A stretch of DNA of 64,000 nt from Myxococcales bacterium (lineage in GTDB: Bacteria > Myxococcota > UBA727 > VGSZ01), in contig JAHFED010000024.1 in assembly GCA_023248635.1 (NCBI GenBank), positions 1-64,000 of the forward strand, read 5' to 3'. Of the stretch, positions 1-64,000 are shown one piece after another. Numbering within the stretch: the first letter of the stretch is position 1; each line of letters begins with the position of its first letter. The notes beneath the pieces were generated by a model. That model was not told where the DNA came from. It saw only the letters and a program-made list of their open reading frames with translations, and made no database searches. The position numbers and the translations under genes are program-made.

Positions 1-17
1 GCCCTCCTGCTTGGTGA

Positions 18-37
18 TCAAGCCGCTCGTGGCTTGA
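18..37 (+). other. Short hairpin upstream of a terminator
   Basis: Inverted repeat TCAAGCC / GGCTTGA with a 6-nt loop, just before the terminator at 50-76. It probably belongs to the 3' end of a transcript that enters from the left. Function not known. Confidence 0.4.
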
Positions 38-49
38 CCCAGAAGAAGA

Positions 50-76
50 GAGCCGGTTCGCCGGTTCTTTTTTTTT
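50..76 (+). terminator. Rho-independent terminator of an upstream transcript
   Basis: Seven-bp stem GAGCCGG / CCGGTTC (one G-T pair) closed by a TTCG tetraloop and followed by nine T (68-76). This is a textbook intrinsic terminator for a + strand gene lying left of the window. It separates that gene from tcdA. Confidence 0.8.
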
Positions 77-156
77 GGGCGGAGAGTCCCCGGCAAGACG
101 CTGGCGCGCCCTGAAGTGGGCGTTTCCGTCGCCGAATCCCGTTGCTACGCCGAACC

Positions 157-1221
157 ATGGTCTCTCACACCCAGCACGGAGCCGCCTCGAACCCGGTGCT
201 CGATCACAAAGAGCCCGAGACGCGTTACCGCTTGCACCGTCGCTTCGATCGCCTGGGGCGCCTGTTGGGCGATGGTGCCGTCGCCCGACTCATGGAGCAA
301 CGCGTCGTCATCTTCGGTGTCGGCGGCGTTGGCTCTTTCGCGGCCGAGGCCCTGGTGCGCTCGGCCATCGGCAAGCTGCAGGTGGTCGACTTCGACGACG
401 TCTGCATCACCAACTCGAACCGCCAGTTGCAGGCCCTGCACGGCAACGTCGGCAAACCCAAGACCTGGATTTTGCGAGACCGGCTGCGGCTCATCAATCC
501 CCAGGCCCAGATCGAAGCCAAGCGCGCCTTCTACAACGCCGCCCGCGCCGACGAGCTCTTGGCCATCCCCCCATCTTTTGGCGCCGGCCTGCGCGCCCCT
601 TGGGACTTCGTCGTCGACGCCATCGACAACCTCACGGCCAAGGCGCACCTGCTGGCGGAGTGTCGTCTTCGCCGCATTCCAGTGATCTCTTCGATGGGGG
701 CGGCGGGGAAGCTCGACCCCACCCAGATCCGCATCGCCGATCTCGCCGAGGCCACGCATTGTCACCTTGCTCGCGAGCTGCGCTCGATCCTGCGTAAGAA
801 GTACGAGTTTCCGCGCACCGGTCCCATGGGCGTGCAGGTCGTGTACTCGCGCGAAGAGCGCCACTGGCCCAAAGAGCTCAGCTACGACAAGGGCGAAGGT
901 TTTTCTTGCGTGTGCCCGGCCGGCGACGACGACGTCAAAGGCGTCCGCGAGCACCACCACTCGTGCGATGAAAAGACCCTCATCGACGGCACCGTCGCCT
1001 ACGTGACCGGCGCCTTCGGCCTGGCCTGCGCGTCAGCGGTGGTGAACACCATCACCTTGCGCATCCGTGAAGAAGCCAGACCCGCGGCATCCAAATTCAC
1101 CGAGAGCGCTTCGCGTGTCGGTGAATTATCTACTGGTTCATCGCCTGGCGGCGGTGAATTCGAGACGCGCCTGCCCCAGGGGCGCCAACACGCCGACCAC
1201 GTCTGCGGAGAGCACAAATGA
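157..1221 (+). CDS. tcdA: tRNA threonylcarbamoyladenosine dehydratase (TcdA/CsdL, ThiF/E1-like)
   Basis: E1-like enzyme that, by family, uses ATP to cyclise t6A37 of tRNA to ct6A. The N-terminal RFDRLGRLLGDGAVARL segment and the Rossmann motif GVGGVGS are typical of TcdA. DFDDV, NRQ, DAIDN, the GKLDPTQIRIADLAEATHC segment and a GVQVVYSRE segment follow in the expected order. ATG at 157 is chosen over an in-frame TTG at 142. The product is 354 aa, against about 270 for E. coli TcdA. Part of the excess is a C-terminal tail (from about residue 313) that is a translated type A hairpin repeat (1094-1161) reading FTESASRVGELSTGSSPGG. The stop overlaps the next ATG by four bases (ATGA), so the crotonase is probably translationally coupled. 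Family assignment is firm; function of the tail is unknown. Confidence 0.9.
   Translation: MVSHTQHGAASNPVLDHKEPETRYRLHRRFDRLGRLLGDGAVARLMEQRVVIFGVGGVGSFAAEALVRSAIGKLQVVDFDDVCITNSNRQLQALHGNVGKPKTWILRDRLRLINPQAQIEAKRAFYNAARADELLAIPPSFGAGLRAPWDFVVDAIDNLTAKAHLLAECRLRRIPVISSMGAAGKLDPTQIRIADLAEATHCHLARELRSILRKKYEFPRTGPMGVQVVYSREERHWPKELSYDKGEGFSCVCPAGDDDVKGVREHHHSCDEKTLIDGTVAYVTGAFGLACASAVVNTITLRIREEARPAASKFTESASRVGELSTGSSPGGGEFETRLPQGRQHADHVCGEHK
1094..1161 (+). repeat. Type A two-hairpin repeat, inside tcdA
   Basis: Degenerate copy in the order stem TTCACCGAGA / TGTCGGTGAA, linker, then TTCATCGCC / GGCGGTGAA, bounded by AATTC. It lies wholly within the 3' end of tcdA and is read through in frame. 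Confidence 0.85.
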
Positions 1222-1988
1222 GCGACATCCTGGTCTCGACGAAAAACGGCATTTGCACCATCACGTTCAACCGTCCCGAACGCAAAAATGCTCTGACGGT
1301 TCAAATGTATGCTGACGTCGTGCATGCCATGCATGCTGCCGACGTGGACCCTGCCGTTCACGTCGTCCTCTTTACCGGTGCCGGAGATTCGTTCACCTCT
1401 GGAAATGATATTGCTGACTTTGTCAATACTCCTCCAACAGGCGAGGATTCTCCCGTTTTTCAGTTCATCATGCTCTTGGCGAGCTACGAGAAGCCCATCG
1501 TCGTCGCCGTCAATGGCAACGCCATCGGCATCGGCGTGACCATGTTGATGCACGTCGACATCGTCTACGTCGCCGACACCGCCAAGCTGAAGATGCCCTT
1601 CGTGACCTTGGGTCTCTGTCCTGAAGCGGGATCGTCCTTCTTGCTCCCGCGCATGGCCGGCCATGCCAAGGCCAGCGAGCTGCTGCTCTTTGGCGAGCCT
1701 TTCGACGGCGCCACCGCCGTCGACGTCGGCCTCGCCTCTCGGGTCGTTCCCCACGCCGAGCTGCTGGCCTTTGCCACTGAGCGCTGCCGCATCCTAGCGC
1801 AGGAGCGCCCCTTGGCGTCGTTGAAGTCGACCAAGAAGCTGCTCAAGGAGCGCCTCGCCGATGAGCTCAAAGCTGCGATCTACGCCGAGGCCCTGGCCTT
1901 CACGGCGCACCTGGGATCGGACGAAGCCCGCGAGGCCTTCTCGGCCTTCTTCGAGAAGCGCAAACCGAATTTTGCCCAGTTCAGCTGA
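1218..1988 (+). CDS. Enoyl-CoA hydratase/isomerase family (crotonase fold)
   Basis: A 256-aa crotonase-fold protein, normal for the family. The N-terminal ITFNRPERKNALT segment is typical. Oxyanion-hole regions are SGNDIADF (about residues 58-65) and NGNAIGIGVTML (about 97-108). PEAGSS (about residue 135) carries the conserved Glu of Delta3-Delta2-enoyl-CoA isomerase-like members. Such enzymes hydrate or isomerise enoyl-CoA thioesters in fatty-acid or amino-acid breakdown. ATG overlaps the tcdA stop (ATGA), although tcdA has no obvious pathway link. Bases 1250-1440 are more AT-rich than the rest. Exact substrate cannot be read from sequence. Confidence 0.85.
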   Translation: MSDILVSTKNGICTITFNRPERKNALTVQMYADVVHAMHAADVDPAVHVVLFTGAGDSFTSGNDIADFVNTPPTGEDSPVFQFIMLLASYEKPIVVAVNGNAIGIGVTMLMHVDIVYVADTAKLKMPFVTLGLCPEAGSSFLLPRMAGHAKASELLLFGEPFDGATAVDVGLASRVVPHAELLAFATERCRILAQERPLASLKSTKKLLKERLADELKAAIYAEALAFTAHLGSDEAREAFSAFFEKRKPNFAQFS

Positions 1989-2053
1989 AGTCGATCCCTG
2001 CAGTCGTCGGCTCAGGGCTGGGCGGCCTTTTCTTTTTCTGCGGCAAGTGCCCC

Positions 2054-2486
2054 TGCTTTGCGCCGTGCCAACGGCGCAAAACAAGAGACACTTGATCCGT
2101 GCCAACGGCGCAAAACAGGAAGCACTTTGAGCCGTGCCAACGGCGCAAAACAGGAAGCACTTTGCGCCGTGCCAACGGCGCAAACAGGAAGCACTTTGAG
2201 CCGTGCCAACGGCGCAAACAGGAAGCACTTTGAGCCGTGCCAACGGCGCAAAGCAGGAAGCACTTGGAGCCGTGCCAACGGCGCAAAACAGGAGGCACTT
2301 AAGCCGTGCCAACGGCGCAAAGCAGGAAGCACTTTGAGCCGTGCCAACGGCGCAAAGCAGGAGGCACTTGAGCCGTGCCAACGCGCAAAGCGGGAGGCAC
2401 TTGAGCCGTGCCAACGGCGCAAAGCAGGAGGCACTTGAGCCAACGCGCAAAGCGGGAAGCACTTGGGCCGTGCCAACGGCTCAAAT
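2054..2486. repeat. Type B hairpin array, about 13 units
   Basis: Tandem array, period 34-35 bp: arm TTTGAGCCGT or TTTGCGCCGT, loop GCCA, arm ACGGCGCAAA, then a spacer close to rCAGGAAGCAC. Most units here have one A-G mismatch in the stem. Units 10 and 12 are shortened. The array fills the whole gap between the crotonase and the RHS lipoprotein; no gene is seen in it. Confidence 0.9.
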
Positions 2487-2569
2487 TGGCGCTCCCCGGC
2501 TGAAGGGACGATTGCTCTCGAGAGCCTTCCCGCAACATTCTCAGCCAGTCCATTGGCCAGGAGGCTGTA

Positions 2570-5500
2570 ATGCTCCGCGTTTCCCCCGTCGCTGTCGCCG
2601 TCACTCTTGCTGTGGTCGCTTTGTCAGCGGGCTGCTCGAGTTGTCCGGGAGGCGAAGGAGAAGGAGAAGGAGAAGGGGAAGGCGAAGGCGAAGGCGAAGG
2701 CGAAGGCGAAGGCGAAGGCGAAGGCGAAGGCGAAGGCGAAGGCGAAGGCGAAGGCGAAGGCGAAGGCGAAGGCGAAGGCGAAGGCGAAGGCGAAGGCGAA
2801 GGAGGAGAAGGAGAAGGTGAAGGTGAAGGTGAAGGAGAAGGTGAAGGAGAAGGAGAAGATGACCCGGACGTCGCTCGCCCGCTGGTGGAGGAGCCCCCGC
2901 GCAATCCCAGCCTTGGGTTGCGTCCCCGCAGCGACGATCCCGGCGGCGTGCTCCTGCACAGCGGTGAGCTGCGGCTCGTGCGCACCGACCTCGTTGTTGC
3001 CGGCCGGCGGCTCGGCTTTCGCTTCACGCGCACCTACCGCAGCAGCATCGATGCTGCTGGGCCGCTCGGCGTTGGTTGGGATGCCAACGTCTTCATGAGG
3101 CTCGAAGACCTCGGCAGCGTGATCTTGCACCACGACGGCACGGGTCGCGTCGACGCCTACGTCCAGGCGGAGGGCGACAACTATGCGGCACCGCCGGGTC
3201 GCTACTCGCGCTTGCGACGCGCCATCGTCTCCGTCGGCGCCGGCACCGCGGGCGGCTACGAGCTGCGTGTCGCCGACGGAACGACCTACACCTTCGGGCC
3301 CGCCGGGCAGCTGCTGGCCCTGAGAGAGCGTGGCGGCGACAGCCACTCCTACCGCTACCAGGCGGGCCAGCTCCGGGGCATCGACGACGAGCTGGGGCGC
3401 GCCTACGAGCTGGCCTATGACGTCGCTGGGCGTCTGGTCTCGCTCACCGACTTCAGCGGTCGCGAGGTGCAGCTCAGCTACGATGGGCGCGGCGACCTCG
3501 TCGAAGCCCGCTCCCCCATCGTCCTGGGCACCCCCAACGACAACGACTTCGCCGCCGGCCGACGGGAGCGCTACCTCTACGACGACGCCGCCCTGAGCCC
3601 CCTTGCCCACAACCTCCGGGGCCTCGTCGCACCCAACCAGGTCGCCGACGGTTCCCTCAGCCCCCGCCTCGCCGTGACCTACGGCGCCGCCGGCCGGGCC
3701 CTCGATCGCGTCACCTCCGAGGTCGTTGGTGGCGGCACCCTCAGCTTCGCCTACTCCTTCGGCCTGGTGGGGGATGCCGATGGCGCCGCCACGAGAACCA
3801 CGGTCACCGACCGGCGCGGCAACGTCACCCGGTATTTCCACGACCTGGCCGGGCACGCCGTGCGCGTCGTCGAGGATTCGACGCTGGGCCCGCTCGTCAC
3901 GCGCAGCAGCTACAACGCCGATGGTGAGCTCGTCGAGTTGCTGCGCCCTTTGGGGAATTCCCTGCAACTCACCTACGACGACGGCAGCGGCGACGCCTTT
4001 GCGCGCGGGAACCTACTGGCGAGCACCCTACTCCCCGACGCGGCGCGCGACAGCGCCCAGACCCAGATCACGACGTCGTTCACCTACGAGCCCTTGTTCA
4101 ACCAGATGCTCACGACGACGACGCCCCGGGGCAACGACCCCCTCTATGTGCCCCAAAACGGCGGCGCGCAGTCGAGCGCGCGCTACACGACGACGACGAC
4201 CTACGATTGGCAGGAAGCCAGCGATGCTCCGGCCGAGTCGACGGCGTGGGACATCGAGATTCCGCCCTCGCTGCTCGGGCGCGGTGACGTGAACCGCGAC
4301 GCCCGGACGGACCAAGCCTTGGGCAATGCCGTGCGCATCGCCCGTCCCGCCGTCACACTGGAAGCGGGTTCCCCGCAAGCGGTGGCCGACGGTGCGGTGT
4401 CGCAAGCCGATGCGACCCTGTTCCGCCACAACGATCACGGACAAGTGGTCGAGGTCGAAGATGCCCGCGGCAACGTGACGACCCTGCAGTATTTCCCCGC
4501 CGTCGATCCCGACGGGGACGGCGAGGTCGTCGTCGACTTCGAAGGCGTCGCCGTCAGCGGCGACCCGGTGACCGGCGGCTACCTGGCCCAAAGCGTCGTC
4601 GACGCCCTCGATCTCCCCGCGCGCATCGAGGAGGAGAGCCCGCAGGCTTTGACGACGAGCTACGAGAGAGATGTGCGGGGAAACGTGGTGACCCTGCATG
4701 ATCCACGCGGCCTCCCCCACCGCTTCACCTACAACGCGCTCGATGAGGTCGTGCAAAGCGAGGCGCCAGCGGTCGACGACGGCCAAGACCACGGCTTCCT
4801 CACCCAGACCGCCTACGACGACAACGGCAACGTCATCCGCGTCGACGTCGAAAACGCCACGACTGACCCGGTGTCCCACCTTCCCGTGTTGGTGGCTGAG
4901 CACCCCTTCTTCACCATGAGCATGCGCTACGACCTCCTCGACGACCTGGTGGAGCTGACCCAGGATGCGACGCGCGACGCCGCCATCCCCCCCGCCGACG
5001 AGCTCGAGAGCCTGGTCACCCGCCGCTTCTACGATGCGAGCCAGAACCTCGTTCGCATCGAGAGCCCGCTCGCAACCGCGCTCGACGATCCCGCCGCCGT
5101 CGTCGAATACGCCTACGATGCCCGCGACCTGCGCACCTCGACGACGCGGGGTGCTGGCTCCCTCGACGCGTCCACCACGCGCATCGAATACGACGCCAAT
5201 GACAACGCCGTCAGAAACGTCGACGCCGAAGATGACGACGTCGATGCCACCGTCGTCGACGGCTTCGATCGCCCCGTGGTCCAGATCGATCGCGTCGGCA
5301 CCACGACGACGTCGACGCTGGATCCCGAGGGCCGCGTTACCCGCGTGGAGGTGCGCGGTGATCCCGACGGCAGCGGCGGCGCGCCGACCTTGCTGTCTGC
5401 CACAACGCGCCTGCACGACGAGAAGGGCCGGGCCTTCGGCGTCGACCGAGATCTCTTCATCGCCGCTGGCGTCGATGTCCAGCGCCCCGTGGTCCTCGAG

Positions 5501-8449
5501 GATGGCCCCCTGATCCCCGGTGACGGTCAGCTCAACGAACGCCGCGCCTTCGACGCCCTCGACCGCGAGACCTTCGTCACCGACGACGACGGCCACACCA
5601 CCGCCCGCAGCTACGACGGCGCCGGACGCGTGGTGCAAGAAACCCTGCCCATCGTCGACGGGACCCGGGGGGTCGCGAGCTCGGTGACCAACTCCTACGA
5701 CGGCAACGGCAACCTCATCGAGCGCGCCTCGCGCTACGTCAGCGAGGCTGGGAGCGTGGCGCCAGCGACCCTGGTCACACGCATCGTCTACGATGCGCTG
5801 AACCGCCAGATCCGCGAGACCAACCCCGCGGGCCGCACGCTCTATCGCGAGTACGACTCCCGCGGCGACGTCGTCAGCACCTACGATGCTGCAGGGCCGC
5901 TCATCGAAGACCCCCTCGACGCACCCTTTCGCTTCCCCGGGGAGATCAATGATCGCGGCAACGCCGTCCGCTTTTCCTACGACGGCGCCGGCCGGCTTTG
6001 GCTCAAGGTCCGCGAGCTCACCACGACAGGCTTTGGTGGCGACCCCATCGACACGTCGAATCCGAACAACGCTGACGGTCTCATCACCATCGTCAGCGAG
6101 CACGACGGCAACGGCCGCAACACCCGAATGATCGACGACGCAGGCAATGCCACCAGCTCTGACTACGACGCCCTCAACCGGCGGACGCGCCAAACCAACG
6201 CCGATGGCGGCTCGCGCACCTTCCGCTACGACCGAGAGGATCGTGTCATTGAGATGATTGACGAGAACGGCACCATCCGGGCCGCCAGCTATGACGCCCT
6301 CGGCCGGGTCCGCCGCATCGATCTCACGCCCCTGCCTGGGAAGGTCGTGCCGGGCACGAGCCTGCCCCGGCTTGTTGGCACGCAGGGGCAGTCCTTCGCC
6401 TACGACGGGCTCTCGCAGCGGGTGAGCGCCACTGACGAGAACGAGCCCGCCGATCCCGGCGACGACTGGACGGTGACCTCGGCCTACGACTCGCTCGGTC
6501 GCTTGCTCGAGGAAGGACAGAATGGTCGCGCCGTGTCGAGTGGCTGGGGCGGTGATGATCGCCTGGACCTCCACTATCCCGACTCGGTTCGCGTCGTTCA
6601 CTTTCAACACGACGGCGAGCACCGGCTGACGCGCGTCCAGAACTTCGGGGTCGTTGACGCCGCCTTTGACTTGCTCGGGCCGACGACGACCTGCCCGCAA
6701 CAGGCTGGGGCCGGGACGGTGACCTCGGCCGCCTATGGTGCCCATCTGACCTCGATCGTCACGTTGAGCGCAGATCATCTACCGGTGGGGGCGGTCCACG
6801 GCAGCGATGGGGTGCTCGTCGTCGACGAGGCTGTTGAGCGTCGGGTCGACGGCCAGATGAACGGGTACAGCTCGGTGACGTCGCTGGGCGGCGGCCGTCG
6901 CCTCGAGGTGCTGGAGGAGCTGGGATACGACTCGGCCATGCGCATCCGCTTTCCCTTCAGCCTCGCCGATGCCTTCAATCCCGATCGCACGAACATTTTG
7001 GTGGAGACCGAGGCACCCGTGTATGCGGGCAACGGCGTCGACGGCGGCGGCAACGCCGTGGCTGAACCTCCAGGGGACGGCCGCGGCGGCACCGCCGAGT
7101 ACGACGGGAGCCCGGGCCCTGGCCTGCGCACTCGGGACTCGCGCTTCGTCTACCAGTGGGACGCCCTCGAGCGCCTCCGGGTTGTGCGCCGGGCCGACGA
7201 CCCCGACACCGTGGTGGCCCGCTACCGCTACGACGCCAGCCCAGCCATTTTCGGCGGACGACGTGTTGAGAAGATTATATCGGATAGCGGAGCACTCAAT
7301 GGGGCGACGCGCTTCTACTACGACCGCGAGAACGCCATCGAGGAGACGGCCCCGGAGGGCAACGACGAGCGGGTGCTGCGGCAGTTCGTGTTCGGTGAAG
7401 GGCGCGACGACCTCATCGCCATGGATGTCGATGACAACGACGACGGCACGTTGGACTCACTTTATTATTACTTCCGAGACTTCAACAACAACACGACCCA
7501 TCTTTATGGCGACGACGGTACGCCAGCAGAACTATACGCATATTCATTTCGTGGTGCACCGAGCGTCGTCGCAGCCGGCGACTTCGCCGAGTCTCCCTCG
7601 AGTCCCCTCGGAAACCCCTACCTCTTCAGCGGACAGCGTTTTGATCCAGAGACGGGATTTTACTACATGAAAGCAAGGCTCTATGATCCCGCACTTGGGG
7701 TCTTTCTGAGTCGTGACCCGTTGGGGGCATTCGGCGATCCGATGAACGATGGCAACGGCATGGTCTACGTCGGCAACAACCCTTGGAACTTTCGCGACCC
7801 CTCGGGCCTGGGCGGCGAATGCTGCAAGAAAATTCAGCAGCAATGGCAAGCAATGGGTTGCGGATCAACGGCGAACTGTATCCGTATTAAGCTTTTGAAG
7901 GCCCAAGCCGACGCGATCAAGTCCGGCGACAGCGACGCCATTGCAGGGGCGGCAAACGACGTCAGCGCCCTGTGGCCGATTATCGATAGTCTCGAGCAGA
8001 ATTCCGCCGACAAGGCAGGCCTAGGGGACGGCGTCGGGGACGCTGTTTTGGCGGCCATCGCTGATGCTCATCTGGGCACGAGCTTGCTGGGCCACACCAT
8101 CGTTCGCGAGGCTAGCGACATCTTCAACAGTATCTTTGGAGAAGCCCTCGAAGGCGCGGGCGGCTATGCGTTGGGCGAGGCCGCCGGCGTCGTTGGACTC
8201 GGGACAGCGACAGGTGCCGTCATCGTGGGGCTCAGCGGCAAGACGCTTTGGAAAACGGCGACGATCGGGGGGCTGGCATTGGACTGCAATCAGCGGGTGT
8301 GCGTGGGGCCGACAGATTTCGAGAGTTTTCAAACGGCCGGCTACGACCTGGGCCCCGAGTTGGGCGCGGTGGGGAGCTCACCCGGGCTGTGCGGGCGGCG
8401 TTGCCCTGCTGGAACACAGTATCGAGGCGGGCTACCAGTGTTTCCTTAG
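2570..8449 (+). CDS. RHS/YD-repeat lipoprotein with Gly-Glu linker
   Basis: A 1959-aa surface protein. It starts with a lipoprotein signal peptide with lipobox LSAGC (lipidated Cys22). A Gly-Glu tract covers about residues 28-97. A DUF6531-like entry segment (LRLVRTDLVVAGRRLGFRF...TYRSS) and many YD repeats (YDxxGR and variants) follow. The RHS-associated core ends near residue 1746 with the motifs YLFSGQRFDPETGFYYMKAR, DPLG and NPWNFRDPSGL. The last about 213 residues are unrelated to the shell and contain Gly/Ala-rich helices; I do not recognise a toxin fold. In polymorphic toxins this position holds the toxin, but no small immunity-like gene follows. GC is lower around 7260-7320 and 7450-7560, which could reflect recombination near the core. 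ATG at 2570 gives the intact signal peptide. Confidence 0.9.
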   Translation: MLRVSPVAVAVTLAVVALSAGCSSCPGGEGEGEGEGEGEGEGEGEGEGEGEGEGEGEGEGEGEGEGEGEGEGEGEGEGGEGEGEGEGEGEGEGEGEDDPDVARPLVEEPPRNPSLGLRPRSDDPGGVLLHSGELRLVRTDLVVAGRRLGFRFTRTYRSSIDAAGPLGVGWDANVFMRLEDLGSVILHHDGTGRVDAYVQAEGDNYAAPPGRYSRLRRAIVSVGAGTAGGYELRVADGTTYTFGPAGQLLALRERGGDSHSYRYQAGQLRGIDDELGRAYELAYDVAGRLVSLTDFSGREVQLSYDGRGDLVEARSPIVLGTPNDNDFAAGRRERYLYDDAALSPLAHNLRGLVAPNQVADGSLSPRLAVTYGAAGRALDRVTSEVVGGGTLSFAYSFGLVGDADGAATRTTVTDRRGNVTRYFHDLAGHAVRVVEDSTLGPLVTRSSYNADGELVELLRPLGNSLQLTYDDGSGDAFARGNLLASTLLPDAARDSAQTQITTSFTYEPLFNQMLTTTTPRGNDPLYVPQNGGAQSSARYTTTTTYDWQEASDAPAESTAWDIEIPPSLLGRGDVNRDARTDQALGNAVRIARPAVTLEAGSPQAVADGAVSQADATLFRHNDHGQVVEVEDARGNVTTLQYFPAVDPDGDGEVVVDFEGVAVSGDPVTGGYLAQSVVDALDLPARIEEESPQALTTSYERDVRGNVVTLHDPRGLPHRFTYNALDEVVQSEAPAVDDGQDHGFLTQTAYDDNGNVIRVDVENATTDPVSHLPVLVAEHPFFTMSMRYDLLDDLVELTQDATRDAAIPPADELESLVTRRFYDASQNLVRIESPLATALDDPAAVVEYAYDARDLRTSTTRGAGSLDASTTRIEYDANDNAVRNVDAEDDDVDATVVDGFDRPVVQIDRVGTTTTSTLDPEGRVTRVEVRGDPDGSGGAPTLLSATTRLHDEKGRAFGVDRDLFIAAGVDVQRPVVLEDGPLIPGDGQLNERRAFDALDRETFVTDDDGHTTARSYDGAGRVVQETLPIVDGTRGVASSVTNSYDGNGNLIERASRYVSEAGSVAPATLVTRIVYDALNRQIRETNPAGRTLYREYDSRGDVVSTYDAAGPLIEDPLDAPFRFPGEINDRGNAVRFSYDGAGRLWLKVRELTTTGFGGDPIDTSNPNNADGLITIVSEHDGNGRNTRMIDDAGNATSSDYDALNRRTRQTNADGGSRTFRYDREDRVIEMIDENGTIRAASYDALGRVRRIDLTPLPGKVVPGTSLPRLVGTQGQSFAYDGLSQRVSATDENEPADPGDDWTVTSAYDSLGRLLEEGQNGRAVSSGWGGDDRLDLHYPDSVRVVHFQHDGEHRLTRVQNFGVVDAAFDLLGPTTTCPQQAGAGTVTSAAYGAHLTSIVTLSADHLPVGAVHGSDGVLVVDEAVERRVDGQMNGYSSVTSLGGGRRLEVLEELGYDSAMRIRFPFSLADAFNPDRTNILVETEAPVYAGNGVDGGGNAVAEPPGDGRGGTAEYDGSPGPGLRTRDSRFVYQWDALERLRVVRRADDPDTVVARYRYDASPAIFGGRRVEKIISDSGALNGATRFYYDRENAIEETAPEGNDERVLRQFVFGEGRDDLIAMDVDDNDDGTLDSLYYYFRDFNNNTTHLYGDDGTPAELYAYSFRGAPSVVAAGDFAESPSSPLGNPYLFSGQRFDPETGFYYMKARLYDPALGVFLSRDPLGAFGDPMNDGNGMVYVGNNPWNFRDPSGLGGECCKKIQQQWQAMGCGSTANCIRIKLLKAQADAIKSGDSDAIAGAANDVSALWPIIDSLEQNSADKAGLGDGVGDAVLAAIADAHLGTSLLGHTIVREASDIFNSIFGEALEGAGGYALGEAAGVVGLGTATGAVIVGLSGKTLWKTATIGGLALDCNQRVCVGPTDFESFQTAGYDLGPELGAVGSSPGLCGRRCPAGTQYRGGLPVFP
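2681..2800 (+). repeat. Perfect (GGCGAA)20 hexanucleotide microsatellite
   Basis: Twenty uninterrupted copies of GGCGAA (120 bp) encode Gly-Glu dipeptides of the RHS lipoprotein. They are flanked by imperfect GGAGAA/GGTGAA copies, so the whole GE tract covers 2651-2860. Copy-number change would alter linker length without a frameshift. Confidence 0.95.
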
Positions 8450-8466
8450 CGATCGCATTTTGGGGA

Positions 8467-8533
8467 AATTCACCAACACGCTTTGCGTGTCAATGAATTG
8501 TCTACAGAGTTCATCGCCTGGCGGCGATGAATT
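8467..8533 (+). repeat. Type A two-hairpin repeat (degenerate)
   Basis: TTCACCAACA...TGTCAATGAA hairpin, linker TTGTCTACAGAG, then hairpin TTCATCGCC / GGCGATGAA. It is located just after the RHS gene and joined to a type D block. Confidence 0.85.
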
Positions 8534-8560
8534 CTCTGCCCTCAGGCCGGGCGGCCAATT
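8529..8560 (+). repeat. Type D block
   Basis: About 32-bp block bounded by AATT on both sides with core CTGCCCTCAGGCCGGGCGG. It is one of four near-identical copies in the window (others at 22029, 30507 and 31477). Confidence 0.85.
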
Positions 8561-8561
8561 A

Positions 8562-9608
8562 CTAGGATTTGATCGTCATGTCGCCCATGGCTGCGAGCGT
8601 GGCCTTGGCATCCCCATCCAGCCGCGCTGCCGACAATTGCCGCTGTACGCTTGGCCAAGCCACCTGCCGTGCAGCGGGGGAGCTGTCCTTCCACAAGTCC
8701 AACAACGGAGCGAGATCGGAGCCCCACAGCGGCCGCGACCTCGTCTCTCGGGCAATGGTCGCCAGCTCGGTCGCCAGCGAGACGGCATCCAGGGCCGTGC
8801 GCACGTCGTCGCGCAATTCGGCGGGCAGCCTCTGGTAGCCGTCGACGACGCCGAGCAGGGCGCTCATGGCGTCTGGGAGGATGTCGCTGTGGCGCGCGCT
8901 CTGCATCCAACGGGCGACGTCGAGGCCAATGGCGGCTTTGTCGACGTCGTTGCCGTCGGCGAAGCGCTGCAGCACATCCCCGATCTCGCCTGCGCTGACC
9001 CGACGGTCGATGTCTGGTGATTTGTCGACGAGCTTTTGCACCACGGCGAAAGGTTCAGCCACGACGGCGACGAGGCTGCGGGGCACAGCCATGAAGAGCT
9101 TGGCCGCCGCCTTTCCCCCGACGCCGGCATTCTGCATGCGCTCCGATTGGACGGGACGCTGGGGCACGACGTCGGACAGCGCCCGCGGATGCGCGCTCTC
9201 GTCGCTGAGGCCCCGCGCGAACGACAGTGCATAGCCGTGCGCCGACAGCTGTTGTAAAAATCCCTGTTCATTGGCCGCAATTAAGTCGCCGAAAGTGAGA
9301 GCACGACCATCGTGGAGGTCGTCGACGACGTCGTGTCCGGCCTTGCTGCGCATCTGCAGAATTTGATTGAGAAACTGCCCATTCTTGCCATCTTGGCGCA
9401 GCGTGACTGCCGTGGTCATCGCCTCATGGATGGCGGACGCCCTGTTCGGCATGGCGTGGAGCAGAATGCGCTCCAGCTCTGCCGCGGTGAGAGTCTTCGT
9501 CCCCGCAGCCCCCTCAATCTCTGCGATTTCCGACGGCGTCGCGGCCTTCAGGTCCAGGGCATTGAGCAGGCGCCGGGCTTCGGGTGCGAGCTGGGCGCGG
9601 ATCTTCAT
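8562..9608 (-). CDS. Hypothetical protein, no recognised domain
   Basis: A 348-aa, largely helical protein rich in Ala, Leu, Asp and Arg. I do not recognise it. The start at 9608 (MKIRAQLAPEARR) is preferred because an alternative ATG at 9674 would leave only 15 bp before the divergent peptidase gene and neither has a clear ribosome binding site. The reading frame continues open upstream for another 1 kb, but that extension is antisense to the SprT-like gene and is rejected. No signal peptide or membrane segment. The stop lies immediately downstream of a type D repeat, so the 3' end of the transcript probably runs into the hairpins at 8467-8560. Confidence 0.65.
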   Translation of the reverse strand: MKIRAQLAPEARRLLNALDLKAATPSEIAEIEGAAGTKTLTAAELERILLHAMPNRASAIHEAMTTAVTLRQDGKNGQFLNQILQMRSKAGHDVVDDLHDGRALTFGDLIAANEQGFLQQLSAHGYALSFARGLSDESAHPRALSDVVPQRPVQSERMQNAGVGGKAAAKLFMAVPRSLVAVVAEPFAVVQKLVDKSPDIDRRVSAGEIGDVLQRFADGNDVDKAAIGLDVARWMQSARHSDILPDAMSALLGVVDGYQRLPAELRDDVRTALDAVSLATELATIARETRSRPLWGSDLAPLLDLWKDSSPAARQVAWPSVQRQLSAARLDGDAKATLAAMGDMTIKS

Positions 9609-9689
9609 GCGCTGCAATAGCGGCGTTGATGGGGCATTGGCGAGTCCGCTGCCTTGACCGGCCTCTTCGCACATCGGCAGCATCCAACG

Positions 9690-10763
9690 ATGACGTCGAC
9701 GGTGTGGAATTCCGAGCTCGACAATTTGCTGCTCCAGGCGCTCAAGGGTGCGTGGCACGCCTGCAACGACGACTTCTTCGGCAAGCGACTGCGAGCGCCG
9801 GTGCTGGCCCTCGACGACAGCGTGGTGCGGCTGGGCCAATGGCACGGACCCCAGCGGGTGCTCAGCTTGTCGCGTCCCCTGGTGCGAAGCCGCAGCTGGC
9901 AGACGGTGCGCGCGGTGCTGAAGCACGAGATGGCCCATCAATTCGTCGACGAGGTGCTCGGCGTACGGGACGAAAGGGCGCACGGCCCGGCATTCTTGCG
10001 GGTGTGCAGCGAGCGCGGCATCGATGCGCGGGCGTCGGGCGTACCCGCTGACGACGAGACCTGGGGTGCCGGCAGCGACGACGACGACCGGGTCATGCGC
10101 CGGGTGCAAAAGCTCCTCGCCTTGGCCGCGAGCTCCAACAGCAACGAAGCCGAAGCCGCCGCCAACGCCGCGCAGCGTTTGATGCTCGAGCACAACATCG
10201 CAGCCCTTGGACGCCGCGGCCGCAGCTACCGCACCCGGGCGCTCACGCGACCGGTCTCGCGCCTGTACGCCCACGAACGCATCCTGGCCGGACTGCTGGG
10301 GCGCTTCTACTTCGTCGACGTCGTCTTCTGCTTTGCCTATCTGCCCGACGCGGGCCGCAACGGGAACTACGTCGAGGTCTCGGGTACGCCGGAGAACCTG
10401 GCGATGGCCGAGTGGATCCACGCCTTCTTGCTGGCGGCGGCCGAGCGGGCGAGCCGGCAGCAGATGGACCTCGGCGTCGTCGTCGGTCGCGATCGCCTGC
10501 GCTTCCTGGCGGGTTTCATGGCCGGCGTCGGCGACAAGCTGGCCCGCGAGGCAAACAAGAACAGCGCCGAGGGGCTGGTGTGGATCGGCGATCCCGATTT
10601 GCAGGCCCACGTACGCCGCCTGCACCCCCGCCTCTATGCCACCTCGGTGCGCTCCGTCGTCAACGAAGCCCACGTGCGCGGGAGGGCCGCCGGCAACGAC
10701 GTCGTCATCTCCCGCCCGATCTCCGAGCCGGCCGTGGCCCGCGGGCGGCTCCTCGGCGGCTGA
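9690..10763 (+). CDS. SprT-like zinc peptidase domain with DUF2786
   Basis: A 357-aa protein. The first half is SprT-like: a zincin motif HEMAH at residues 79-83 in VLKHEMAHQFVDEVLG, followed by ERAHGPAFLRVC, which supplies a third His. A DUF2786 motif follows (RVMRRVQKLLALAASSNSNE, then EAAANAAQRLMLEHNI). The C-terminal part is family-specific. SprT-like domains include DNA-protein-crosslink and other metallopeptidases; DUF2786 proteins are often near mobile or stress genes, and the role here is unknown. ATG at 9690 is chosen over TTG at 9654. The gene is divergent from the hypothetical gene at 8562, with about 80 bp between the chosen starts, and is followed after 25 bp by a lipoprotein gene. 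Confidence 0.8.
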   Translation: MTSTVWNSELDNLLLQALKGAWHACNDDFFGKRLRAPVLALDDSVVRLGQWHGPQRVLSLSRPLVRSRSWQTVRAVLKHEMAHQFVDEVLGVRDERAHGPAFLRVCSERGIDARASGVPADDETWGAGSDDDDRVMRRVQKLLALAASSNSNEAEAAANAAQRLMLEHNIAALGRRGRSYRTRALTRPVSRLYAHERILAGLLGRFYFVDVVFCFAYLPDAGRNGNYVEVSGTPENLAMAEWIHAFLLAAAERASRQQMDLGVVVGRDRLRFLAGFMAGVGDKLAREANKNSAEGLVWIGDPDLQAHVRRLHPRLYATSVRSVVNEAHVRGRAAGNDVVISRPISEPAVARGRLLGG

Positions 10764-10788
10764 GCGGCTCTGCTGTTAGTTTGCGGCC

Positions 10789-11315
10789 ATGAAGAAGCTC
10801 GTCGTTTTCGCTCTCGTCATCGGTGGGGGCTGCTCGGCCGAAGTCACCGCGCCGCCGCCGCCGCCCAAGCCCCATGTGGTCGCAGCCCAACCCGCCGGGG
10901 TGATGGCCGAGGTGCTCAAAGGCTACGAAGATGTGCGCCGGGCCCTCGCCGCTGACGACGTCGCCGCCGCCCACGAGCGGGCCGTGGCCTTGAAGCGCAG
11001 CACCGACGCGCTGAACGCCGAAACAGCGGCCCCCCCCCCCAAGCGGCCGCCCTCGCGGCCGCCGCCGGCGGCCTGGTGCTGGGGGAGAGCGATCTCGTGA
11101 AGGCCCGGGCCGCCTTCGGCGAGCTCTCCCGCGCCGTCGTCGCCGTCGTCGCCGCCGACCCCAGCCTGCAACCGGGGCGCTTCCTCTTTCAGTGCCCCAT
11201 GGCCAAGGGCTACCAGCGCTGGGTGCAGCTCGAGGAGAAGATGGCCAACCCCTACATGGGCAAGCGCATGCTCGAGTGCGGCGAGGTCGTCAGCGTGTGG
11301 AAGGTCGAGGGCTGA
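10789..11315 (+). pseudogene. Lipoprotein with DUF3347-like domain, frameshifted at an 11-C run
   Basis: The first frame (10789-11100) encodes a lipoprotein signal (VIGGGCS), a proline-rich spacer and LKGYEDVRRALAADDVAAAH. The matching continuation lies in another frame downstream and runs to 11315: LGESDLVKARAAFGELS, then FQCPMAKGYQRW and NPYMGKRMLECGEV. Together these match the DUF3347 pattern seen in CusB-like heavy-metal efflux proteins (CPM...NPYxG..M..CG). The frames meet at eleven C at 11030-11040; twelve or nine C would fuse them. The gene may be phase-variable, dead, or broken by a sequencing error. Without the shift the first frame gives a 103-aa protein lacking the domain. A separate start at GTG 11076 for the second part is unlikely. 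Confidence 0.75.
11030..11040 (+). repeat. Homopolymer run of 11 C at the frameshift
   Basis: Eleven consecutive C inside the lipoprotein gene, at the exact point where the conserved reading frame jumps. Such runs are prone to slippage in vivo and to base-calling error. Confidence 0.9.
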
Positions 11316-11429
11316 GCGCGCACGCATCGAGCGGCCCGCCCACGTAGAGCAGCCGTCGCCCCCCAACTCCTTCTTCAGCGGGCGCGTCGTCGTCAGCCCC
11401 GCCAGGCCGCAGCGTTTGAGGGGCGCGAG

Positions 11430-11450
11430 AAAAAAAAGTCGGGTTACCCG
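11430..11450 (-). terminator. Weak terminator at the nadB stop codon
   Basis: On the minus strand CGGG-TAA-CCCG forms a 4-bp hairpin whose loop is the nadB stop codon, followed by AC and eight T. The U-tract is good but the stem is short, so this is only a candidate. Confidence 0.45.
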
Positions 11451-13066
11451 CGGCCGCCGCGGATGACGACGCTGTCGCGCAGCCAATGCTCGTCGTCCCG
11501 TTTTGGGTAATCCATCGTACAGTGTAATCCGCGGCTTTCCTGCCGTTGCAAAGCACATTCGACGACGAGCTGGGCCACCAGAGCGAGGTTTCGAAGCTCG
11601 ATCAAATCGCGCGTCAGCACGAAGTTCCAATAGTCCTCGCGGATTTCGTGCTCCAAGAGGGCCAGCCGCGAACGGGCGCGCTCGAGCCTCTTGTTGCTGC
11701 GCACGATGCCAACGTAGTTCCACATCAGGCTGCGGATCTCGTCCCAGGCGTGGGCCACCAAGACGTTTTCGTCGGGGTCTTTGGCGATGCCGGTGTTCCA
11801 CTCGGGCACGCCGTTGCCAGAGACGACGTCGTTGCTGCTGTCGTCGTTCATCATGTCGGGAGCGACGAGGGCCGCGCGGTGCCCGAAGACGACGGCCTCG
11901 AGCAGGGAGTTCGAGGCCAGGCGGTTGGCGCCGTGCAACCCCGTGTGGGTGACTTCGCCGGCGGCCAGCAGCCCGGGCAGATTGGTGCGACCGAATTCGT
12001 CGACGACGACGCCGCCGCAGCAGTAGTGGGCGGCGGGCACCACCGGGATGGGCTGGGTGGTCATGTCGATGCCGAAGGCGTGGAGCTGGCCGCTGACCCC
12101 CGGGAAATGCTCCTTGATGAAGTGGGCTTTGAGATGGGTCATGTCGAGGACGACGTGGGGATCACCGGTGCGCTTGAGCTCGCTGTCGATGGCCCGAGCG
12201 ACGATGTCTCGGGGTGCCAAGTCCTTGCGTTCGTCGTAGTCGGCCATGAAGGCGTGGCCGTCGATGCGCCTCAAGATGCCGCCCTCGCCACGACAAGCCT
12301 CGGTGACCAGAAAGTTCTTCGCCGCCGGATGAAACAAGCAGGTGGGGTGAAACTGGAAGAACTCCATGTTGGCGACGGCGCAACCCGCGCGCCAGGCCAT
12401 GGCGATTCCATCCCCAGTTGCAACGTCTGGATTTGACGTATAACGATATACCTTTCCAGCACCGCCGGTGGCCAGCATGACGACCTTGGCCCTGAAGACC
12501 TCGATCTTGCGCGTGCTTTCGTCGAGGACGTAGGCGCCCAAACAGCGATCGTTGCCGCCGCGGGCCCGCGCGCCGATGCGACGCCTGGTGATGAGATCGA
12601 TGGTGTGGTGGTGCTCAAAAAAAGTGATGTTTTTGTGAGCCGACGCCGCCGCCACCAAGGCTTCGGCGATGGAGAGCCCGGTGGTGTCTTTGGCGTGGAC
12701 CACGCGCCGCGCAGAGTGACCACCCTCGCGGGTCAGATCGAGCTGACCGTCGTCGGGGTTGCGGGTGAATTGCACCCCAAGCGAGAGGAGCTCTTGCAGA
12801 CGGGCCGGGCCTTCTTCTACGCAGATGCGTACGATGTCTCGATCGTTGAGCCCGTCGCCGGCGACCATGGTGTCGTCGATGTGGGCGGCGAAGCTGTCCT
12901 TGTCATCGACGACGACGGCGATGCCGCCCTGGGCGTAGCGGGTGTTGCCGTCGAGCCGATCCCTCTTGGTGATCACGGCCACGGATCCGCGCTCGGCCAT
13001 CTTCAAGGCATAGGTGAGCCCGGCCGCGCCGGATCCCAAGACGATCGTGTCGAACACATGACTCAT
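11444..13066 (-). CDS. nadB: L-aspartate oxidase
   Basis: A 540-aa flavoprotein of the succinate dehydrogenase/fumarate reductase family. It oxidises L-aspartate to iminoaspartate, the first step of de novo NAD synthesis. The N-terminal FAD motif is VLGSGAAGLTYALKMAERG. NTRYAQGGIAVVV, the active-site segment REGGHSARRVVHAKDTTG, FFQFHPTCLFHP and GLHGANRLASNSLLE follow in the expected order, and the length is normal for NadB. The start at 13066 puts the FAD motif at the usual distance. nadA and nadC are not in the window. A short AT-rich patch lies at 12430-12455. Converges with the frameshifted lipoprotein gene. Confidence 0.95.
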   Translation of the reverse strand: MSHVFDTIVLGSGAAGLTYALKMAERGSVAVITKRDRLDGNTRYAQGGIAVVVDDKDSFAAHIDDTMVAGDGLNDRDIVRICVEEGPARLQELLSLGVQFTRNPDDGQLDLTREGGHSARRVVHAKDTTGLSIAEALVAAASAHKNITFFEHHHTIDLITRRRIGARARGGNDRCLGAYVLDESTRKIEVFRAKVVMLATGGAGKVYRYTSNPDVATGDGIAMAWRAGCAVANMEFFQFHPTCLFHPAAKNFLVTEACRGEGGILRRIDGHAFMADYDERKDLAPRDIVARAIDSELKRTGDPHVVLDMTHLKAHFIKEHFPGVSGQLHAFGIDMTTQPIPVVPAAHYCCGGVVVDEFGRTNLPGLLAAGEVTHTGLHGANRLASNSLLEAVVFGHRAALVAPDMMNDDSSNDVVSGNGVPEWNTGIAKDPDENVLVAHAWDEIRSLMWNYVGIVRSNKRLERARSRLALLEHEIREDYWNFVLTRDLIELRNLALVAQLVVECALQRQESRGLHCTMDYPKRDDEHWLRDSVVIRGGRG

Positions 13067-13244
13067 GGCCGACGTTCTACCTCCACCAGCTCCGAGAGCG
13101 CGTCCCCCAACCCTCCACGTCGCGGTACTCGCGGCAAATCACCGATGGCTGCGGTGCGGGGAGTCGGCCATTGCGTCGAGGAGGGTCCGCTCCCGCGCCT
13201 TGCCCTCGGTCGGTTTCTGACGCGGCCCGCTCGGTCCGTGGTGA

Positions 13245-13405
13245 TGATCCCCGATCTCGCTGAACTTCGACCGCAGAGCAGTCTCGTTCATCTCCCTCGG
13301 GGATGCTCTTCTGGGAGGTCTGGTGCAGCTGGTCAGACCTCCCCCCGGCCCGGCGGAGCCGGACGCGGGGCCCCCCACCAACTCCGCGTTCCGCGGGCGC
13401 GCTTC
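13245..13405 (+). repeat. Type E block, copy 1
   Basis: Starts TGATCCCCGATCTCGCTG, then the palindromic pair CCCCGA...TCGGGGA and the inverted pair GGGAGGTCTGG / AGACCTCCC. It ends in a GC-rich segment with CGGCGGAGCCGGA. Copies 2 (41321-41412, minus) and 3 (54772-54997) share this order. It occupies the middle of the 13067-13611 gap, which otherwise shows no gene. Confidence 0.8.
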
Positions 13406-13611
13406 ACGCGCATCATCCCGCGTCTTTCCCATCTCGGAACGCGGTCGAACATCAAGCGGACGCGGGATGAGACGCGCTCTAGGACACCCATGTCGCGATC
13501 GTCGTCGCCAGCGAGCCGGAACCATCGCACCCGGATGCCCTGATGGCTGTGGCACATGCCCTGCTGAATCGGCTATCCCAGCCTGCAACGCACCGAATTC
13601 AGGAGCCCATC

Positions 13612-14337
13612 ATGTTGCGTCTTGCCTCCGTTCTCTCGCTGCTCGCGGCCACCTTGGCCTGCTCGACCATCGACTCGTCCGACCTCGAGACCAGCGGCAT
13701 GAAGGCGGCGATGGAAGTGGTGCGCACCGCCGACGGCAGCAACGTCGCCGTCTCTCTCTCGGCTGGCACGTTGAACTTCGTCACGCTCAGCGATGGCGAT
13801 GCCCTGACCGCCACCGCCAACGAACAGAGCGTGACCTTGGCCGAGAGCAACGTGCTCAACGCCATCGCCTACTTGGGCGTCCTCGACGCCAACACCAAAG
13901 GCGACGAGGTCACCATCTCCCTGACCCGCATCGACAAGGACCCCGCGCCGGCCTCGACCGTGGTGTTGCCGGCGTCGGTGGCGATCACCGCCCCGGCAGC
14001 GAGCGCAGCGTTTTCGCGGGCCAACGACGACATCGTCATCGACCTCACCAACGAAGAGAGCACCGACGCCCTGCGCCTGTCGTGGGCGGGCCCCTGCGTC
14101 AACGAAGACGGCCTCGATCTCGCTGCCGATCAGGCCTCGGTCACCATCAACGCCGGCACCATCGTCAAGCGCGAGCAGGTCGACGCGAACGATCCGGATT
14201 CCCAGCCCGTCGAAGACACCTGCACCATCACCCTGCGCGTCGAGCGGCGGGTCACGGGCACTCTCGATGCCGCCTTCAAAGAAGGGCAAATCACAGCTGT
14301 GGCGTCGTCGTCGGTGGATGTGACTTCGAATCTCTGA
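13612..14337 (+). CDS. Putative lipoprotein, unknown function
   Basis: A 241-aa protein with a lipoprotein signal peptide and lipobox LACS (Cys at about residue 17). The rest is Asp/Thr/Val-rich beta-type sequence with two Cys (CVNED and CTITL regions) that could form a disulfide. No family recognised. ATG at 13612 follows AGGAG at 13601-13605 with 6-nt spacing; an in-frame ATG at 13543 lacks the signal peptide and is rejected. Its stop abuts the stop of the convergent minus gene (14338). Probably cell-envelope anchored. Confidence 0.8.
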   Translation: MLRLASVLSLLAATLACSTIDSSDLETSGMKAAMEVVRTADGSNVAVSLSAGTLNFVTLSDGDALTATANEQSVTLAESNVLNAIAYLGVLDANTKGDEVTISLTRIDKDPAPASTVVLPASVAITAPAASAAFSRANDDIVIDLTNEESTDALRLSWAGPCVNEDGLDLAADQASVTINAGTIVKREQVDANDPDSQPVEDTCTITLRVERRVTGTLDAAFKEGQITAVASSSVDVTSNL

Positions 14338-15075
14338 TCAGCGCACGGCGACCACGACGTCGTCGCCTGCGACGTCGACGATGGTGTCGCCCTCCTGCAG
14401 GTTGGTGCGGGGTCTCTTCATCACCGCGCCCACCGGGGCCACGCGAGACAGAGCACCCGAACCCAGCGCCATCAACGTCGACGGCGGCGGCACCTGCAGG
14501 CGGTACACGAGGGTCGCGCCCGGCTTGCTGTGCACCCGCACCGCGCGCTTCTCGATGAGCAGGGGACCAAAGCGGCAATGGGTGCGCAGGGCGCGGTTGT
14601 CGATCTGGGTGACGCCGGTCTGCACCTGTGCTTGCATCGCCAGCAGGCCGAGGGCTTTGGCGCGCACCCCCAACCCCGGGCGCAAGGTGAACAAGGAAAA
14701 GCCCACCACATGTCCGGGCGCGGGCGTGGGCAAGGCGCAGTACTCGGCCAGGGGCACCAGGGCGTCGTCGTCGACGTCGACGCCGGCGCGGGCTGCCAGA
14801 TCGCTCCTCAGGGGTGCATCCAGGGTGCGGGCGCTGGCCGCGAAGCCCACCATGGCCGTGGGCAGGGTGGCGCAATCCAATTGCACCCAGGGCGGCATGC
14901 CCAGATCGCCGAAGGCCCGCGCGTTGGCGGCGTTGATCAGCCGAAAGAAGCCCTCGCTCTGATCGTCGAGCACGTCGATGACGACGGGGGCTGCGCAATC
15001 GGGCATGGGCGGCAGGCGCGCGGCCCAGCTCTGCAGCCAAGGTCCGTGGCCAAACACGAAAGGCACCAGCTTCAT
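14338..15075 (-). CDS. Unknown protein paired with an amidinotransferase-like enzyme
   Basis: A 245-aa soluble protein beginning MKLVPFVFGHGPWLQ. I do not recognise the family. It has a mixed alpha/beta composition, an IDNRALRTHCRFGPLL segment and a C-terminal beta-rich end with EGDTIVDV. No signal peptide or membrane helix. Its ATG shares one base with the TGA of the upstream gene (TGATG), so the two are almost certainly co-translated and may act on the same substrate. The open frame extends far upstream of this ATG, but that part is antisense-frame shadow of the upstream gene. Confidence 0.7.
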   Translation of the reverse strand: MKLVPFVFGHGPWLQSWAARLPPMPDCAAPVVIDVLDDQSEGFFRLINAANARAFGDLGMPPWVQLDCATLPTAMVGFAASARTLDAPLRSDLAARAGVDVDDDALVPLAEYCALPTPAPGHVVGFSLFTLRPGLGVRAKALGLLAMQAQVQTGVTQIDNRALRTHCRFGPLLIEKRAVRVHSKPGATLVYRLQVPPPSTLMALGSGALSRVAPVGAVMKRPRTNLQEGDTIVDVAGDDVVVAVR

Positions 15076-16013
15076 CACGTGCGCAACAATCCCGGCGGCA
15101 CGTCGCCGACGCTGAAGCCCCACAGGCGGTTGGTCAGGCACACGCCCGCGCCGCCACCTTTGCCGAACAAGGCAGGCAGCGACAAAAAGCGCACCTGCAA
15201 TCCCAGCCCGCGCCAGGCGTCGACGACGACGTCGGGGACGCCTTCGGGGGCCAACACCGTCTCGTTCACCTGCAGCGCGTTGGTGGCGTAGGTCAGGGTC
15301 TGCTCGGGGGTGAGGGGCAAGATGCGGGCGCCGTCGACGAAGGACCGCAGCCGGTCGGCGCCGTCGTCGCGCAAGGCCTCGAGGCACACCGCGACGACGA
15401 CGTCCTTCCCCTGGCGCCAGGCGCCGAGGAAGGTGTTGCCGTGAAACCAGGGGTCGGCGTGAAAGCCCAAGTGCAAGGCGGCGCCAGGCAGCAAGTCGGC
15501 GTAGCAGGCGAAGGCGTCGCTCTGGGTGCGGGCCCATTTGCCCACACCGGCCGTGCACACCAGGCGCAGCGTGCCGGCGGGGCCCACGTCGATGACGTCG
15601 CCCTGTCCTTCGAAGCGCACGGCTTCGTTGAGGGTCTGGGTGCGCAGTCCGAGCCCGGCCATGGCACGGGCGATCACCGCGGGTTCTTCTTGGCGGTGCG
15701 CCGGGGTCAAGCGGGGGAGCACGAAGAGCGGGCCCTCGCCGTCACGTCCCAAAAAGCCCGCCTCGGCTGTGTAGGGCAGGCCGGTCAAAAGGGGATCGGG
15801 GTTGACGACGACGACGACGGCGCCGCCGGCCTCAGCGATGGCCTGCACCAGGAGATCCCAATCGCGTTGGGCGGCGACGGCATCGGGACTGGGCCCATCT
15901 CTGGCCGCGAAGACATTGGCCCGCCCCCGGATCGCCCAGTCGTCGCGGGGACGGGACATCAGGAACAGCGGGCGCGGGGCTCGGCCGGACAATTGGTTTG
16001 ACGACGTCGACAT
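15075..16013 (-). CDS. Amidinotransferase/dimethylargininase-like protein
   Basis: A 312-aa protein of the guanidino-group modifying superfamily (arginine deiminase, DDAH, amidinotransferase). Features seen are FLMSRPRDDWAIRGRANVF near the N-terminus, NPDPLLTGLPYTAEAGF (about 70-90), LHLGFHADPWFHGNTFLGAW (about 180-200) with the His expected for catalysis, and a C-terminal GGGAGVCLTNRLWG whose Cys fits the nucleophile position. By family it would hydrolyse or transfer from a guanidino compound; the substrate is not predictable. The start at 16013 lies only 20 bp from the divergent dnaJ-type gene; an internal ATG near 15960 is the alternative. Coupled to the following unknown gene by TGATG. 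Confidence 0.75.
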   Translation of the reverse strand: MSTSSNQLSGRAPRPLFLMSRPRDDWAIRGRANVFAARDGPSPDAVAAQRDWDLLVQAIAEAGGAVVVVVNPDPLLTGLPYTAEAGFLGRDGEGPLFVLPRLTPAHRQEEPAVIARAMAGLGLRTQTLNEAVRFEGQGDVIDVGPAGTLRLVCTAGVGKWARTQSDAFACYADLLPGAALHLGFHADPWFHGNTFLGAWRQGKDVVVAVCLEALRDDGADRLRSFVDGARILPLTPEQTLTYATNALQVNETVLAPEGVPDVVVDAWRGLGLQVRFLSLPALFGKGGGAGVCLTNRLWGFSVGDVPPGLLRT

Positions 16014-16033
16014 CGTGACTACATCCAGTCCGC

Positions 16034-17113
16034 ATGCAATTTCAGGATTATTACAAGACCCTCGAGGTGCCGCGCACGGCCACGGCCGCCGAGATCAAGA
16101 AGTCCTACCGGCGGCTGTCCAAGCAGTACCACCCCGACGTCAACGTCGGCAGCAAGACCGCCGAAGACAAGTTCAAGCAGCTGGGCGAGGCCTACGAGGT
16201 CCTCAAAGATCCCGAGAAGCGCCGTCGCTACGATCAGCTGGGCTCCCAGTGGAACGAAAGAGGAGGCCCCACCGCCGGGGCAGCGGGCGGCAGTCCCTTC
16301 GGCGCTGGCTGGCAAAACGTCGAATGGAACGTCGGCGGCGCCGGCGGCGGTCGCGGTACGCCCTCGGGCTTCTCCGACTTCTTCGACACCTTTTTCGCGA
16401 GCCAGATGGGGGGCCAACCCCGTCGGGGGGCTGCAGGAGGCAGGCGGGCGCCGGGCGCGCGCAGCCCCTTCGAGCAATATGGGGCGGCCGAAGAAGCCCA
16501 ACACGGCGAAGGCAAGGAAGCGACGCTGGCCATCCCCCTCGAAGACGTCGTGCTGGGTGTGACCAAGACGGTCACGCTGCAGCAGCCTGTGCGCGATCCC
16601 GACGGCGGTCGTCGCGTCGAGGAGAAGACCTACACGGTGAAGATCCCCGCCGGCAGCGTCACTGGGACCAAGATCCGCTTGCGCGGCGAAGGGGGCAAAG
16701 GTCGAGCAGGCGGCAGCGCCGGCGATCTCGTCTTGAAGATCGAGGTGGCCCGGCACCCCCGCTTCGACGTCGACGGCTTCGACTTGAACGCCCGCTTGGC
16801 GGTGTCCCCCTGGGAGGCCGCCTTCGGGGCCAAAGTGCCCTTTCAGACCCTCGAGGGCGAGGTAAAGCTGACGGTGCCCAAGGCGTCGACGTCGGGGGCC
16901 AAGCTGCGGCTCAAGGGCAAAGGGCTCCCCCGCAAAGTGTCGATGGTCCAGCCGCTGGCGCCACCGGACGGGGCCAACGGCTCCGACGCCGAACGGGGCA
17001 ACTTGACGGTCGAAATCGTCGTCGTCACCCCCACCGATCTCAGCGCCGACGAAGAAGAGCTGCTCAGGCGCTGGCAGGCACTGCGCCCCCATTGGGACCC
17101 GCGCAAGCGTTGA
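16034..17113 (+). CDS. DnaJ-class co-chaperone without zinc finger (CbpA/type II-like)
   Basis: A 359-aa J-protein. The N-terminal J domain has the invariant HPD at residues 33-35 and KDPEKRRRYDQLG near 57-69. A Gly/Arg-rich linker with GGAGGGRG and GGAAGGRRAPG follows, then two DnaJ C-terminal beta-sandwich domains (from about residue 165, with DVVLGVTKTVTL, VKIPAGSVTGTKIRLRGEG and FDVDGFDLNARLAVSPWEAAFG). The CxxCxGxG zinc-binding repeats of true DnaJ are absent, so this is a CbpA/type II-like protein that stimulates a DnaK ATPase. DnaK and GrpE are not in the window. Divergent from the amidinotransferase gene with 20 bp between starts. Confidence 0.9.
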   Translation: MQFQDYYKTLEVPRTATAAEIKKSYRRLSKQYHPDVNVGSKTAEDKFKQLGEAYEVLKDPEKRRRYDQLGSQWNERGGPTAGAAGGSPFGAGWQNVEWNVGGAGGGRGTPSGFSDFFDTFFASQMGGQPRRGAAGGRRAPGARSPFEQYGAAEEAQHGEGKEATLAIPLEDVVLGVTKTVTLQQPVRDPDGGRRVEEKTYTVKIPAGSVTGTKIRLRGEGGKGRAGGSAGDLVLKIEVARHPRFDVDGFDLNARLAVSPWEAAFGAKVPFQTLEGEVKLTVPKASTSGAKLRLKGKGLPRKVSMVQPLAPPDGANGSDAERGNLTVEIVVVTPTDLSADEEELLRRWQALRPHWDPRKR

Positions 17114-17261
17114 CGCTTTGATGCTCGAGCGGCCGGCGCGATGTACAGCCGACAACGTGCCTCTTCGACCCTGCTCGCCTCTCGCTGGCGGCCAGCCATC
17201 GTTTGCGTGACGGGTCCGGCGTTTTGGAGCGCCACGAGCACCGTCGTGCTAGCGACGAGAG

Positions 17262-18680
17262 ATGTCTCTGGGCAGGCTCCTCCCCGTGCTCGCGATGACG
17301 ATGGCGTCGTCGTCGACGTGGGCGCAGAGCGAGCCGGCGTCGACCAGCCTGCCCCTCGATCGCTTCCGCACCCCCATCGATGACAAAGGCCTGGGGGTCA
17401 CCGAAGGCGGCGCCGTCCCGGGCCACCTCGCCTTTCAGGGGGGGCTGGTGCTGAACTACGCGCTGAATCCGCTGGTGCTCAGGGATCAGGACAACAACGT
17501 CGTCGCCGCCCTCGTCGCCCACCGCGTCGGCGTCGATCTGCTCTTCACCATTGGCTTGTTCGAGTACATCTCGCTCGGGGTCGAGCTGCCTCTGACCGCG
17601 CAACAGGGCGGAGCGATCCCCGAGGCCCTGCGGAGCGTGATCGCCGAGGACAAGAGCGCGGGTCTGGGCATCGGGGACCTGCGGCTGGTGCCCAAGGTTC
17701 GCCTGCTCCGCGAAGACGTGCATTTCGTCTCGCTCGCGCTGATGCCGATGATCACCCTGCCCACCTCCGGCGGCCTCGCCTTCGACGACAACGAGAGCCC
17801 GGCCTTTCGCTGGGGCGCCAACTACCTCGGCGAGGGCGACGGGGTCTTCGCCTTCATCCCCGAAGTCGCGGCATCCACCAACTTCGTCGGCGTGCGCGTG
17901 GCGGCGAACCTCGGCTACCGGCTGCGGCAACCCACGCTCTTTCTCGGCGCGTTTCCGGTGGAGCCAGAGCTCGTCTACCGCCTGGGCGTCGGCTATGACC
18001 TCGGGGAATTCATCAAGGAAATTGAGGCGTTGCTGCTCTCGATCGAGATCTTTGGCGCCACCAGCGACAGCAATCCCTTTGGGCTCGTCGACCCCGCCGC
18101 CGACCCCGATGCGGTGCGCCTGCAGAACCCCCTCGAGTTTCTGATCAGCGGGCGCTGGCGCGTCGGCGGCGGCGTCTTGGTCGAAGGCGGCTTGGGCGGC
18201 GGGTTGAGGGCCGGTTTTGGCTCTCCCGATCTGCGCCTGTACGCTGGGGTGCGCTACGGCGTGGAAGACAACGACAAAGACGACGACGGCGTCGACGACA
18301 AGAGCGACGCTTGCGCCGCTGAAGCCGAAGACAAAGATGGGCACGACGACAGCGATGGCTGCCCCGATCGCGACGACGACGGCGACGGGTTCCCCGATGG
18401 CGCAGATCGTTGCCCCGACGCTGCCGAAGACACCGACGCCTTCGCCGACGAGGACGGCTGTCCCGACGACGACAACGACAACGACGGGGTCAACGACGTC
18501 GACGACCGGTGCCGCGACAGCCCGGGCCTGCTCGCCTTTGGGGGCTGCCCAACCCCCGACAGCGATGGCGACGGCCTCACCGACGACGTCGACGCCTGCG
18601 CCGACGTCGCTGGGGGCAGCGAGCTGACAGGCTGTCCCGCGGACGAAAAGGGCGCAGCTGCCGTGGGGCAACAACCCTGA
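17262..18680 (+). CDS. Outer-membrane beta-barrel protein with thrombospondin type-3 repeats
   Basis: A 472-aa exported protein with signal peptide MSLGRLLPVLAMTMASSSTWAQ. Residues about 50-330 alternate like a beta-barrel (for example FEYISLGVELPLTA, VAANLGYRLRQP, LRLYAVRYG-like strands). Residues about 335-460 are Asp-rich thrombospondin type-3 repeats (DxDxDGxxDxxDxC), which bind calcium. OmpA-like proteins of this build usually end in a peptidoglycan-binding OmpA domain; here the chain stops after the repeats with a short tail, so that domain is absent. ATG at 17262 gives the signal peptide. Located 75 bp before a cytochrome gene. Function beyond a structural envelope role is not predictable. 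Confidence 0.8.
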   Translation: MSLGRLLPVLAMTMASSSTWAQSEPASTSLPLDRFRTPIDDKGLGVTEGGAVPGHLAFQGGLVLNYALNPLVLRDQDNNVVAALVAHRVGVDLLFTIGLFEYISLGVELPLTAQQGGAIPEALRSVIAEDKSAGLGIGDLRLVPKVRLLREDVHFVSLALMPMITLPTSGGLAFDDNESPAFRWGANYLGEGDGVFAFIPEVAASTNFVGVRVAANLGYRLRQPTLFLGAFPVEPELVYRLGVGYDLGEFIKEIEALLLSIEIFGATSDSNPFGLVDPAADPDAVRLQNPLEFLISGRWRVGGGVLVEGGLGGGLRAGFGSPDLRLYAGVRYGVEDNDKDDDGVDDKSDACAAEAEDKDGHDDSDGCPDRDDDGDGFPDGADRCPDAAEDTDAFADEDGCPDDDNDNDGVNDVDDRCRDSPGLLAFGGCPTPDSDGDGLTDDVDACADVAGGSELTGCPADEKGAAAVGQQP

Positions 18681-18753
18681 AGCGCCCAAGATGGGAGCCC
18701 TGGGCCGAAACGCGCTGCTTTCCGCCGCAGCGCGGCGACGTTAGACGAGGGGC

Positions 18754-20859
18754 ATGCTCCGCCTCTTTGTGATCGCCACCGTGCTGCTCGCGTCGACGAC
18801 GGGGCCGCAGGTGCCCGCGGCCCAAGCCCACAAGCGCTTCGCCCGCAAGCTTGGGGTGCAATGCAAGGAGTGCCACCAGTCCCCCGAGGGCGGCGGCCCG
18901 CGCAATCTCATCGGCCAATATTTCCAGGCGACATCAGAGCTGCCCCTCGACCGCTCGCCCCAGACCATGAAGCTCGTCGAGAGCACCGTCGATCGCTGGT
19001 TGCTCGAGCTGCTCGCCGATCCGCCGACCGTGCGCTGGCGTCATGTCCCCCTCGCCCAGTTGAGCGCGGAGCCCGCCCGCACCTATACGCCCGCGCCCCC
19101 GAGCGCCCTGCTGCGGCGCCTCTCCCTCGATCTGCGCGGCACCGCTCCCAGCGAGAAAGAGCTGCACCAGCTGCTCGAAAGCCAGCGCTCGGCCGAGGCT
19201 CTGGTCGAAGAGTGGATTGAAAGCAAAGACTTCGAATCGACATTTTTCTTATATCATAAAGACATCATTCGCCCGCGCACGGGCATTTTCAACACACCGG
19301 TCAGCTTCTCCCGCGTTTCGAAGCTGAAGGTGGGCGACGTCGACGTCATCTCCTCCGAGCGCCTGCGCACCGAATCGGCCGACGGCGATTGTGGCCCGGG
19401 AAAGACGGTTGATGTCAGCCCCTGGTGGGATCGCAAGAGCATCGTGAAAACCTGTATCAAGACGGCGTCGACGGCGGCCACTGCTGTGGTCAAGGGTCAA
19501 ACCTTGCGCTGCGACAGCGAAGAGGGGCAGCGATCGGGGGGCTGCGGCTGCGGTCCGAACTTGGTTTTTTGTTATGTCGATAGTGTGCGCGAAGATGTCA
19601 TCAAATCGATGAAAGACGAGATGGCGCAGTTGGCCATGGCCGTCGTCAAAGAGAACCGGCCCTACTCTGAGGTGCTGACGGCTGACTGGACCATGGTCGA
19701 CGGCAAGCTGGAGGTCTTCTACGGCAAGCTCTGGGGCGACCAAGTCTCGATCAAGGACCCCGACGGCGGCAAGTCTTGGCGGCGCATCGAACGAGATCCG
19801 CGGCACAGTGGTGTGTTGAGCTCGCCACCCATGCTCAATTTTTTCTACAACGGCCGTCGCTGGGCCCAGCGCACCCTCGAGGCCTTCTTCTGCCACGAGA
19901 CCACGCCGGACTTCGATCTCCTCGACGACACCGTCGACGCCGGCCACACCGTCGCCGTCCCCTACCGCGACAGCCCCGATCTCATGCCCACCCAGACTGT
20001 CACCGAGGGACGCGCCTGCGCCGCCTGCCACCTGCAGCTCGACGCAGTCTCCCGCCTCAAGGACCGCTGGGACTACTTCGGCGCCTACCATGAGACCATG
20101 CCCGGTCCCCGGCCCCTGCCCATCCCCCAGTCCGCCCTCTTCGAAGGCCAGCTCGTCGACGGCCTCGACGGCCTGGGCAAGGCGCTGTCGTCGTCGCCGG
20201 TCTTTCACGATTGCGTCGTCAACCAGGCCTGGGAGCACATGACCGGCCACCGCTTCCGCGCCGACGAAGTGCTGACCCGCCGCGCGCTGGTCGGCGAATT
20301 CGAAGCGAAGCAATTGAATTTCAAAGATCTATTGCGCGCCATCATTCGTACACCAGAGTACCGATCGATGGAGAACATCAAGCTCATGAAAAAAGAACAG
20401 TACGTGCGGGCCATGGGCCGGGCCACCGACGTCGCCTGGAAGGTCGCCGACAAATCCGGCTGGGATCTCTACTACGACAAGATTGGCGGCATGGATTATC
20501 GAAAAATTGAGTTTCGAGATGTCAATCCAGGGATTGGGCATTCCCTCGTGCAATTCAAGGCCGCCGGCGAGAGCTGCAACGAGCTGGTGGGGCGCGAGCA
20601 GAAGCGGGGCCGCAAAGAGCGCATCTGGTTGTCCGTCGTCGACGACGTCGACAAAGAGGCCTCCCCCACCGACGTCGACGCCGCGCTGGCCCGCCTCTAT
20701 TTGCGCGCGGTGGCCCGGCCCTGGTCCGAGGTCCCCGAAGAAGAGAAGCGGCTGATGCGCGACCTCTTCGCCGACGTCGCCGACAAGCAGGGGGGAGCGC
20801 AAGGCTGGAAGGCTGTGTGCACCGCGGTCTTTGGCTCCGCCGACTACGCGCTGTACTGA
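18754..20859 (+). CDS. Exported c-type cytochrome, DUF1549/DUF1585-like
   Basis: A 701-aa exported protein with an N-terminal signal (residues 1-25). It has two heme c motifs: CKECH at residues 37-41 and CAACH at 422-426. Between them SALLRRLSLDLRGTAPSEKEL matches the DUF1549 type of large planctomycete and myxobacterial cytochromes. After the second heme a DUF1585-like segment reads GQLVDGLDGLGKALSSSPVF, followed by CVVNQAWEHMTGHRF, and then LLRAIIRTPEYR. It is probably a periplasmic oxidoreductase, substrate unknown. Local AT-rich patches at 19240-19275 and 20485-20535 contrast with the high-GC background. It lies 11 bp before an ATP-grasp gene. Confidence 0.8.
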   Translation: MLRLFVIATVLLASTTGPQVPAAQAHKRFARKLGVQCKECHQSPEGGGPRNLIGQYFQATSELPLDRSPQTMKLVESTVDRWLLELLADPPTVRWRHVPLAQLSAEPARTYTPAPPSALLRRLSLDLRGTAPSEKELHQLLESQRSAEALVEEWIESKDFESTFFLYHKDIIRPRTGIFNTPVSFSRVSKLKVGDVDVISSERLRTESADGDCGPGKTVDVSPWWDRKSIVKTCIKTASTAATAVVKGQTLRCDSEEGQRSGGCGCGPNLVFCYVDSVREDVIKSMKDEMAQLAMAVVKENRPYSEVLTADWTMVDGKLEVFYGKLWGDQVSIKDPDGGKSWRRIERDPRHSGVLSSPPMLNFFYNGRRWAQRTLEAFFCHETTPDFDLLDDTVDAGHTVAVPYRDSPDLMPTQTVTEGRACAACHLQLDAVSRLKDRWDYFGAYHETMPGPRPLPIPQSALFEGQLVDGLDGLGKALSSSPVFHDCVVNQAWEHMTGHRFRADEVLTRRALVGEFEAKQLNFKDLLRAIIRTPEYRSMENIKLMKKEQYVRAMGRATDVAWKVADKSGWDLYYDKIGGMDYRKIEFRDVNPGIGHSLVQFKAAGESCNELVGREQKRGRKERIWLSVVDDVDKEASPTDVDAALARLYLRAVARPWSEVPEEEKRLMRDLFADVADKQGGAQGWKAVCTAVFGSADYALY

Positions 20860-20870
20860 GCTCCCCAACA

Positions 20871-21761
20871 ATGACGATGCGCATCGCTCTGGCCACCTGC
20901 AGCGAGCTGCCGGCTCTCGACGACGACGACCACGGCTATGTGCGGGCCCTGCGCGATCGGGGGGCCACGGTCACTCTGCCCTGTTGGGACGACGCCGCTG
21001 CCGACTGGGACGTCGACCTCGTCGTCATCCGCTCGACCTGGGACTACAGCCAGCGCAAGGACGCCTTCGTCGCCTGGGCCGAACGCGTCGACGCAGGCAC
21101 CACGCTGCTGAACCCCTCGTCGATGGTGCGGTGGAACACCGACAAGCAGCGCTACCTCACCGACCTCAGCGAGCAGGGGATCCCCACGGTGCCCACAGCC
21201 TGGTTGCCGCTGAGCAGCGAGCGCGTCGATGTCGCCGCTTTGGTGGCCCGCCACGGCTTCCAGGACGTCGTCATCAAGCCCATCGTCGGCGCCGGCTCCA
21301 GAGACACCATTCGCGTCGGCGCCAAAGACACAGCCACCGAAGCCCAGTTCTTCGTCGATCAACAGCTGTCGACGCAGGCCCTGATGGTGCAGCCCTTTCT
21401 CCCCGGCATCAGCGAGGGCGAAGTGAGCCTGATTTTTCTCGAGGGCGCGCAACGGCTCGCCTTCTCCCACGCCGTCATCAAGCGACCCGCCCTCGGCGAC
21501 TTCCGCAGCCAGCCCGAGTTCGGCTCCGAGGTCGAAGGGCACTCACCGACGCCGACGGAGCGTGACATCGCCGAACGCGCGCTGCACCTCGCCGGTGGAC
21601 GCCCCCTCTACGCCCGCGTCGACCTCGTCACCGGCTTGGATGGCCAACCGACTTTGATCGAGCTCGAGCTGGTCGAGCCCTGCCTCTACCTGGGCTGGTC
21701 CGACGACGCCGCCGCCGCCTTCGCCGACGCCACCCTGCGCCGGGCCCGCAAGCCGCGCTGA
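20871..21761 (+). CDS. ATP-grasp domain protein (RimK/DcsG-like)
   Basis: A 296-aa ATP-grasp enzyme. The N-terminal preATP-grasp segment reads IALATCSELPALDDDD and DLVVIRSTWDYSQR (about 45-58). The ATP-binding core has RWNTDKQRYLTDL, VVIKPIVGAGSRDT (about 135-148), QPFLPGISEGEVSLIFL and the metal-binding end RVDLVTGLDGQPTLIELELVEP split over two strands. The order resembles glutathione-synthetase-like DcsG/RimK relatives that form amide or peptide bonds with ATP; substrate unknown. ATG at 20871 (or 20877) is used; an upstream in-frame ATG at 20817 lies inside the cytochrome gene. Probably co-transcribed with the cytochrome gene 11 bp upstream. Confidence 0.8.
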   Translation: MTMRIALATCSELPALDDDDHGYVRALRDRGATVTLPCWDDAAADWDVDLVVIRSTWDYSQRKDAFVAWAERVDAGTTLLNPSSMVRWNTDKQRYLTDLSEQGIPTVPTAWLPLSSERVDVAALVARHGFQDVVIKPIVGAGSRDTIRVGAKDTATEAQFFVDQQLSTQALMVQPFLPGISEGEVSLIFLEGAQRLAFSHAVIKRPALGDFRSQPEFGSEVEGHSPTPTERDIAERALHLAGGRPLYARVDLVTGLDGQPTLIELELVEPCLYLGWSDDAAAAFADATLRRARKPR

Positions 21762-21814
21762 CGCCCAGGCAAGGACGGGATCGCTCCGAGGGTGCTTGCC
21801 CTCCTCGAAAGATC

Positions 21815-21958
21815 CCCCTCACCCCGCCGAAGCGGCGACTTCTCCCGAGGACGGGAGATGGTGAGACGCAAGCAGGGAGAAGGAGTCGATTGACGTCGAG
21901 AACGGCGTTTTCTCCTCCCTTCTCCCGTCCTCGGGAAGAGGGGCTGGGGGTGAGGGGA
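21815..21958. repeat. MITE-like inverted-repeat element
   Basis: Ends CCCCTCACCCC (left) and GGGGGTGAGGGG (right) are inverted over 144 bp. Inside, two smaller palindromes carry CTCCCG-CGGGAG and TCCCG-CGGGA. No coding potential. It fills most of the 21762-22147 gap together with a type D block. Confidence 0.6.
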
Positions 21959-22028
21959 CATGCGGCGTCGAGAAAGCAGGTTTTTTTTCCCACCGTCAGC
22001 TTGCCCGGCGGCGTTCCCCACAGCTCGG

Positions 22029-22060
22029 CAATTCTCTGCCCTCAGGCCGGGCGGCCAATT
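22029..22060 (+). repeat. Type D block
   Basis: AATT-bounded block with core CTGCCCTCAGGCCGGGCGG, same as at 8529 and 30507. It lies in the leader of the acyl-CoA synthetase gene. Confidence 0.85.
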
Positions 22061-22147
22061 GACGCACTGGGTCCCCCCTGCAGCGATGATCTGCTACAGG
22101 CCTCGCATCCCATGTCGAAGGCGCGGGCGAACGCGCAAGGAAAAGCA

Positions 22148-23986
22148 ATGGCAAAATCCATCTATGAGCTGTTCCAAAATACGGTGACTGCTCGCAAAGA
22201 TCGCGTGGCGGCCCAGTACAAGTCCGGCGGGGCCTGGCGGGACGTCACCTGGGGCGAGATGGACAAGACCAGCCGCCTGGTGGCCGCCGCGCTGGTGAAG
22301 CAGGGCGTGCAACCCAAAGAGATGGTCTCGCTCATCTCCAACACCCGCCTGGAGTGGATCACCGCCGACCTGGGCATCCAGGGCGCGGGTGCGACGACGG
22401 TGCCCATCTACCAATCGTCGACCCCCGATGACACGCAGTTCATCCTCAACGACGCCGGCTCCGTCGCCGTCATCGTCGAGGACAACACCCAGCTCAAAAA
22501 GATGCGCGGCATCAAGGCCCAGGTGCCCAAGATCAAGAAGGTCATCGCCATGAGCGGTGACGTCGACGACTCCGGCTGGGAGATTGGTTGGGAGGCCTTC
22601 TTGAAAGAGGGCGAGGCCTACCTCGCGGCCCACGAAGGCGACGTCAAAGCGCGCTCTGCTGGCCTCACGCCCCAAGACCTGCTCACCCTCATCTACACCT
22701 CGGGCACCACCGGCCGGCCCAAGGGCGCCATGCTGACGCATGACAACATGCTCTATGAGGCCGAGGCGATTCATAAGATCAATCTGATCTCACCCGACGA
22801 CGTCCAATACCTCTTTCTGCCCATGGCCCACGTGTTCGCCAAGGTGCTCGAGACCATTTGGTTCCAGGAGGGTCACGTCATGTCCTTCTGGAGCGGGGAC
22901 ATGAAGAAGATCGTTGACGAGCTCGGCGAGGTGCGCCCGACCATGATGGCCTCGGTGCCCCGCATCTTCGAGAAGGTGCACGCCAAGGTCATCGCTGACA
23001 CGCAGGCGGCACCGGGTCTCCCCGGCAAGATCGCGCGCTGGGGCATCGCCCAGGGCGAGAAGGCCGGCAAGCTCGAACAGGCCGGCGGCAAGCCCGGCGG
23101 CATCGCCTGGACCCTGGCCGAGAAGCTGGTGTTCTCGAAGGTGCAAGCCAAGCTCTCGGCGCGTTTTGGTGGACGCCTGCGCTTCTTCGTCTCCGGCGGG
23201 GCTCCCTTGGGACGGGATGTGGCCTACTTCTTCAAATACGCCGGCGTCACCATCTGCGAGGGCTTTGGACTGACCGAGACGTCGGCGGCGTCGGCGGTGA
23301 ACCGTCCGTCCGACACCCGCATCGGCACCGTCGGCAAGGCTCTGCCGGGCACGGAATTCAAGGTCGCCAGCGACGGTGAGCTGCTCATCCGCGGCCGCGG
23401 GGTCATGAAGGGCTATTGGAACCGCGACGACGCCACCAAAGAGGCCATCGACGCTGAAAATTGGTTCCACACCGGCGACATCGGCGTCGTCGACACCGAC
23501 GGCTACATCAAGATCACCGATCGCAAGAAGGACATCATCGTTACTGCGGGCGGCAAGAACGTGGCCCCGCAGAACCTCGAGAACCTGATCAAGTCGAAGT
23601 CGTCGTTGATCTCGCAGGTCGTCGTGCACGGCGACAAGCGCAAGTTCCTCTCAGCCATCGTCACCCTCGACGAAGAGAACGTGAAGAACTTCGCCAAGCA
23701 GCGAAACATGTCCGGCGACTACGCAGCCCTGACCCAAAAGCCCGAGGTCACTGAAGCCCTGGCCGCGGCCTTCAAGGAGATCAACACCACCCTGGCGTCG
23801 TACGAGTCGATCAAGAAGTGGAAGATCCTCGATCACGACTTCACCATCGGTGACAAGCCCGAAGAGAAAGACCAGCCAGGAGCCAGCCTCCTGACGGCCT
23901 CTCTCAAAGTGAAGCGAAAGGCCGTCAACGAGCGCTACAAAGAAGTGCTCGACGGCTTCTATGCCGACGGCGGCGGCGCCGACTGA
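22148..23986 (+). CDS. Long-chain acyl-CoA synthetase (AMP-forming)
   Basis: A 612-aa adenylate-forming enzyme that activates fatty acids to acyl-CoA through an acyl-AMP. The core AMP motif YTSGTTGRPKG lies at about residues 183-193. GLTETSAA (A5-like), WFHTGDIG, the hinge TDRKKDIIVTAGGKN and NLENLIK follow in order. Length and the FADD15-like C-terminal segment fit eukaryotic-style long-chain synthetases. The start at 22148 has AAGGA at 22137-22141 with 6-nt spacing; an in-frame ATG at 22112 would add 12 residues and is the alternative. Followed by a hairpin terminator at 24015. Substrate chain length cannot be read directly. Confidence 0.9.
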   Translation: MAKSIYELFQNTVTARKDRVAAQYKSGGAWRDVTWGEMDKTSRLVAAALVKQGVQPKEMVSLISNTRLEWITADLGIQGAGATTVPIYQSSTPDDTQFILNDAGSVAVIVEDNTQLKKMRGIKAQVPKIKKVIAMSGDVDDSGWEIGWEAFLKEGEAYLAAHEGDVKARSAGLTPQDLLTLIYTSGTTGRPKGAMLTHDNMLYEAEAIHKINLISPDDVQYLFLPMAHVFAKVLETIWFQEGHVMSFWSGDMKKIVDELGEVRPTMMASVPRIFEKVHAKVIADTQAAPGLPGKIARWGIAQGEKAGKLEQAGGKPGGIAWTLAEKLVFSKVQAKLSARFGGRLRFFVSGGAPLGRDVAYFFKYAGVTICEGFGLTETSAASAVNRPSDTRIGTVGKALPGTEFKVASDGELLIRGRGVMKGYWNRDDATKEAIDAENWFHTGDIGVVDTDGYIKITDRKKDIIVTAGGKNVAPQNLENLIKSKSSLISQVVVHGDKRKFLSAIVTLDEENVKNFAKQRNMSGDYAALTQKPEVTEALAAAFKEINTTLASYESIKKWKILDHDFTIGDKPEEKDQPGASLLTASLKVKRKAVNERYKEVLDGFYADGGGAD

Positions 23987-24014
23987 GCTTTCTGTTGCTG
24001 ATATGAAGAATACT

Positions 24015-24040
24015 GAAAGGCGCCGAAAGGCGCCTTTCTA
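24015..24040 (+). terminator. Intrinsic terminator after acyl-CoA synthetase
   Basis: Perfect 10-bp stem GAAAGGCGCC / GGCGCCTTTC with a GAAA tetraloop, followed by TAGTTTC. The stem is strong but the T-rich tail is short and interrupted. Confidence 0.65.
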
Positions 24041-24155
24041 GTTTCGCTTAGAGGTGCGCATTCGTGAGCTGATTTTCTCTTGTCGGCTCAGCGACCGATG
24101 GCAGAAACGCGGGCGCCAGAGGCAAGGCGCCTCGCTCGGCTTTAGAATCGCTTGC

Positions 24156-24965
24156 ATGATGAAGACGCGGGTTTTCTCCCTGGGGCTCATCCTTCTCGGC
24201 GCGGCACAGCTCGAAGCGGGGCCACCTCCCCGCGCTCCCACGCGGCCTGCTCTGGAGATGCGGCAGGGGCGCTTTTTCCGCTGGGCGGCGCCGCCAGGCT
24301 GGAGGGTGAACGAGACGAGCAACGGCGTGGACCTGACCTCGCCCGACGGCCGGACCATTGCCACCAGCGCCATCTTGCTGCGTTCGCCGGGGTCGACGAC
24401 GCCGACCCAGTTCATTCTCGCGATGATTCCCCGCGTCCCGGGCTTCAGCGGATTTCGGGTCCTCTCAACGACGAACCTGCCGCCGCAGGGGGGCTTTCTG
24501 GTGCAGCGCGTGGAGTGTGCCTATGCGGCCAACGGCGTGCCCGTTCGCGCCAGCTACACCGCGGCGGTGCGCTCGATGATGGGGATGAGCTTTGACGCCG
24601 CCGTCGTCGGCTACCACGCCCCCGCTGGCGAGTTCGATCGGGCCCGCGACTGGCTCGCGCGCGTCGCGGCGGACATCCAGATCACCAACACGGCGCAGGT
24701 CGCCGGCAACGACCAGATCATGCCGGCCCAAAACCACCCACTCGACAACTCCGGCCTGCTCGAGTCGTGGCGGCAGAAGGGCCTCTCCGAAGACCGCATC
24801 TCGAAGGCCCGACGCGAAGCCACCATGGGTTACGAGCGCGTCAGAGACTCCGACACCGGGCAGGTCTACGAGATGCCCCTCGAGGCCTGGGACGGGACCC
24901 GTGGCGGCTACGTGAACCCGCAGCGCCCCACCGAGCTGCTCGATCCGACCCAGCCTGGCGAGTAG
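24156..24965 (+). CDS. Exported protein of unknown function
   Basis: A 269-aa protein with a signal peptide ([18 protein letters not shown], cleavage near residue 20-22). The mature part starts Pro-rich, then [21 protein letters not shown] and [14 protein letters not shown], a pattern seen in secreted PsbP/DUF1795-like proteins, but I cannot confirm a family. The C-terminus reads [19 protein letters not shown], which resembles proteins that expect a product to be modified or matured at the envelope. ATG at 24156 (or 24159) begins the signal peptide; an upstream in-frame ATG at 24054 adds a charged segment and is rejected. It precedes the clpP pair by 117 bp; no functional link is evident. Confidence 0.7.
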
Positions 24966-25081
24966 CCCTCCTCGTCGTCATCAACGGGGACCCAACGTCG
25001 ATGGGCAATGGTACCGGGTTCATGGGGCGCTCACCGCCAGGTTGTGAAAGACCCAGCCCGACTGCTACGACGTCGTCACCT

Positions 25082-25711
25082 ATGATTCAGAACAGCAGCT
25101 ACGCCCCCTTCGTCATCGAACAAACCGCCCGGGGCGAGCAGCGCTACGACATCTGGTCGCGGCTGCTGAAGGACCGCATCGTGTTTCTGGGCACCGCCAT
25201 CGACGACGACGTCGCCAACGATGTGGTGGCCCAGCTGCTCTATCTCGCCGCCGACGACGGCGAAAAAGACATCGTCATGTACGTGAACTCGCCGGGCGGC
25301 TCTGTGACCGCTGGTTTGGCCATCTACGACACCATGCAGTACGTGCCGTGCGACGTGCAGACGGTGTGCATCGGTCAGGCGGCGTCGATGGGAGCCGTGA
25401 TTTTGTGCGCGGGGGCAGCGGGCAAAAGGCAGATCCTGCCCCACAGCCGGGTCATGATTCACCAACCCCACGGCGGCGCCGGCGGCACCTCGGCCGACAT
25501 TGAAATCCAGGCCAAAGAAATCATGGGTCTCAAGCACCGCTTGAATCAGATCATTGCCAAGCACGCGGGCAAACCACTCCCTCAAGTTGAAACCGACGCC
25601 GACCGCGATTATTTCATGTCCGCCGAAGAGGCCATCGCCTACGGTTTGGTCGACAAGATGGTCACGCGCGACGCACGCGGTCCCCGGGCCGATGCCGAAA
25701 AGAGAGGCTGA
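25082..25711 (+). CDS. clpP: ATP-dependent Clp protease proteolytic subunit, copy 1
   Basis: A 209-aa serine peptidase subunit of the Clp complex. The catalytic triad is complete: Ser102 in GQAASMGA, His127 in MIHQPHGG, Asp176 in the DADRDYF segment. Spacing equals that of E. coli ClpP (97/122/171) shifted by five. It lacks a long propeptide. With a ClpX/ClpA-type ATPase it would form tetradecameric degradation chambers in the cytoplasm. ATG at 25082 is used. The second clpP starts three bases after its stop, so the two are probably one operon and could form a hetero-oligomer, as known for some bacteria with paired ClpP1/ClpP2. The Clp ATPase gene is not in this window. Confidence 0.95.
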
Positions 25712-25714
25712 GCC

Positions 25715-26302
25715 ATGGTCTACGTCGTCGAGCAGACCCCGCGCGGAGAGATCGATTACAACATCTGGGCCCGCCTGCTGAAGGACCGGATCATCTTTGT
25801 CGGCACCCGCATCAACGATCAGGTCGCCAACCTCATTGTCGCGCAGATGCTCTATCTCGAGAGTGAAGACTCCGAGAAAGACATCATCATGTATCTCAAC
25901 TCCCCCGGCGGCGTCGTCACTGCTGGGTTGGCCATCTTCGATGCCATGCATTATGTGCGCTGCGATGTGCAGACCGTGTGCGTCGGGCAGTGTGCCTCGA
26001 TGGGTGCGGTGCTTCTGGCCGCGGGCGCCAAGGGCAAGAGGCAGATCCTGCCCAACAGCCGGGTCATGATTCACCAGCCCCACGGCGGCGCTGGCGGCAC
26101 CAGCAGCGACATCGAGATCCAGGCCCGCGAGATCATGAAGCTGCGCGCACACCTCAACCAGATCCTCGCCGACGCCACGGGTCGGCCCCTGGCGCAGATC
26201 GAGCGCGACACCGACCGCGATCGCTACCTCGGCGCCGAAGAGGCCCTGGCCTATGGCTTGGTCGATCGCGTGGTCACCAAAGAGCTGAAAAAAACGGCCT
26301 GA
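25715..26302 (+). CDS. clpP: ATP-dependent Clp protease proteolytic subunit, copy 2
   Basis: A 195-aa ClpP with the full triad Ser95 (GQCASMGA), His120 (MIHQPHGG) and Asp169 (DTDRDRY). It is closely similar to the upstream copy across its length, for example LLKDRI, NSPGG and GGAGGTS, so the pair looks like a tandem duplication. Differences concentrate at the N-terminal loop, in GGV versus GGS after NSP, and at the C-terminus, regions that contact the ATPase or the other ring. Both appear active by residues. Expression is probably coupled through the 3-bp spacing. Confidence 0.95.
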
Positions 26303-26321
26303 CTACGTCGTCGGCTCCGCT

Positions 26322-27047
26322 TTGACCGTCTCGTGGTCCCTTGCGCCGCGGCAGAGATTCTCTACACGTCGACGAGTGCTTTTCTTTCTCGCTCTCTCGG
26401 CCCTGGCAGCGGCCACCTTTGGCTCGGTGGTGCTCTACCAGCGCGGGGAGAAACGGCGGCTCAGCGACGGCGGCGTCGTCGATCCCCGCTTGATGCTGCC
26501 AGAGAAAAAGCCCGCAATTTCTGTGAAGCCGAAAAAGGCCGGCAGGTCCGAGCCTCCCAAGGCCGCCGACGAACCCACGCTCGAGACCCTGTCCCGGGGC
26601 GACATCGTCGTCGACGGCGACGACGACTGGTTGGTCACCGGTACCATCGCCTACCGCGAAGAGAAGGACACCTGGGCCTTGCATGCTCTCGACGGCGGCA
26701 CGCGCCAGCGCTTTCTTGAGGTGCGGCAGCGGGGGGGCGGGCTCGATGTGTCCTTCGTCGACCTCGTGGATGGACTCCCCTCGGGACAGCTCTTGCAGGG
26801 GCTCAGCTTTCGCGGCCAGAGCTTTGCCCTCGATGTGCGTGGGGACGCGCGCACCAGCGTCGACGGCGAGGTGGGTCAGCGGGTGTCGTCGGGCGGGGTG
26901 CTCGCGTGGGCCCGCTACAGCGGCGGCGGCGGATCGCTGCTCTTGGTCGAAGACGAGGGTGCGGCGCGGCGGGCTTTTCTCGGCAACAGGGTGCCGCCTT
27001 CGTCGTTGTCCTTGATGTCGGGCGAGCTGAACCGCCAGCAGGACTGA
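26322..27047 (+). CDS. Membrane-anchored DUF4178-like protein
   Basis: A 241-aa protein with one N-terminal membrane helix (about residues 18-38, VLFFLALSALAAATFGSVVLY) after a basic stretch. A charged linker follows, then a domain beginning LSRGDIVVDGDDDWLVTGTI with YREEKDTWALHAL, the pattern of DUF4178. The role of DUF4178 is not established. The first codon is TTG at 26322; an internal GTG before the membrane helix is an alternative. It sits between clpP and polA with 20-bp and 3-bp gaps, so co-transcription is possible, but no shared function is apparent. Confidence 0.65.
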   Translation: MTVSWSLAPRQRFSTRRRVLFFLALSALAAATFGSVVLYQRGEKRRLSDGGVVDPRLMLPEKKPAISVKPKKAGRSEPPKAADEPTLETLSRGDIVVDGDDDWLVTGTIAYREEKDTWALHALDGGTRQRFLEVRQRGGGLDVSFVDLVDGLPSGQLLQGLSFRGQSFALDVRGDARTSVDGEVGQRVSSGGVLAWARYSGGGGSLLLVEDEGAARRAFLGNRVPPSSLSLMSGELNRQQD

Positions 27048-27050
27048 GGC

Positions 27051-29774
27051 ATGAGCGCACGGGTCGTTCTCGTCGACGGATCGGCGCTCATCTACCGCGC
27101 CTTCTTCGCGATCCCGCCGCACCTGACGACGAAGGACGGCCTGCACACCAACGCCACCTTTGGCTTTGCGACCATGTTCAAGAAGCTCTTTGCAGGGAAA
27201 AGACCGGCATTGGGCGCCGTCGTCTTCGATGCTCCTGGTCGCACCTTTCGCGACGAAAAATATCCAGAATATAAAGCCCAGCGGGCCGCGATGCCCGGAG
27301 AGATGAAGGAGCAGCTGACCAACATCGACGCCGTCGTCCAAGCCAATCGCTTCCCCATGTTGCGCATCCCGGGATGGGAGGCCGACGACGTCATCGGCAC
27401 CCTGGCGCGGCAGGCGCGCGAGCTGGGACACGAGGTGGTCATCGTGTCGTCGGACAAGGACTTCGCCCAGCTCCTCGGCGACGGCGTCAGGATGCACGAC
27501 ACATTGAAGGACGTCGTCTACGATCGAGATCTCGTCAAGAAGAAGTGGGGTGTCTGGCCCGAACAAATGGTCGATTATCTCGCGCTCATGGGAGACAGCT
27601 CCGACAACATCCCCGGCGTCGACGGCATCGGCCAGCAGGGTGCGCGGGCTTTGCTCGAGGAGCACGGCTCCCTCGATGCGCTGCTGCTCAAGCTCGAGAC
27701 CGCGCCCGAATCGCTGAAGCCCCGCATCAAGAACGCGTTGTCGGGGGCGGGCAAAGAGAGCGCGCTTCTCTCGAAGACGCTGGCCACCATCGAGCAAAAC
27801 GCTTTGTTGCCCGTCGCCGTCAGCGACCTCGTCATCGAAGACGCCGACCCCCTCGAGCTCAACACCCTCTTCACCCGCCTCGAGTTCTATTCGCTGCTCA
27901 CCAGAGACCAGGCAAAGATAGCCCGCGCCGACGGGCAAGCCGAAGGAGGCGACGTGGTCGTCTGCGGCTCTCCCGATGATGTGCGCGAGCAGATCGCAGC
28001 ACTGCTGGCCCACAGTCCCGAGATCGCAGTCTTTGCCGTCGTCGACGACGGCGGCCACCTGCGGGGATCGTTGACGGGCTTGGCGCTCGCGGTGTCTGAA
28101 GACTCTGGCTGCTACATTCCCTGCGGCCAGGGCAGCGGCGACGACGCCCGGCTACAGGCCTTGGTGTCTTGGCTGCAAGATCCGACCAGGCCCAAGGTCG
28201 TGCACGATCACAAGGCACTCACGGTGCTGCTCTCGCGGGCGGGCATCGCTCTGCGGGGCGTCGGCTTCGATCCCCAGCTCGCGAGCTTTCTGATCAACCC
28301 GACCAAGATCTTGCCTCACGGCCTCGACGCGGTGACCAAGGAATACCTGCACCGCACCCTGCCCGTGCGCAAAGACCTCAGCGGCAGCGGCAAAGACGAA
28401 AAACAACTCAAGGACGTCGCCGCCTCCGTCGAGGGATCCCGCGACGTCGCCCGCTTCGCCGTCGATTGCGCCCAGGCGGTGTGGGCTCTGAGCCCGCTGC
28501 TGCGGACGCTGGTGAAGGAGCGTGATCAAGAGCGCTACCTCTGCGACGTCGACCTGCCCCTGGCCCAGGTGTTGGCGGACATGGAGCAAGCGGGCATCGC
28601 CGTCGACGTCAAAGAGCTGGCCGTCATCGGCACCGAGCTGCGCGCGCGCTTGGCGCTCTCGACCGCGAGCATCCATGCTCACGCGGGACGTGCCTTCAAC
28701 ATCGGTTCTCCCAAGCAGATGGGCGAGGTGTTGTTCGACGAGCTCAAGCTGCCGGTCATCAAGCGCACAAAGACCGGGTACTCCACCGACGCCGACGTGC
28801 TCGAGCGCCTGGCCGCAAAGCACGAGATCTGCCGGGAGATCCTCGAGCACCGCAAGCTCGACAAGCTGATCAACACCTACGTCGACGTGCTCACCAACGA
28901 AGTGCACGCCGACCAGCGCGTGCACTGCACCTTTCAGCAGACGACCGGGGCGACTGGACGGCTCATCACCACCGATCCCGATCTGCAACGAACGCCCGTG
29001 AAAACCGACGAAGGCGTGCGCATCCGCAAGGCCTTCATCGCCACCCGCGACGTCGTCGGCCGTGAGCGCGTGCTGGTCGATGCCGATTGGTCGCAGATCG
29101 AGCTGCGCCTGCTGGCCCATGTCACCGGCGATCCCCTCTTGGTCGAGGCCTACCAAACCCACGAAGACATCCACCGAAAGACGGCGGGCCAGATCTTCAA
29201 CAAGGCACCTTTAGAGGTCAGCAAACAGGAGCGCGACGTCGGAAAAACCATCAACTTTGCCACCATCTACGGTCAAGGCGCCCAAGCCCTGTCGCAGCAG
29301 CTGCACGTCGAGCGCAAAGAGGCCCAGCGCTACATCGATCAATATTTTGAATCCTATAAAGGCGTCGCTGCCTACGTGCACTGGGCCGTCGAAGTCGCCG
29401 AAGAAAAAGGTTATGCAGAGACTTTGCTCGGGCGACGGCGGATCATTCCCGAGCTCAAGAGCAAGAGCCCGATGGACCGTGGCTTTGGCGAGCGCGTCGC
29501 CGTCAACACCCCCATCCAGGGATCAGCGGCCGACGTCTGCAAAGTGGCCATGGTGCGCATCGCGCGGCGCTTGGCTGTCGAAGCACCGCGCGCCCGCTTG
29601 CTCCTGCAGATCCACGACGAGCTGGTGTTCGACGCGCCCGCCGAAGACGCCGACGTCGTCTGCCGCGTCGCCAAAGAGGAGATGGAGCGCTCCGTCGTCG
29701 GCGGCGTGCAGCTGCGGGTGCCCCTGGTGGCCGAGGTCGGCGTCGGCCGATCCTGGGGCGACGCCAAGTCCTGA
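27051..29774 (+). CDS. polA: DNA polymerase I
   Basis: A 907-aa family A polymerase for gap filling and primer removal. The N-terminal 5'-3' nuclease (about 1-290) has VDGSALIYRAFFA, YKAQR, EADDVIGTLA and DSSDNIPGVDGIG. The middle domain (about 300-500) has the 3'-5' exonuclease fold but the metal ligands look lost: FAVVDDGG replaces the DxE motif and HDHKALTVLL replaces the N...KYD motif. The polymerase domain carries motif A VDADWSQIELR (Asp679), motif B KTINFATIYGQGA and motif C QIHDELVFD. Motif B has Ala after NF where E. coli has Gly. ATG at 27051 follows the upstream stop by three bases. Proofreading loss, as in Taq-type enzymes, is inferred. Confidence 0.95.
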   Translation: MSARVVLVDGSALIYRAFFAIPPHLTTKDGLHTNATFGFATMFKKLFAGKRPALGAVVFDAPGRTFRDEKYPEYKAQRAAMPGEMKEQLTNIDAVVQANRFPMLRIPGWEADDVIGTLARQARELGHEVVIVSSDKDFAQLLGDGVRMHDTLKDVVYDRDLVKKKWGVWPEQMVDYLALMGDSSDNIPGVDGIGQQGARALLEEHGSLDALLLKLETAPESLKPRIKNALSGAGKESALLSKTLATIEQNALLPVAVSDLVIEDADPLELNTLFTRLEFYSLLTRDQAKIARADGQAEGGDVVVCGSPDDVREQIAALLAHSPEIAVFAVVDDGGHLRGSLTGLALAVSEDSGCYIPCGQGSGDDARLQALVSWLQDPTRPKVVHDHKALTVLLSRAGIALRGVGFDPQLASFLINPTKILPHGLDAVTKEYLHRTLPVRKDLSGSGKDEKQLKDVAASVEGSRDVARFAVDCAQAVWALSPLLRTLVKERDQERYLCDVDLPLAQVLADMEQAGIAVDVKELAVIGTELRARLALSTASIHAHAGRAFNIGSPKQMGEVLFDELKLPVIKRTKTGYSTDADVLERLAAKHEICREILEHRKLDKLINTYVDVLTNEVHADQRVHCTFQQTTGATGRLITTDPDLQRTPVKTDEGVRIRKAFIATRDVVGRERVLVDADWSQIELRLLAHVTGDPLLVEAYQTHEDIHRKTAGQIFNKAPLEVSKQERDVGKTINFATIYGQGAQALSQQLHVERKEAQRYIDQYFESYKGVAAYVHWAVEVAEEKGYAETLLGRRRIIPELKSKSPMDRGFGERVAVNTPIQGSAADVCKVAMVRIARRLAVEAPRARLLLQIHDELVFDAPAEDADVVCRVAKEEMERSVVGGVQLRVPLVAEVGVGRSWGDAKS

Positions 29775-29792
29775 CCCTGGCAACATGTCGTC

Positions 29793-30278
29793 ATGAGCGA
29801 GCACCCTTTCAAGGCGCGCCAGCGTCTTGAACATGAACACTTCACCGCGCGGTTGAGCTGGCAGCGACACACCCCAGACTTCGTCTATGACACCTACAAG
29901 CGCGACCACGACGTCGTCTTCGGCTCCGGCTCCCGCATTTCGGCCTCCGCTGCCCCCGCGTTCAAGGGCGACCCCACCCGCATCAACCCCGAGGAGCAGC
30001 TGGTGGCGGCGTTGTCGTCGTGCCACATGCTCACCTTCCTGGCCATCGCCGCCCGCAAGCGTTTGACCGTCGACGCCTACGACGACGACGCCAGCGGGAT
30101 GCTGGAGAAGAACCAGGCGGGCAAACTGGCGGTGACCAAAGTGACGCTGCGCCCGCGCATCCGATTCGCCGGCACCCCGCCCTCCCCCGCCGACGTCAAG
30201 GCGTTGCACGAGCGCGCGCACGAGGAGTGCTTCATCGCCAACTCGGTGCACACCGTCGTCACCATCCAGCCGCGCTGA
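29793..30278 (+). CDS. OsmC/Ohr-like peroxiredoxin-fold protein
   Basis: A 161-aa OsmC-superfamily protein. INPEEQLVAALSSCHMLTFLAIA (about 69-91) holds the first conserved Cys and the Glu/Arg network. HEECFIANS near residue 146 holds the second Cys. Family members reduce organic hydroperoxides with thiols. Residues 6-13 (FKARQRLE) are encoded by a type C hairpin repeat (29808-29831), directly before the HFTARLSW start of the domain. Read from 29793, the repeat is in frame. The start codon is supported by its position 18 bp after polA, though a start inside or after the repeat cannot be excluded. It is followed by a large type A array. Confidence 0.85.
   Translation: MSEHPFKARQRLEHEHFTARLSWQRHTPDFVYDTYKRDHDVVFGSGSRISASAAPAFKGDPTRINPEEQLVAALSSCHMLTFLAIAARKRLTVDAYDDDASGMLEKNQAGKLAVTKVTLRPRIRFAGTPPSPADVKALHERAHEECFIANSVHTVVTIQPR
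29808..29831 (+). repeat. Type C hairpin inside the OsmC coding region
   Basis: Arm TTCAAGGCGC, loop GCCA, arm GCGTCTTGAA (one G-T pair), followed by CATGAACAC as in the other type C spacers (CATCCAAAC, CATCAACGC). It encodes residues 6-13 of the OsmC protein. Confidence 0.85.
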
Positions 30279-30295
30279 GCGAGTGATCGACAGGT

Positions 30296-30602
30296 TCATC
30301 GCCGCCGGGCGCGGGTGTCGACGATGACGGCGTCGTCGATGAATCTGTAGACAATTCACCGACACACGAAGCGCTGTCGGTCAATTCATCGCCGCCAGGC
30401 GATGAACCTATGGAGAATTCACCGACACGCTTTGCGTGTCGGTGAATTCATCGCCGCCAGGCGATGAACCTGTAGACAAGTCACCGACTCGCGAAGCGCT
30501 GTCGGTGAATTCTCTGCCCTCAGGCCGGGCGGCCAATTCATCGCCGCCAGGCGATGAACCTGTAGACAATTCACCGACACGCGAAGCGCTGTCGGTGAAT
30601 TC
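30296..30602 (+). repeat. Type A array with an inserted type D block
   Basis: About four type A units in the order TTCATCGCC-GCCA-GGCGATGAA, linker CCTGTAGACAA, then TTCACCGACA / TGTCGGTGAA. The first unit is degenerate, one linker reads CCTATGGAG, and a type D block (30507-30539) is inserted between two units at a GAATTC junction. It fills the 30279-30705 gap; no gene is seen in it. Confidence 0.9.
30507..30539 (+). repeat. Type D block within a type A array
   Basis: Core CTGCCCTCAGGCCGGGCGG joined on both sides to type A hairpins through GAATTC and AATTC. Confidence 0.85.
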
Positions 30603-30705
30603 CACCCGCGCGCAGGCCTTCGGCCCCCAAGCTGCATCATCCGGCCTGCGCGCCGATTCGTCGTCGTCACGCAGTGGATGCGTGCACCACGCCCCGATCT
30701 TGGCC

Positions 30706-31419
30706 ATGCTCTGGCCCATGCACTTTCGAAGCACCCCTTTGAGCCCTGCCGTTGGCTCAAACCTCTGTACTGGGGCGTGGGCCGGCCTCTTTTGCGTGTT
30801 GTTCCTGGCTGGCCCTGTGGCCGCCGAGATCGATTGCGCCCAATGCCGCGCGATCTGCAAGGCCGACCGGCGCTATCCCGACGAGCTCAACCCCGACTCC
30901 GGCGTCGCCGTCCGCCACCGCACGCCCGAAGCTCGCACCGCCTTCGAAGACGGCCAGCTCAACGATCCCGGCTTCGGCGGCAAAGACGCCCGCCGCGCCG
31001 TCGACAGCTACAAACGCGCGGTGCTGCTCGACCCCGAGAATTCCCAGTATCGCAACCACCTGGCCGCGGCCCTGTTGACGACGGGGAACGCCGAAGAAGC
31101 CGTCTACAACCTCGAACAGGCCATGAGGTTGGTGCCTTCGGAGCCCAAGTATTTCGTCAATCTTGGTTACGCCCTGCACCGCAACGGCGACGAGCAGCGG
31201 GCCCTCGTCTGGTACATGCGCGCCCTGGCCCTGGACCCCCGCGACGCACGCGCGCGCCTCTTTGCGGGCTATGCCATGGAGATCCTGGGGCTGCCCAACG
31301 AAGCGGTGCTCGAGTTCCGCCGGGTGCTGCAACAAGACTCCGACAACAAAGGGGCCCAGACGGCGCTCAAACGCCTCGGCGTTCCCTTCACACCGCCGCC
31401 CCCGCCCCCCCTCAAATGA
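30706..31419 (+). CDS. Exported TPR-repeat protein
   Basis: A 237-aa protein with an N-terminal signal peptide (hydrophobic segment WAGLFCVLFLAGPVAA) and an early CAQCRAIC cysteine cluster. Tetratricopeptide repeats span about residues 95-220 (AVDSYKRAVLLDPENSQYRN, LEQAMRLVPSEPKYFVNLG, ALVWYMRALALDP). The chain ends in a proline run. TPR proteins are scaffolds for protein complexes; the partner is unknown. The start is at 30706 or 30718; the open frame runs further upstream through a type A array, which is rejected. A type B-like hairpin (30738-30761) lies within the region before the signal peptide and is translated as LSPAVGS. Followed by an esterase gene 88 bp away. Confidence 0.75.
   Translation: MLWPMHFRSTPLSPAVGSNLCTGAWAGLFCVLFLAGPVAAEIDCAQCRAICKADRRYPDELNPDSGVAVRHRTPEARTAFEDGQLNDPGFGGKDARRAVDSYKRAVLLDPENSQYRNHLAAALLTTGNAEEAVYNLEQAMRLVPSEPKYFVNLGYALHRNGDEQRALVWYMRALALDPRDARARLFAGYAMEILGLPNEAVLEFRRVLQQDSDNKGAQTALKRLGVPFTPPPPPPLK
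30738..30761 (+). repeat. Type B-like hairpin in the signal-peptide region of the TPR gene
   Basis: TTTGAGCC / GGCTCAAA, 8-bp perfect stem with an 8-nt loop CTGCCGTT, preceded by GAAGCACCCC, which resembles the type B spacer GGAAGCAC. Coding copy. Confidence 0.6.
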
Positions 31420-31476
31420 TGTCCTCGCCGGGCCCCGCCCCTCCTCCGTGTGGTCCCCCCAGGGCGCCCGGCTGCG

Positions 31477-31500
31477 GAATTCTCTGCCCTCAGGCCGGGC
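31477..31500 (+). repeat. Type D block, truncated
   Basis: GAATTCTCTGCCCTCAGG followed by CCGGGC, then divergence. It lies directly before the GTG start of the esterase gene and may contain part of its leader. Confidence 0.75.
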
Positions 31501-31507
31501 CAAAACC

Positions 31508-32032
31508 GTGAAGATCCTGTTTCTGCACGGGCTCGAAGGCAGTCCCCGAGGATCCAAAGCCCAGTGGCTGCGCGACGCCGGCCACCACGTCATGGCGCCA
31601 GAGCTCGACACGAGCGCCGTGTGCGCCCACCTCGCGGGGGAGACGGCGTCGGCTGCCCTGCCCTGCGAGGCCTGGGGCTCACCTCTGGGCAGCGCCCGGC
31701 AGGGGCTCGCCGGCGTTGACGTCGTCGTTGGCTCCTCTTTCGGGGGCGGCTTGGCCTTGCTCTTGGCGCAGCAGGGGTTGTGGCGCGGTCCGCTGGTGTT
31801 GCTGGCTCCCGCTGGCCGCAAGCTCTTCGGCATCGACTCGGTCGAGGTGTCGCGCCTGGCGATCCTCCATGGGCGCCGCGACGACGTCGTCCCCCTGGCG
31901 GATTCACTGGCGCTGGCCGAGCACGCCTGCGCCGAGGTCACCCTGCGCGTCGTCGACGACGACCACCGTTTGGCTGCTTCGGTTGCAGCGGGCGTGCTGG
32001 GCGAGCTGTTGGCGATCGTCGGACGCCCCTGA
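31508..32032 (+). CDS. YqiA-like alpha/beta-hydrolase (esterase)
   Basis: A 174-aa small alpha/beta-hydrolase. It begins VKILFLHGLEGSPRGSK, with the oxyanion-hole HG. The nucleophile elbow is GSSFGGG (Ser at about residue 76). HGRRDDVVPL supplies the acid Asp and DDDHRL the catalytic His. Length and order fit the YqiA esterase family, whose physiological substrate is not well defined. The GTG at 31508 is used, as the upstream in-frame region is the TPR gene in another frame and a type D repeat. No clear ribosome binding site is visible because the repeat abuts the start. Confidence 0.75.
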   Translation: MKILFLHGLEGSPRGSKAQWLRDAGHHVMAPELDTSAVCAHLAGETASAALPCEAWGSPLGSARQGLAGVDVVVGSSFGGGLALLLAQQGLWRGPLVLLAPAGRKLFGIDSVEVSRLAILHGRRDDVVPLADSLALAEHACAEVTLRVVDDDHRLAASVAAGVLGELLAIVGRP

Positions 32033-32065
32033 TCAATCCGAGGGGCCAGCGTTGAACATCCAAAC

Positions 32066-32171
32066 TTTGCGCCGTGCAAACGGCGCAAAGCAGGAAGCAC
32101 TTTGCGCCGTGCAAACGGCGCAAAACAGGAAGCACTTTGCGCCGTCCAAACGGCGCAAAACAGGAAGCACT
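32066..32171. repeat. Type B hairpin array, 3 units
   Basis: Three perfect hairpins TTTGCGCCGT / ACGGCGCAAA with loops GCAA, GCAA and CCAA (instead of GCCA) and spacer rCAGGAAGCAC. It is immediately followed by the type C array. Confidence 0.9.
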
Positions 32172-32434
32172 TCAAGACGCGCCAGCGTCTTGAACCGTCA
32201 CAACTTCAAAGCGCGCCAGCGTCTTGAACCGTCACAACTTCAAAGCGCGCCAGCGTCTTGAACCGTCACAACTTAAAAGCCGTCAGACCTTCAAGACGCG
32301 CCAGCGTCTTGAACCGTCACAACTTCAAGACGCGCCAGCGTCTTGAACATCCAAACTTCAAGACGCGCCAGCGTCTTGAACATCCAAACTTCAAGACGCG
32401 CCAGCGTCTTGAACATCCAAACTTCAAAGCGACG
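32171..32434. repeat. Type C hairpin array, 7 units
   Basis: Seven hairpins with arms TTCAAGACGC or TTCAAAGCGC and GCGTCTTGAA, loop GCCA. Spacers are CCGTCACAAC in the first part and CATCCAAAC in the last part; two partial units are present (near 32273 and 32423). The array ends at the stop codon of the minus-strand kinase. Types B and C together fill the 32033-32435 gap. Confidence 0.9.
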
Positions 32435-32435
32435 C

Positions 32436-33614
32436 TCAGCGATCGCTGCGCAGCTCAGCCAGCAGCGCGCGTGCATCACCGACAGCGCTGGCATCGGCGA
32501 CCACGGGCAAGCGCAGCCGGGCTCGTGCTCCCCCGAGCGGACCGCGGCCGTCGACCGTGATCTCCCCGCCGTGACGACGGGCCGCCGCCTGGGCGATGGC
32601 CAAGCCGAGGCCAGTGGTCTTCCAGAAGCGCTTGCGCGTGAAGAAGGGATCGAAAAGAAAGGGCAAGTCGGCGTCTTCGATGCCAGGACCGTTGTCGTCG
32701 ACGACGACGATGACGCCGTCGCCCTCTTGCCAGAGGCTCACGTTGACGCGGGGGTCCGCCGTGGCCTGGGTGGCCTGGACAGCGTTTTCGATCAGCGCCG
32801 TGAGCACCTCCCGCACCTCGTTGTCGACGGCGTCGACGTTGAGGGCGGGACCCTCGATGGTCACCCGCGCCGGGAACGACTCGAAGGCCGCGCAGATTTG
32901 TTCGACCCGCGCCCGCAGATCGATGCGGCGCACGTTGCGATCGGTGGAGCCGGCAATGGCCCGCATTCGCTTCACCAGCTCGGCGATCCGCTGCGCCGCC
33001 GTCAACGCGTCGGCGAGAGCGGCCTCGTGCTCGGGTCCCTGCTCGCGCAGGGCGAACTGCAAAGACGCGATCAAGGCCGCGAGGGGGCTGTTCATCTCGT
33101 GGGCAACGCCGGCCGCCAACACCCCCAACCCCGTCAGCCGGTGCTGCAGCACCATCTCGGCCCGGGCTTCGCGCAGGGCGGCGTAGGCGGCGGACAGCTC
33201 CTCGGTGTGGCGGCGACGGGCGATCTCCGCCTTGTGGGTGCGCACCACAGCGTCGACGCGGGCGGTGAGCACCGAAGGAGTGAACGGCTTGCTGACGTAG
33301 TCGCTGGCGCCCGACTCCAGACAAGACACGATGGTTTTTTCGTCGTCCGACGCCGTCAGGAACACGACCGGCACGCCCTCGGTCGCCGCGCCTCCCCGAA
33401 TGGCACGACACACGGCGAGCCCGCTCATGTCGGGGAGGTTGAGGTCGAGCACCATCACATCTGGCCTGGACTGCGCGAGGCGCAAACCCGCGGCGCCGGT
33501 CTCGCCTTCGACGACGTCGTAGCCGTTGGCTTCCAGAGTGCGGCGCACCAGCTCCCGCAGAAGTCGGTCGTCATCGACGACAGCAGCGCGCGGAGATTGA
33601 GCTTGGAGCGCCAC
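32436..33614 (-). CDS. Receiver-domain histidine kinase
   Basis: A 392-aa signalling protein. The N-terminal REC domain has the acidic pair AAVVDDDRLL and phosphoacceptor Asp57 (VLDLNLPDMSG); the conserved Lys is in YVSKPF. A coiled linker (about 120-150) follows. The HisKA phosphorylation motif is GVAHEMNSPL. The ATPase domain has the N box LIENAVQATQA, the G1 box VDDNGPGI and the G2 box TGLGLAI. The architecture (REC then kinase, no sensor) suggests input by phosphotransfer from another kinase. The GTG at 33614 is chosen because the REC fold begins there; an in-frame ATG at 33716 is possible. Divergent from the sigma-factor gene by 435 bp of sequence with no clear gene. Its 3' end abuts the type C array. 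Confidence 0.85.
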   Translation of the reverse strand: MALQAQSPRAAVVDDDRLLRELVRRTLEANGYDVVEGETGAAGLRLAQSRPDVMVLDLNLPDMSGLAVCRAIRGGAATEGVPVVFLTASDDEKTIVSCLESGASDYVSKPFTPSVLTARVDAVVRTHKAEIARRRHTEELSAAYAALREARAEMVLQHRLTGLGVLAAGVAHEMNSPLAALIASLQFALREQGPEHEAALADALTAAQRIAELVKRMRAIAGSTDRNVRRIDLRARVEQICAAFESFPARVTIEGPALNVDAVDNEVREVLTALIENAVQATQATADPRVNVSLWQEGDGVIVVVDDNGPGIEDADLPFLFDPFFTRKRFWKTTGLGLAIAQAAARRHGGEITVDGRGPLGGARARLRLPVVADASAVGDARALLAELRSDR

Positions 33615-34049
33615 GCCGTCGACAATAGCCCCGCGCTCGCCGGCCGTTGCAAAGAACGCAACTGCGGCAGCGGGGCTGTGTCGCCATGATCGGTGATCCC
33701 ACCACCTACCCCTCAAGAACGCAGTGCGAAGGCCGATGTTGGAAGTGCCCCCAACGACGAGTGCGCGCGCAAGGCGGACGTCCGTTCATCGCCGGTAGCT
33801 CCGGGTATGACCGGACCCACCCTCGAGCCCGAATCAGGTCCGTTCAGACCCAGTGCGCAGCAGCCAACGGCGGCGCGAAGCCCCCGCGATCATGGCATGG
33901 CACCTGCGACACACCGCTGCATGAGCGAAGCACCCGTGGCCCAGTCTTCTGCCGACGTCTGCGCCACCCCCACCCCATGGCCCGACGCCCAAGAATTGGC
34001 CGCCCACGTCGGGTGCCCCGAGACTGTGCTTCCCCTGGGAGGCCGCCTC
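33615..34049. other. Intergenic region between divergent signalling genes
   Basis: 435 bp between the REC-kinase and sigma-factor starts. It should hold both promoters, but I see no convincing consensus elements. Longer versions of both neighbouring frames extend into it. No hairpin repeat is present, unlike in most other gaps of this size. Confidence 0.5.
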
Positions 34050-34751
34050 ATGAACCGCAGCGCAACGGCCCAAACACCGGGCGTGCCGCAGCTCCAGGTC
34101 GCCGACGACGTCAGCGAGCACCTCCCCTTGGTGTGGCGGGTGGCCCGGCAGATTGCGCGGCGCCTGCCGGCGAGCGTGAACGTGGCCGAACTGGTGGGTG
34201 CGGGGACAGTGGGTCTGATCGATGCGATGAGCCGCTACGATCTGCACCGCTGCGATCGCTTCGTCGCTTACGCAGAGATCCGGGTGCGTGGGGCCATCCT
34301 CGATCAGCTGCGTGAGATGGACTGGATGCCGCGCTCGGCCCGCACCAAGCGCAAGCAACTCGACGCCACCCAGTCCGCCCTGCAGAGCAAGCTGCGCCGC
34401 GCGCCCGACGTCGCCGAAGTCGCTCGCGCCCTCGGCACCAGCATCGATGGCTTCGAACGGATGCGGCGCGAGGTGCACCAGGCCGACATCGTCCGCGACG
34501 TCGACGCCGAAACGGTGGCTGACTCTCGCGTGGGTCCCGATCGCGCCCTCGAGCACCGCGAGCTGCGGGCCCGCCTCATCGCCGCCATCGGCGCCTTGCC
34601 CGAACGCCACCAACAGATCCTCTCCCTCTACTACGTCGACGACCTCAAGCTGCGCGAGATTGGGGAGCTGCTCGGCATCACCGAGAGCCGCGTGTGCCAG
34701 GTCCGCCACGACATCATCGTTCGGCTGCGTGCCGCCGTCACCGACGACTGA
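34050..34751 (+). CDS. RNA polymerase sigma factor, sigma-28/FliA-WhiG-like
   Basis: A 233-aa alternative sigma factor. Region 2 has LPLVWRVARQIARRLPASVN, VAELVGAGTVGLIDAMSRYD and FVAYAEIRVRGAILDQLREMDWMPRS. Region 3 follows (RAPDVAEVARALGTS), and region 4 has LPERHQQILSLYYVDDLKLREIG and the helix-turn-helix GITESRVCQVR. The layout is that of FliA/WhiG factors, which drive motility or developmental genes. No flagellar gene is nearby. The ATG at 34050 is chosen because GGGAGG at 34037-34042 sits 7 nt upstream; longer in-frame starts (33693, 33921) add an unstructured N-terminus. A response regulator follows 32 bp downstream. Confidence 0.9.
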   Translation: MNRSATAQTPGVPQLQVADDVSEHLPLVWRVARQIARRLPASVNVAELVGAGTVGLIDAMSRYDLHRCDRFVAYAEIRVRGAILDQLREMDWMPRSARTKRKQLDATQSALQSKLRRAPDVAEVARALGTSIDGFERMRREVHQADIVRDVDAETVADSRVGPDRALEHRELRARLIAAIGALPERHQQILSLYYVDDLKLREIGELLGITESRVCQVRHDIIVRLRAAVTDD

Positions 34752-34783
34752 CGGGATTGCGTCTGCTTGCTGCGGGGAGGCCC

Positions 34784-35284
34784 ATGCTCGATGAAGTGGT
34801 TCGCATTTTGTTCGTCGACGACGACCAGCTCGTGCTCAATGCTCTGCGCCGGACGCTGCGCAGCTCACCATGGGAAGTGCACTTGTGCGTCGACTCCACC
34901 GATGCCTTGCGCATGGTCCGAGACGAGCGCATCGACGTCGTCGTCACCGATCAGGCCATGCCCCAGCTGAGCGGCGTTGAGCTGCTCTCGCTGCTCGCCG
35001 TCGATCACGATCAAGTCGTGCGCGTGATGATGACGGGTCATGGCGATCACGACCTTGCCATGCGCGCGATCAACGAAGGCAACGTCTTTCGCTTCGTCGA
35101 CAAACCCTGGAACGACGCCGCTCTCAACACCATCCTCACAGACGCAGCGACCCTGGCCCTTCGTCGTCGACAAGAGGATCAGGAGCGACGGGCGATGCTG
35201 ACGGGTCGCGTTTCGGTTCGGGTGCGGCGTGATGAGGCCCAGAGCCTTTTTGATTCCGACACCCCCCGCGCTCTCGAGAAGTAG
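34784..35284 (+). CDS. Response regulator with receiver domain
   Basis: A 166-aa protein with a receiver domain. The acidic pocket is FVDDDQ (12-14) and the phosphoacceptor is Asp56 (VVVTDQAMP). MTGHGD and the Lys in FVDKPWND complete the fold, the pattern of RpfG/HD-GYP and RR-only proteins. The last about 40 residues are a charged helix (LRRRQEDQERRAMLTGRV) with no DNA-binding domain, so output is likely by protein contact. GGGGAGG ends 3 nt before ATG 34784, a good though close site. It is probably in one transcript with the sigma factor and could be phosphorylated by a REC-kinase of the type encoded divergently. Confidence 0.85.
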   Translation: MLDEVVRILFVDDDQLVLNALRRTLRSSPWEVHLCVDSTDALRMVRDERIDVVVTDQAMPQLSGVELLSLLAVDHDQVVRVMMTGHGDHDLAMRAINEGNVFRFVDKPWNDAALNTILTDAATLALRRRQEDQERRAMLTGRVSVRVRRDEAQSLFDSDTPRALEK

Positions 35285-35326
35285 TTCCTCGTCCCGTTGG
35301 CGGTGCCAAGCTGCATCCTCCCGCCA

Positions 35327-35386
35327 CGCCGCCAGGCGATGAACCTGTAGACAGTTCACCGACACGCGAAGCGCTGTCGGTGAATT
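35327..35386 (+). repeat. Type A two-hairpin repeat
   Basis: Order hairpin (GCCAGGCGATGAA arm; left arm partly lost), linker CCTGTAGACAG, then TTCACCGACA / TGTCGGTGAA. Directly joined to a type B array. Confidence 0.85.
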
Positions 35387-35590
35387 TGAGCCGTGCCAAC
35401 GGCTCAAACCATCGGCACTTTGAGCCGTGCCAACGGCTCAAACCATCGGCACTTTGAGCCGTGCCAACGGCTCAAACCATCGGCACTTTGAGCCGTGCCA
35501 ACGGCTCAAACCATCGGCACTTTGCGCCGTGCCAACGGCGCAAAGCAGGAAGCACTTTGAGCCGTGCCAACGGCTCAAAGCAGGAAGCAC
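35387..35590. repeat. Type B hairpin array, 6 units, two stem versions
   Basis: Four units TTTGAGCCGT / ACGGCTCAAA with spacer CCATCGGCAC, one unit TTTGCGCCGT / ACGGCGCAAA and one TTTGAGCCGT / ACGGCTCAAA with spacer GCAGGAAGCAC. All have loop GCCA and perfect stems. The A/C change in the left arm is matched by a T/G change in the right arm. Confidence 0.9.
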
Positions 35591-35657
35591 TTCATCGCCG
35601 CCAGGCGATGAACCTGTAGACAATTCACCGACACGCGAAGCGCTGTCGGTGAATTCT
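35591..35657 (+). repeat. Type A two-hairpin repeat
   Basis: Complete unit: TTCATCGCC-GCCA-GGCGATGAA, linker CCTGTAGACAA, TTCACCGACA / TGTCGGTGAA, ending GAATTC. It follows the type B array. The rest of 35285-35787 shows no gene. Confidence 0.9.
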
Positions 35658-35787
35658 TCAAGACGCTCGCGCGGGTTGCAGGTTCGCGAGGATGACGATC
35701 GCCGGGGCGTCGCTGGGCCTCAGCGCTGACCGAGTGCATGACGCACTCGTGCTGACCGAGGGCCTTGGGCACTCGCGGCCTCATCGA

Positions 35788-38067
35788 TCACTCGGACGCG
35801 GCTCTCCACGGCATGCGGCCCCTGAGCGCGTCGGGTACGCCAAACAGGCCTGTCGACTGATCGGTGCGGAGGTACTGGTACTCCAACACGGGATGGTCGT
35901 CCGTCAACGGCTCCACGGCGGCGACCGTCTCCGCCAGCCCCAGCTTGTCGATGCGATACATCGAGCGCAGCAGGTTCACGATCTGCTGATCGAACTCGGC
36001 GACGTCGGCCGCCACCTCGGCACCGGCCAGGCGCCCTTCGATCACCGTCTCGTCGTACACGATTGGCGACTTTGAACCCAGCAAGTAGTGTGCGTCTGGA
36101 TAATCCAGTCCTTGGAAAATTTCGACATATGGAAACGTGTCCATGAATGCGCGCAGGATCGGCAGAAAATTCTTAGGAGTCTCCGAAGGCGTCCACTCCA
36201 TCATGATGCCGCGTTCGGATAGGCGATCCCGGGCGAGCTCGAAGAAGTCCCTCGAATACAGGTTCTGCATGCCCATGCTCCAGATGGGCGGGGCAGGATC
36301 GACGGAGATCACATCGTAGATCTCAGTCGACATCAGAAGGTGGTTTCGGCCGTCGTTTATATACACGTGTCCATGTGGATTTTTCAATGTTTTATCGTTG
36401 GGACCGCGATGAATCTTGGTAAATTCAGGTATATGTCTATTGATATCAACTACGTCAATATTACTGCCATATGAAAGCGCTGACCGATAGGTGTTCCCCA
36501 TCCCAAAACAGATGATGAGAGTGCGCAGCGGATCGGGGGCGGCGAGCATCGGGATGTGCGCCATCAGCTTGGTCTCTCGCGTCGACAAAGCGACCATGGG
36601 AAAGGCGTTCACCTCGACGCGGTGGCGAGAGCGCGGAGGCGCCTCGCGGTACAGCATCACCGTTGACTCACTGCCTTCGACGTAGGCAGCCTCCTGGGAC
36701 CACTGGGGATACTCCCGCGTCGCTTGCGCTTGGAGCGCGGTGTGAAACGAGTTTCCTGCTGAACGCGCATAGACGACGCTGCACAGCGCGATGACGCCAA
36801 ACAATGCGAGCTGAGGCCCGCGCAATCGGTGTGTGAGCCAGAGGAGAGCAAAGCCGACCGCCAAGTTTGCGAGCGCAATCGCCACGATCGTTTGGGAAAC
36901 GCCGACCAGGGGAATGGCGACGAACGACGCGGTCAGCGCGCCGGCCACGGTGCCGAGGGTGTTCACGGCGTAGTAGCGCCCAGCGTCCCTTCCCAGCCGC
37001 CCCAGGTCCACGAGGAGGCCCTTCACGATGAAGGGAAAGAGCGCGCCCATGGCCAACGCCGCCGGGAAAACCATGCCCACGATGGGGGCGAAGGCGAGAT
37101 GGGATACGGACACCCGATCCCCGATTGCGAGCTGCGCGAGAGCGCCGATCTGTTCGAGCCCGACCAGGACGAGCACGCCGACGGCTGCGAACGCGATCCC
37201 CGCCGCCGCCAAAGGGGCCTTGGCCTTGTCGGCAAAGCGCGCGCCCACGATGCCCCCCAGCGCGAGGCCGACGAGCAAGGTTGCGAGCAACACGTGAAAA
37301 CTGCGTGATCCAGCGGCGACGAACCCGAACAACACGCGCGTCCACAACACCTCCAACGCGAGTCCGCTGAACCCGCTCAGGAAGAACGCGACGACGGCGA
37401 CGGCGCGCAGCCGAGACGGCTCGTGCGGCGCGGGCGTGGCGATCGGCGCCGCCGCTGGCAGTCGAGGCTCGATGAGGACCGACGCCGCGGCGACGGCGAA
37501 GTTCATCCCCATCGCCACCAGCGCGGTCCCCCGGAGCCCAATGCTCTCGAACAAGACCAGGCCACTGGCCAAGACACCGACGGCAGCCCCCAGGGTGTTG
37601 GCGAAATAGAGGGTGCCGACGCCCTCTCCCAGCTCGGGGATGCTGCGCACGACCGCTCGAATCATGACGGGCAGTGTGCCGCCGATGAGCGTGCAGGGGA
37701 CGAGCAGGATGGCGGAGGCGACGACGACGCGCAGGACGTAGCTCCCATCGGCTGCGACACCCAACGCCCCCCCCAGCTCGGCGACCAGGGACGCAATGGG
37801 CTTGCTGGACCACACCACCAGGCCGCCGAAGCCGGCGATGCCGATCTCGATCACTGCGTACAGCCGCAGCGGACGGCCGGAGCGATCGGCCAGAGGACCG
37901 AGGAGGAAGCCACCCAACGCGAGCCCACCCATGAAGGTGGCCGTCACGATGCCAAGCGCCTGGATGCTGGTGCCCAGAACCTGCCCGAGCAGACGAAACC
38001 AGAGCATCTGGTAGAGCAACGCTGCGACGCCGGAGAGGAAGAAGCACGCTCGAATCCAAAAGCTCAT
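35788..38067 (-). CDS. Polytopic membrane protein fused to a spermidine-synthase-like domain
   Basis: A 759-aa protein. About residues 1-450 form some 10-12 membrane helices (first: ACFFLSGVAALLYQMLWFRLLG), with repeated LSGxxALxxxxLWxRxL openings at the start and near residue 225, a hallmark of fused spermidine-synthase transporters. The C-terminal part (about 500-750) is a Rossmann-like domain: TLIICFGMGNT, IDVVDINRHI, INDGRNHLLMS, YDVISVDPAPP and FFELARDRLSERGIMMEW. The glycine motif deviates from the canonical GGGxG, so aminopropyl transfer is uncertain. A conspicuous AT-rich patch lies at 36340-36490 inside the catalytic domain. ATG at 38067 is used. The fusion is known in bacteria but its physiological role is unclear. 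Confidence 0.85.
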   Translation of the reverse strand: MSFWIRACFFLSGVAALLYQMLWFRLLGQVLGTSIQALGIVTATFMGGLALGGFLLGPLADRSGRPLRLYAVIEIGIAGFGGLVVWSSKPIASLVAELGGALGVAADGSYVLRVVVASAILLVPCTLIGGTLPVMIRAVVRSIPELGEGVGTLYFANTLGAAVGVLASGLVLFESIGLRGTALVAMGMNFAVAAASVLIEPRLPAAAPIATPAPHEPSRLRAVAVVAFFLSGFSGLALEVLWTRVLFGFVAAGSRSFHVLLATLLVGLALGGIVGARFADKAKAPLAAAGIAFAAVGVLVLVGLEQIGALAQLAIGDRVSVSHLAFAPIVGMVFPAALAMGALFPFIVKGLLVDLGRLGRDAGRYYAVNTLGTVAGALTASFVAIPLVGVSQTIVAIALANLAVGFALLWLTHRLRGPQLALFGVIALCSVVYARSAGNSFHTALQAQATREYPQWSQEAAYVEGSESTVMLYREAPPRSRHRVEVNAFPMVALSTRETKLMAHIPMLAAPDPLRTLIICFGMGNTYRSALSYGSNIDVVDINRHIPEFTKIHRGPNDKTLKNPHGHVYINDGRNHLLMSTEIYDVISVDPAPPIWSMGMQNLYSRDFFELARDRLSERGIMMEWTPSETPKNFLPILRAFMDTFPYVEIFQGLDYPDAHYLLGSKSPIVYDETVIEGRLAGAEVAADVAEFDQQIVNLLRSMYRIDKLGLAETVAAVEPLTDDHPVLEYQYLRTDQSTGLFGVPDALRGRMPWRAASE

Positions 38068-38133
38068 GTGACTCCGTTCCCCGGGGATCGCGACGCGAAA
38101 CCTAGGCCGGGCTCAAGGGGCCGTACAGTTCGC

Positions 38134-38202
38134 GAATTCATCGCCGCCAGGCGATGAACCTGTAGACAATTCACCGACACGCGCAGCGCTGTCGGTGAAT
38201 TC
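38134..38202 (+). repeat. Type A two-hairpin repeat
   Basis: Complete unit with GAATTC at both ends: TTCATCGCC-GCCA-GGCGATGAA, linker CCTGTAGACAA, TTCACCGACA / TGTCGGTGAA. The inner loop reads CGCGCAGCGC instead of CGCGAAGCGC. It lies between two minus-strand genes. Confidence 0.9.
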
Positions 38203-38316
38203 TCCGCCCCAGTGGCTCGAGCGCATCGGTCGCTTGTTGGCCATGCCAGTGCGCGCAACCCAGCTGTTCCGCGGCGGAGCGAGGTCAGCGCGCTGCCTGC
38301 GCTGAACGGGCGGCGC

Positions 38317-38757
38317 TCAGATTTGCTTCTTGAGGCGGGCCAGGTCGTCGTCGATCTTTTGCTTGGCGAGCAGCTTTTGTCTCGCGGCGGCGGCCAGCTG
38401 GGCCTGGGCCTCGCGCTCGGCGGCGGCCACGCGGTCCCCCTCGGTGCGTTTCTCGTTCCATGCTTTGAGCTTGGGCTTGAGCACGAGGTAGCCGGCGCCG
38501 CCGACGCCGGCCATGATCGCAAGGCCGACCAGGTAGATCCACAGCTTGGCAAAGAGGTTCATGAGGGTGATGCCGACGACGACGACGACGGTGGCCCCGA
38601 GCACCACTTTGACGAGCAAGAGCTTGCGCTTGGCGGCGTCTTCTTCGGCGCGCTGCTGCTTTTCCTCCTCGGTGAGCGTCAGATTGTCGATGGCGCGTTG
38701 GGCGAGCTTCTTGCCCGCTGCGAGCGCCAACGTCTGCTTTTCATCGTCGAGGGCCAT
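38317..38757 (-). CDS. Small membrane protein with coiled-coil ends
   Basis: A 146-aa protein. A charged, helical N-terminus (residues 1-45, with TEEEKQQRAEEDAAKRK) is followed by two adjacent hydrophobic segments: LLLVKVVLGATVVVVVGITL (about 46-65) and LWIYLVGLAIMAGVGGAGYLV (about 72-92). The C-terminal tail is a Lys/Ala/Glu-rich coiled coil (AAAEREAQAQLAAAARQKL). No family recognised. Both tails are probably cytoplasmic. ATG at 38757 starts the charged helix. Flanked on both sides by type A repeats. Confidence 0.75.
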   Translation of the reverse strand: MALDDEKQTLALAAGKKLAQRAIDNLTLTEEEKQQRAEEDAAKRKLLLVKVVLGATVVVVVGITLMNLFAKLWIYLVGLAIMAGVGGAGYLVLKPKLKAWNEKRTEGDRVAAAEREAQAQLAAAARQKLLAKQKIDDDLARLKKQI

Positions 38758-38847
38758 GGGGCCTCGTACCGTCTTTCGCCCAGCGATGGCAGCCCCGACC
38801 CAATGACCAACCCCAGAGGTCAGTTGAGTCGACGCGGATCGCCAAGG

Positions 38848-39072
38848 GAATTCACCGACAGCGCTTCGCGTGTCGGTGAATCGTCTACAGGTTCATCGCC
38901 TGGCGGCGATGAATTCACCGACAGCGCTGCGCGTGTCGGTGAATCGTCTACAGGTTCATCGCCTGGCGGCGATGAATTCACCGACAGCGCTTCGCGTGTC
39001 GGTGAATTGTCTACAGGTTCATCGCCTGGCGGCGATGAATTGTCTACAGCTTCATCGCCTAGCGGCGATGAA
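38848..39072 (-). repeat. Type A array, about 3.5 units, reversed orientation
   Basis: Units read on the + strand as TTCACCGACA / TGTCGGTGAA, linker TCGTCTACAGG, then TTCATCGCC-TGGC-GGCGATGAA with GAATTC between units. The inner loops alternate AGCGCTTCGCG and AGCGCTGCGCG. The last half-unit carries TAGC in place of TGGC. The array stops five bases before the ribosome binding site of the C45 peptidase gene. Confidence 0.9.
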
Positions 39073-39088
39073 ATGCTAAGGAGCCCTC

Positions 39089-40156
39089 ATGACGCTCCGC
39101 ATTTTCGAACTCCGTGGCGTCTCACCCCGCGGTTGGGGTGAGCAGCACGGCGAGACCTTTCGCGACGACATCCGCGCCCTTTATGCGGTGCGCCTGCGCC
39201 TGATGCTGCAAAAGACCGACCTGGGCAGCGAGGACAATGTCCTCGCTCTCGCCGCCCACCACCTGCCCGCCCTCGAACGCTTCGATCGCCCGCTCTTTGA
39301 CGAGCTCTGCGGCATCGCCGACGGCAGCGGCCTCACGCCGGCCCATCTCGTCGTCGTGAACCACTACACCGATCTGCGCGATCTCTCCCGGCGCACGCTG
39401 CGGCACCTGCGAGAGGACAAGACCGATCCCGGTGGCTGCTCCGCCTGGTTCGTCGACGACGGCAACGAACGCTTGCTGGGACAGACCTGGGACATGCATG
39501 GCACCGCGACCCCCTTTGCCCTGCTGCTGCTGGTGCCGGGAGCAAAAGGCCAGCGCACCGCGTGCTTCACCGTCGCCGGCTGTCTGGGCATGACGGGGAT
39601 GACGTCGTGGGGCACGGCCTTGAGCATCAACAACCTGAACTCCGTCGACGCCACCATCGGCGTGGTGTGGCCCGCCACCGTGCGGCGCGCCTTGCGAGAA
39701 CCAACAGCCCGCCAAGAGCTCGACGTGCTCGAGAGAGCGCCCATCGGTTCGGGCCGCCACTACCTCGTCGCCGACGCCGACGACGCCTTCGGCCTGGAGA
39801 CCAGCGGCACCAAGAAGAAGCTGATCTTTCAGGCGAGCAAGACGGCGGGTCACAGCTACTTCCACACCAACCACTGCGTCGACGAGGAGATGAAGGCGAC
39901 GGCGAAGATTCTCCCCGGCAGCACCACCGTGCAGCGCTACGCCACCTTGCAAGCCCGCACCGACGCTGGCCGCGTTCCCCAGAATGCCCGCGAGATGTTC
40001 GACGCCTTCGTCGACGTCTCCCTGCCCCCGAACCCCGCGCTGCCCGACGAGGTCGCCACCTGCGGTGCCCTGGTGATGGACCTCAAGCGCGGCACCGTGC
40101 TGGCCTGCCAGGGGCTGCCCGGTCCCAAGGCCGCGGTGATCGAGTTGAAGCCGTGA
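39089..40156 (+). CDS. C45 family peptidase/acyltransferase-like (Ntn hydrolase)
   Basis: A 355-aa protein of the acyl-coenzyme A:6-aminopenicillanic acid acyltransferase (C45) family. GGCSAWFVDD places the predicted autocatalytic nucleophile at Cys117, followed by LLGQTWDM. CFTVAGCLGMTGM, the NLNSVD segment and LETSG follow as in the family. Such precursors cleave before the Cys and then hydrolyse or transfer acyl groups; the substrate is unknown here. AAGGAG at 39078-39083 is 5 nt from ATG 39089. No signal peptide is seen. The TGA stop shares a base with the next ATG (TGATG). Confidence 0.85.
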   Translation: MTLRIFELRGVSPRGWGEQHGETFRDDIRALYAVRLRLMLQKTDLGSEDNVLALAAHHLPALERFDRPLFDELCGIADGSGLTPAHLVVVNHYTDLRDLSRRTLRHLREDKTDPGGCSAWFVDDGNERLLGQTWDMHGTATPFALLLLVPGAKGQRTACFTVAGCLGMTGMTSWGTALSINNLNSVDATIGVVWPATVRRALREPTARQELDVLERAPIGSGRHYLVADADDAFGLETSGTKKKLIFQASKTAGHSYFHTNHCVDEEMKATAKILPGSTTVQRYATLQARTDAGRVPQNAREMFDAFVDVSLPPNPALPDEVATCGALVMDLKRGTVLACQGLPGPKAAVIELKP

Positions 40157-40980
40157 TGGCAGAAATTCCAGCGAATTCATCGCCGCCAGGCGATGAACCT
40201 GTAGAGAATTCACCGACACGCGAAGCGCTGTCGGTGAATTTGCCGTCGCGGAAACGCAGCAAGATCTTCGACAGTGCGGCGGCGGCGCTCTTCGATCTGA
40301 ACGACGGCAATAGCGTCATGTCTGGGGGCTTTGGGCTCTCGGGCAACGCCGAAAATTGCATCTCGGCGATCGCAGCCTCGGGCAAGAAAAACCTGACGAT
40401 CATCGCCAACAATTGCGGCAACCAGCGGCAAGGGCTGGCGGTGCTGCTGCAAAACAAGCAGGTGAAGCGCTTCATCGGCTCCTTCGTCGGCGGCAACCCC
40501 GACCTCGAAGAGCAGATGCTGGGCGGCCTCGTCGACGTCGAGCTTTCGCCCCAGGGCACCTTCGCCGAGCGCATTCGCGCAGGCGGTGCGGGCATCGGCG
40601 GCTTCTACACACCCACCGGCGTCGGCACCTTGATCGCTGCCGGCAAAGACGAGCGCGCCTTCGACGTCGACGGACCCGCGGGCAGACGCAGCCGGCGCAT
40701 GATCCTCGAGACCGGACTGCGGGCGGACTTCGCCATCGTGCGGGCCAAGGTCGCCGACGCTTACGGCAACCTGCGCTTCTACCGGACCAGTCGGAACTTC
40801 TCGCCGCTGATGGCCATGGCCGCGCGCACCACCATCGTCGAAGCTGAAGAGATCGTGCCCGTCGGCAGCATCGACCCCGACGACGTCCACCTGTCGGGCT
40901 TGTTCGTGCAGCGCATCGTGCAGGCCGTGGGCCTCAGAAACGTCATCGAGCAGCGGACGACCCGCCCCCGCAAGGCCTGA
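40156..40980 (+). CDS. CoA-transferase subunit A (3-oxoacid/acetoacetyl type)
   Basis: A 274-aa class I CoA-transferase alpha subunit. It has GGFGLSGNAENCISAI, NLTIIANNCGNQRQGLAVLL, MLGGLVDVELSPQGTFAERI, GGAGIGGFYTPTGVGTL and ADFAIVRAKVADAYGNL, matching ScoA/OXCT. The catalytic Glu is in subunit B, which is not adjacent; the next gene is on the other strand. The ATG at 40156 overlaps the upstream stop (TGATG). With that start, residues about 6-28 are translated from a type A repeat (PPGDEPVENSPTREALSV) before the family domain begins at KIFDSAAAAL. A later GTG or TTG inside 40230-40245 would exclude the repeat. Subunit identity is firm; the true N-terminus is not. Confidence 0.85.
   Translation: MAEIPANSSPPGDEPVENSPTREALSVNLPSRKRSKIFDSAAAALFDLNDGNSVMSGGFGLSGNAENCISAIAASGKKNLTIIANNCGNQRQGLAVLLQNKQVKRFIGSFVGGNPDLEEQMLGGLVDVELSPQGTFAERIRAGGAGIGGFYTPTGVGTLIAAGKDERAFDVDGPAGRRSRRMILETGLRADFAIVRAKVADAYGNLRFYRTSRNFSPLMAMAARTTIVEAEEIVPVGSIDPDDVHLSGLFVQRIVQAVGLRNVIEQRTTRPRKA
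40173..40240 (+). repeat. Type A repeat inside or just before the CoA-transferase gene
   Basis: Complete unit: TTCATCGCC-GCCA-GGCGATGAA, linker CCTGTAGAGAA, TTCACCGACA / TGTCGGTGAA. It is open in the CoA-transferase frame from ATG 40156. Confidence 0.9.
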
Positions 40981-41025
40981 CAGCGTCATCGCGAGCGAAG
41001 AAGTGCGCCCGCGAGGGCTCCCGGA

Positions 41026-41304
41026 TCATTCGGAGCCGAATTCGTAGTCGAGGGTTTTGTCGCAGCCCTTGGCCTGAACGGCGACGCAGCCGCCGTGGGC
41101 GTCGAGCTTCGTGCAGCGCATCAAGACCTGATCGATGGGGCAAGCCAGCTGCTCGGCGGCGCTCTGCTTGGCGTCTGTGAGAATCTCGGCATTGACCTCG
41201 TCGGGGGTGGCACCCGCTGGGGCCAGAGGGGGGCCGGGGGCCGCCTTCCGCGGGGCCGGGGCTGCGCAACCAAGGACGAGGGTGAGAATGAGCAGGAGAC
41301 GCAT
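41026..41304 (-). CDS. Small lipoprotein, unknown function
   Basis: A 92-aa predicted lipoprotein: signal MRLLLILTLVLGCAAP with lipobox VLGC at about residue 13. Pro/Ala-rich spacer, then a Cys-rich C-terminal half (CPIDQ, MRCTK, GGCVAV, KGCDKT). Four Cys suggest two disulfides outside the cytoplasm. No family recognised. The start at 41304 begins the signal peptide; an upstream in-frame ATG at 41334 lies in a type E repeat. The repeat reaches almost to the start, so it would lie in the 5' leader. Confidence 0.7.
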   Translation of the reverse strand: MRLLLILTLVLGCAAPAPRKAAPGPPLAPAGATPDEVNAEILTDAKQSAAEQLACPIDQVLMRCTKLDAHGGCVAVQAKGCDKTLDYEFGSE

Positions 41305-41320
41305 CAGCGCACCTTCGCAC

Positions 41321-41412
41321 AGGCTGGTCTGCACCAGACCTCCCAGAAGAGCATCCCCGACGGAGATGGACGAGACCGGTCCGCGGTCGAAGTTCAGCGA
41401 GATCGGGGATCA
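41321..41412 (-). repeat. Type E block, copy 2
   Basis: On the minus strand it starts TGATCCCCGATCTCGCTG and ends in GGGAGGTCTGG / CAGACC. Its first three bases are the TGA stop of the VWA gene. It lies between that gene and the small lipoprotein gene downstream. Confidence 0.85.
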
Positions 41413-43803
41413 GGCAAAGCCGCGTCGACGACGCCACCACCACTCGGTGGCCGCCAGCATCGTCACCACCGCGAGGGCCGCCCAGGTGTTCCACAGGGGC
41501 TCGGTTTTTTGCCGGTGGACCTTGACCTTGGCGTGATCCACCAGGGGCAGGCCTTTGACGTCGCCGACGTCGACGCTGCGTCCTCCACCGGCTGCAGCGA
41601 GGGCGGCCAGGAAATCAGGGCGCGCTTCGCCATAGAGGCGCTCCAGAGAGGTCGCGCGCACCACGAAGACGTCTTCGTCGGATCCCAGCACGCGCCCGTC
41701 AGCACCGTTGACGACGTCGACGCGGGCCCGCCAGGCGCCGGCCTTATCGGGAAGCAGGGGAGCGCGGAAAGTGCCATCGACGCCGGTTTCGCCTTCGACC
41801 GTCTTGGCCGTGCCGCCGGGTTCGAGGGGTGAGAGGGTGAGCTTGAGCTTGGCGCCCCCCTCGGGCTGGTAGCGGGTGTTGAAGGTGCGCACCTCGGCCA
41901 TGACCTCGGCGCCGGGCTCGATGCCGCGGCGAAAGCCCTGACCCTCGGTGGCCAGCACGAGCTTTACGTGGCTCAGCTCGGGATCGCGGATCAGCCAGCG
42001 CAGGGTGTTGGCGATGAGCTTGCGGTGAGCGTCGCCGCCGCCACCGCTCGATCCCAGGTGGGGAAGCGCCCAGTGCCACAAGGAGTCGGTCATCACGGCG
42101 ACGGAGCGTCCCTTTTCGACGTCGGCGACAGCGATCACCGGCTGAGGGCTGCCGTCGTCGGTGTTGGCGAAAGGATGGCTGAGCAGCACCTGCGCACCAG
42201 AGGCAAGACCCGCGACCAAGTTCAGGCCCTGCAGCGGCGGCAACGACGCCAGACCCGCGGCGACGCCCTGGGGCCCATTTGAGTCGCGCCAGCGGCCCAA
42301 ACCACCGGCGCTGTCGCTGAGGGCGTCGCCGACGTCGGTGATGGGATGGTTCTGGCCGGCCTCGCTCACCACCGGCGTAAAGGACTCGACGTCGAGGTGT
42401 CCGTGACCGGGCCTCAACACCACGGGCAACACATCGGCCAAAGGCGTGTTCTGGTAGTCGCCCTCGGAGAAGGTGAGGTCGCCGCCGATGACCAAGAGCC
42501 CCCCACCCTCCTTCACGTAGTCGGCGACATTCTCCAAATAAGTACCCATTTGATACGGGCGGTAATTGAAGTCTTGAAAGATGACGACGTCGAAGGTGTG
42601 GAGCTGCTCCGTAAACAGCTCCTTCGTCGGAAAAGGGATTAGTGAGAGCTCATTGTTGTCTGCTCCAGAAATGTCGGTGGTGCTTCTCAAGATAAAGAAG
42701 GAGATCAGATCTACCGAAGGATTTTCCTTCAACAGGCGGCGCACGAAGCGCTCGTCCCAGGAAGGTCGTCCGGCCACTTGCAGCACGCGGATGCGATCGC
42801 GGATGAGCTTGACGGTGAAGTCGAGGCGGTTGTTTTCGCTGATGGCCTCGCCGTCGAGCACGGGCGCTTGCACGGTGTAGAGCCGCTTGCCGGCGCGCTG
42901 GGGGGTGAGCTCGAAGTGGGCGCGCGCCTCGTCGCCAACGCCGGCCAGGGTGACCTCGGTGCGGGCGACGACGGCGCCGTCTTCGGCGAGGGTCAGGGGG
43001 ACCTTTTGCCCGCTAAAGCCCCTTTGGCGCAGCACGACGTCGATCTTCATGGGGTTGCGCACGAAGGCGAATTCGTCGGCGATGGCCCGGTCGAGCACGA
43101 CATCGCGGAAGTTGCTGTCGGCGCCGACGACGACGGTGTGCAGGGGGGCCGGGGTGGTTCCACCGAGGGCGGCGATGCGTTGGCGGAGATCGGCGCTCAG
43201 TCCCAGGCCCAGCCCGCTGGTGTCGGCACCGTCAGAGAGGATGACCACGCCACCGGTGGGCACCCGACTGGTCTCGGTGCTGGCGGCGGTCTCGACGACC
43301 GAGGAGAGCGCGCTGGCAGTGCCCTCGGCGGCGCGCGTTCCTCGTTCGAGGGCCTGCAGCTCGAGCGCTGATGCTTTGCGGGCCGCGGCATCGAAGAACC
43401 AGAGCTCGGGCACGAAACCACGGGCGGCGACGTCGTCGACGACCTCCTGGGCGGCACGAGCCGCGACCCGGACACGTTGCTCAGCACCCTCGCCCACCGA
43501 CATGCTGGCCGAGGTGTCGACAGCGATGAGGACCCGGTCGGGCTCCCTCGAGGTGGCCAGCAACCGGCGACCGGGCTCGAGCAGCACCAAGAACACCGCC
43601 GCACACAGCAAGAAACGCAAGAGAAACAAGCTGGCCCGCAGCCGCAGCGGGGCCCCCCGCGTCGACGTCGTCGACAAGGCCAGCGCTCCGAGCAAGGTGC
43701 ACGCCGCCGCCACCAGCACCGAGGTGGGCAAGCTGCTCAGGGACGTGAGGTCCCAATCGTTGAAGGCGGGGGTCTCGGGCATCGACGACGAGAGCATCGC
43801 CAT
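41410..43803 (-). CDS. VWA-domain membrane protein with glutamine-amidotransferase-like segment
   Basis: A 797-aa membrane protein. Two N-terminal membrane helices (about 20-42 and 50-75) precede a von Willebrand A domain whose MIDAS motif is DTSAS (VLIAVDTSASMSVG). VVILSDGADTSG continues the fold. A central segment resembles DUF4159/glutamine-amidotransferase-like modules (FDVVIFQDFNYRPYQ, EGGGLLVIGGD). A C-terminal helix (NTWAALAVVTMLAATEWWW) ends in RRRR. The arrangement is that of the large MoxR-associated or BatA-linked membrane proteins found in many Gram-negatives. Function unknown; MoxR is not nearby. MAMLSSSMPETP at 43803 is used as start; other ATGs at 43797 and 43782 are close. Its stop is the first codon of a type E repeat. 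Confidence 0.75.
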   Translation of the reverse strand: MAMLSSSMPETPAFNDWDLTSLSSLPTSVLVAAACTLLGALALSTTSTRGAPLRLRASLFLLRFLLCAAVFLVLLEPGRRLLATSREPDRVLIAVDTSASMSVGEGAEQRVRVAARAAQEVVDDVAARGFVPELWFFDAAARKASALELQALERGTRAAEGTASALSSVVETAASTETSRVPTGGVVILSDGADTSGLGLGLSADLRQRIAALGGTTPAPLHTVVVGADSNFRDVVLDRAIADEFAFVRNPMKIDVVLRQRGFSGQKVPLTLAEDGAVVARTEVTLAGVGDEARAHFELTPQRAGKRLYTVQAPVLDGEAISENNRLDFTVKLIRDRIRVLQVAGRPSWDERFVRRLLKENPSVDLISFFILRSTTDISGADNNELSLIPFPTKELFTEQLHTFDVVIFQDFNYRPYQMGTYLENVADYVKEGGGLLVIGGDLTFSEGDYQNTPLADVLPVVLRPGHGHLDVESFTPVVSEAGQNHPITDVGDALSDSAGGLGRWRDSNGPQGVAAGLASLPPLQGLNLVAGLASGAQVLLSHPFANTDDGSPQPVIAVADVEKGRSVAVMTDSLWHWALPHLGSSGGGGDAHRKLIANTLRWLIRDPELSHVKLVLATEGQGFRRGIEPGAEVMAEVRTFNTRYQPEGGAKLKLTLSPLEPGGTAKTVEGETGVDGTFRAPLLPDKAGAWRARVDVVNGADGRVLGSDEDVFVVRATSLERLYGEARPDFLAALAAAGGGRSVDVGDVKGLPLVDHAKVKVHRQKTEPLWNTWAALAVVTMLAATEWWWRRRRGFA
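42278..42301 (+). repeat. Decayed type B-like hairpin inside the VWA gene
   Basis: TTTGAGTCGC, loop GCCA, GCGGCCCAAA (one mismatch, one G-T pair), followed by CCACCGGCGC, which matches the type B spacer CCATCGGCAC at 8 of 10 positions. It falls in coding sequence of the minus-strand gene. It could be coincidence. Confidence 0.4.
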
Positions 43804-44033
43804 CCAGCGCCACTGCCGCAAGCGCGACGGCCGCCGGCCTGGGCCGCTCAAGGCGCGAAAACCGTCGGGGAGACGCCGTCGAAGGCGCCGGAGCACCCAA
43901 GACACCAGCGCTCCGCCAACGCGCTGGGAGGGCCTGGGGCTCGCCTGTCTGGGGCACGGTTGATGTCGCGGGCACGGGCGCCGGCTGCCCCAGCTCCCGA
44001 TTGACCAGGGGCCGAAGCGACCTACAACCACGT

Positions 44034-45068
44034 ATGCGCTTTCACTTCGCCGGGCTCGTTCTCATCGTCCTGGGTGCAGCCGCTGTGGGATGCGGGCGTC
44101 CGGTGGTCGAGCCTGAGCCCCTCCCCGACGGCGACCTCGATGTTCCCGGCATCCTCGGGGGCCGTTGCGCCTCGGGCGGCTTTTGCAACGACGGCCTGCT
44201 GTGCAACGACGCCAACGTTTGCATCGACGACCCCGCCGAGGGCGAAGGTGAAGGCGGCGAAGGCGAGGGCGAGGGCGAAGCTGCGTGTGACGTCGACGCC
44301 GACGAAGACGGCTCCTGCGCCGGCACCGACTGCGACGACAACGACCGCTTGCGCTTCCCGGGCAATGTCGAGCGCTGCGACTTCGTCGATGGCAACTGCG
44401 ACGGTCGCAGGAACGACTCCCTCGACTGCACCTTCCTCGCTCACGATCGCGACACCATCTTTCGCATCGATCCCTTCGCCGAGACCCTCACCGAGCTCTT
44501 GAGCGTCACCCTCATCGACGGTGCGGGACTGCTGGACATCGACAGCGACGTCGACGGCGACCTCGTGGCTGTCACCAGCGCTGGCCTCTTCGCCATCGAG
44601 GACAGCGGCACCTTGACCCCCATCGTCGACGCCCCGGCTCCAGCGGGCACCAACGGCATGGCCATCACCGGCGACGGCACCATGTTCCTCACCAACGACG
44701 ACGGCGCCGACAGCGCGGCCTTCAAGGTGGTCAACAACCAACCGGTCGAGGTCGGAGGCTTCTCCGACGGCTTCGTGTCCTCCGGCGACTGCGTGGTGAC
44801 CAAAGAAGAAGACCTGCTCATGAGCGCCAAGCTGCCCGGCGGCGCCGGCGGCGACGACATCCTGGTGCAGATCGACTCCGAAAACGGCGGCACCACGGAC
44901 ATTGGTTCCATCGGCTTTCCCAAGGTCTTCGGCCTCTCGGCGAGCTTTGGCTTTCTCTTTGGCGTGACCGAGGGGGGCGAGGTCCTGCAGATCGACAGAG
45001 ACACCGGCGCCGGCACCCTGCTCTTTGACACCGCCGAGCGCTTCAACGGCGCCGCCAACGGCGATTGA
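44034..45068 (+). CDS. Lipoprotein with GE linker and MopE-type metal-binding motif
   Basis: A 344-aa lipoprotein. Signal with lipobox VGCG; Cys-rich segment (GRCASGGFCNDGLLCNDANV), then a GEGEGE linker (about residues 75-92). Next is a MopE-like motif with CDDND, FPGNVERCD and GNCDG (about 98-124), a pattern linked to calcium or copper binding. The rest is a beta-rich region like a beta-propeller readout (DTIFRIDPFAETLTELL, IGFPKVFGLSASFG, VLQIDRDTGAG). ATG at 44034 begins the signal peptide. Divergent from the VWA gene by 230 bp. Followed after 31 bp by another lipoprotein gene. Confidence 0.8.
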   Translation: MRFHFAGLVLIVLGAAAVGCGRPVVEPEPLPDGDLDVPGILGGRCASGGFCNDGLLCNDANVCIDDPAEGEGEGGEGEGEGEAACDVDADEDGSCAGTDCDDNDRLRFPGNVERCDFVDGNCDGRRNDSLDCTFLAHDRDTIFRIDPFAETLTELLSVTLIDGAGLLDIDSDVDGDLVAVTSAGLFAIEDSGTLTPIVDAPAPAGTNGMAITGDGTMFLTNDDGADSAAFKVVNNQPVEVGGFSDGFVSSGDCVVTKEEDLLMSAKLPGGAGGDDILVQIDSENGGTTDIGSIGFPKVFGLSASFGFLFGVTEGGEVLQIDRDTGAGTLLFDTAERFNGAANGD

Positions 45069-45099
45069 CGACGCAGCATCGACTACGTCTGCTCTGCTG

Positions 45100-45579
45100 A
45101 TGTTGCGTTTTGCTCCCGCGCTCTTGCCCTTGGGCCTTGGTCTCACCTCTGGCTGCCCCGGGCCCGTGGCCGAGAGCTGCGGCCAGTCCACCGCCCTGCC
45201 CAACGTCGACGATGGCGTCGGCGAAGCAACTCGCTCCGACGGTGAGGCCTTTCGCGAGGAGGGCACCTGGGCGCCCGCGCCGTCGTCGTCCATCGTGCTC
45301 GGCACCTTGACCATGACCATCACCAACGACGAAACCGGCGGCGTCGTCGACGACCTGATCGCCGATGGTGCCTTTCCGATCTGCGTGCCCATGGCCGAGC
45401 GCTCTGAGACGTCAGGGCAGGCCAATCTCGTCGATGTCGGCCTCGTGACCGACGCCACCCACACCGGGGGCCTCGCGATCCTTGGCAAAGAAGGCGACAC
45501 CCTGATCGGCCGCTTCAGCTTCGATCTCACCGGCGACCTCAGCTTCGACGACGGCGCCTTCAGCGTGCCGCAGCGATGA
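45100..45579 (+). CDS. Lipoprotein, unknown function
   Basis: A 159-aa predicted lipoprotein: signal ending LTSGC (about residue 19), then CPGPVAESCGQ-type cysteines. The rest is Gly/Asp/Thr-rich beta sequence (LGTLTMTITNDETGG, LIGRFSFDLTG). No family recognised. The ATG at 45100 gives a signal peptide and follows the preceding lipoprotein by 31 bp, so co-transcription is likely. Converges on the DUF1338 gene with 13 bp between stops. Confidence 0.7.
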   Translation: MLRFAPALLPLGLGLTSGCPGPVAESCGQSTALPNVDDGVGEATRSDGEAFREEGTWAPAPSSSIVLGTLTMTITNDETGGVVDDLIADGAFPICVPMAERSETSGQANLVDVGLVTDATHTGGLAILGKEGDTLIGRFSFDLTGDLSFDDGAFSVPQR

Positions 45580-45592
45580 GCATCGCAAGAGG

Positions 45593-46366
45593 TCAGCGGG
45601 TCTGATCGAAGAGCTGGCGTGCCTGGAGGGCCAAGAAGCCGTCGAAAGAGCCTTGGCGTTCGGCGATCTCGAAATAGGCGTAGGGCCGGCGCGCCTTTTC
45701 ACCATCGGCGAAGGTGACCTCGAGCTCGGCGGCGGCCGTGGCGGTCTGGCGCAGGCCGGTACCCCCTGGGGGTATGGGGTCGCCCTCGATCTCGGCCTTC
45801 ATCGGGACCCCGGCGGCCACGAGGCGCTGTTGCCAGAGGGCGACGTCGTCGACTCGGGCGGTGAAGTGGTTGACCCGGCGCCCGAAGCACATCAGCCAGG
45901 CGCCGTACTGCGAGGCGCGGGCGACGACGTCGACGGCCGCCCGGTCTGGTGCCTGCGCAGGAGCGGCAAACCAATCGGCCAGCAGCGACGTCGACGTCGG
46001 CGCCGGCGGATGGCCATCGATGCTCAGCAGGTGATCCCGCGCGGGCGCGGGCAGGGCCTTCGGATCGAGCTCGCTGATGAAGATGCGGGGCAAGCCCGGC
46101 TGCGCGAGATAGAGCGCGCGCAAGTGAACGTCGGGAAAGACGTAGCTCTCGCGCTCTTGCCAACCGAGCGCAGCAAAGACGGAGACGAAGACGGCGAGGC
46201 CCGATCCTTCGCCGTCTTTGGCCAGCGTGCGCAGGGCGATGTGATCGTTTTCAAAGGGACCACCGGCGAGCTCGACGAAGGCCCGTGCAAAGGGGACGTC
46301 GTCGACGTAGCGGCGCCAGAGGCTGTCGAGCAGCGGGTGCGACGGCAGGGGGAGCATCTCAGACAT
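45593..46366 (-). CDS. DUF1338 protein, probable 2-oxoadipate dioxygenase/decarboxylase
   Basis: A 257-aa DUF1338 (YdcJ/HglS) protein. FENDHIALRT puts the expected His-x3-Arg pair at His42 and Arg46; VNHFTARVDD supplies a second His, as in the metal site of the vicinal-oxygen-chelate-like fold. By family it decarboxylates 2-oxoadipate to D-2-hydroxyglutarate in lysine degradation. It is shorter than the about 460-aa HglS but matches shorter family members. The ATG at 46366 overlaps the end of the ALDH7 gene by 8 bp, giving strong evidence for coupled expression. Together these two genes suggest a lysine or pipecolate pathway. The 2-aminoadipate aminotransferase is not in the window. Confidence 0.8.
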   Translation of the reverse strand: MSEMLPLPSHPLLDSLWRRYVDDVPFARAFVELAGGPFENDHIALRTLAKDGEGSGLAVFVSVFAALGWQERESYVFPDVHLRALYLAQPGLPRIFISELDPKALPAPARDHLLSIDGHPPAPTSTSLLADWFAAPAQAPDRAAVDVVARASQYGAWLMCFGRRVNHFTARVDDVALWQQRLVAAGVPMKAEIEGDPIPPGGTGLRQTATAAAELEVTFADGEKARRPYAYFEIAERQGSFDGFLALQARQLFDQTR

Positions 46367-47825
46367 GAAAGACGACGCCTTGGGCCAGGGGCAGGGCATC
46401 ACCATGGTTCACGGTGGCCGTTTGGCGGCGCATGTAGTGCTTCCAGGCATCGGAGCCGGACTCGCGCCCGCCGCCAGTCTCCTTCTCGCCGCCGAAAGCG
46501 CCGCCGATCTCTGCTCCCGAGGTGCCCGTGTTGACGTTGCACAGCCCGGTGTCAGCGCCGTGCAGAAAACGCTCGGCGCTGCGCAGATCGCGGGTGAAGA
46601 TCGACGAGCTCAAGCCCTGGGGCACAGCGTTGTTGACGGCGACGGCGTCGTCGACGTCATCGATCTCGAGGATGTGCAGCAGCGGCCCGAACACCTCGTT
46701 GTTGATCATCGGCATCGAGCGGTGGCTGCGGGCCAAGGCTGGGCGCACCAAGCGTCCCTCGACGACGCCGCCGCACAAGAGCTCGCCTCCTTCTTTGTTG
46801 ACCTGCGCGAGAGCGGCGGAGAAAGCAGCGACCGCGTCGTCGTCGATGAGGGGACCGATGAGGGTCTGGTCGTCGCGGGGATCGCCGATGGCCAAGCGCG
46901 CATAGGCCTGTTGCAGCCGCTCGGTGAACGCGGCGGCGATGCCCTTCTGCAAGAGCAGCCGCCGCGTGGTCGTGCAGCGCTGACCGCAAGTACCGACGGC
47001 GCCAAAGACCACCGCGCGCAGGGCGACGTCGATGTCGGCGTCGTTCATCACCACCAGGGCGTTGTTGCCGCCGAGCTCGAGCAGGGTGCGGCCAAAACGA
47101 GCGTGCACGCGGGTCTGCACGGCGCGTCCCATGCGGGTGCTTCCCGTCGCCGACACCAGGGGAAAGCGGGGATCATCGAGCACAGTAGCGGCATCGACGT
47201 CATCGACGATGACGGTTTGCAGCACGTCGGCGAGGCCGTGGTCAGCGAGCACCGCGCGAGCGACTGCGGTGCAGGCCAAGGCCGTGAAAGGAGTCTTATT
47301 CGACGGTTTCCACAACACTGGATCGCCGCAGACGACGGCCAATGCTGCATTCCATCCCCAGACGGCGGCGGGGAAGTTGAACGCGCTGATGCAAAAGACC
47401 GGACCGAGGGGACGCCAATTCTCGACGAGGTTGTGGTGTGACCTTTCCGACGCCAGCGTCTTGCCCGCGATCGTGCGGGACAAGCCGGTCGCATATTCGC
47501 AGACATCAACAATCTCTTGAATCTCGCCTTCTGCTTCGGATTTGATCTTGCCCACTTCCAGAGTGATCAGGGCCGCCAGCGCGCCTTTGTGCCGGCGAAA
47601 GGCCTCACCCAGCTCGCGCACGATCTGCCCGCGGCCCGGCATCGGCAGCGCTCGCAGCGCAGAAAAGGATGCCGCCGTCGACGTCGCCGCCGCCGCCAAA
47701 GCAGCTGGGCTCAGCTTCGACACGCGACCCACGAGGCTACCGTCGATGGGGGAACGTTTCTCGATGGTGTTGCCCGCGGTGGGCTCATCACCGAGGCCGA
47801 AGGGCTGCAGGAGTGTATGGGCCAT
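46359..47825 (-). CDS. Alpha-aminoadipic semialdehyde dehydrogenase (ALDH7/antiquitin-like)
   Basis: A 488-aa aldehyde dehydrogenase. ENWRPLGPVFCISAFNFPAA, the GGNNALVV Glu region (LLELGGNN), GTCGQRCTTTRR (catalytic Cys), NNEVFGP, and the diagnostic NTGTSGAEIGGAFGGEK followed by TGGGRESGSDAWKHYMRR identify ALDH7. By family it oxidises alpha-aminoadipate semialdehyde to 2-aminoadipate with NAD(P). It is the first gene of an overlapping pair with a DUF1338 enzyme for the later step, with transamination in between. The ATG at 47825 is preferred; a GTG one codon earlier exists. It is divergent from the OPT transporter gene with 82 bp between starts. Confidence 0.9.
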   Translation of the reverse strand: MAHTLLQPFGLGDEPTAGNTIEKRSPIDGSLVGRVSKLSPAALAAAATSTAASFSALRALPMPGRGQIVRELGEAFRRHKGALAALITLEVGKIKSEAEGEIQEIVDVCEYATGLSRTIAGKTLASERSHHNLVENWRPLGPVFCISAFNFPAAVWGWNAALAVVCGDPVLWKPSNKTPFTALACTAVARAVLADHGLADVLQTVIVDDVDAATVLDDPRFPLVSATGSTRMGRAVQTRVHARFGRTLLELGGNNALVVMNDADIDVALRAVVFGAVGTCGQRCTTTRRLLLQKGIAAAFTERLQQAYARLAIGDPRDDQTLIGPLIDDDAVAAFSAALAQVNKEGGELLCGGVVEGRLVRPALARSHRSMPMINNEVFGPLLHILEIDDVDDAVAVNNAVPQGLSSSIFTRDLRSAERFLHGADTGLCNVNTGTSGAEIGGAFGGEKETGGGRESGSDAWKHYMRRQTATVNHGDALPLAQGVVFHV

Positions 47826-47907
47826 CACGTGTTCCTTGTTCAGACGCTGCGCGTCTCGATGGAGCGATGGGGTTTTCTTCGTCGTCGATCAATGGGAAGG
47901 GGCCGCC

Positions 47908-49968
47908 ATGGCGAAGAAGAAGCAGCCGCAGTCCCCTCCCGGCAACGAAGCCCCGGCGCCCGCAGCGACGTCGTCGGCGCCGGGCCGAGTGGCCCATGAG
48001 AAGCCGACCTGGCTGCCTGAGATGGGGAGCAAGAGCTACCACCTGATGCTCGGCGTCGTCGCCGTCTTCGTCCTGGGGCCCCTTGGCGGCGTCACCGCGG
48101 CCTATATGAATTTCTCGCTGGGCTTCTTCATCGGTGGGCAGGTGCTGGCCGGCATCCTGGGCTCCGTCGTCACCCTGGGCTACGGGCCCGAGGGCAAGCA
48201 CGGCGCCAACTACATGCAGACGATGGCGGCGTCGGTGTCGGGCATGTCGGCGATGGGCGTGCTGATCCAGGCCATGGTGTGGCTGGGGATGCCGCAGCCG
48301 CCGACGTGGCAGCTGATCGTGTTCTTCTTGTGCATCGGCATGTTCGGCGTTGGCGTCGGCATGCTCTACACGCCGATCCTCGTCGACAAGCTGAAGCTGA
48401 CCTACCCCTCGGGCCTCGCCGTCGCCAACATTCTTCGCGCCCTCACCGATCCCGAGATCCTCAAGAAGTCGGTGGGCAAGCTGCTCGGCGGCATCGCCCT
48501 GGGCATTGGCCTTTCGGGGATCATCTATTCCCTCAGCGCCTTTTGGGGCTGGTTGCTCGAGGCCGCCAGCTCCCTCAAAGCCAAGCTGCCAGACTCGGTC
48601 ACGACGCCGATGGATGTGATCTCGGCCTTCTCCACCGCGACCTTCGGGGGCGGCATGATCGTCGGCGCCCGCATCTCGGCCTCGGCCATCCTCGTCGGCG
48701 TCGTCGGCCTGCTGCTCACGCCCTGGCTGCAGACCCACGGCTACGTCGACGCCCTCGGCAACAGCCACAACTGGCTGGGAGAGCACGACTCCTTCCGCAA
48801 GATCGGCTTCATCTTCGCGCTCGGCACCATCCTCGGCGCGGCCATCATCGACCTCAGCCTCCTGGCCATCGACTTCATCAAGCGCGCCCGCGCCGGTAGC
48901 AGCAACGGCGGCGAAGTCGTCAACGACGGACAACAGACGAACGTCAAGATGCTCGTGGTCTGGGTGTTGTTTTGGGCCAGCGCCCTCGTCGTCGTCGCCA
49001 ACCAGATGCTCGCGGTGCCGGTAACTTGGGTCTTGTTCGCCATCGGTATGGCTTTCTTGTTTCTCATGATCAACGGCATCTCGCAGGGAATCACAGACCA
49101 AAATCCGATCTCCTCAGCCTTCGTCGTCACCGTCTTGATCATGGCCGCAGCGGGTTTGCGCGAGCCCATCATTGGTCTCCTGGCTGGCTCGATTCTGCTT
49201 GTTTCCTGCACCGTTGGCGTTGATATGCAGCAGGACCGCTCGACGGGTGCCCGACTGGGATCGAACCGCAGCATCCAATTTCGCTATCAAATGCTGGGCG
49301 TCGTGATGGGTGCTATTCTTGCCGTTGGTATGACCCAGATCTTCATGAAGTCTTACCCTGTCTTGCGAGAGAACTCCTTCGAGCACCCCGAGCTGCGGGA
49401 AACCACCGAGGGGCGCAAATGGCAGTCGGCGATGACCTTCAAGTTCGTCGGCATCCTGGAGCTGACGAAGGATCCCACCAAGGACACGACCAAGGATCCG
49501 GTCCAGGCCAAGAAGCAGGCGGCAGCGAACGAGGCCAAGGCGGGGGCCACGGTCAACGTGATGGCCTTCGGCGTCATCATTGGTCTGCTGATCCAGGTCG
49601 TTCGCAAGATTCTGCAACGCTGGCAGGGCTACCAACGGTGGCGCGTCGCAGGTCGCCTGAACAAGACCGCCGACTTCACCATCGACGCCCTGGTGTTCGC
49701 ATCGCCCTACGCGTCCAGCTTCGGCGGCTTCGTCGAATTCACAACGGCCCTTTGGTTCGGCCTCGGCGGCATCTTCGCCAGCATCTTCAACTGGGTCGAA
49801 GAGCGGCGACGCACGGCCGCGCAGGGGGGCTCCTCGGGCGAGGGCGTTGAGCAGATCGAAGACATGTCGACGACGTCGCTGCTCGGTGGCGGGCTCATCG
49901 CCGGCGAGGCGCTCTTCTACTTGGCCGTCGGCATCTCGGGCATGGTCGCCAACATCTTGCTCGGATAG
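47908..49968 (+). CDS. OPT/YSL-family oligopeptide transporter
   Basis: A 686-aa polytopic membrane protein with about 14 helices, of the oligopeptide transporter superfamily. A Pro-rich cytoplasmic N-terminus is followed by LGVVAVFVLGPLGGVTAAY and MNFSLGFFIGGQVLAG. LTYPSGLAVANILRA and SFGGFVEFTTALWFGLGG are typical OPT segments. A hydrophilic loop with TKDPTKDTTKDP repeats lies near residue 520. Members move peptides or metal-chelates with protons. The ATG at 47908 follows GGAAGGGG at short spacing; the open frame upstream overlaps the ALDH gene in antisense and is rejected. Divergent from the lysine-catabolic pair; a link is possible but not shown. Confidence 0.85.
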   Translation: MAKKKQPQSPPGNEAPAPAATSSAPGRVAHEKPTWLPEMGSKSYHLMLGVVAVFVLGPLGGVTAAYMNFSLGFFIGGQVLAGILGSVVTLGYGPEGKHGANYMQTMAASVSGMSAMGVLIQAMVWLGMPQPPTWQLIVFFLCIGMFGVGVGMLYTPILVDKLKLTYPSGLAVANILRALTDPEILKKSVGKLLGGIALGIGLSGIIYSLSAFWGWLLEAASSLKAKLPDSVTTPMDVISAFSTATFGGGMIVGARISASAILVGVVGLLLTPWLQTHGYVDALGNSHNWLGEHDSFRKIGFIFALGTILGAAIIDLSLLAIDFIKRARAGSSNGGEVVNDGQQTNVKMLVVWVLFWASALVVVANQMLAVPVTWVLFAIGMAFLFLMINGISQGITDQNPISSAFVVTVLIMAAAGLREPIIGLLAGSILLVSCTVGVDMQQDRSTGARLGSNRSIQFRYQMLGVVMGAILAVGMTQIFMKSYPVLRENSFEHPELRETTEGRKWQSAMTFKFVGILELTKDPTKDTTKDPVQAKKQAAANEAKAGATVNVMAFGVIIGLLIQVVRKILQRWQGYQRWRVAGRLNKTADFTIDALVFASPYASSFGGFVEFTTALWFGLGGIFASIFNWVEERRRTAAQGGSSGEGVEQIEDMSTTSLLGGGLIAGEALFYLAVGISGMVANILLG

Positions 49969-50067
49969 CGGCGCCGGTTTCTGGGCGCGAAAGCAACCCA
50001 AACAAGGGTCGACGACGGGCCTTGACGTCGGCGGCTGTCGTGGCCATGAAGCCGTCTGTCTGTGTTG

Positions 50068-50143
50068 AGGTCCTTAGCTCAGTTGGTAGAGCACCGGTCT
50101 CCAAAACCGGGGGTCGAAGGTTCGAGCCCTTCAGGGCCTGCCA
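50068..50143 (+). tRNA. trnW: tRNA-Trp (anticodon CCA)
   Basis: 76-nt cloverleaf. Acceptor stem AGGTCCT / AGGGCCT (one G-T pair), D arm with AGTTGGTAGA, anticodon stem CCGGT / ACCGG with loop CTCCAAA (anticodon at 50101-50103), T arm with GGTTCGAGCC, discriminator G and an encoded CCA (50141-50143). It lies just upstream of secE, the usual location of tRNA-Trp in many bacteria. Confidence 0.95.
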
Positions 50144-50276
50144 GTTTTGCGCCGTAAAGACGGCGCAAACATCGGCACTTTGCGCCGTAACAACGGCGCA
50201 AACATCGGCACTTTGCGCCGTAACAACGGCGCAAAGCAGGAAGCACTTTCGCCGTGCCAACGGCGAACTTCCCCCG
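50144..50276. repeat. Type B hairpin array, 4 units, between tRNA-Trp and secE
   Basis: Hairpins TTTGCGCCGT / ACGGCGCAAA with loops AAAG, AACA and AACA, spacers ACATCGGCAC and GCAGGAAGCAC, then a shortened unit TTCGCCGT-GCCA-ACGGCGAA. It starts one base after the tRNA CCA. Stems are unchanged while loops vary. Confidence 0.9.
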
Positions 50277-50371
50277 TATCGCGACACCCGCCCCGGGGGC
50301 TGCGCGCACGGAACGACGACGACGAGCAGGGGCTTCGCGTCGGCGGGTGACGTTGTTCGGAAGGATTCGAC

Positions 50372-50767
50372 ATGCGCCAGAAATCGACGTTGGTGGCCCT
50401 GTTCTTTCTCGTCGCCGGGATCATCACCGCCTTCGTGTTGCACCTGGCCTTCGGGTCGCTCTTTGGCGTGATGCGCGTGACCAACCGCCCCATCCTCGGT
50501 GACGGTTTTCCGCTGTCCGCGCTCTTGGGCACGGTGATCGGCCTGGGCGCTGGTGCGGTCTGCTTCTCGCTGCCGCGCACCAAGACCTTGATCGGCGAGG
50601 TGATCGACGAGCTCAACAAAGTGAACTGGCCCGCCTTCGCCGAAACCCGCGTCAACACCGCCGTCGTCATCGTCACCTCGGTGGTTGCCGCCCTGATCCT
50701 CGGCACCTTCGACATCGTGTTCCTGCAGCTGTCGACCTGGCTGTCGACCCAGCAAATCCACCTCTGA
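50372..50767 (+). CDS. secE: Preprotein translocase subunit SecE
   Basis: A 131-aa membrane protein with three helices: TLVALFFLVAGIITAFVL, LLGTVIGLGAGAVCFS and VIVTSVVAALILGTFDIVF. The conserved SecE core is the amphipathic GEVIDELNKVNWPAFAET. This is the longer, three-helix form seen in E. coli, not the one-helix form of Gram-positives. It is a structural partner of SecY in the inner membrane. Position between tRNA-Trp and nusG is the classic one. ATG at 50372 follows AAGGATTCGAC, a moderate binding site. Confidence 0.9.
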   Translation: MRQKSTLVALFFLVAGIITAFVLHLAFGSLFGVMRVTNRPILGDGFPLSALLGTVIGLGAGAVCFSLPRTKTLIGEVIDELNKVNWPAFAETRVNTAVVIVTSVVAALILGTFDIVFLQLSTWLSTQQIHL

Positions 50768-50817
50768 TTTCTCGACGGCGCCCTTGTCGTGTGCACCTTC
50801 CTCCTTCGCCGCCCAAC

Positions 50818-50841
50818 TTCAAGACGCGCCAGCGTCTTGAA
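50818..50841 (+). repeat. Type C hairpin in the nusG leader
   Basis: Perfect stem TTCAAGACGC / GCGTCTTGAA with loop GCCA, 21 bp before the nusG start. The spacer that follows is CATCAACGC. Confidence 0.9.
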
Positions 50842-50862
50842 CATCAACGCTTCGAGAGTTCC

Positions 50863-51501
50863 ATGACCGATACGCAATCAACGTCGACAACCCCTGCTGC
50901 GGCGCCCCTGAGCGACAAGCTGAAGTGGTACGTCGTGCACACCTATTCGGGTTTCGAGAACAAGGTGAAGACCGCCCTCGAGGAGCGCGTGAAGCAGCTG
51001 CACCTCGACGAGCACTTCGGTGAGATCCTGATCCCCGTCGAGACCGTCGAAGAGACCAAGACCGAAGAAAAGAACGGCAAGACCGTCACCAAGAAACGCC
51101 AGGTGAAGCGCAAGTTCGCTCCGGGCTACATCTTCGTGCACATGGAGATGAAGGCCGAAACCTGGCAGGCCGTGAAGAACACGCCCAAGGTCACCGGCTT
51201 CATCGGTGCCCCCAACCTCAGCTCCTACACAGACACTGATCTCAAGCGCATTCCCTCGGTGCCTGAGCGCCAGGTCAAAGCGATGACCGAGCAGCTCACC
51301 GAAGCCGCCGTCCGCCCCGCGCCCAAGATCGAATTCGACATCGGCGACGCCGTCCGCGTCGTCGAAGGCAACTTCGTCAACTTCAACGGCATGGTGGCCG
51401 AGGTCAACCTCGCCAAGCAGAAGGTCAAGGTGTCCATCACGATCTTCGGCCGCAGCCAGCCCGTCGAATTCGACTTCTCGCAGGTGGCCAAGGTCGGCTG
51501 A
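50863..51501 (+). CDS. nusG: Transcription termination/antitermination factor NusG
   Basis: A 212-aa NusG. The NGN domain opens WYVVHTYSGFENKVK and continues LIPVETVEE, the insertion KTEEKNGKTVTKKRQVKRK, FAPGYIFVHMEM and TPKVTGFIGA. The C-terminal KOW domain has FDIGDAVRVVEGNFVNFNGMV and GRSQPVEFDFSQV. It links RNA polymerase to Rho or ribosomes. ATG at 50863 is chosen; an in-frame upstream extension would read through a type C hairpin and is rejected. Order secE-nusG-rplK-rplA is conserved. Confidence 0.95.
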   Translation: MTDTQSTSTTPAAAPLSDKLKWYVVHTYSGFENKVKTALEERVKQLHLDEHFGEILIPVETVEETKTEEKNGKTVTKKRQVKRKFAPGYIFVHMEMKAETWQAVKNTPKVTGFIGAPNLSSYTDTDLKRIPSVPERQVKAMTEQLTEAAVRPAPKIEFDIGDAVRVVEGNFVNFNGMVAEVNLAKQKVKVSITIFGRSQPVEFDFSQVAKVG

Positions 51502-51538
51502 CCTTTCAGCGCACGGAAAATTCTCATCAATCAAGTTT

Positions 51539-51593
51539 CCAGATCGTGTTGATCTGGAGTCATGTGGGAGGCCGCAAGGCCGCTTGGACCACA
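51539..51593 (+). promoter_or_regulatory. Leader hairpins upstream of rplK
   Basis: Two structures in the nusG-rplK gap. The first is hairpin CCAGATC / GATCTGG (51539-51557). The second is TGTGG...CCACA (51563-51593) enclosing GGCC-GCAA-GGCC. The second lies 14 nt before the rplK start and could influence L11-operon expression; no regulatory role is shown. Confidence 0.45.
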
Positions 51594-51606
51594 ATGGAGT
51601 AGGACA

Positions 51607-52062
51607 ATGGCAAAGAAGGTAACAGCTTACGTCAAGCTGCAGTGCCCCGCTGGGAAGGCGAATCCCGCACCGCCCGTGGGACCAGCACTCGGTCAGCATG
51701 GCGTCAACATCATGGGCTTCTGCAAAGAGTTCAACGCGCGCACCGCGGACCAGGCTGGGATGACCATCCCCGTCCTCATCACGGTGTTTTCGGACAAGTC
51801 CTTCACCTTCATCACCAAGACGCCGCCGGCGTCGGTGCTCTTGAAGAAGGCCGCAGGCCTGAAGATGGACAAGAAGCCGGGTGGCGGCAGCAAGACCCCG
51901 GGCAAGACCAAGGTCGGCAAGGTGACCTGGCAGCAGTGCGTCGACATCGCCACCACCAAGGCCAAGGACATGAATTCCTATTCGGTCAAGGCGGGCGCCA
52001 AGTCCGTCGCCGGCACGGCCCGCTCCATGGGCCTCGACGTCACCGGCGCGCCCACGGCCTGA
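51607..52062 (+). CDS. rplK: 50S ribosomal protein L11
   Basis: A 151-aa L11, slightly longer than usual. [58 protein letters not shown] and the RNA-binding C-terminal domain ([25 protein letters not shown]) are all present. It binds 23S rRNA at the GTPase centre. GTAGGA ahead of ATG 51607 is the ribosome binding site. It is followed by a hairpin and rplA. Confidence 0.95.
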
Positions 52063-52094
52063 GCCTGGCGCAATGGGTTCAACCCCTTCTTCTT

Positions 52095-52116
52095 CTCAAG
52101 ACGCGCGTGCGTCTTG
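52095..52116 (+). repeat. Type C-like hairpin between rplK and rplA
   Basis: Perfect 9-bp stem TCAAGACGC / GCGTCTTGA with loop GCGT instead of GCCA, followed by ACACC. It lies in the 79-bp gap before rplA. Confidence 0.8.
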
Positions 52117-52141
52117 AACACCCTCTTTAAGGATATTGCAA

Positions 52142-52861
52142 ATGGCCAGCAAACTCGGAAAGAAGCGTACGGCTGCTTTCAAGCGCGTCGACGCAACCAC
52201 TCGCTACAAAGTCTCTGATGCCTTTCGCCTCGTGAAGGGCTGCAAGACCTCGAAGTTCGACGAATCCGTCGACGTCTCCATCAACCTCGGCGTCGATCCC
52301 CGTCACGCCGATCAGATGGTGCGCGGCGCTGTCGTCATGCCCAACGGCACCGGCAAGACCATCCGCATCGCGGTCTTCGCCAAGGGCAACAAGGCCGAAG
52401 AAGCCAAGGCCGCTGGAGCCGACATCGTTGGCGCCGACGACCTGCACGATCGCATCGCTGGCGGCTTCATGGACTTCGACAAGGTCATCGCGACGCCCGA
52501 CATGATGGGCGTCGTCGGTAAGCTCGGTCGCGTCCTGGGTCCCCGCGGGCTCATGCCCAACCCAAAGGTCGGCACCGTCACCATGGACGTCACCAAGGCC
52601 GTCAAGGAGTCCAAGGCTGGCAAGGTCGAATACAAAGTCGAAAAGGCCGGCATCATCCACGCCGGCATCGGCAAGGTGTCGATGGAGTCCGACAAGCTCG
52701 TCGAGAACTTCAAGGCCCTGTTCGACAACATCATGCGCCAGAAGCCGTCGACGTCGAAGGGCATCTACGTGAAGAACATCGTGGTGTCGTCGACGATGGG
52801 ACCCGGCGTGAAGGTCGATCTCGCTGATGCCGCGGCGATGTCGGTCGGCACCGAAGCCTGA
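52142..52861 (+). CDS. rplA: 50S ribosomal protein L1
   Basis: A 239-aa L1. [24 protein letters not shown]-like [35 protein letters not shown] and [10 protein letters not shown] identify the family. L1 binds 23S rRNA and in E. coli represses its own operon. ATG at 52142 follows AAGGA. The gene ends the cluster: a strong terminator (52886-52918) comes next and rplJ, rplL, rpoB and rpoC are absent from this region. Confidence 0.95.
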
Positions 52862-52885
52862 GTTCGACGACGGAGGCACGCACTG

Positions 52886-52918
52886 AACGAGGCCGCCGTG
52901 AGGCGGCCTCGTTGCTTT
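52886..52918 (+). terminator. Intrinsic terminator after rplA
   Basis: 12-bp perfect stem AACGAGGCCGCC / GGCGGCCTCGTT with GTGA loop, followed by GCTTT. The downstream minus-strand gene ends at 52927, so it could act in both directions. Confidence 0.8.
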
Positions 52919-52926
52919 GCTGGGGT

Positions 52927-53562
52927 CTACTTGAGCACCTGTTGGAACCAGGCATCGGGTCGTCGCGTGCGCACCACCAGCCGCGAGATGCGCTTGCAGG
53001 CGTCGGAGCGCTGCGGAAGCACGACGAGCAGCATCGCCTTCAACCGCTCGGAGTCGTTGCGCAGCTCGTAACAGAGAGCCTGAACCCGCGCGCGCGTGCG
53101 GTAGGCCTGCGACGCGGTGTCAAAGGTCAGCTGCTCGACGCTGTGAAAGGCCTCCAGCGCCTTGGCGACGTCGTCGACGACGGAACCGAGGGCCTGGCGC
53201 TGGGCGCTGGTGATGCGCTCGAGCCGGTAGCGCGTCGAGGGCTCGAGGCTGAGCCGAGCGGTGGTGAGCAGGACGACGGCGTCTTCGAAGGGAAGGCGGG
53301 CCTCGATCTCGAGACAAAAGCGATGGCTGGCGCGTCGAAGGACATCGAGGGCGTGGGCGCGCTCCTGCCGCACGCGCGTGATGTCGGCGCTGCGTGCTTC
53401 GGCTTCTTCGACGTGGATCTTCAGCCTCGCGGCCAGCAGCCGCAGTCCATCGGCCTCCGTGAAAAGCTCGGCATCGCTGGCTTCGTCGGCGAGCAGCTCG
53501 GCGTTGTCGATGACGACGGCGGCGCGGTCGGTGAATGCACTGGTGATCCATCTGCGTGACAT
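52927..53562 (-). CDS. Hypothetical helical protein
   Basis: A 211-aa soluble, mainly helical protein (coiled-coil-like stretches ADGLRLLAARLKIHVEEAEA and RLKAMLLVVLPQR). It begins MSRRWITSAFTDRAAVVIDN. No family recognised. ATG at 53562 is preceded by AAGGAGGAGCC, an excellent binding site; the longer open frame upstream is antisense to the lipoprotein gene at 53779 and is rejected. Converges on rplA across a shared terminator. Confidence 0.75.
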   Translation of the reverse strand: MSRRWITSAFTDRAAVVIDNAELLADEASDAELFTEADGLRLLAARLKIHVEEAEARSADITRVRQERAHALDVLRRASHRFCLEIEARLPFEDAVVLLTTARLSLEPSTRYRLERITSAQRQALGSVVDDVAKALEAFHSVEQLTFDTASQAYRTRARVQALCYELRNDSERLKAMLLVVLPQRSDACKRISRLVVRTRRPDAWFQQVLK

Positions 53563-53778
53563 GGCTCCTCCTTGGGGATTGCTCCCGGTTGGCAGGTGCA
53601 CTCCACACGCTGTGCCGCTTGCACCAGAGCACCCGAACGCGACGACGACCGTGCAAGGCAGGGCGATCTCGTTCCAGGTGGAACGCCGGTCACACTTCCG
53701 TCTTCGTCGCTTTCCGTGCGCGCCCACAGCCGGGTCCATCTGCCGCAGAGCCGATGGCTCAAACGCGGAGGACGAACC

Positions 53779-54774
53779 ATGAACAAGACGACCTTGCTCT
53801 CTCTCTCTCTCATCGGTGCCCTGAGCGCATGCAACGCGAACCCCTTTGGGTCCGTCGTTCCCAACAACGGGCAAGTCCGCTTGAACGTGCCCGGTGCATC
53901 CAAAGACGGCACCCAAGCGCTGCGCGCAGGTGGCCGAAGCGAGCTCTACTTGTCGACGCTGAACATCGCCGACAGCGTCAACGGCGGCGTCGGCTTGGTG
54001 CTTGGCATTGTCGCGGAGATCAGCGCGCTGCCGGCGACCGAGACCGACGGCGAGACCTATGCGGTGTGGGGTCCCTCGGAAGCGCGGGGGCTTCAGCGCA
54101 ACTCGTTCCGCTTCACCGTGAACAAGGTCGACGCCTCCTTCGAATACAAGCTCGAAGCGCGCGCCAAAGACCAAACCGCCGAAGAAGACTTCGTCGTCGC
54201 CTTCGAGGGCACGGCCTTCCCCGACGAGGAAAACCGGGGCCACGGCAATCTCGACGTTCACTGGGGCGCGCTGCGCAGCCTCGACGCCACGGAGTGCCTG
54301 CTCGGCGACCTCCACATCGACTACGCCGCCGACGAAGAGCCGCGCCGCTTGGACGTCAGCTTCAGCCAGGTCGCCGACGCCTGCAGCGACCAGACGCCGA
54401 CGGACGCGAGCTATCACTACCTCGAAGCCGCCGACGCCTCGGGCCAGCTCGACTTCGCCTTCCGCGCCAACCTGCACAAGGCCGACGACAACAAGCCCGA
54501 AGAAGAGGTCTTCGCCGTGCGCAGCCGCTGGCTGGCCGACGGACGGGGCCGCTCCGATGTGCGCCTGTCGGAAGGTGAGATCGACGACGACCTCGCGCTG
54601 CACATCCCGGGCACCGCAGCGACCAGCGCTGACGTGGTCGAGTGCTGGGACGCCAGCTTCGCCCTCATCTTCGCCGACACCAGCCCCGACGAGCTCGAGC
54701 CCTACCTCGGCCACGAAGCCGAAGGGGACGTCGCCGGCTGCGCCTACGCCGACGCCTCCTTCGCCACCCTCTGA
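53779..54774 (+). CDS. Lipoprotein, unknown function
   Basis: A 331-aa lipoprotein: signal MNKTTLLSLSLIGALSACN with lipobox LSAC. The mature part is acidic and beta-rich, with EFECLLG-like and CADACSDQ-type cysteines (ATECLLGDL, ADACSDQ, VECWDAS, VAGCAYAD). No family recognised. GGAGG precedes ATG 53779 by 8 nt. Its stop codon (54772-54774) is also the first triplet of a type E repeat. Confidence 0.75.
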   Translation: MNKTTLLSLSLIGALSACNANPFGSVVPNNGQVRLNVPGASKDGTQALRAGGRSELYLSTLNIADSVNGGVGLVLGIVAEISALPATETDGETYAVWGPSEARGLQRNSFRFTVNKVDASFEYKLEARAKDQTAEEDFVVAFEGTAFPDEENRGHGNLDVHWGALRSLDATECLLGDLHIDYAADEEPRRLDVSFSQVADACSDQTPTDASYHYLEAADASGQLDFAFRANLHKADDNKPEEEVFAVRSRWLADGRGRSDVRLSEGEIDDDLALHIPGTAATSADVVECWDASFALIFADTSPDELEPYLGHEAEGDVAGCAYADASFATL

Positions 54775-54997
54775 TCCCCGATCTCGCTGAACTTCGGCCG
54801 CCGAGCGTCTCGTTCGGCTGCGTCGGGGACGCTCTTGTGGGAGGTCTGATCCCCGATCTCGGGGAACTTCGTTCACCGAGGTCGGGGATGTTCTTCCTGG
54901 ACGGTCTGCTGCAGACCCTCCCCCACGCCCCCACGCCGGCGGAGCCGGACGGTGGGGCCCCCACCCAACTCCGCTTTGCGCGCGCTCCCCGCGCCTG
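54772..54997 (+). repeat. Type E block, copy 3 (extended)
   Basis: Begins with the TGA of the lipoprotein gene. It holds two consecutive TGATCCCCGATCTCG starts (54772 and about 54848), palindromes CCCCGA/TCGGGG, GGTCTG/CAGACC and a final CCGGCGGAGCCGGA segment as in copy 1. It fills most of the 54775-55139 gap. Confidence 0.85.
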
Positions 54998-55050
54998 AGC
55001 GAACTTCAACTGGACTTGATTCGCATGAAGTCGGCCAGCGTCAGGAGAAC

Positions 55051-55074
55051 GAGGGCGCCCGAACGGGCGCCCTC
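55051..55074 (+). other. Strong hairpin upstream of the degenerate kinase gene
   Basis: Perfect 10-bp stem GAGGGCGCCC / GGGCGCCCTC with a GAAC loop and no T-tract. It sits 66 bp before the kinase-like start. It may terminate or attenuate transcription, or protect an RNA end. Confidence 0.5.
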
Positions 55075-55139
55075 GATCGGCGCACCCTACACCGGCGGCT
55101 CGAGCGCTCGGCTGAGGCCGCCAAGACGCGGGACGCAAC

Positions 55140-55781
55140 ATGAACCAGCCTCCCTCCCTGGGGTCGGTGGCCGCGGGCATCGCTCACGATGTGCGTGGGC
55201 CCATCGGCGTCATCGTCGCGGTGTTGCACGAGATAGAGCAGTCCGCTGGCGCCGCCGTCGGTGCGGATCTCGAGCGGCTGCTGGAGATGGCGCGCCGAAG
55301 CACCCGAAAGCTCGAGCGCACCGCCGCCACTTTGGATGCCGTGGCGCAGCTCGAGCAGCCTCAGCTCTCCACCGTCGACCTCTGTCCCATGCTCCACGCG
55401 GCCGTCGATCGCATGCGCAGCCTCGAGCGGCGGTCGGAGTTGAAGCTCACCCTCCCTTCGGCGACGGGAACCACGCGGGTGCAGGTGGCACCTGCTCTCT
55501 TCCCCCATGCCCTCGAAGAGCTCGTGGGTTGGGCCCTGCGCCGCAACCCAGCTGAGCTGCGACTGGAAATCCAGCGTCCCGACGAGAGCGCCAACGTCGT
55601 CGTCGTCGTCACCGTCGTCGGCGTCGCCGTCTTGCCGGCGTCGGCGCGGCCCTTTCAAGATCCTCTGGGCCTTGCCCGGCAACTCTTGGAGGCCCAAGGC
55701 GCGGGGCTTTCGATCGAAGCCGTCGAGGGCAACGTCGTGATGGCGGTGTCGGTTCCGGCGGCGCCACAGGTCGTGCGCTGA
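55140..55781 (+). CDS. Histidine-kinase-like protein with degenerate ATPase domain
   Basis: A 213-aa protein. The N-terminal HisKA-like helix has the H-box GIAHDVRGPIGV (His16). The following part has the length of an HATPase domain, but the N box reads LEELVGWALRRNP where ELLxNAxxA is expected, and no GxGxG box is clear (DPLGLARQLLEAQGAG may be the remnant of the G2 box). It has no sensor or membrane segment. It could be an inactive kinase or a dimerising phosphate-transfer partner. ATG at 55140. No partner regulator adjoins it. Confidence 0.65.
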   Translation: MNQPPSLGSVAAGIAHDVRGPIGVIVAVLHEIEQSAGAAVGADLERLLEMARRSTRKLERTAATLDAVAQLEQPQLSTVDLCPMLHAAVDRMRSLERRSELKLTLPSATGTTRVQVAPALFPHALEELVGWALRRNPAELRLEIQRPDESANVVVVVTVVGVAVLPASARPFQDPLGLARQLLEAQGAGLSIEAVEGNVVMAVSVPAAPQVVR

Positions 55782-55974
55782 GCCTGATCGCTGATCGCCC
55801 GTCGGCTCCAAGGCGCTGAGCGCGCGGGGCGGGGACTGCCCGGGCATCCACCCGCTGACCTACCGCCTGCTGTCCGACTCGGGCACCGACGATCGGGCTT
55901 GCGGGCCGAAAGGGGTCGGGTAACGTCCCACATGTCGCCGCTTCGGCGGCGCGTCCCCCACATTGAGGCCCCTG

Positions 55975-56808
55975 ATGAACCTCCGCGCTCTGCTTGCTGC
56001 CGCTGTCTTCTTGCCCGCTGGGGCCTCCTTCGCCCAGACCACCTGCGTCGTCGAAGGCTTCGATCGCACCTGCGAAGGCACCACGCTGACCTTCTGCGAT
56101 GCCACCGACGATGCGGGCGCTGCACAGCCGCCGGTCACGAACACCTTTGATTGCTCGACCAACGGCACCGGCGTCGGCTGCGGCGACCAAAATTGCACGG
56201 GAGACGGGTGTGGCGACCTCTCGACCTGCGTGGGCACCGGTGAGGCCTCGAGCTGCATCGGTGAGTCGGTCTTTTACGACGCCGACACCGAAAACGACCA
56301 GCTCTTCTTGGCCATCACCTGCGCCGCCGGCTTCGCTTGCAAAACCGTCGTGACGGGCGACGGCACCGCCCTCGAGGATTCCTGCACGGCCAACACCGAG
56401 GTCTGCACCGGTGCCTCGGCGCGCTGCGACGGCCAGGTCGGCGTCACCTGCTACGCCGGCGGCGAAGCCGCCACTGCGTTCCTGCTGAACTCCCCCACCC
56501 TGCAGGACTGCTCGACCTTCCCCGCCGGCAGCACCTGCGCCGTCAACGAGGACACCCCTGGCAGCCCCTTCGCTTTCTGCGACGTCCCCGCCCCGGCCGA
56601 AGGTGAAGGCGAGGGCGAAGGCGCCGAAGGCGAAGGCGAAGCCGCCGAAGGCGAAGGCGAAGACGGCGACGGCAACAACCGCGACGACGAACCCGCTGAG
56701 CCCGCACCGAGCAATGGGCTGGCGGGTTGCCTCAACGCCTCTGGCACCTTGCCCGTCTTTGGGCCCTTGGCCCTGGTTCTGGTCGCCCTGCGCCGTCGCC
56801 GACGCTGA
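55975..56808 (+). CDS. Cys-rich secreted protein with GE linker and MYXO-CTERM-like tail
   Basis: A 277-aa exported protein. Signal peptide MNLRALLAAAVFLPAGASFAQ, then about 16 cysteines in a repeated pattern (TFCDATDD, GVGCGDQNC, STCVGTG, AVCYAGG-like VTCYAGG). A GE/AE linker follows (about 205-225), and the C-terminus is GCLNASGTLPVFGPLALV with ALRRRRR. A Cys, a hydrophobic stretch and an Arg cluster resemble the MYXO-CTERM sorting tail of myxobacterial surface proteins. ATG at 55975 is preferred over TTG 55963. A good terminator follows at 56851. Confidence 0.8.
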   Translation: MNLRALLAAAVFLPAGASFAQTTCVVEGFDRTCEGTTLTFCDATDDAGAAQPPVTNTFDCSTNGTGVGCGDQNCTGDGCGDLSTCVGTGEASSCIGESVFYDADTENDQLFLAITCAAGFACKTVVTGDGTALEDSCTANTEVCTGASARCDGQVGVTCYAGGEAATAFLLNSPTLQDCSTFPAGSTCAVNEDTPGSPFAFCDVPAPAEGEGEGEGAEGEGEAAEGEGEDGDGNNRDDEPAEPAPSNGLAGCLNASGTLPVFGPLALVLVALRRRRR

Positions 56809-56850
56809 GCCGACGCCGTCACCTTGCTTCATCGCCGCGGCGATGACAGA

Positions 56851-56884
56851 GAACGGGGAGCCCAGAGGCTCCCCGTTCTTTTTT
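56851..56884 (+). terminator. Intrinsic terminator after the Cys-rich gene
   Basis: Perfect 12-bp stem GAACGGGGAGCC / GGCTCCCCGTTC with CAGA loop, followed by TTTTTT. The next gene starts 44 bp further on. Confidence 0.85.
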
Positions 56885-56927
56885 CTTGGTTTGTGCTGGC
56901 TGGTTCAGACGTCGCGCGAGGTCCGCC

Positions 56928-57470
56928 GTGTTCGTTGTCGTCGTCGTCGCTGCTTTGTTGGTCGCTCAGGGTGAAGGGGAGGGCGAGGCGGATCCGCCGC
57001 TCGGCGAAGGCGAAGGCGAAGGCGAAGACCCCTGCACCCCCCAGTGCGACGGCGACGTGCTGCGCTTCTGCGACTTTGGCGCTGCGGCGACCCTGGTGTG
57101 CGCCGACGTCGACGCCAACGTCTCGGGGGAGACCTGCGGCTTGCTCTCGGCCGAGTGGGGCTTTGACTGTTTGTTGCCCGACGGTGCGGCCTGCGACCCG
57201 GGCTTCGGCTTCGGCCAGTCGCGCTGCGCGGGCGGAGCCTGCATCGACCAGGTGTGCGCGACGGGGGAACCCCTGGGTGAACCCGTGCTGGAACCCACGC
57301 AGGGCACCGATTTCGTCGCCAACACGGCGCCGACGTCGGACAGCTGCCTGGGGTGTCCGCAGACGTCGCTGGTGGGGCCTTTGCCCCTGTTGGGGCTGTG
57401 GCGCGCTCGACGTCGGCGCGGGCGGGGAGAGAATCGCCCAACAGGTGATCGGAATCCGGCAGGCTTGTAG
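56928..57470 (+). CDS. Cys-rich secreted protein, short, with GE linker and MYXO-CTERM-like tail
   Basis: A 180-aa protein starting at GTG 56928 with a short hydrophobic signal (FVVVVVAALLVAQ) followed immediately by GEGEGEADPPLGEGEGEGED. The middle has eight to nine Cys (CTPQCDGDVLRFCD, LVCADVD, GETCGLL). The tail TSDSCLGCPQTSLVGPLPLL ends in RARRRRGRG, close to the tail of the preceding gene. It appears to be a sister of that gene with the GE linker moved to the N-terminus. An earlier TTG at 56886 would begin within the terminator region and is rejected. The exact start is uncertain. Confidence 0.7.
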   Translation: MFVVVVVAALLVAQGEGEGEADPPLGEGEGEGEDPCTPQCDGDVLRFCDFGAAATLVCADVDANVSGETCGLLSAEWGFDCLLPDGAACDPGFGFGQSRCAGGACIDQVCATGEPLGEPVLEPTQGTDFVANTAPTSDSCLGCPQTSLVGPLPLLGLWRARRRRGRGENRPTGDRNPAGL

Positions 57471-57479
57471 GTTCTCCCG

Positions 57480-60400
57480 ATGCGGATTGATTGCGAGCAA
57501 TGCGGCGCGGCCTTCACCATCGACGACGCGCTGATCTCTGATCGTGGCGTTCGCGCACAGTGCCCCAAGTGCGGTCAACAAAAGGTCGTGAAGAAACCCG
57601 CCGGCGCCGCCCCCGCCACCGGCTTCCCTTCACCGCCCCCCTCAGGAAACCCAGGAAACCCGGGAAACCCCTTTGGTCCGCCGCCTGCCGCAGCCGGGGC
57701 CCCACCCCAGGCCAACCCCTTCGCCAGTTTGTCGACGCCGTCGTCGTCGCCTTTTGGCGACGCGGCACCCGCCGCCGGCAATCCCTTTGGCGCCCCCGCC
57801 GCCAACCCCTTTGGCCCTCCCGCCGCAGCGAATCCCTTCGGGCCGCCGACGGCGAACCCCTTTGGCACGGCACCCGGACCCAATCCTTTTGGGCCTCCCC
57901 CTGCAGCGACGGCGAGTCCCTTTGGCTCTGCTCCCGCCGACAGCCCCTTTGGACCGCCCGTGGGTGCCGCCCCCGCCCCCGCTGCGGCCACGGCCAATCC
58001 CTTTGGTGCCCCCAAGCCCTTCGGCGCCGCCGCCGACCCCTTTGCCAAAGGAGCCCCCGATCCCTTTGCCAAGCCGGCGGGTGCGGCGCCGGCTGCCGAT
58101 CCTTTTGCCCGGGCCGAAGCACCCGATCCCTTTGCCTCGCGATCGACCGGCGCGAACCTCAGCAGTGATCCCTTCGCTCCCAGGCCGACGGGCGCTGGCG
58201 ATCCCTTCTCGGCCCGAGCCACCGGCGTCGGCGATCCCTTCTCGGCCAGAGCCACCGGCGTCGGGGAGGCCCTCGGCAGCGGCGGCGGCAACGCTTTTGG
58301 CGGCCAGCTCACCGACTCGCACCCCCGTCCCGAGGGGCTCAAGCGCGAGCCCACCGATCCCTTCAGCAAGGCGATGCCCGACGCCTTCGCCCGCGACGCC
58401 GGCTCATCCGCCGGAGGGCAATGGGCCGTGAAAACGTCCGCCGGCGACGACGTCATCGACCTCGCTGAGCTCCGAGAGCGGATCAAGGCCGGCGCCGTCC
58501 GCCCCGACGCCAAAGTGGGTCCCGTCGGCGAAGCGCAAAAGCCCGTCAAAGACTGGCCCCTGCTCGCGGTCTCCCTTCCCGGCCGCCGCGAGCCCGCGTC
58601 GTCGAGGCCGTCGGGGGCGCGCGCTGCCGGTTCCGGGTTTTCCTTTCCCCGACCGGCGGCGTTTGGGATCGTCGTCATCGTGCTTGTGGGCGCCACGGCC
58701 GCGGGCATCGCCAAGTACCGACCCGAGTGGATCGAGATCAAGTCCGACGTCGGCGTCAATCCGCTGCGCCGCGCGCGCCCCATGTGGCAGCGACAGTTCC
58801 CCGAGGTCGAAGGCACCGCCGAAGAGCACCTGGTCGAGGGCCGCAAACAGATGCGCCTCGACACCGCTGCTGGCTACCGCAAAGCCGACGACGAATTGCG
58901 CCAGGCCCTGCTGCTCGACGTCGCCAACGTCGCCGCCATCGCTGCTTGGGCCGAGAACTTTTCCCAGCTGCCCACGGTGCGGGCCGATCTCGAAGGCAGC
59001 ACCCTGGCCCTGGAGGCCCTCGAATACGCGCTCAAGACCAGCCCCGAAAACGTCGAGCTGCTGCGGGGTCAGGCCGCCCTCAAGTTGGCCCTCGGCGACG
59101 TCGACGATGCCCAACGCATCCTGCTCAAAGCCGCCAAGCTCGCGCCCAACGACACAGACACCCTGCTGGTGCTGGCCAAGAGCAACCTCGAGCGCAACCC
59201 CACCGACGCCCTGTCGATCATCCAGGGCGACGTGCGGGCCAAGAACCCCGAGCTCAAGGTGGCCTACGTCGTCGAAGGAGCGGCCCAGCGGCGGCTCGGC
59301 GCCTTCAAGGAGTCCCGCGAGATGCTCGAGGCCCGCCTGGTCTCAGACCCCAACAACGTCGGCGCTCTCAAGGAGCTCGCCAAGCTCGAGCTCGACCTGG
59401 GCAACGCCACCGCCGCCATCCACGCCCTCACCAAGCTGCTCGACGCCGAAGACAAAGACGTCGAAGCCCACCTGCTGCGCGCGAAAATCAACTACCAAAT
59501 CAAGGGAGGCACCGAGGGATTCAAGGCCGCCGACGCCCAGCTCAGCGAGGTGCTCGCCAAACACGAAGGCGCCGCTGGCGACCTGCTGCTCTCGGTGCTG
59601 GCCCACGCCGCCTATGTGAAGTCCCAGCTCGGCGACCTCGACGGCGCCATCGCCCTGGGGGAACGGGCCCGGGCCACCGATCCTGGTTATCCCTCGGCCC
59701 TGTTCGTGTTGGGCCGGACCTACGCCCAAAAGGGCGATCTTGTGAACGCCCAGAAAACCCTCGAGCAGGCCGTGCGCGCCGCCGAGCAGCGCGAACAGTT
59801 CTACGAACCCCTGGTGCGCAGCGAGCTGGCAGCCGTGCAAGCCCGCGCCGGCGACGAAGTCAACGCGATTCGCAACAACGAAAAGGTCATCGATTACGAT
59901 CCCAGAAATCTCCGAGCCCACTTCGGTCTCGCCGCTTCCTATGTGAAGAATCAGAAGTTCACTCAGGCGATGACCATCATTCGTCGCGCGCTGGCCAGCG
60001 ATCCAGCCTGGGACAGGGAGCGGTTGTTGCCGACGGATTTTCCGACGCCGCGCACAGATCTCATCATCTTTGCCGATGCATTTCGCGACGCGCAGGTTTC
60101 GAAAGACGACGAATCCCTGCTCGCTTTGAAACTCTCCTCTGAGGGGATGATTCGATATCATGCGGGCCAGCGCGAGAAGGCTGCCGATCTCTTTAATGAA
60201 TCATTGAAAGCAGATCGCTACAACCATGCTGCCCTGCTCTACCTCAGCGTCATGGACATGGAGGACGGCCAAAATGTCGAGCCGCGCCGCCGCCTGAAGC
60301 TCGCGGTGGATACGACGGCGGCGTCCCATCCGGTCACGCGCCTCTACCTGGCCCGCGCGGAGCTGCTCGCTGGGCAAGATGAGGCGGCGCGCGCGCTGCT

Positions 60401-60569
60401 CGTCGATCTCGTCGAGACCGAACCCACTCTTGTGCAGGCTCGGTATTCCTTGGCGATGGTGTTTCGCAAGCAGAAGCTCGAGGCCCAGGCGACGACGGAG
60501 CTCAAGGCCGTAGTTCGCCAGGATCCAGATTACCTCCCGGCCAAACAGGCCCTGGCCGAGAAGCTCTGA
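57480..60569 (+). CDS. Zinc-ribbon, NPFG-rich, GYF-like and TPR protein
   Basis: A 1029-aa protein. The N-terminal zinc ribbon has CEQCG...CPKCG (MJ0042/zinc_ribbon_5 type). A low-complexity region follows (about 45-285) dominated by NPFG and DPFA repeats with Pro and Ala. A GYF_2-like segment (about 318-365) has WAVKTSAGDDVIDLAELR. A membrane helix is FGIVVIVLVGATAAGIAKY (about 392-410). Residues about 440-1029 are TPR or related helical repeats. The order zinc ribbon, disordered region, GYF, helix, TPR is common in Myxococcota. It is probably an inner-membrane scaffold with a cytoplasmic ribbon. Starts 9 bp after the preceding stop. Function unknown. Confidence 0.8.
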   Translation: MRIDCEQCGAAFTIDDALISDRGVRAQCPKCGQQKVVKKPAGAAPATGFPSPPPSGNPGNPGNPFGPPPAAAGAPPQANPFASLSTPSSSPFGDAAPAAGNPFGAPAANPFGPPAAANPFGPPTANPFGTAPGPNPFGPPPAATASPFGSAPADSPFGPPVGAAPAPAAATANPFGAPKPFGAAADPFAKGAPDPFAKPAGAAPAADPFARAEAPDPFASRSTGANLSSDPFAPRPTGAGDPFSARATGVGDPFSARATGVGEALGSGGGNAFGGQLTDSHPRPEGLKREPTDPFSKAMPDAFARDAGSSAGGQWAVKTSAGDDVIDLAELRERIKAGAVRPDAKVGPVGEAQKPVKDWPLLAVSLPGRREPASSRPSGARAAGSGFSFPRPAAFGIVVIVLVGATAAGIAKYRPEWIEIKSDVGVNPLRRARPMWQRQFPEVEGTAEEHLVEGRKQMRLDTAAGYRKADDELRQALLLDVANVAAIAAWAENFSQLPTVRADLEGSTLALEALEYALKTSPENVELLRGQAALKLALGDVDDAQRILLKAAKLAPNDTDTLLVLAKSNLERNPTDALSIIQGDVRAKNPELKVAYVVEGAAQRRLGAFKESREMLEARLVSDPNNVGALKELAKLELDLGNATAAIHALTKLLDAEDKDVEAHLLRAKINYQIKGGTEGFKAADAQLSEVLAKHEGAAGDLLLSVLAHAAYVKSQLGDLDGAIALGERARATDPGYPSALFVLGRTYAQKGDLVNAQKTLEQAVRAAEQREQFYEPLVRSELAAVQARAGDEVNAIRNNEKVIDYDPRNLRAHFGLAASYVKNQKFTQAMTIIRRALASDPAWDRERLLPTDFPTPRTDLIIFADAFRDAQVSKDDESLLALKLSSEGMIRYHAGQREKAADLFNESLKADRYNHAALLYLSVMDMEDGQNVEPRRRLKLAVDTTAASHPVTRLYLARAELLAGQDEAARALLVDLVETEPTLVQARYSLAMVFRKQKLEAQATTELKAVVRQDPDYLPAKQALAEKL

Positions 60570-60572
60570 TCC

Positions 60573-61073
60573 TCACTCCGACGGCGACGCAAACCAGGGT
60601 GCCAACAGCCCGGCGCCGACGACGGCGACCGCAGCGGGCACCAAGGCCGTGGCTGCAAAGGTGAGATCGAAGCGGCCCGGACCGCCCGGCAACGAGAGCA
60701 GGCCGTCGTCGTCGTCGACCAAGAGCCCGCCGACGACCAGAGCCCACAGCGTCGCTGCTCCAACGGCTCCCGCACCCCCAAAGAGACCGACCTTCGAGTC
60801 GTTCAGCGCGCTGGCGGTCAAGAAGGCACCGAGGCCAGCCCCCACCGGAGGCAACACGAGCAAGGGCAAGAGCCCTGCTCGGGCGTCGAAGCCGGCGAGC
60901 AAGGACGAGAGGCCCAAGGCCAGGGATCCGCCGACGAAGCCCCCCGCCCCCGCTCCCACGGCCGCGCTGGCGCTGGCGGCGACGCGGTCCCCAGCCGTGA
61001 GCACAGGCGGCCCTTGGTCGACGTCGACCTGGGCGGCAACGGCCAAGCTTGCGCACAGCAAAAACGGGGTCAC
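60573..61073 (-). CDS. Small membrane protein, unknown function
   Basis: A 166-aa membrane protein. It begins at GTG 61073 with the signal-like segment PFLLCASLAVAAQVDVD. Hydrophobic segments follow (AAVGAGAGGFVGGSLALGLS, AGLLPLLVLPPVGAGLGAFL, AGAVGAATLWALVVGGLLV and ALVPAAVAVVGAGLLAP). The rest is Gly/Ala/Val-rich. No family recognised. The longer open frame upstream is low-complexity Ser-rich shadow of the dnaB region. It converges with the TPR gene (3 bp between stops) and is divergent from dnaB by 49 bp. Confidence 0.65.
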   Translation of the reverse strand: MTPFLLCASLAVAAQVDVDQGPPVLTAGDRVAASASAAVGAGAGGFVGGSLALGLSSLLAGFDARAGLLPLLVLPPVGAGLGAFLTASALNDSKVGLFGGAGAVGAATLWALVVGGLLVDDDDGLLSLPGGPGRFDLTFAATALVPAAVAVVGAGLLAPWFASPSE

Positions 61074-61122
61074 CCGGGATGAGTTGCCAGAGCGGCTCCA
61101 GACACGCCATGGAGGACGTCTG

Positions 61123-62670
61123 ATGAGCGAGCCCCCCGATCCGCCCCAGTCCCCTCCCCCCGACGAGCTCGAGCTCGAGGCCCAGGCCTCGGTGCACCAC
61201 GAGCACCGCGACGACGACGACGACGACGACGACGAAGCCCTGGTCCCGCTGGGGGATGTGCTGCTGGCCTTGGATCGCGAGCGCCAACAAGCAGCCCAAG
61301 AGACCGCCAGCGATCTCCTGCGCCGTACCCGCACGCCCCCCCACGCCATGGACGCCGAACGCGCGGTGCTCGGAGCCCTGCTGCTCGAGCCCTCGAGCTA
61401 CGAAGCCGTCGTCGACGAAGGGCTGCGGGCCGAGCATTTCTACCGCCCCCACCACGGCACCATCTTTCGCGTCATCGCCGAGCTGCACGCCAAAGCCGAA
61501 CCCATCGACACCCTCACCGTCGTCGACGAATTGCTGCGCAAAGGACAGCTCGACGCCGTCGGCGGCGCCGCCGGCATCTCTCAGCTCGAAGCCCTCTTGC
61601 CGACTGCTGCCCACGTTGGCGCCTATGCGCGGCTCGTGCGCGACAAGTCGGTGCTGCGCCAGCTGATCGAAAACGCCACCAACGTCGTGCAATCGGCCTA
61701 CGCCCAAGATCGCACCGTCGTCGAAATCCTCGACGAGGCCGAGCGCAAGATCCTCGAGATCTCACAGGGGAACTCGAAGAAGTCCGTCATTCCCATGCGC
61801 GAGCTGGTGCGACGGGCGACCCAGGCGCTGGAAAAAGCTTTCAACAACAAGAGCGTCGTCACCGGCATCGCCACCGGCTTCAAGCAGCTCGACTACATGA
61901 CCTCAGGCTTTCAACCAGGCGAGCTGATCATCGTCGCCGCTCGGCCTTCGATGGGCAAGACCGCCTTCACCCTCAACGTCGCGGCCCATGTCGCCACGCG
62001 CTTGCAGAAGCCGGTGATGTTCTTCTCTCTCGAAATGGGCGCCGACCAACTGGTGCAACGGCTCGTCGGCAGCGAAGCACGCATCGACATCTCCAACATC
62101 CGCCGCGGCTTCATTCAGAACCATGAGTGGAGCAAGCTCGCCGAAGCCGCCGGCCGCCTGAGCGAGGCCTCGCTCTTCATCGACGAGACGCCGTCGATCA
62201 CCGTCACCGAGATGCGCAACAAATGCCGTCGACAAGTCGCAGAGACCGGGCTCTCCATGGTCGTCGTCGACTACTTGCAGCTCATGCAGGGACCCACGGG
62301 GTACGACAACAAGGCCACCGAGGTCGGCGAGATTTCCAAGGGACTCAAGACCATCGCCCGTGAGCTCAACGTGCCGGTGGTCGCGCTCTCGCAGCTGAAC
62401 CGCGGGGTCGAGAGCCGCACCGACAAGCGCCCCATGATGTCGGACTTGCGCGAATCAGGAGCCATTGAACAAGACGCCGACGTCATCGCATTCTTATATC
62501 GCGAGGAATATTACTCCAAGGACAAGACCCCCGAAGACAAGCTCGGCGTCGCCGAGGTCATCATCGCGAAGCACCGCAATGGACCCACCGGCGCCATCGA
62601 GCTGCGCTTTTTCAGCAACATTACGCGCTTCGAAAATTTGGATCGAGAGCACGACGAATATGCACCCTGA
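61123..62670 (+). CDS. dnaB: Replicative DNA helicase DnaB
   Basis: A 515-aa RecA-fold hexameric helicase. The N-terminal domain has PPHAMDAERAVLGALLLEP; the linker is followed by VVTGIATGFKQLDYMTSGF and the Walker A AARPSMGKTAFTLN (about 270-283). Walker B is VVVDYLQLMQG, with the SQLNRGVE and SDLRESGAIEQDADV motifs, and the C-terminal EVIIAKHRNGPTG is typical. It has an unusual acidic extension at the N-terminus: about 60 residues with Pro runs and eight consecutive Asp (near residues 30-37). GGAGG at 61111-61115 supports ATG 61123. dnaC or DciA is not adjacent. Confidence 0.95.
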   Translation: MSEPPDPPQSPPPDELELEAQASVHHEHRDDDDDDDDEALVPLGDVLLALDRERQQAAQETASDLLRRTRTPPHAMDAERAVLGALLLEPSSYEAVVDEGLRAEHFYRPHHGTIFRVIAELHAKAEPIDTLTVVDELLRKGQLDAVGGAAGISQLEALLPTAAHVGAYARLVRDKSVLRQLIENATNVVQSAYAQDRTVVEILDEAERKILEISQGNSKKSVIPMRELVRRATQALEKAFNNKSVVTGIATGFKQLDYMTSGFQPGELIIVAARPSMGKTAFTLNVAAHVATRLQKPVMFFSLEMGADQLVQRLVGSEARIDISNIRRGFIQNHEWSKLAEAAGRLSEASLFIDETPSITVTEMRNKCRRQVAETGLSMVVVDYLQLMQGPTGYDNKATEVGEISKGLKTIARELNVPVVALSQLNRGVESRTDKRPMMSDLRESGAIEQDADVIAFLYREEYYSKDKTPEDKLGVAEVIIAKHRNGPTGAIELRFFSNITRFENLDREHDEYAP

Positions 62671-62690
62671 CGACGAATCCTCGTTCAGGG
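62665..62690. terminator. Hairpin overlapping both stop codons of convergent genes
   Basis: CCCTGA / TCAGGG with an inner ACGA / TCGT stem and ATCC loop. It contains the TGA of dnaB and the stop of the minus-strand gene. There is no T-tract. It may act as a bidirectional terminator. Confidence 0.4.
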
Positions 62691-64000
62691 CAGGGCCTTC
62701 TCCAGGGCCTCGAGGTCGGTGAGGCGGGGTGGGCAGAAGCCCGAGATGCGCTCGAGCTTGCCGATGGTCTCGGTGCCGAGCTCCTTCATGGGGTTGAGGC
62801 CGAGCAGGGCCTTTTGCAGCAGCTCCCGATCCGCAGCCGACGTCGACGGCGCTGCCACCACGATGTCCTGCGGGGATCGCCCGGTCAGCAGGAGCACGCG
62901 GGCGCGGCCCACCGGCACTCCCGCGCGATCGGCGGCGAGATAACCGCCGGAATAGGTCGCCGCCGCCACGCAGACGCCGGCGGTCAGGTCCTTCAACACC
63001 TGGGTGTGATTGCCAGAAAAGTGGGTGATGACGTCGACGTCGGGATCGAGGCCGGCTTCTCTGAGCTTCTGGCGCGGCAGAATGAAGCCCGTCGTCGACT
63101 TCGGGTTGACGAAACAGAAGACCTTGCCCTTGAGGTTCTGCAGCGTGCCGACCTCGCTGTCGTCGCGCACCAAGAGCACGCCGTCGGAACCGCTGCTGCC
63201 GTCGACGAGCTTGGTCGCCAGCGGGACCAGCCCTGGCATCGCGCGCCGGGCGGTCAAAAAGAGATAGGGCGGCAACACGGCGAAGCCCGCGCCGCCGTCT
63301 TTGAGGATGGCGGCCGTCCCGTCGTAGCTGGGTTGCACTCGGATCTCGACGGGGCGGTGGGTGCTGCGCTCGAGCAGGTCCTTGAGAGGGGGCAGCTCGG
63401 TGTCGAGCAGCGTGGGGTCAACGGTGGGCGGCCAGGCAATCACCAGCGGCTTTCCAGACACCGCCGGCGCCCTCAACCAGGGCAACCCCACCAACAAGAC
63501 CGTGACAACGACGGCGCAGGAGCAGGCTGCGATCAGCACCGCGGTCAACGCCTGTCGCTTGGACGACGACGACGATTGGGGCTGCGGCTCCACGAGCAAG
63601 GTCGCCGCCGACGTCAGCGCGGCGTCTGGCGGGGGCTTCTTGCGTCCGTTGACGGTGTCGGTGTCGATGCCGGGGCCGTCGGCGCTGACCAAGGGATGCT
63701 GGGCGTTGGTCGGCAGCGTCGGCGGTTTGTCGACGACGGTGGAGTCGTTTTCGCCGAGGCCCGTGCCCGTCGTCGTCGCACTCGTGCGCTCGGCGGCGGC
63801 CTTGACGAAACCGTCGCGGCGGGAGGCGAGCTCGGGCCCCAACAGCGGCTGCACGAAGGCGGCGACGGCATCGCTCGAGGTGTCAAGACCGCGCGAGGCA
63901 TCCAGGACTGCGAGCCGAAAGGCTTCGGCGGTCTGGAACCGATGTTCCTTCTTCACCTGCAGGGCTTTTTCGATGGCCGCGACGAGGAGGGTCGGGATGT
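62685..64000 (-). CDS. Ser/Thr protein kinase fused to a PhnD-like substrate-binding domain (partial)
   Basis: Only the C-terminal part is in the window; the frame is open to the right edge. The right end reads LLVAAIEKALQVKKEHRFQT and AEAFRLAVLDA, the last helices of a Pkn2-type Ser/Thr kinase domain. A low-complexity juxtamembrane region follows, then a membrane helix (ALTAVLIAACSCAVVVTVLL). Outside is a PhnD/phosphonate-type ligand-binding domain (RVQPSYDGTAAILKDGGAGF, FVNPKSTTGFILPRQKL, FSGNHTQVLKDLTAGVC). A kinase that senses a ligand through a PBP fold is inferred. The stop at 62685 converges with dnaB. Confidence 0.8.
   Translation of the reverse strand, partial: IPTLLVAAIEKALQVKKEHRFQTAEAFRLAVLDASRGLDTSSDAVAAFVQPLLGPELASRRDGFVKAAAERTSATTTGTGLGENDSTVVDKPPTLPTNAQHPLVSADGPGIDTDTVNGRKKPPPDAALTSAATLLVEPQPQSSSSSKRQALTAVLIAACSCAVVVTVLLVGLPWLRAPAVSGKPLVIAWPPTVDPTLLDTELPPLKDLLERSTHRPVEIRVQPSYDGTAAILKDGGAGFAVLPPYLFLTARRAMPGLVPLATKLVDGSSGSDGVLLVRDDSEVGTLQNLKGKVFCFVNPKSTTGFILPRQKLREAGLDPDVDVITHFSGNHTQVLKDLTAGVCVAAATYSGGYLAADRAGVPVGRARVLLLTGRSPQDIVVAAPSTSAADRELLQKALLGLNPMKELGTETIGKLERISGFCPPRLTDLEALEKALP

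Follow-up and report, generated by a model that had tools for sequence, protein, structure and literature searches.

A hairpin at the start of an OsmC-family gene

The window, by which we mean the whole stretch of 64,000 nucleotides analysed, carries on its forward strand a gene of the OsmC family with an insert (29793-30278), which encodes 161 amino acids, matches PF02566 over residues 59-159 (1e-16), was aligned with 23 homologues and has a relative of solved structure in 2d7v (5e-35). The ORF upstream of it, which ends at 29774 and is 907 amino acids long, is presumably that of DNA polymerase I. Fifteen nucleotides after the start codon of the OsmC gene, and in frame with the ATG at 29793, lies an inverted repeat of 10 + 4 + 10 nt, TTCAAGGCGC-GCCA-GCGTCTTGAA (29808-29831, forward strand), the arms of which are 90% complementary; the left arm occupies 29808-29817, the loop 29818-29821 and the right arm 29822-29831. 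We call this hairpin type C. The initial annotation had read it as codons 6-13 of the OsmC protein, giving FKARQRLE followed by HEHF, and both the sequence and the reading frame confirm this. It had also placed the hairpin just before the conserved domain; that does not hold for the Pfam domain, which starts at residue 59, but it does hold for the similarity shared by the whole family (A-x-[ILV]-x-W), which begins at about residue 19, directly past the insert.

The OsmC copy is a complete unit of the 33-nt kind: the hairpin is followed on the same strand by a 9-nt spacer, CATGAACAC (29832-29840), delimited by boundary profile and sequence, and by a second TTC (29841-29843) that is a direct repeat of 29808-29810 and where the homologue of a same-genus genome has one TTC.

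Structure of the unit and its arrays

When hairpins at the edges of clusters were aligned, no conserved base was found 5' of the TTC; 3' of the type C hairpin came a spacer of 9 nt (consensus CATCMAAAC) or 10 nt (CCATCAGAAC-like), then TTCAA(g), with nothing conserved beyond. Clustered units recur every 33 nt in 47 cases and every 34 nt in 40, and 91 of the 95 neighbouring units have the same orientation, that is head-to-tail. This boundary profile and the 33/34 period together define the unit as hairpin plus spacer flanked by a direct repeat of TTC. Beyond the first reading, then, the unit is the hairpin with its 9-nt spacer (33 nt) and not the 24-nt hairpin alone, and most copies stand in tandem intergenic arrays, with at least four stem types having one loop; about 90% of the copies are intergenic.

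As an example, seven type C hairpins form an intergenic head-to-tail array at 32171-32413, directly preceded by three type A hairpins (TTTGCGCCGT loop ACGGCGCAAA; 32065-32159), and an isolated intergenic type C hairpin at 50818-50841 is followed by CATCAACGC and TTC, all on the forward strand. Window copies whose spacer starts with CAT (32324, 32357, 32390 and 50818) read FKTRQRLEH in the same frame, as had been noted earlier for intergenic copies, and those whose spacer starts with CCG read FKTRQRLEP. The forward strand further carries a diverged type C hairpin with loop GCGT and 4 mismatches (52095-52118), a type A/B hairpin array (2045-2485), type A-like hairpins (50146-50265) just past a tRNA gene (50068-50140), a mixed array of D/D2 compound units and type A/B hairpins (35319-35663) and, immediately 3' of the OsmC gene, a D and D2 array (30382-30609); a second array of this kind lies on the reverse strand at 38848-39074. 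Both D/D2 arrays have a period of 62-63 nt and a linker containing GTAG, and one strand gives a 21-residue peptide repeat. Along the mixed stretches 32065-32413 and 35319-35663 the hairpin types succeed one another with similar spacers, as if inserting side by side.

Copy number and distribution of the hairpins

Allowing at most 3 mismatches, we found 250 forward and 220 reverse matches to type C in the organism's own genome (6.53 Mb, 135 contigs) and 0 for a reversed-pattern control. The hairpin is therefore not a chance feature, given some 470 matches against none for the control and a z of -4.5 for RNA folding of the 24-mer. Types A/B gave 185 + 143 matches in the own genome. The type C consensus, at the same threshold, was absent from 57 other related genomes, including two from the same genus, and types A/B were found in none of 145 other genomes of the phylum, so we rejected the idea that relatives carry the same repeat; a search for any short hairpin family in three relatives covered only 37, 140 and 140 kb. 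The exact 24-mer was not found in a collection of named genomes, from which the own genome had possibly been left out. A phage origin was likewise rejected, as types C and A/B had 0 exact matches in viral contigs.

In 1.168 Mb of the own genome, hairpins with a minimum arm length of 8 nt were counted separately for all 256 loops of 4 nt. The loop GCCA accounted for 215 hairpins, the next loop, GCAA, for 9, and the median was 0; the 215 counted for TGGC are the same hairpins read on the other strand. Four main stems have the GCCA loop in common (C 116, D 43, A 35 and B 17); a single base pair separates A from B, the others are unrelated, and the hairpins fold with z from -4.5 to -6.4. The retention of one loop with unrelated stems suggests that the loop and the shape are recognised. 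Upkeep of the stem within type C is weak, judging from the few paired changes in the arms (11, versus 127 one-sided breaks; 44 G-U).

The OsmC segment as a translated insertion

The insert is absent from all of the 23 aligned OsmC homologues, and the homologue from a same-genus genome, 60% identical, has exactly 11 residues fewer at this place. Once 33 nt are removed, the start of the window OsmC becomes MSEHPFTARLSWQR, colinear with MSAETFTATVLWQR of this homologue, the F-T codons of which (TTC ACC) are identical to those of the window.

That OsmC translation starts past the repeat, which would then be leader only, had been named beforehand as the finding that would count against a coding hairpin, and we find it scarcely credible. 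There is no obvious Shine-Dalgarno sequence 5' of the ATG at 29793, and artefacts of this kind do exist, as with the seven units in a likely false N-terminal extension described below. Against it, the ATG followed by SEH (MSEH) also begins OsmC homologues of other lineages, which lack the repeat, and this places the start 5' of the repeat. The first in-frame start codon past the repeat is a TTG at residue 21, and a start there would cut the first strand (residues 19-22) two residues before W23, which is invariant in the alignment. Judged by this conservation of the start, the repeat is translated and is not a leader. According to the structure model of the protein (mean pLDDT 88.5, residues 1-9 below 50), which starts its first strand at residue 19, the insert is an appendage ahead of the fold. 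The 11 residues that it adds after MSEH and ahead of that strand are probably neutral to OsmC function.

Units inside other genes

The cleanest before/after case that we saw is the helicase HrpB (L286:7605-10211, contig C87 of the own genome), which carries a perfect type B unit, with a stem different from that of type C and the same GCCA loop. The closest solved relative of this protein is 6eud (2.6e-132), and the unit falls between the aligned stretches 7-471 and 545-863. Compared with five relatives, of which two (71% and 68% identical) belong to the same genus, the unit adds exactly 11 codons, TLSRANGSNIG; the homologue in the genome G002 has one TTG, and the own genome has TTG at both unit ends. 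In AroA (EPSP synthase, L103:3079-4446, contig C11) an in-frame D2+D compound segment, FTDSASRVGELSTGSSPGGDEF, has no counterpart in any of the 18 homologues compared; another additional stretch, AGLTQGPHVYALGLW, was seen further along the same protein.

Type C units also lie in variable loops or linkers of a DUF2520 protein and a protein kinase, where the insert length is inexact and the pattern is compatible with insertion. QueC contains an antisense type B unit in a variable region, where 2 of 14 homologues have an insert of their own. Other in-frame units occur in a transglycosylase (type D, L277), two membrane proteins and TPR, MAPEG and FolB proteins. Within the window, the reading frame of a ThiF-domain gene (157-1221) continues through D2 and D hairpins close to its C-terminus, at 1096-1158 on the reverse strand, with the peptide FTESASRVGELSTGSSPGGGEF. 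Exact insert lengths come from OsmC and HrpB only.

Reading frame and spacer of the genic copies

Using a threshold of at most 5 mismatches, 222 type C copies were collected from 1.817 Mb, of which 89.4% is coding according to a simple purpose-made gene caller; 22 copies lay in called genes and 200 outside. Inspection of the translations led us to set aside 13 of the 22, either as likely false N-terminal extensions or weak ORFs (C9 176442, C9 326756, C6 11768, C11 72929 and seven of L268) or as lying at ORF ends (L071 9884 and L279 1440). Eleven of these 13 are in frame 0, those of L071 and L279 being in frame 2; the spacer is 10 nt long in C9 326756 and unclassified in C9 176442 and C11 72929. 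The nine copies kept belong to eight genes, namely OsmC, DUF2520, the kinase (L262), two membrane protein genes (L259, and L089 with two units), TPR (L090, 5 mismatches), MAPEG and FolB; the comparison with homologues covers three of them, OsmC, DUF2520 and the kinase. All nine are in frame 0 and have a 9-nt spacer, small as these numbers are. The 9-nt spacer makes the unit length a multiple of three, and it is also found in 103 of the 165 classified copies outside genes. Frame 1 of type C is open as well, a stop occurring in frame 2 only, and the frame rule fails for type B, which is in frame 2 in HrpB and in frame 0 in QueC.

The 1.817 Mb sample included stretches chosen around exact matches listed in the genome-wide type C search (L070-L092) and long stretches on contigs that likewise have listed matches (400,000 of the 400,030 nt of C9, the initial 100 kb each of C4, C6 and C11, the whole of C36 and the initial 20 kb of C2). 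Its unselected part, L259-L298 (0.65 Mb, the first 20 kb or less of contigs C60-C99), held 43 copies, 10 of them in called genes, including seven in L268. These last (L268:11605-11826) are seven type C units that repeat every 33 nt immediately before a redoxin-domain gene, with an open frame into that gene. As relatives align only past the units, they are probably an intergenic array, and we dropped them as an in-gene array, the redoxin-domain ORF likely having a false N-terminal extension.

Origin of the repeat

We consider it probable that the hairpin is part of a mobile, non-autonomous, selfish repeat of 33 nt, sometimes 34 nt, whose in-frame insertions survive. This reading draws on the copy number, the sharp ends, the restriction to one genome of those searched and the scattered insertions, and past mobility is suggested by comparison between genomes: same-genus genomes lack the repeat, and their OsmC and HrpB genes are without exactly 33 nt at the corresponding position. 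The unit would consist of a 24-nt hairpin with a GCCA loop and TT...AA ends, a spacer of 9-10 nt and a repeat of the starting TTC or TTG. Copying, perhaps of a single strand that folds into the hairpin, would be followed by joining at a TTC/TTG target; insertions in genes would survive only in the 33-nt form, in a stop-free frame and at a tolerant place such as termini, loops and linkers.

Spread without any transposase, by replication slippage or template switching at TTC/TTG microhomologies assisted by the hairpin, with arrays arising by unequal exchange, would account for the TTC/TTG direct repeats at both unit ends and for tandem arrays of exact period, and no Y1 transposase (PF01797) was found. 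Such a process would not readily give rise to so many scattered sites (100 clusters in 1.82 Mb), however, and leaves one loop on unrelated stems unexplained, so that we regard it as unlikely. A classical REP/REPIN element, moved by a RAYT (Y1 transposase) recognising the hairpin along with a tag, GTAG or CGTC, is more doubtful still. The REPs described in excerpts of PMC3733652 do match in size and copy number, in their preference for intergenic positions and in the occasional copy inside a gene, and GTAG is present in the D-D2 linker CCTGTAGACAA; but PF01797 had 0 matches in the own genome (96.7% complete), the control search being positive in 5 of 14 genomes, E. coli among them. Moreover, the flanks of the type C hairpin show neither GTAG nor CGTC as a conserved unpaired tag, CGTC occurring only inside the stem, and neighbours are head-to-tail instead of in opposite orientation. 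On orientation, the missing PF01797 and the missing tag, membership of the REP/RAYT group was rejected.

Very little weight goes to a function of the hairpins at the RNA or DNA level, as terminators, in mRNA stability or in protein binding, with the OsmC copy regulating its gene, even if the strength of the hairpins and the position of that copy so close to the start codon would suit such a role. Clusters lie on the same strand as the flanking gene in 21 cases and on the opposite strand in 26, their gaps are tandem, divergent and convergent in 47, 18 and 17 cases, an ordinary mix compared with 407, 194 and 102 for all gaps, and the absence of any transcribed-strand preference together with this mix argues against a terminator or mRNA role. 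An Rfam scan of the window found no family except one tRNA, and the copies within enzymes lack a common theme. A regulatory RNA role for most copies was consequently rejected.

Returning to the selfish mobile repeat, it is possible, if on balance doubtful, that the moving unit is set by its shape and loop (TT, stem, GCCA, stem, AA and a spacer of about 10 nt) and not by the stem sequence, so that types A, B, C and D would be served by one machinery other than Y1, with steps of 33 nt able to add 11 codons.

Comparison with known palindromic repeats

The initial annotation had likened the OsmC hairpin to the in-frame palindromic elements (RPE) of Rickettsia. A repeated palindrome translated in frame is indeed supported by homologues of OsmC, HrpB and AroA; the likeness is one of behaviour, and RPE membership is not established. 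Excerpts of PMC2229807 and PMC10969869 describe RPE and the coding palindromes of Wolbachia as repeated palindromes without genes of their own, both intergenic and in frame in conserved genes, and by analogy they are the nearest known kind. RPE are 105-146 bp long (excerpts of PMC2229807), whereas the units here are 33-34 nt with one hairpin (10-bp stem) and a spacer, stand mostly in head-to-tail arrays and have a TTC/TTG direct repeat and a common GCCA loop. RPE, compared here by description, are also reported to end in CGTC (excerpts of PMC3733652); in the present repeat no unpaired CGTC lies at the unit ends, and CGTC occurs only in the type C stem.

REPs, according to excerpts of PMC3733652, are palindromes of 20-40 bp, present in high copy number, mainly intergenic and sometimes intragenic, with GTAG or CGTC tags, many having RAYT genes. 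The present repeats resemble REPs and REPINs as short, abundant, mainly intergenic palindromes sometimes found inside genes; they differ in the tag, the transposase and the orientation of neighbours, which in many REP families are opposite and here are the same in all but four of 95 pairs. ERIC and the 107-bp Correia/NEMIS MITEs, both non-autonomous, have been found fused in frame with host ORFs (excerpts of PMC2229807), but these elements measure about 107-127 bp and have terminal inverted repeats and 5'TA3' ends, in contrast to a short hairpin with TTC/TTG repeats. We found no description of a GCCA hairpin repeat in the open-licence literature on repeats of Bradymonadales, Myxococcota and Deltaproteobacteria or on REP/RAYT, and the available excerpts of PMC12306157 make no mention of Myxococcota.

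It is chiefly from Rickettsia and Wolbachia that coding palindromes are known, and here a large-genome bacterium, probably of the Myxococcota, displays them too. At 33 nt the unit is so short that conserved proteins such as HrpB can be compared exactly in the two states, bearing it or lacking it, and very short selfish DNA can in this way add peptide segments to proteins. A GCCA loop kept across unrelated stems offers a testable handle on the mover of REP-like hairpins where no RAYT is found. By description, and not by sequence, the units may also be set beside the small dispersed repeats (SDR) of cyanobacteria, very short and dispersed like them, which Elhai et al. 2008 are said to have described as mobile and 21-27 nt long.

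Besides the GCCA hairpins, coding repeat runs of the GEGEGE type, with a period of 6 to 12 nt, lie in the window at 2650-2860, 44225-44302 and 56583-56690, and another hairpin family, which has a loop of 3 nt instead of GCCA (GGAGGGTCTG...CAGACCCTCC and variants), was seen in L050-L069 on contig C9 of the own genome.

Follow-up and report, generated by a model that had tools for sequence, protein, structure and literature searches.

Paired stem changes in a Myxococcales hairpin array mostly mark two sub-families of a short palindromic DNA element

At positions 35385 to 35579 of a 64,000-nt stretch of DNA from a Myxococcales bacterium (contig JAHFED010000024.1, positions 1 to 64,000 of the forward strand; hereafter the window), six short hairpins stand in a row, and one base pair of the stem differs between units on both arms at once. 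Paired stem changes in repeats are often taken as proof of a selected RNA structure, and an earlier note on this DNA read them in that manner. The locus therefore raises the question of whether pairing has been kept by selection within each unit, or has been inherited with units that were copied whole. Our analysis indicates that the paired changes mostly mark two sub-families of a hairpin-forming DNA element of about 33-35 bp, spread in one genome, which is available as a 6.53-Mb draft of 135 contigs with an assembly completeness of 96.7%.

The array and the sequences that enclose it on both sides are composed as follows.

35322..35384, plus strand: D hairpin (TTCATCGCC-GCCA-GGCGATGAA type), spacer and E hairpin (TTCACCGACA...TGTCGGTGAA), left of the B array
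35385..35579, plus strand: B-type array of six 24-nt hairpin units, starting at 35385, 35419, 35453, 35487, 35521 and 35556
35580..35590, plus strand: 3' spacer GCAGGAAGCAC of the last B unit, the spacer going with the unit upstream of it
35591..35653, plus strand: second D-E composite, right of the B array

All six B units have a 10-bp stem and the loop GCCA, and they recur with a period of 34-35. Units 1-4 and 6 carry the arms TTTGAGCCGT/ACGGCTCAAA, with A-T at stem pair 5, and unit 5 (35521-35544) carries TTTGCGCCGT/ACGGCGCAAA, with C-G at the same pair. Pairing is kept in every unit of this array, as the earlier note claimed for it, yet the arms do not alternate as described, there being five A-T units and one C-G unit. 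The spacers within the array are either CCATCGGCAC, found four times, or GCAGGAAGCAC. The array interrupts a 63-bp D-E-D-E tandem exactly at the E|D joint, and in 20 other cases the E-to-D joint has no spacer. The gene adjoining the array is MFS/spermidine-synthase-like, and its relatives are only 30-33% identical.

Hairpins of this sort are common in the window, which holds 44 perfect hairpins with a stem of at least 9 bp, against 1-4 in mononucleotide shuffles. At the Rfam gathering score the matches in the window were tRNA only, with no family for the hairpins. Further arrays in the window are these.

2057..2485, plus strand: B-type array of 11 recognised units; at pair 5, eight have an A.G mispair (TTTGAGCC...GGCGCAAA), two C-G and one G-T
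30355..30599, plus strand: E/D/F hairpin array
32066..32413, plus strand: mixed array of three B units (loops GCAA, GCAA and CCAA) followed by seven C units (TTCAAGACGC-GCCA-GCGTCTTGAA)
38851..39072, minus strand: D-E tandem array with a 63-bp period, in reverse orientation
50146..50269, plus strand: B array of four units, the first loop being AAAG and the next two AACA

The loop variants GCAA/CCAA sit at 32066-32159 and AAAG/AACA at 50146-50236. The mismatch described as fixed at 2054-2486 is predominant there (8/11) without being fixed, while the suggestion that some arrays may be decaying is supported. Three other features of the window were recorded. An E-D composite at 1096-1158 lies inside a predicted gene (157-1221), 63 nt from the gene end; a long GAAGGC tandem repeat at 2650-2858 forms a Gly-Glu run directly after the signal region of an RHS-repeat protein; and within 50068-50269 the B array starts 3 nt past a tRNA-Trp gene, with the SecE gene next at 50372.

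The families were counted in 1.95 Mb of the same genome, in regions picked partly for holding B or C units, so that the sample is biased toward known B/C matches. It contains about 256 B units (TTTG[A/C]GCCGT-GCCA-...), 210 C units, 80 D units, 68 E units and 7 F units. The B, C, D and E families, which are mixed within arrays, are dispersed over 241 arrays with sizes of 1 to 18 units, single units accounting for 108. Of the 218 arrays with clear context, 178 occupy gene gaps, which make up about 10% of the sampled DNA, genes being codon-usage predictions made in this analysis. Matches in the whole genome, both strands summed, number 267 for B (at most 1 mismatch) and 459 for C (at most 3 mismatches). 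Adjacent units run head to tail, with 150 B+B+ and 92 C+C+ neighbour pairs versus about 15 inverted. Among hairpins with at least 9/10 pairs the loop GCCA is found in 344 and any other loop in at most 20, save TGGC, which is the reverse complement of GCCA and represents the same hairpins from the opposite strand; GCCA is retained in 221/256 B and 175/210 C units. Spacers recur as well, GCAGGAAGCAC 55 times and CATCCAAAC 18 times.

Types B and C have in common 6/10 stem positions, the loop, membership of the same arrays and similar spacers (CCATCGGCAC in B, CCATCGGAAC in C). The stems of the two types diverge at four pairs (3, 4, 7 and 10), and since each difference involves both sides, all four are compensated. 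Both arms are entirely of B type in 169 units and entirely of C type in 119, mixtures being few. Type B (at most 1 mismatch) was found in 1/58 genomes tested and type C (at most 2 mismatches) in 1/195 genomes of the phylum, in each case the genome of origin. Viral contigs contained no exact copy of the repeats, and a degenerate B/C pattern searched against GTDB contigs gave, among the matches listed, mostly unrelated sequences. Other palindromes were noticed as well: a further family, CCCTGGGTTCAGTTGAGT-GCAA-ACTCAACTGAATCCAGGG, with several copies (L037:3699, L078:2783, L158:18231 and others); three copies of a 34-nt hairpin with unrelated sequence (GTTCGCC-TTCG-GGCGA), forming an array in G002, a genome of the same genus (L126:7619-7715); and, in contigs L179-L205 of an uncultured Oribacterium MAG, an unrelated bacterium, dispersed mosaics of three adjacent palindromes (GACTTAATGCCGCAGGCATTGAGTC / TTTGTG..GCGCCAGC..CACAAA / AGTATGAAAGGCTTGCCTTTCATACT).

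With several hundred units at hand, covariation between the arms could be counted pair by pair. At B pair 5 the 256 units comprise CG 96, AT 92, TA 6 and GC 3 versus AG 35, CT 9 and others; 197/256 are Watson-Crick, a level reached by 0/500 arm shuffles. Covariation is clear at 1/10 pairs in B (pair 5), and in C it is seen at 2/10, namely 4 and 7. The nine remaining pairs of B show 229 one-sided and 6 two-sided Watson-Crick changes, where 4.4 two-sided changes are expected for independent arms. Type C has 14 two-sided changes where 3.2 would be expected; most are at pairs 4 and 7, and they come from more than 10 different loci. When adjacent B units are compared, pair 5 has 21 two-sided and 38 one-sided changes, and all other pairs together have 1 and 135. 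At least one mispair is present in 153/256 B units (60%).

What remains of the proposed signature of selection on secondary structure is a two-sided change beyond arm-shuffling at B pair 5, but this concerns a single pair among ten, and the state there goes with the spacer. Units with a GCAGGA spacer are CG in 71 cases, AG in 29 and AT in 20, and those with a CATCGG spacer are AT in 35 and CG in 9. Because the pair-5 state tracks the spacer type, two unit lineages explain most of the covariation signal, and their exchange between arrays accounts for the data better than repeated compensation at a single pair would. Units that depart from the rule (AT with GCAGGA, CG with CATCGG) represent either unit exchange or some independent events. 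The earlier note had named two outcomes that would speak against its own reading, paired changes carried by whole units and a lack of significant covariation. The first is largely what the link between pair-5 state and spacer amounts to; as to the second, covariation is absent in B outside pair 5 and present at B pair 5, at C pairs 4 and 7 and in the differences between B and C.

Two-sided change could also arise in a single step and without selection, by a template switch across the hairpin as the DNA is replicated (quasipalindrome correction), in which one arm is copied onto the other. In RNA genes both compensatory changes and loop inversions have been traced to this process (PMC8794818), and the concerted arm changes and loop inversions that it predicts are both seen here. 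The loop is inverted relative to the spacers at three or more loci (L170:2717, L041:16374, L173:158 and 191), and a C unit at L178:15174 has two adjacent pairs changed on both sides. In these C units (L170:2717; L041:16374; L173:158-214) the GCCA loop runs opposite to the spacers on either side, and the pair in L173 lies just before a probable tRNA gene. Since inverted loops are the footprint of a template switch (PMC8794818), part of the two-sided change may be mutational, which suggests that template switching acts too, beside spread. As the main explanation of the paired changes we consider it rather unlikely. Frequent action would erase one-sided changes, yet outside pair 5 these stand at 229 to 6 in B; one array retains A.G mispairs in eight of its units; inverted loops are uncommon, with 10 discordant among 314 oriented units; and, being a mutational process that works on existing repeats, it gives no account of spread and leaves the dispersal unexplained.

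Evidence that the units behave as inserted DNA comes from conserved genes and from the edges of the arrays. One B unit lies in frame in the helicase gene hrpB (L158:9110-9142) and one C unit lies in frame in the B12-binding domain of metH (L085:11442-11474), each of exactly 33 bp or 11 codons. The 11 residues of either unit are exactly absent from two genomes of the same genus (G001 and G002, 66-78% identical) and from further alignable relatives, and the empty metH site in G001 and G002 reads GAC/GGC-TTC-ATC-GGC. Single units were thus inserted at these two sites, which are the only two at which insertion is shown against relatives, and neither belongs to the array at 35385. Tandem units inside genes have a period of 33 in 9/11 cases, as against 65/244 outside genes, where 33, 34 and 35 all occur. 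In-frame D-E composites were also seen at L141:3874-3936 and L145:10540-10665, the genes concerned coding for an EPSP synthase and a lipoyl-ligase-like protein; the EPSP synthase gene, which seems to have a composite of 63 bp, is consistent with insertion but aligns poorly there. Four in-frame B units, giving TLSRANGSNIG repeats, lie in a gene without a Pfam match (L163:1019-1141).

Upstream of the first units of arrays there is no conserved sequence, and the left edge is sharp. On the right, conservation takes in the spacer of the last unit and the TTCAA (C) or TT (B) that follows it, and ends there; in mixed-type arrays each spacer belongs to the unit upstream of it. From the lack of upstream conservation and the conserved 3' spacer it follows that the unit is the hairpin plus its 3' spacer, so that the element is a 24-nt hairpin with 9-11 nt of spacer, 33-35 bp in all. 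The right flank is exactly TTCAA in 27/60 C arrays versus a background of 0.06%. B and C elements join target DNA that is similar to the start of the element itself (TTCAA in C, TT in B), and the TTCAA of the right flank could be part of the element, not of the target. No target-site duplication was seen for B (p = 0.53), and for C the result was borderline (p = 0.05).

A one-sided target without clear duplication is the logic of the IS200/IS605 elements. The B and C elements resemble them in this respect, but the Y1 enzyme was not detected here: a search for the Y1 transposase PF01797 gave no match in the genome of origin, with 5/14 controls positive, and the TnpB zinc-ribbon gave no match in that genome either. 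Ten genes closely flanked by arrays on both sides were tested with Pfam, and no transposase was among them. REP sequences, BIMEs and REPINs are RAYT-associated palindromes (PMC2817692, PMC3116915), and the units might be ordinary REP/REPIN elements moved by a RAYT or an IS200/IS605 Y1 transposase that is absent from the assembly or was recently lost. The resemblance covers size (20-40-bp palindromes), copy numbers in the hundreds, a mostly intergenic and species-specific occurrence, multi-hairpin mosaic arrays and compensatory changes, which have been reported in REPINs (PMC3116915), in addition to the one-sided target and the absence of a B target duplication. We nevertheless regard an ordinary REP/REPIN as unlikely, given that the Y1_Tnp search was negative where controls were positive, that among 466 B/C units the hairpin foot carries a GTAG tag in 1 and a CGTC tag in 10, and that the units are head-to-tail single hairpins with a 3' spacer, not inverted doublets.

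Palindromic repeats that lack both tag and transposase are a kind already known. CGTC repeats without a dedicated transposase have been described, and untagged REP-like families mentioned (PMC3733652); like the units here, these are small stem-loops without a cognate transposase, whereas the present elements have no CGTC tag, grow in tandem next to their target and share the GCCA loop over different stems. Rickettsia palindromic elements (RPE) are inserted in frame within conserved protein genes, have no known mobiliser and measure about 150 bp (PMC10969869). The metH and hrpB units, which are in-frame palindromes absent from relatives, match that description, and the in-frame D-E and four-B cases resemble RPE as well; the elements here, set beside RPE by description, differ in being 33 bp long, mostly in gene gaps and in tandem arrays. 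The units are probably REP/RPE-like mobile palindromes, the array at 35385 being a head-to-tail cluster of an element that would have multiplied in one species.

This reading has to be weighed against one in which every unit is under selection for its RNA (or DNA) secondary structure, which might serve to protect transcript ends, in termination or in regulation, and in which the paired changes are classical compensatory substitutions. The array at 35385 is predicted to fold strongly (z = -9.0 as single-stranded RNA, z = -10.9 as DNA), the array at 2057-2485 doing so more weakly (z = -3.3), and the two-sided changes are real, both at pair 5 of B and at pairs 4 and 7 of C. The density of arrays shows a slight excess in convergent gaps, at 1.41 per kb, over co-directional (1.12) and divergent gaps (0.78). 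However, nine B pairs are without covariation, and the statement that loops vary while stems do not breaks down in the larger sample: the variants GCAA, AACA and AAAG exist, but loops there change no faster than inner stems (inner stem 3.4% and loop 4.3% for B, 4.8% and 4.9% for C). Mismatches overall include 96 G-T and 104 A-C, and this lack of a G-T excess means that there is no sign of one RNA strand tolerating wobble pairs. Orientation to genes is even (B 48 same and 60 opposite, C 45 and 48), arrays also occur inside genes and in divergent gaps, and the units are absent from relatives of the same genus. Selection on each unit is therefore a decidedly unlikely explanation, and palindromy is upheld at the level of the spreading family, not demonstrably as an RNA structure of each copy.

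That the units are bidirectional intrinsic terminators amplified in gene gaps, as stable palindromes in such gaps and one directly after tRNA-Trp might suggest, is very improbable: on either strand the stem has T as its first base and A as its last, so that the hairpin is not followed by a U tract, on which ground the reading was rejected; arrays lie at a median of 52 nt from the stop and 71 nt from the next start, without gene-end bias; and multiple units sit in frame inside genes. A CRISPR has regularly spaced palindromic repeats of similar period, but was dismissed since the spacers here are near-identical repeats, not unique, at many loci and with units inside genes.

If the units are a mobile palindrome, its behaviour may be pictured as follows. 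A new copy would insert just 5' of a TTC/TTT-like sequence (3' of GAA/AAA when the opposite strand is read), and since each unit itself starts with such a sequence, new copies would land beside old ones and tandem arrays would form, within which unequal exchange would alter copy number. The hairpin, as folded single-stranded DNA, may be needed for a copying or insertion step. Were it needed for spread, the founders of successful sub-families would be palindromic, whether A-T or C-G at pair 5, or B versus C. Settled copies would drift and gain mispairs, as in the array at 2057-2485, with pairing inherited through family founders while copies decay, and whole-unit copying or exchange would spread the two palindromic sub-families. 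With palindromic founders and drifting copies, the "compensatory" change at 35385 would be mainly two palindromic sub-families meeting in one array.

A combination of 33-bp size, in-frame insertion and self-adjacent tandem growth was not found described in the literature searched. We put forward, tentatively and as a possibility still open to considerable doubt, that this may be a single-hairpin element of 33 bp, one of the smallest mobile DNAs, which inserts without a Y1 transposase beside its own terminal sequence and in this way forms arrays in tandem and lengthens conserved enzymes by 11 residues; what has to be inherited for spread would then be the shape of the hairpin and not its sequence. 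For several hundred copies in this genome, two palindromic sub-families that are copied whole give the signature of compensation at a single pair, and the remaining pairs of the stem drift. If mobility is confirmed, the family would offer a natural system for how a 33-bp hairpin moves without a recognisable transposase, and also for why such palindromes come to lie in tandem and how enzymes, methionine synthase among them, accommodate short in-frame inserts.
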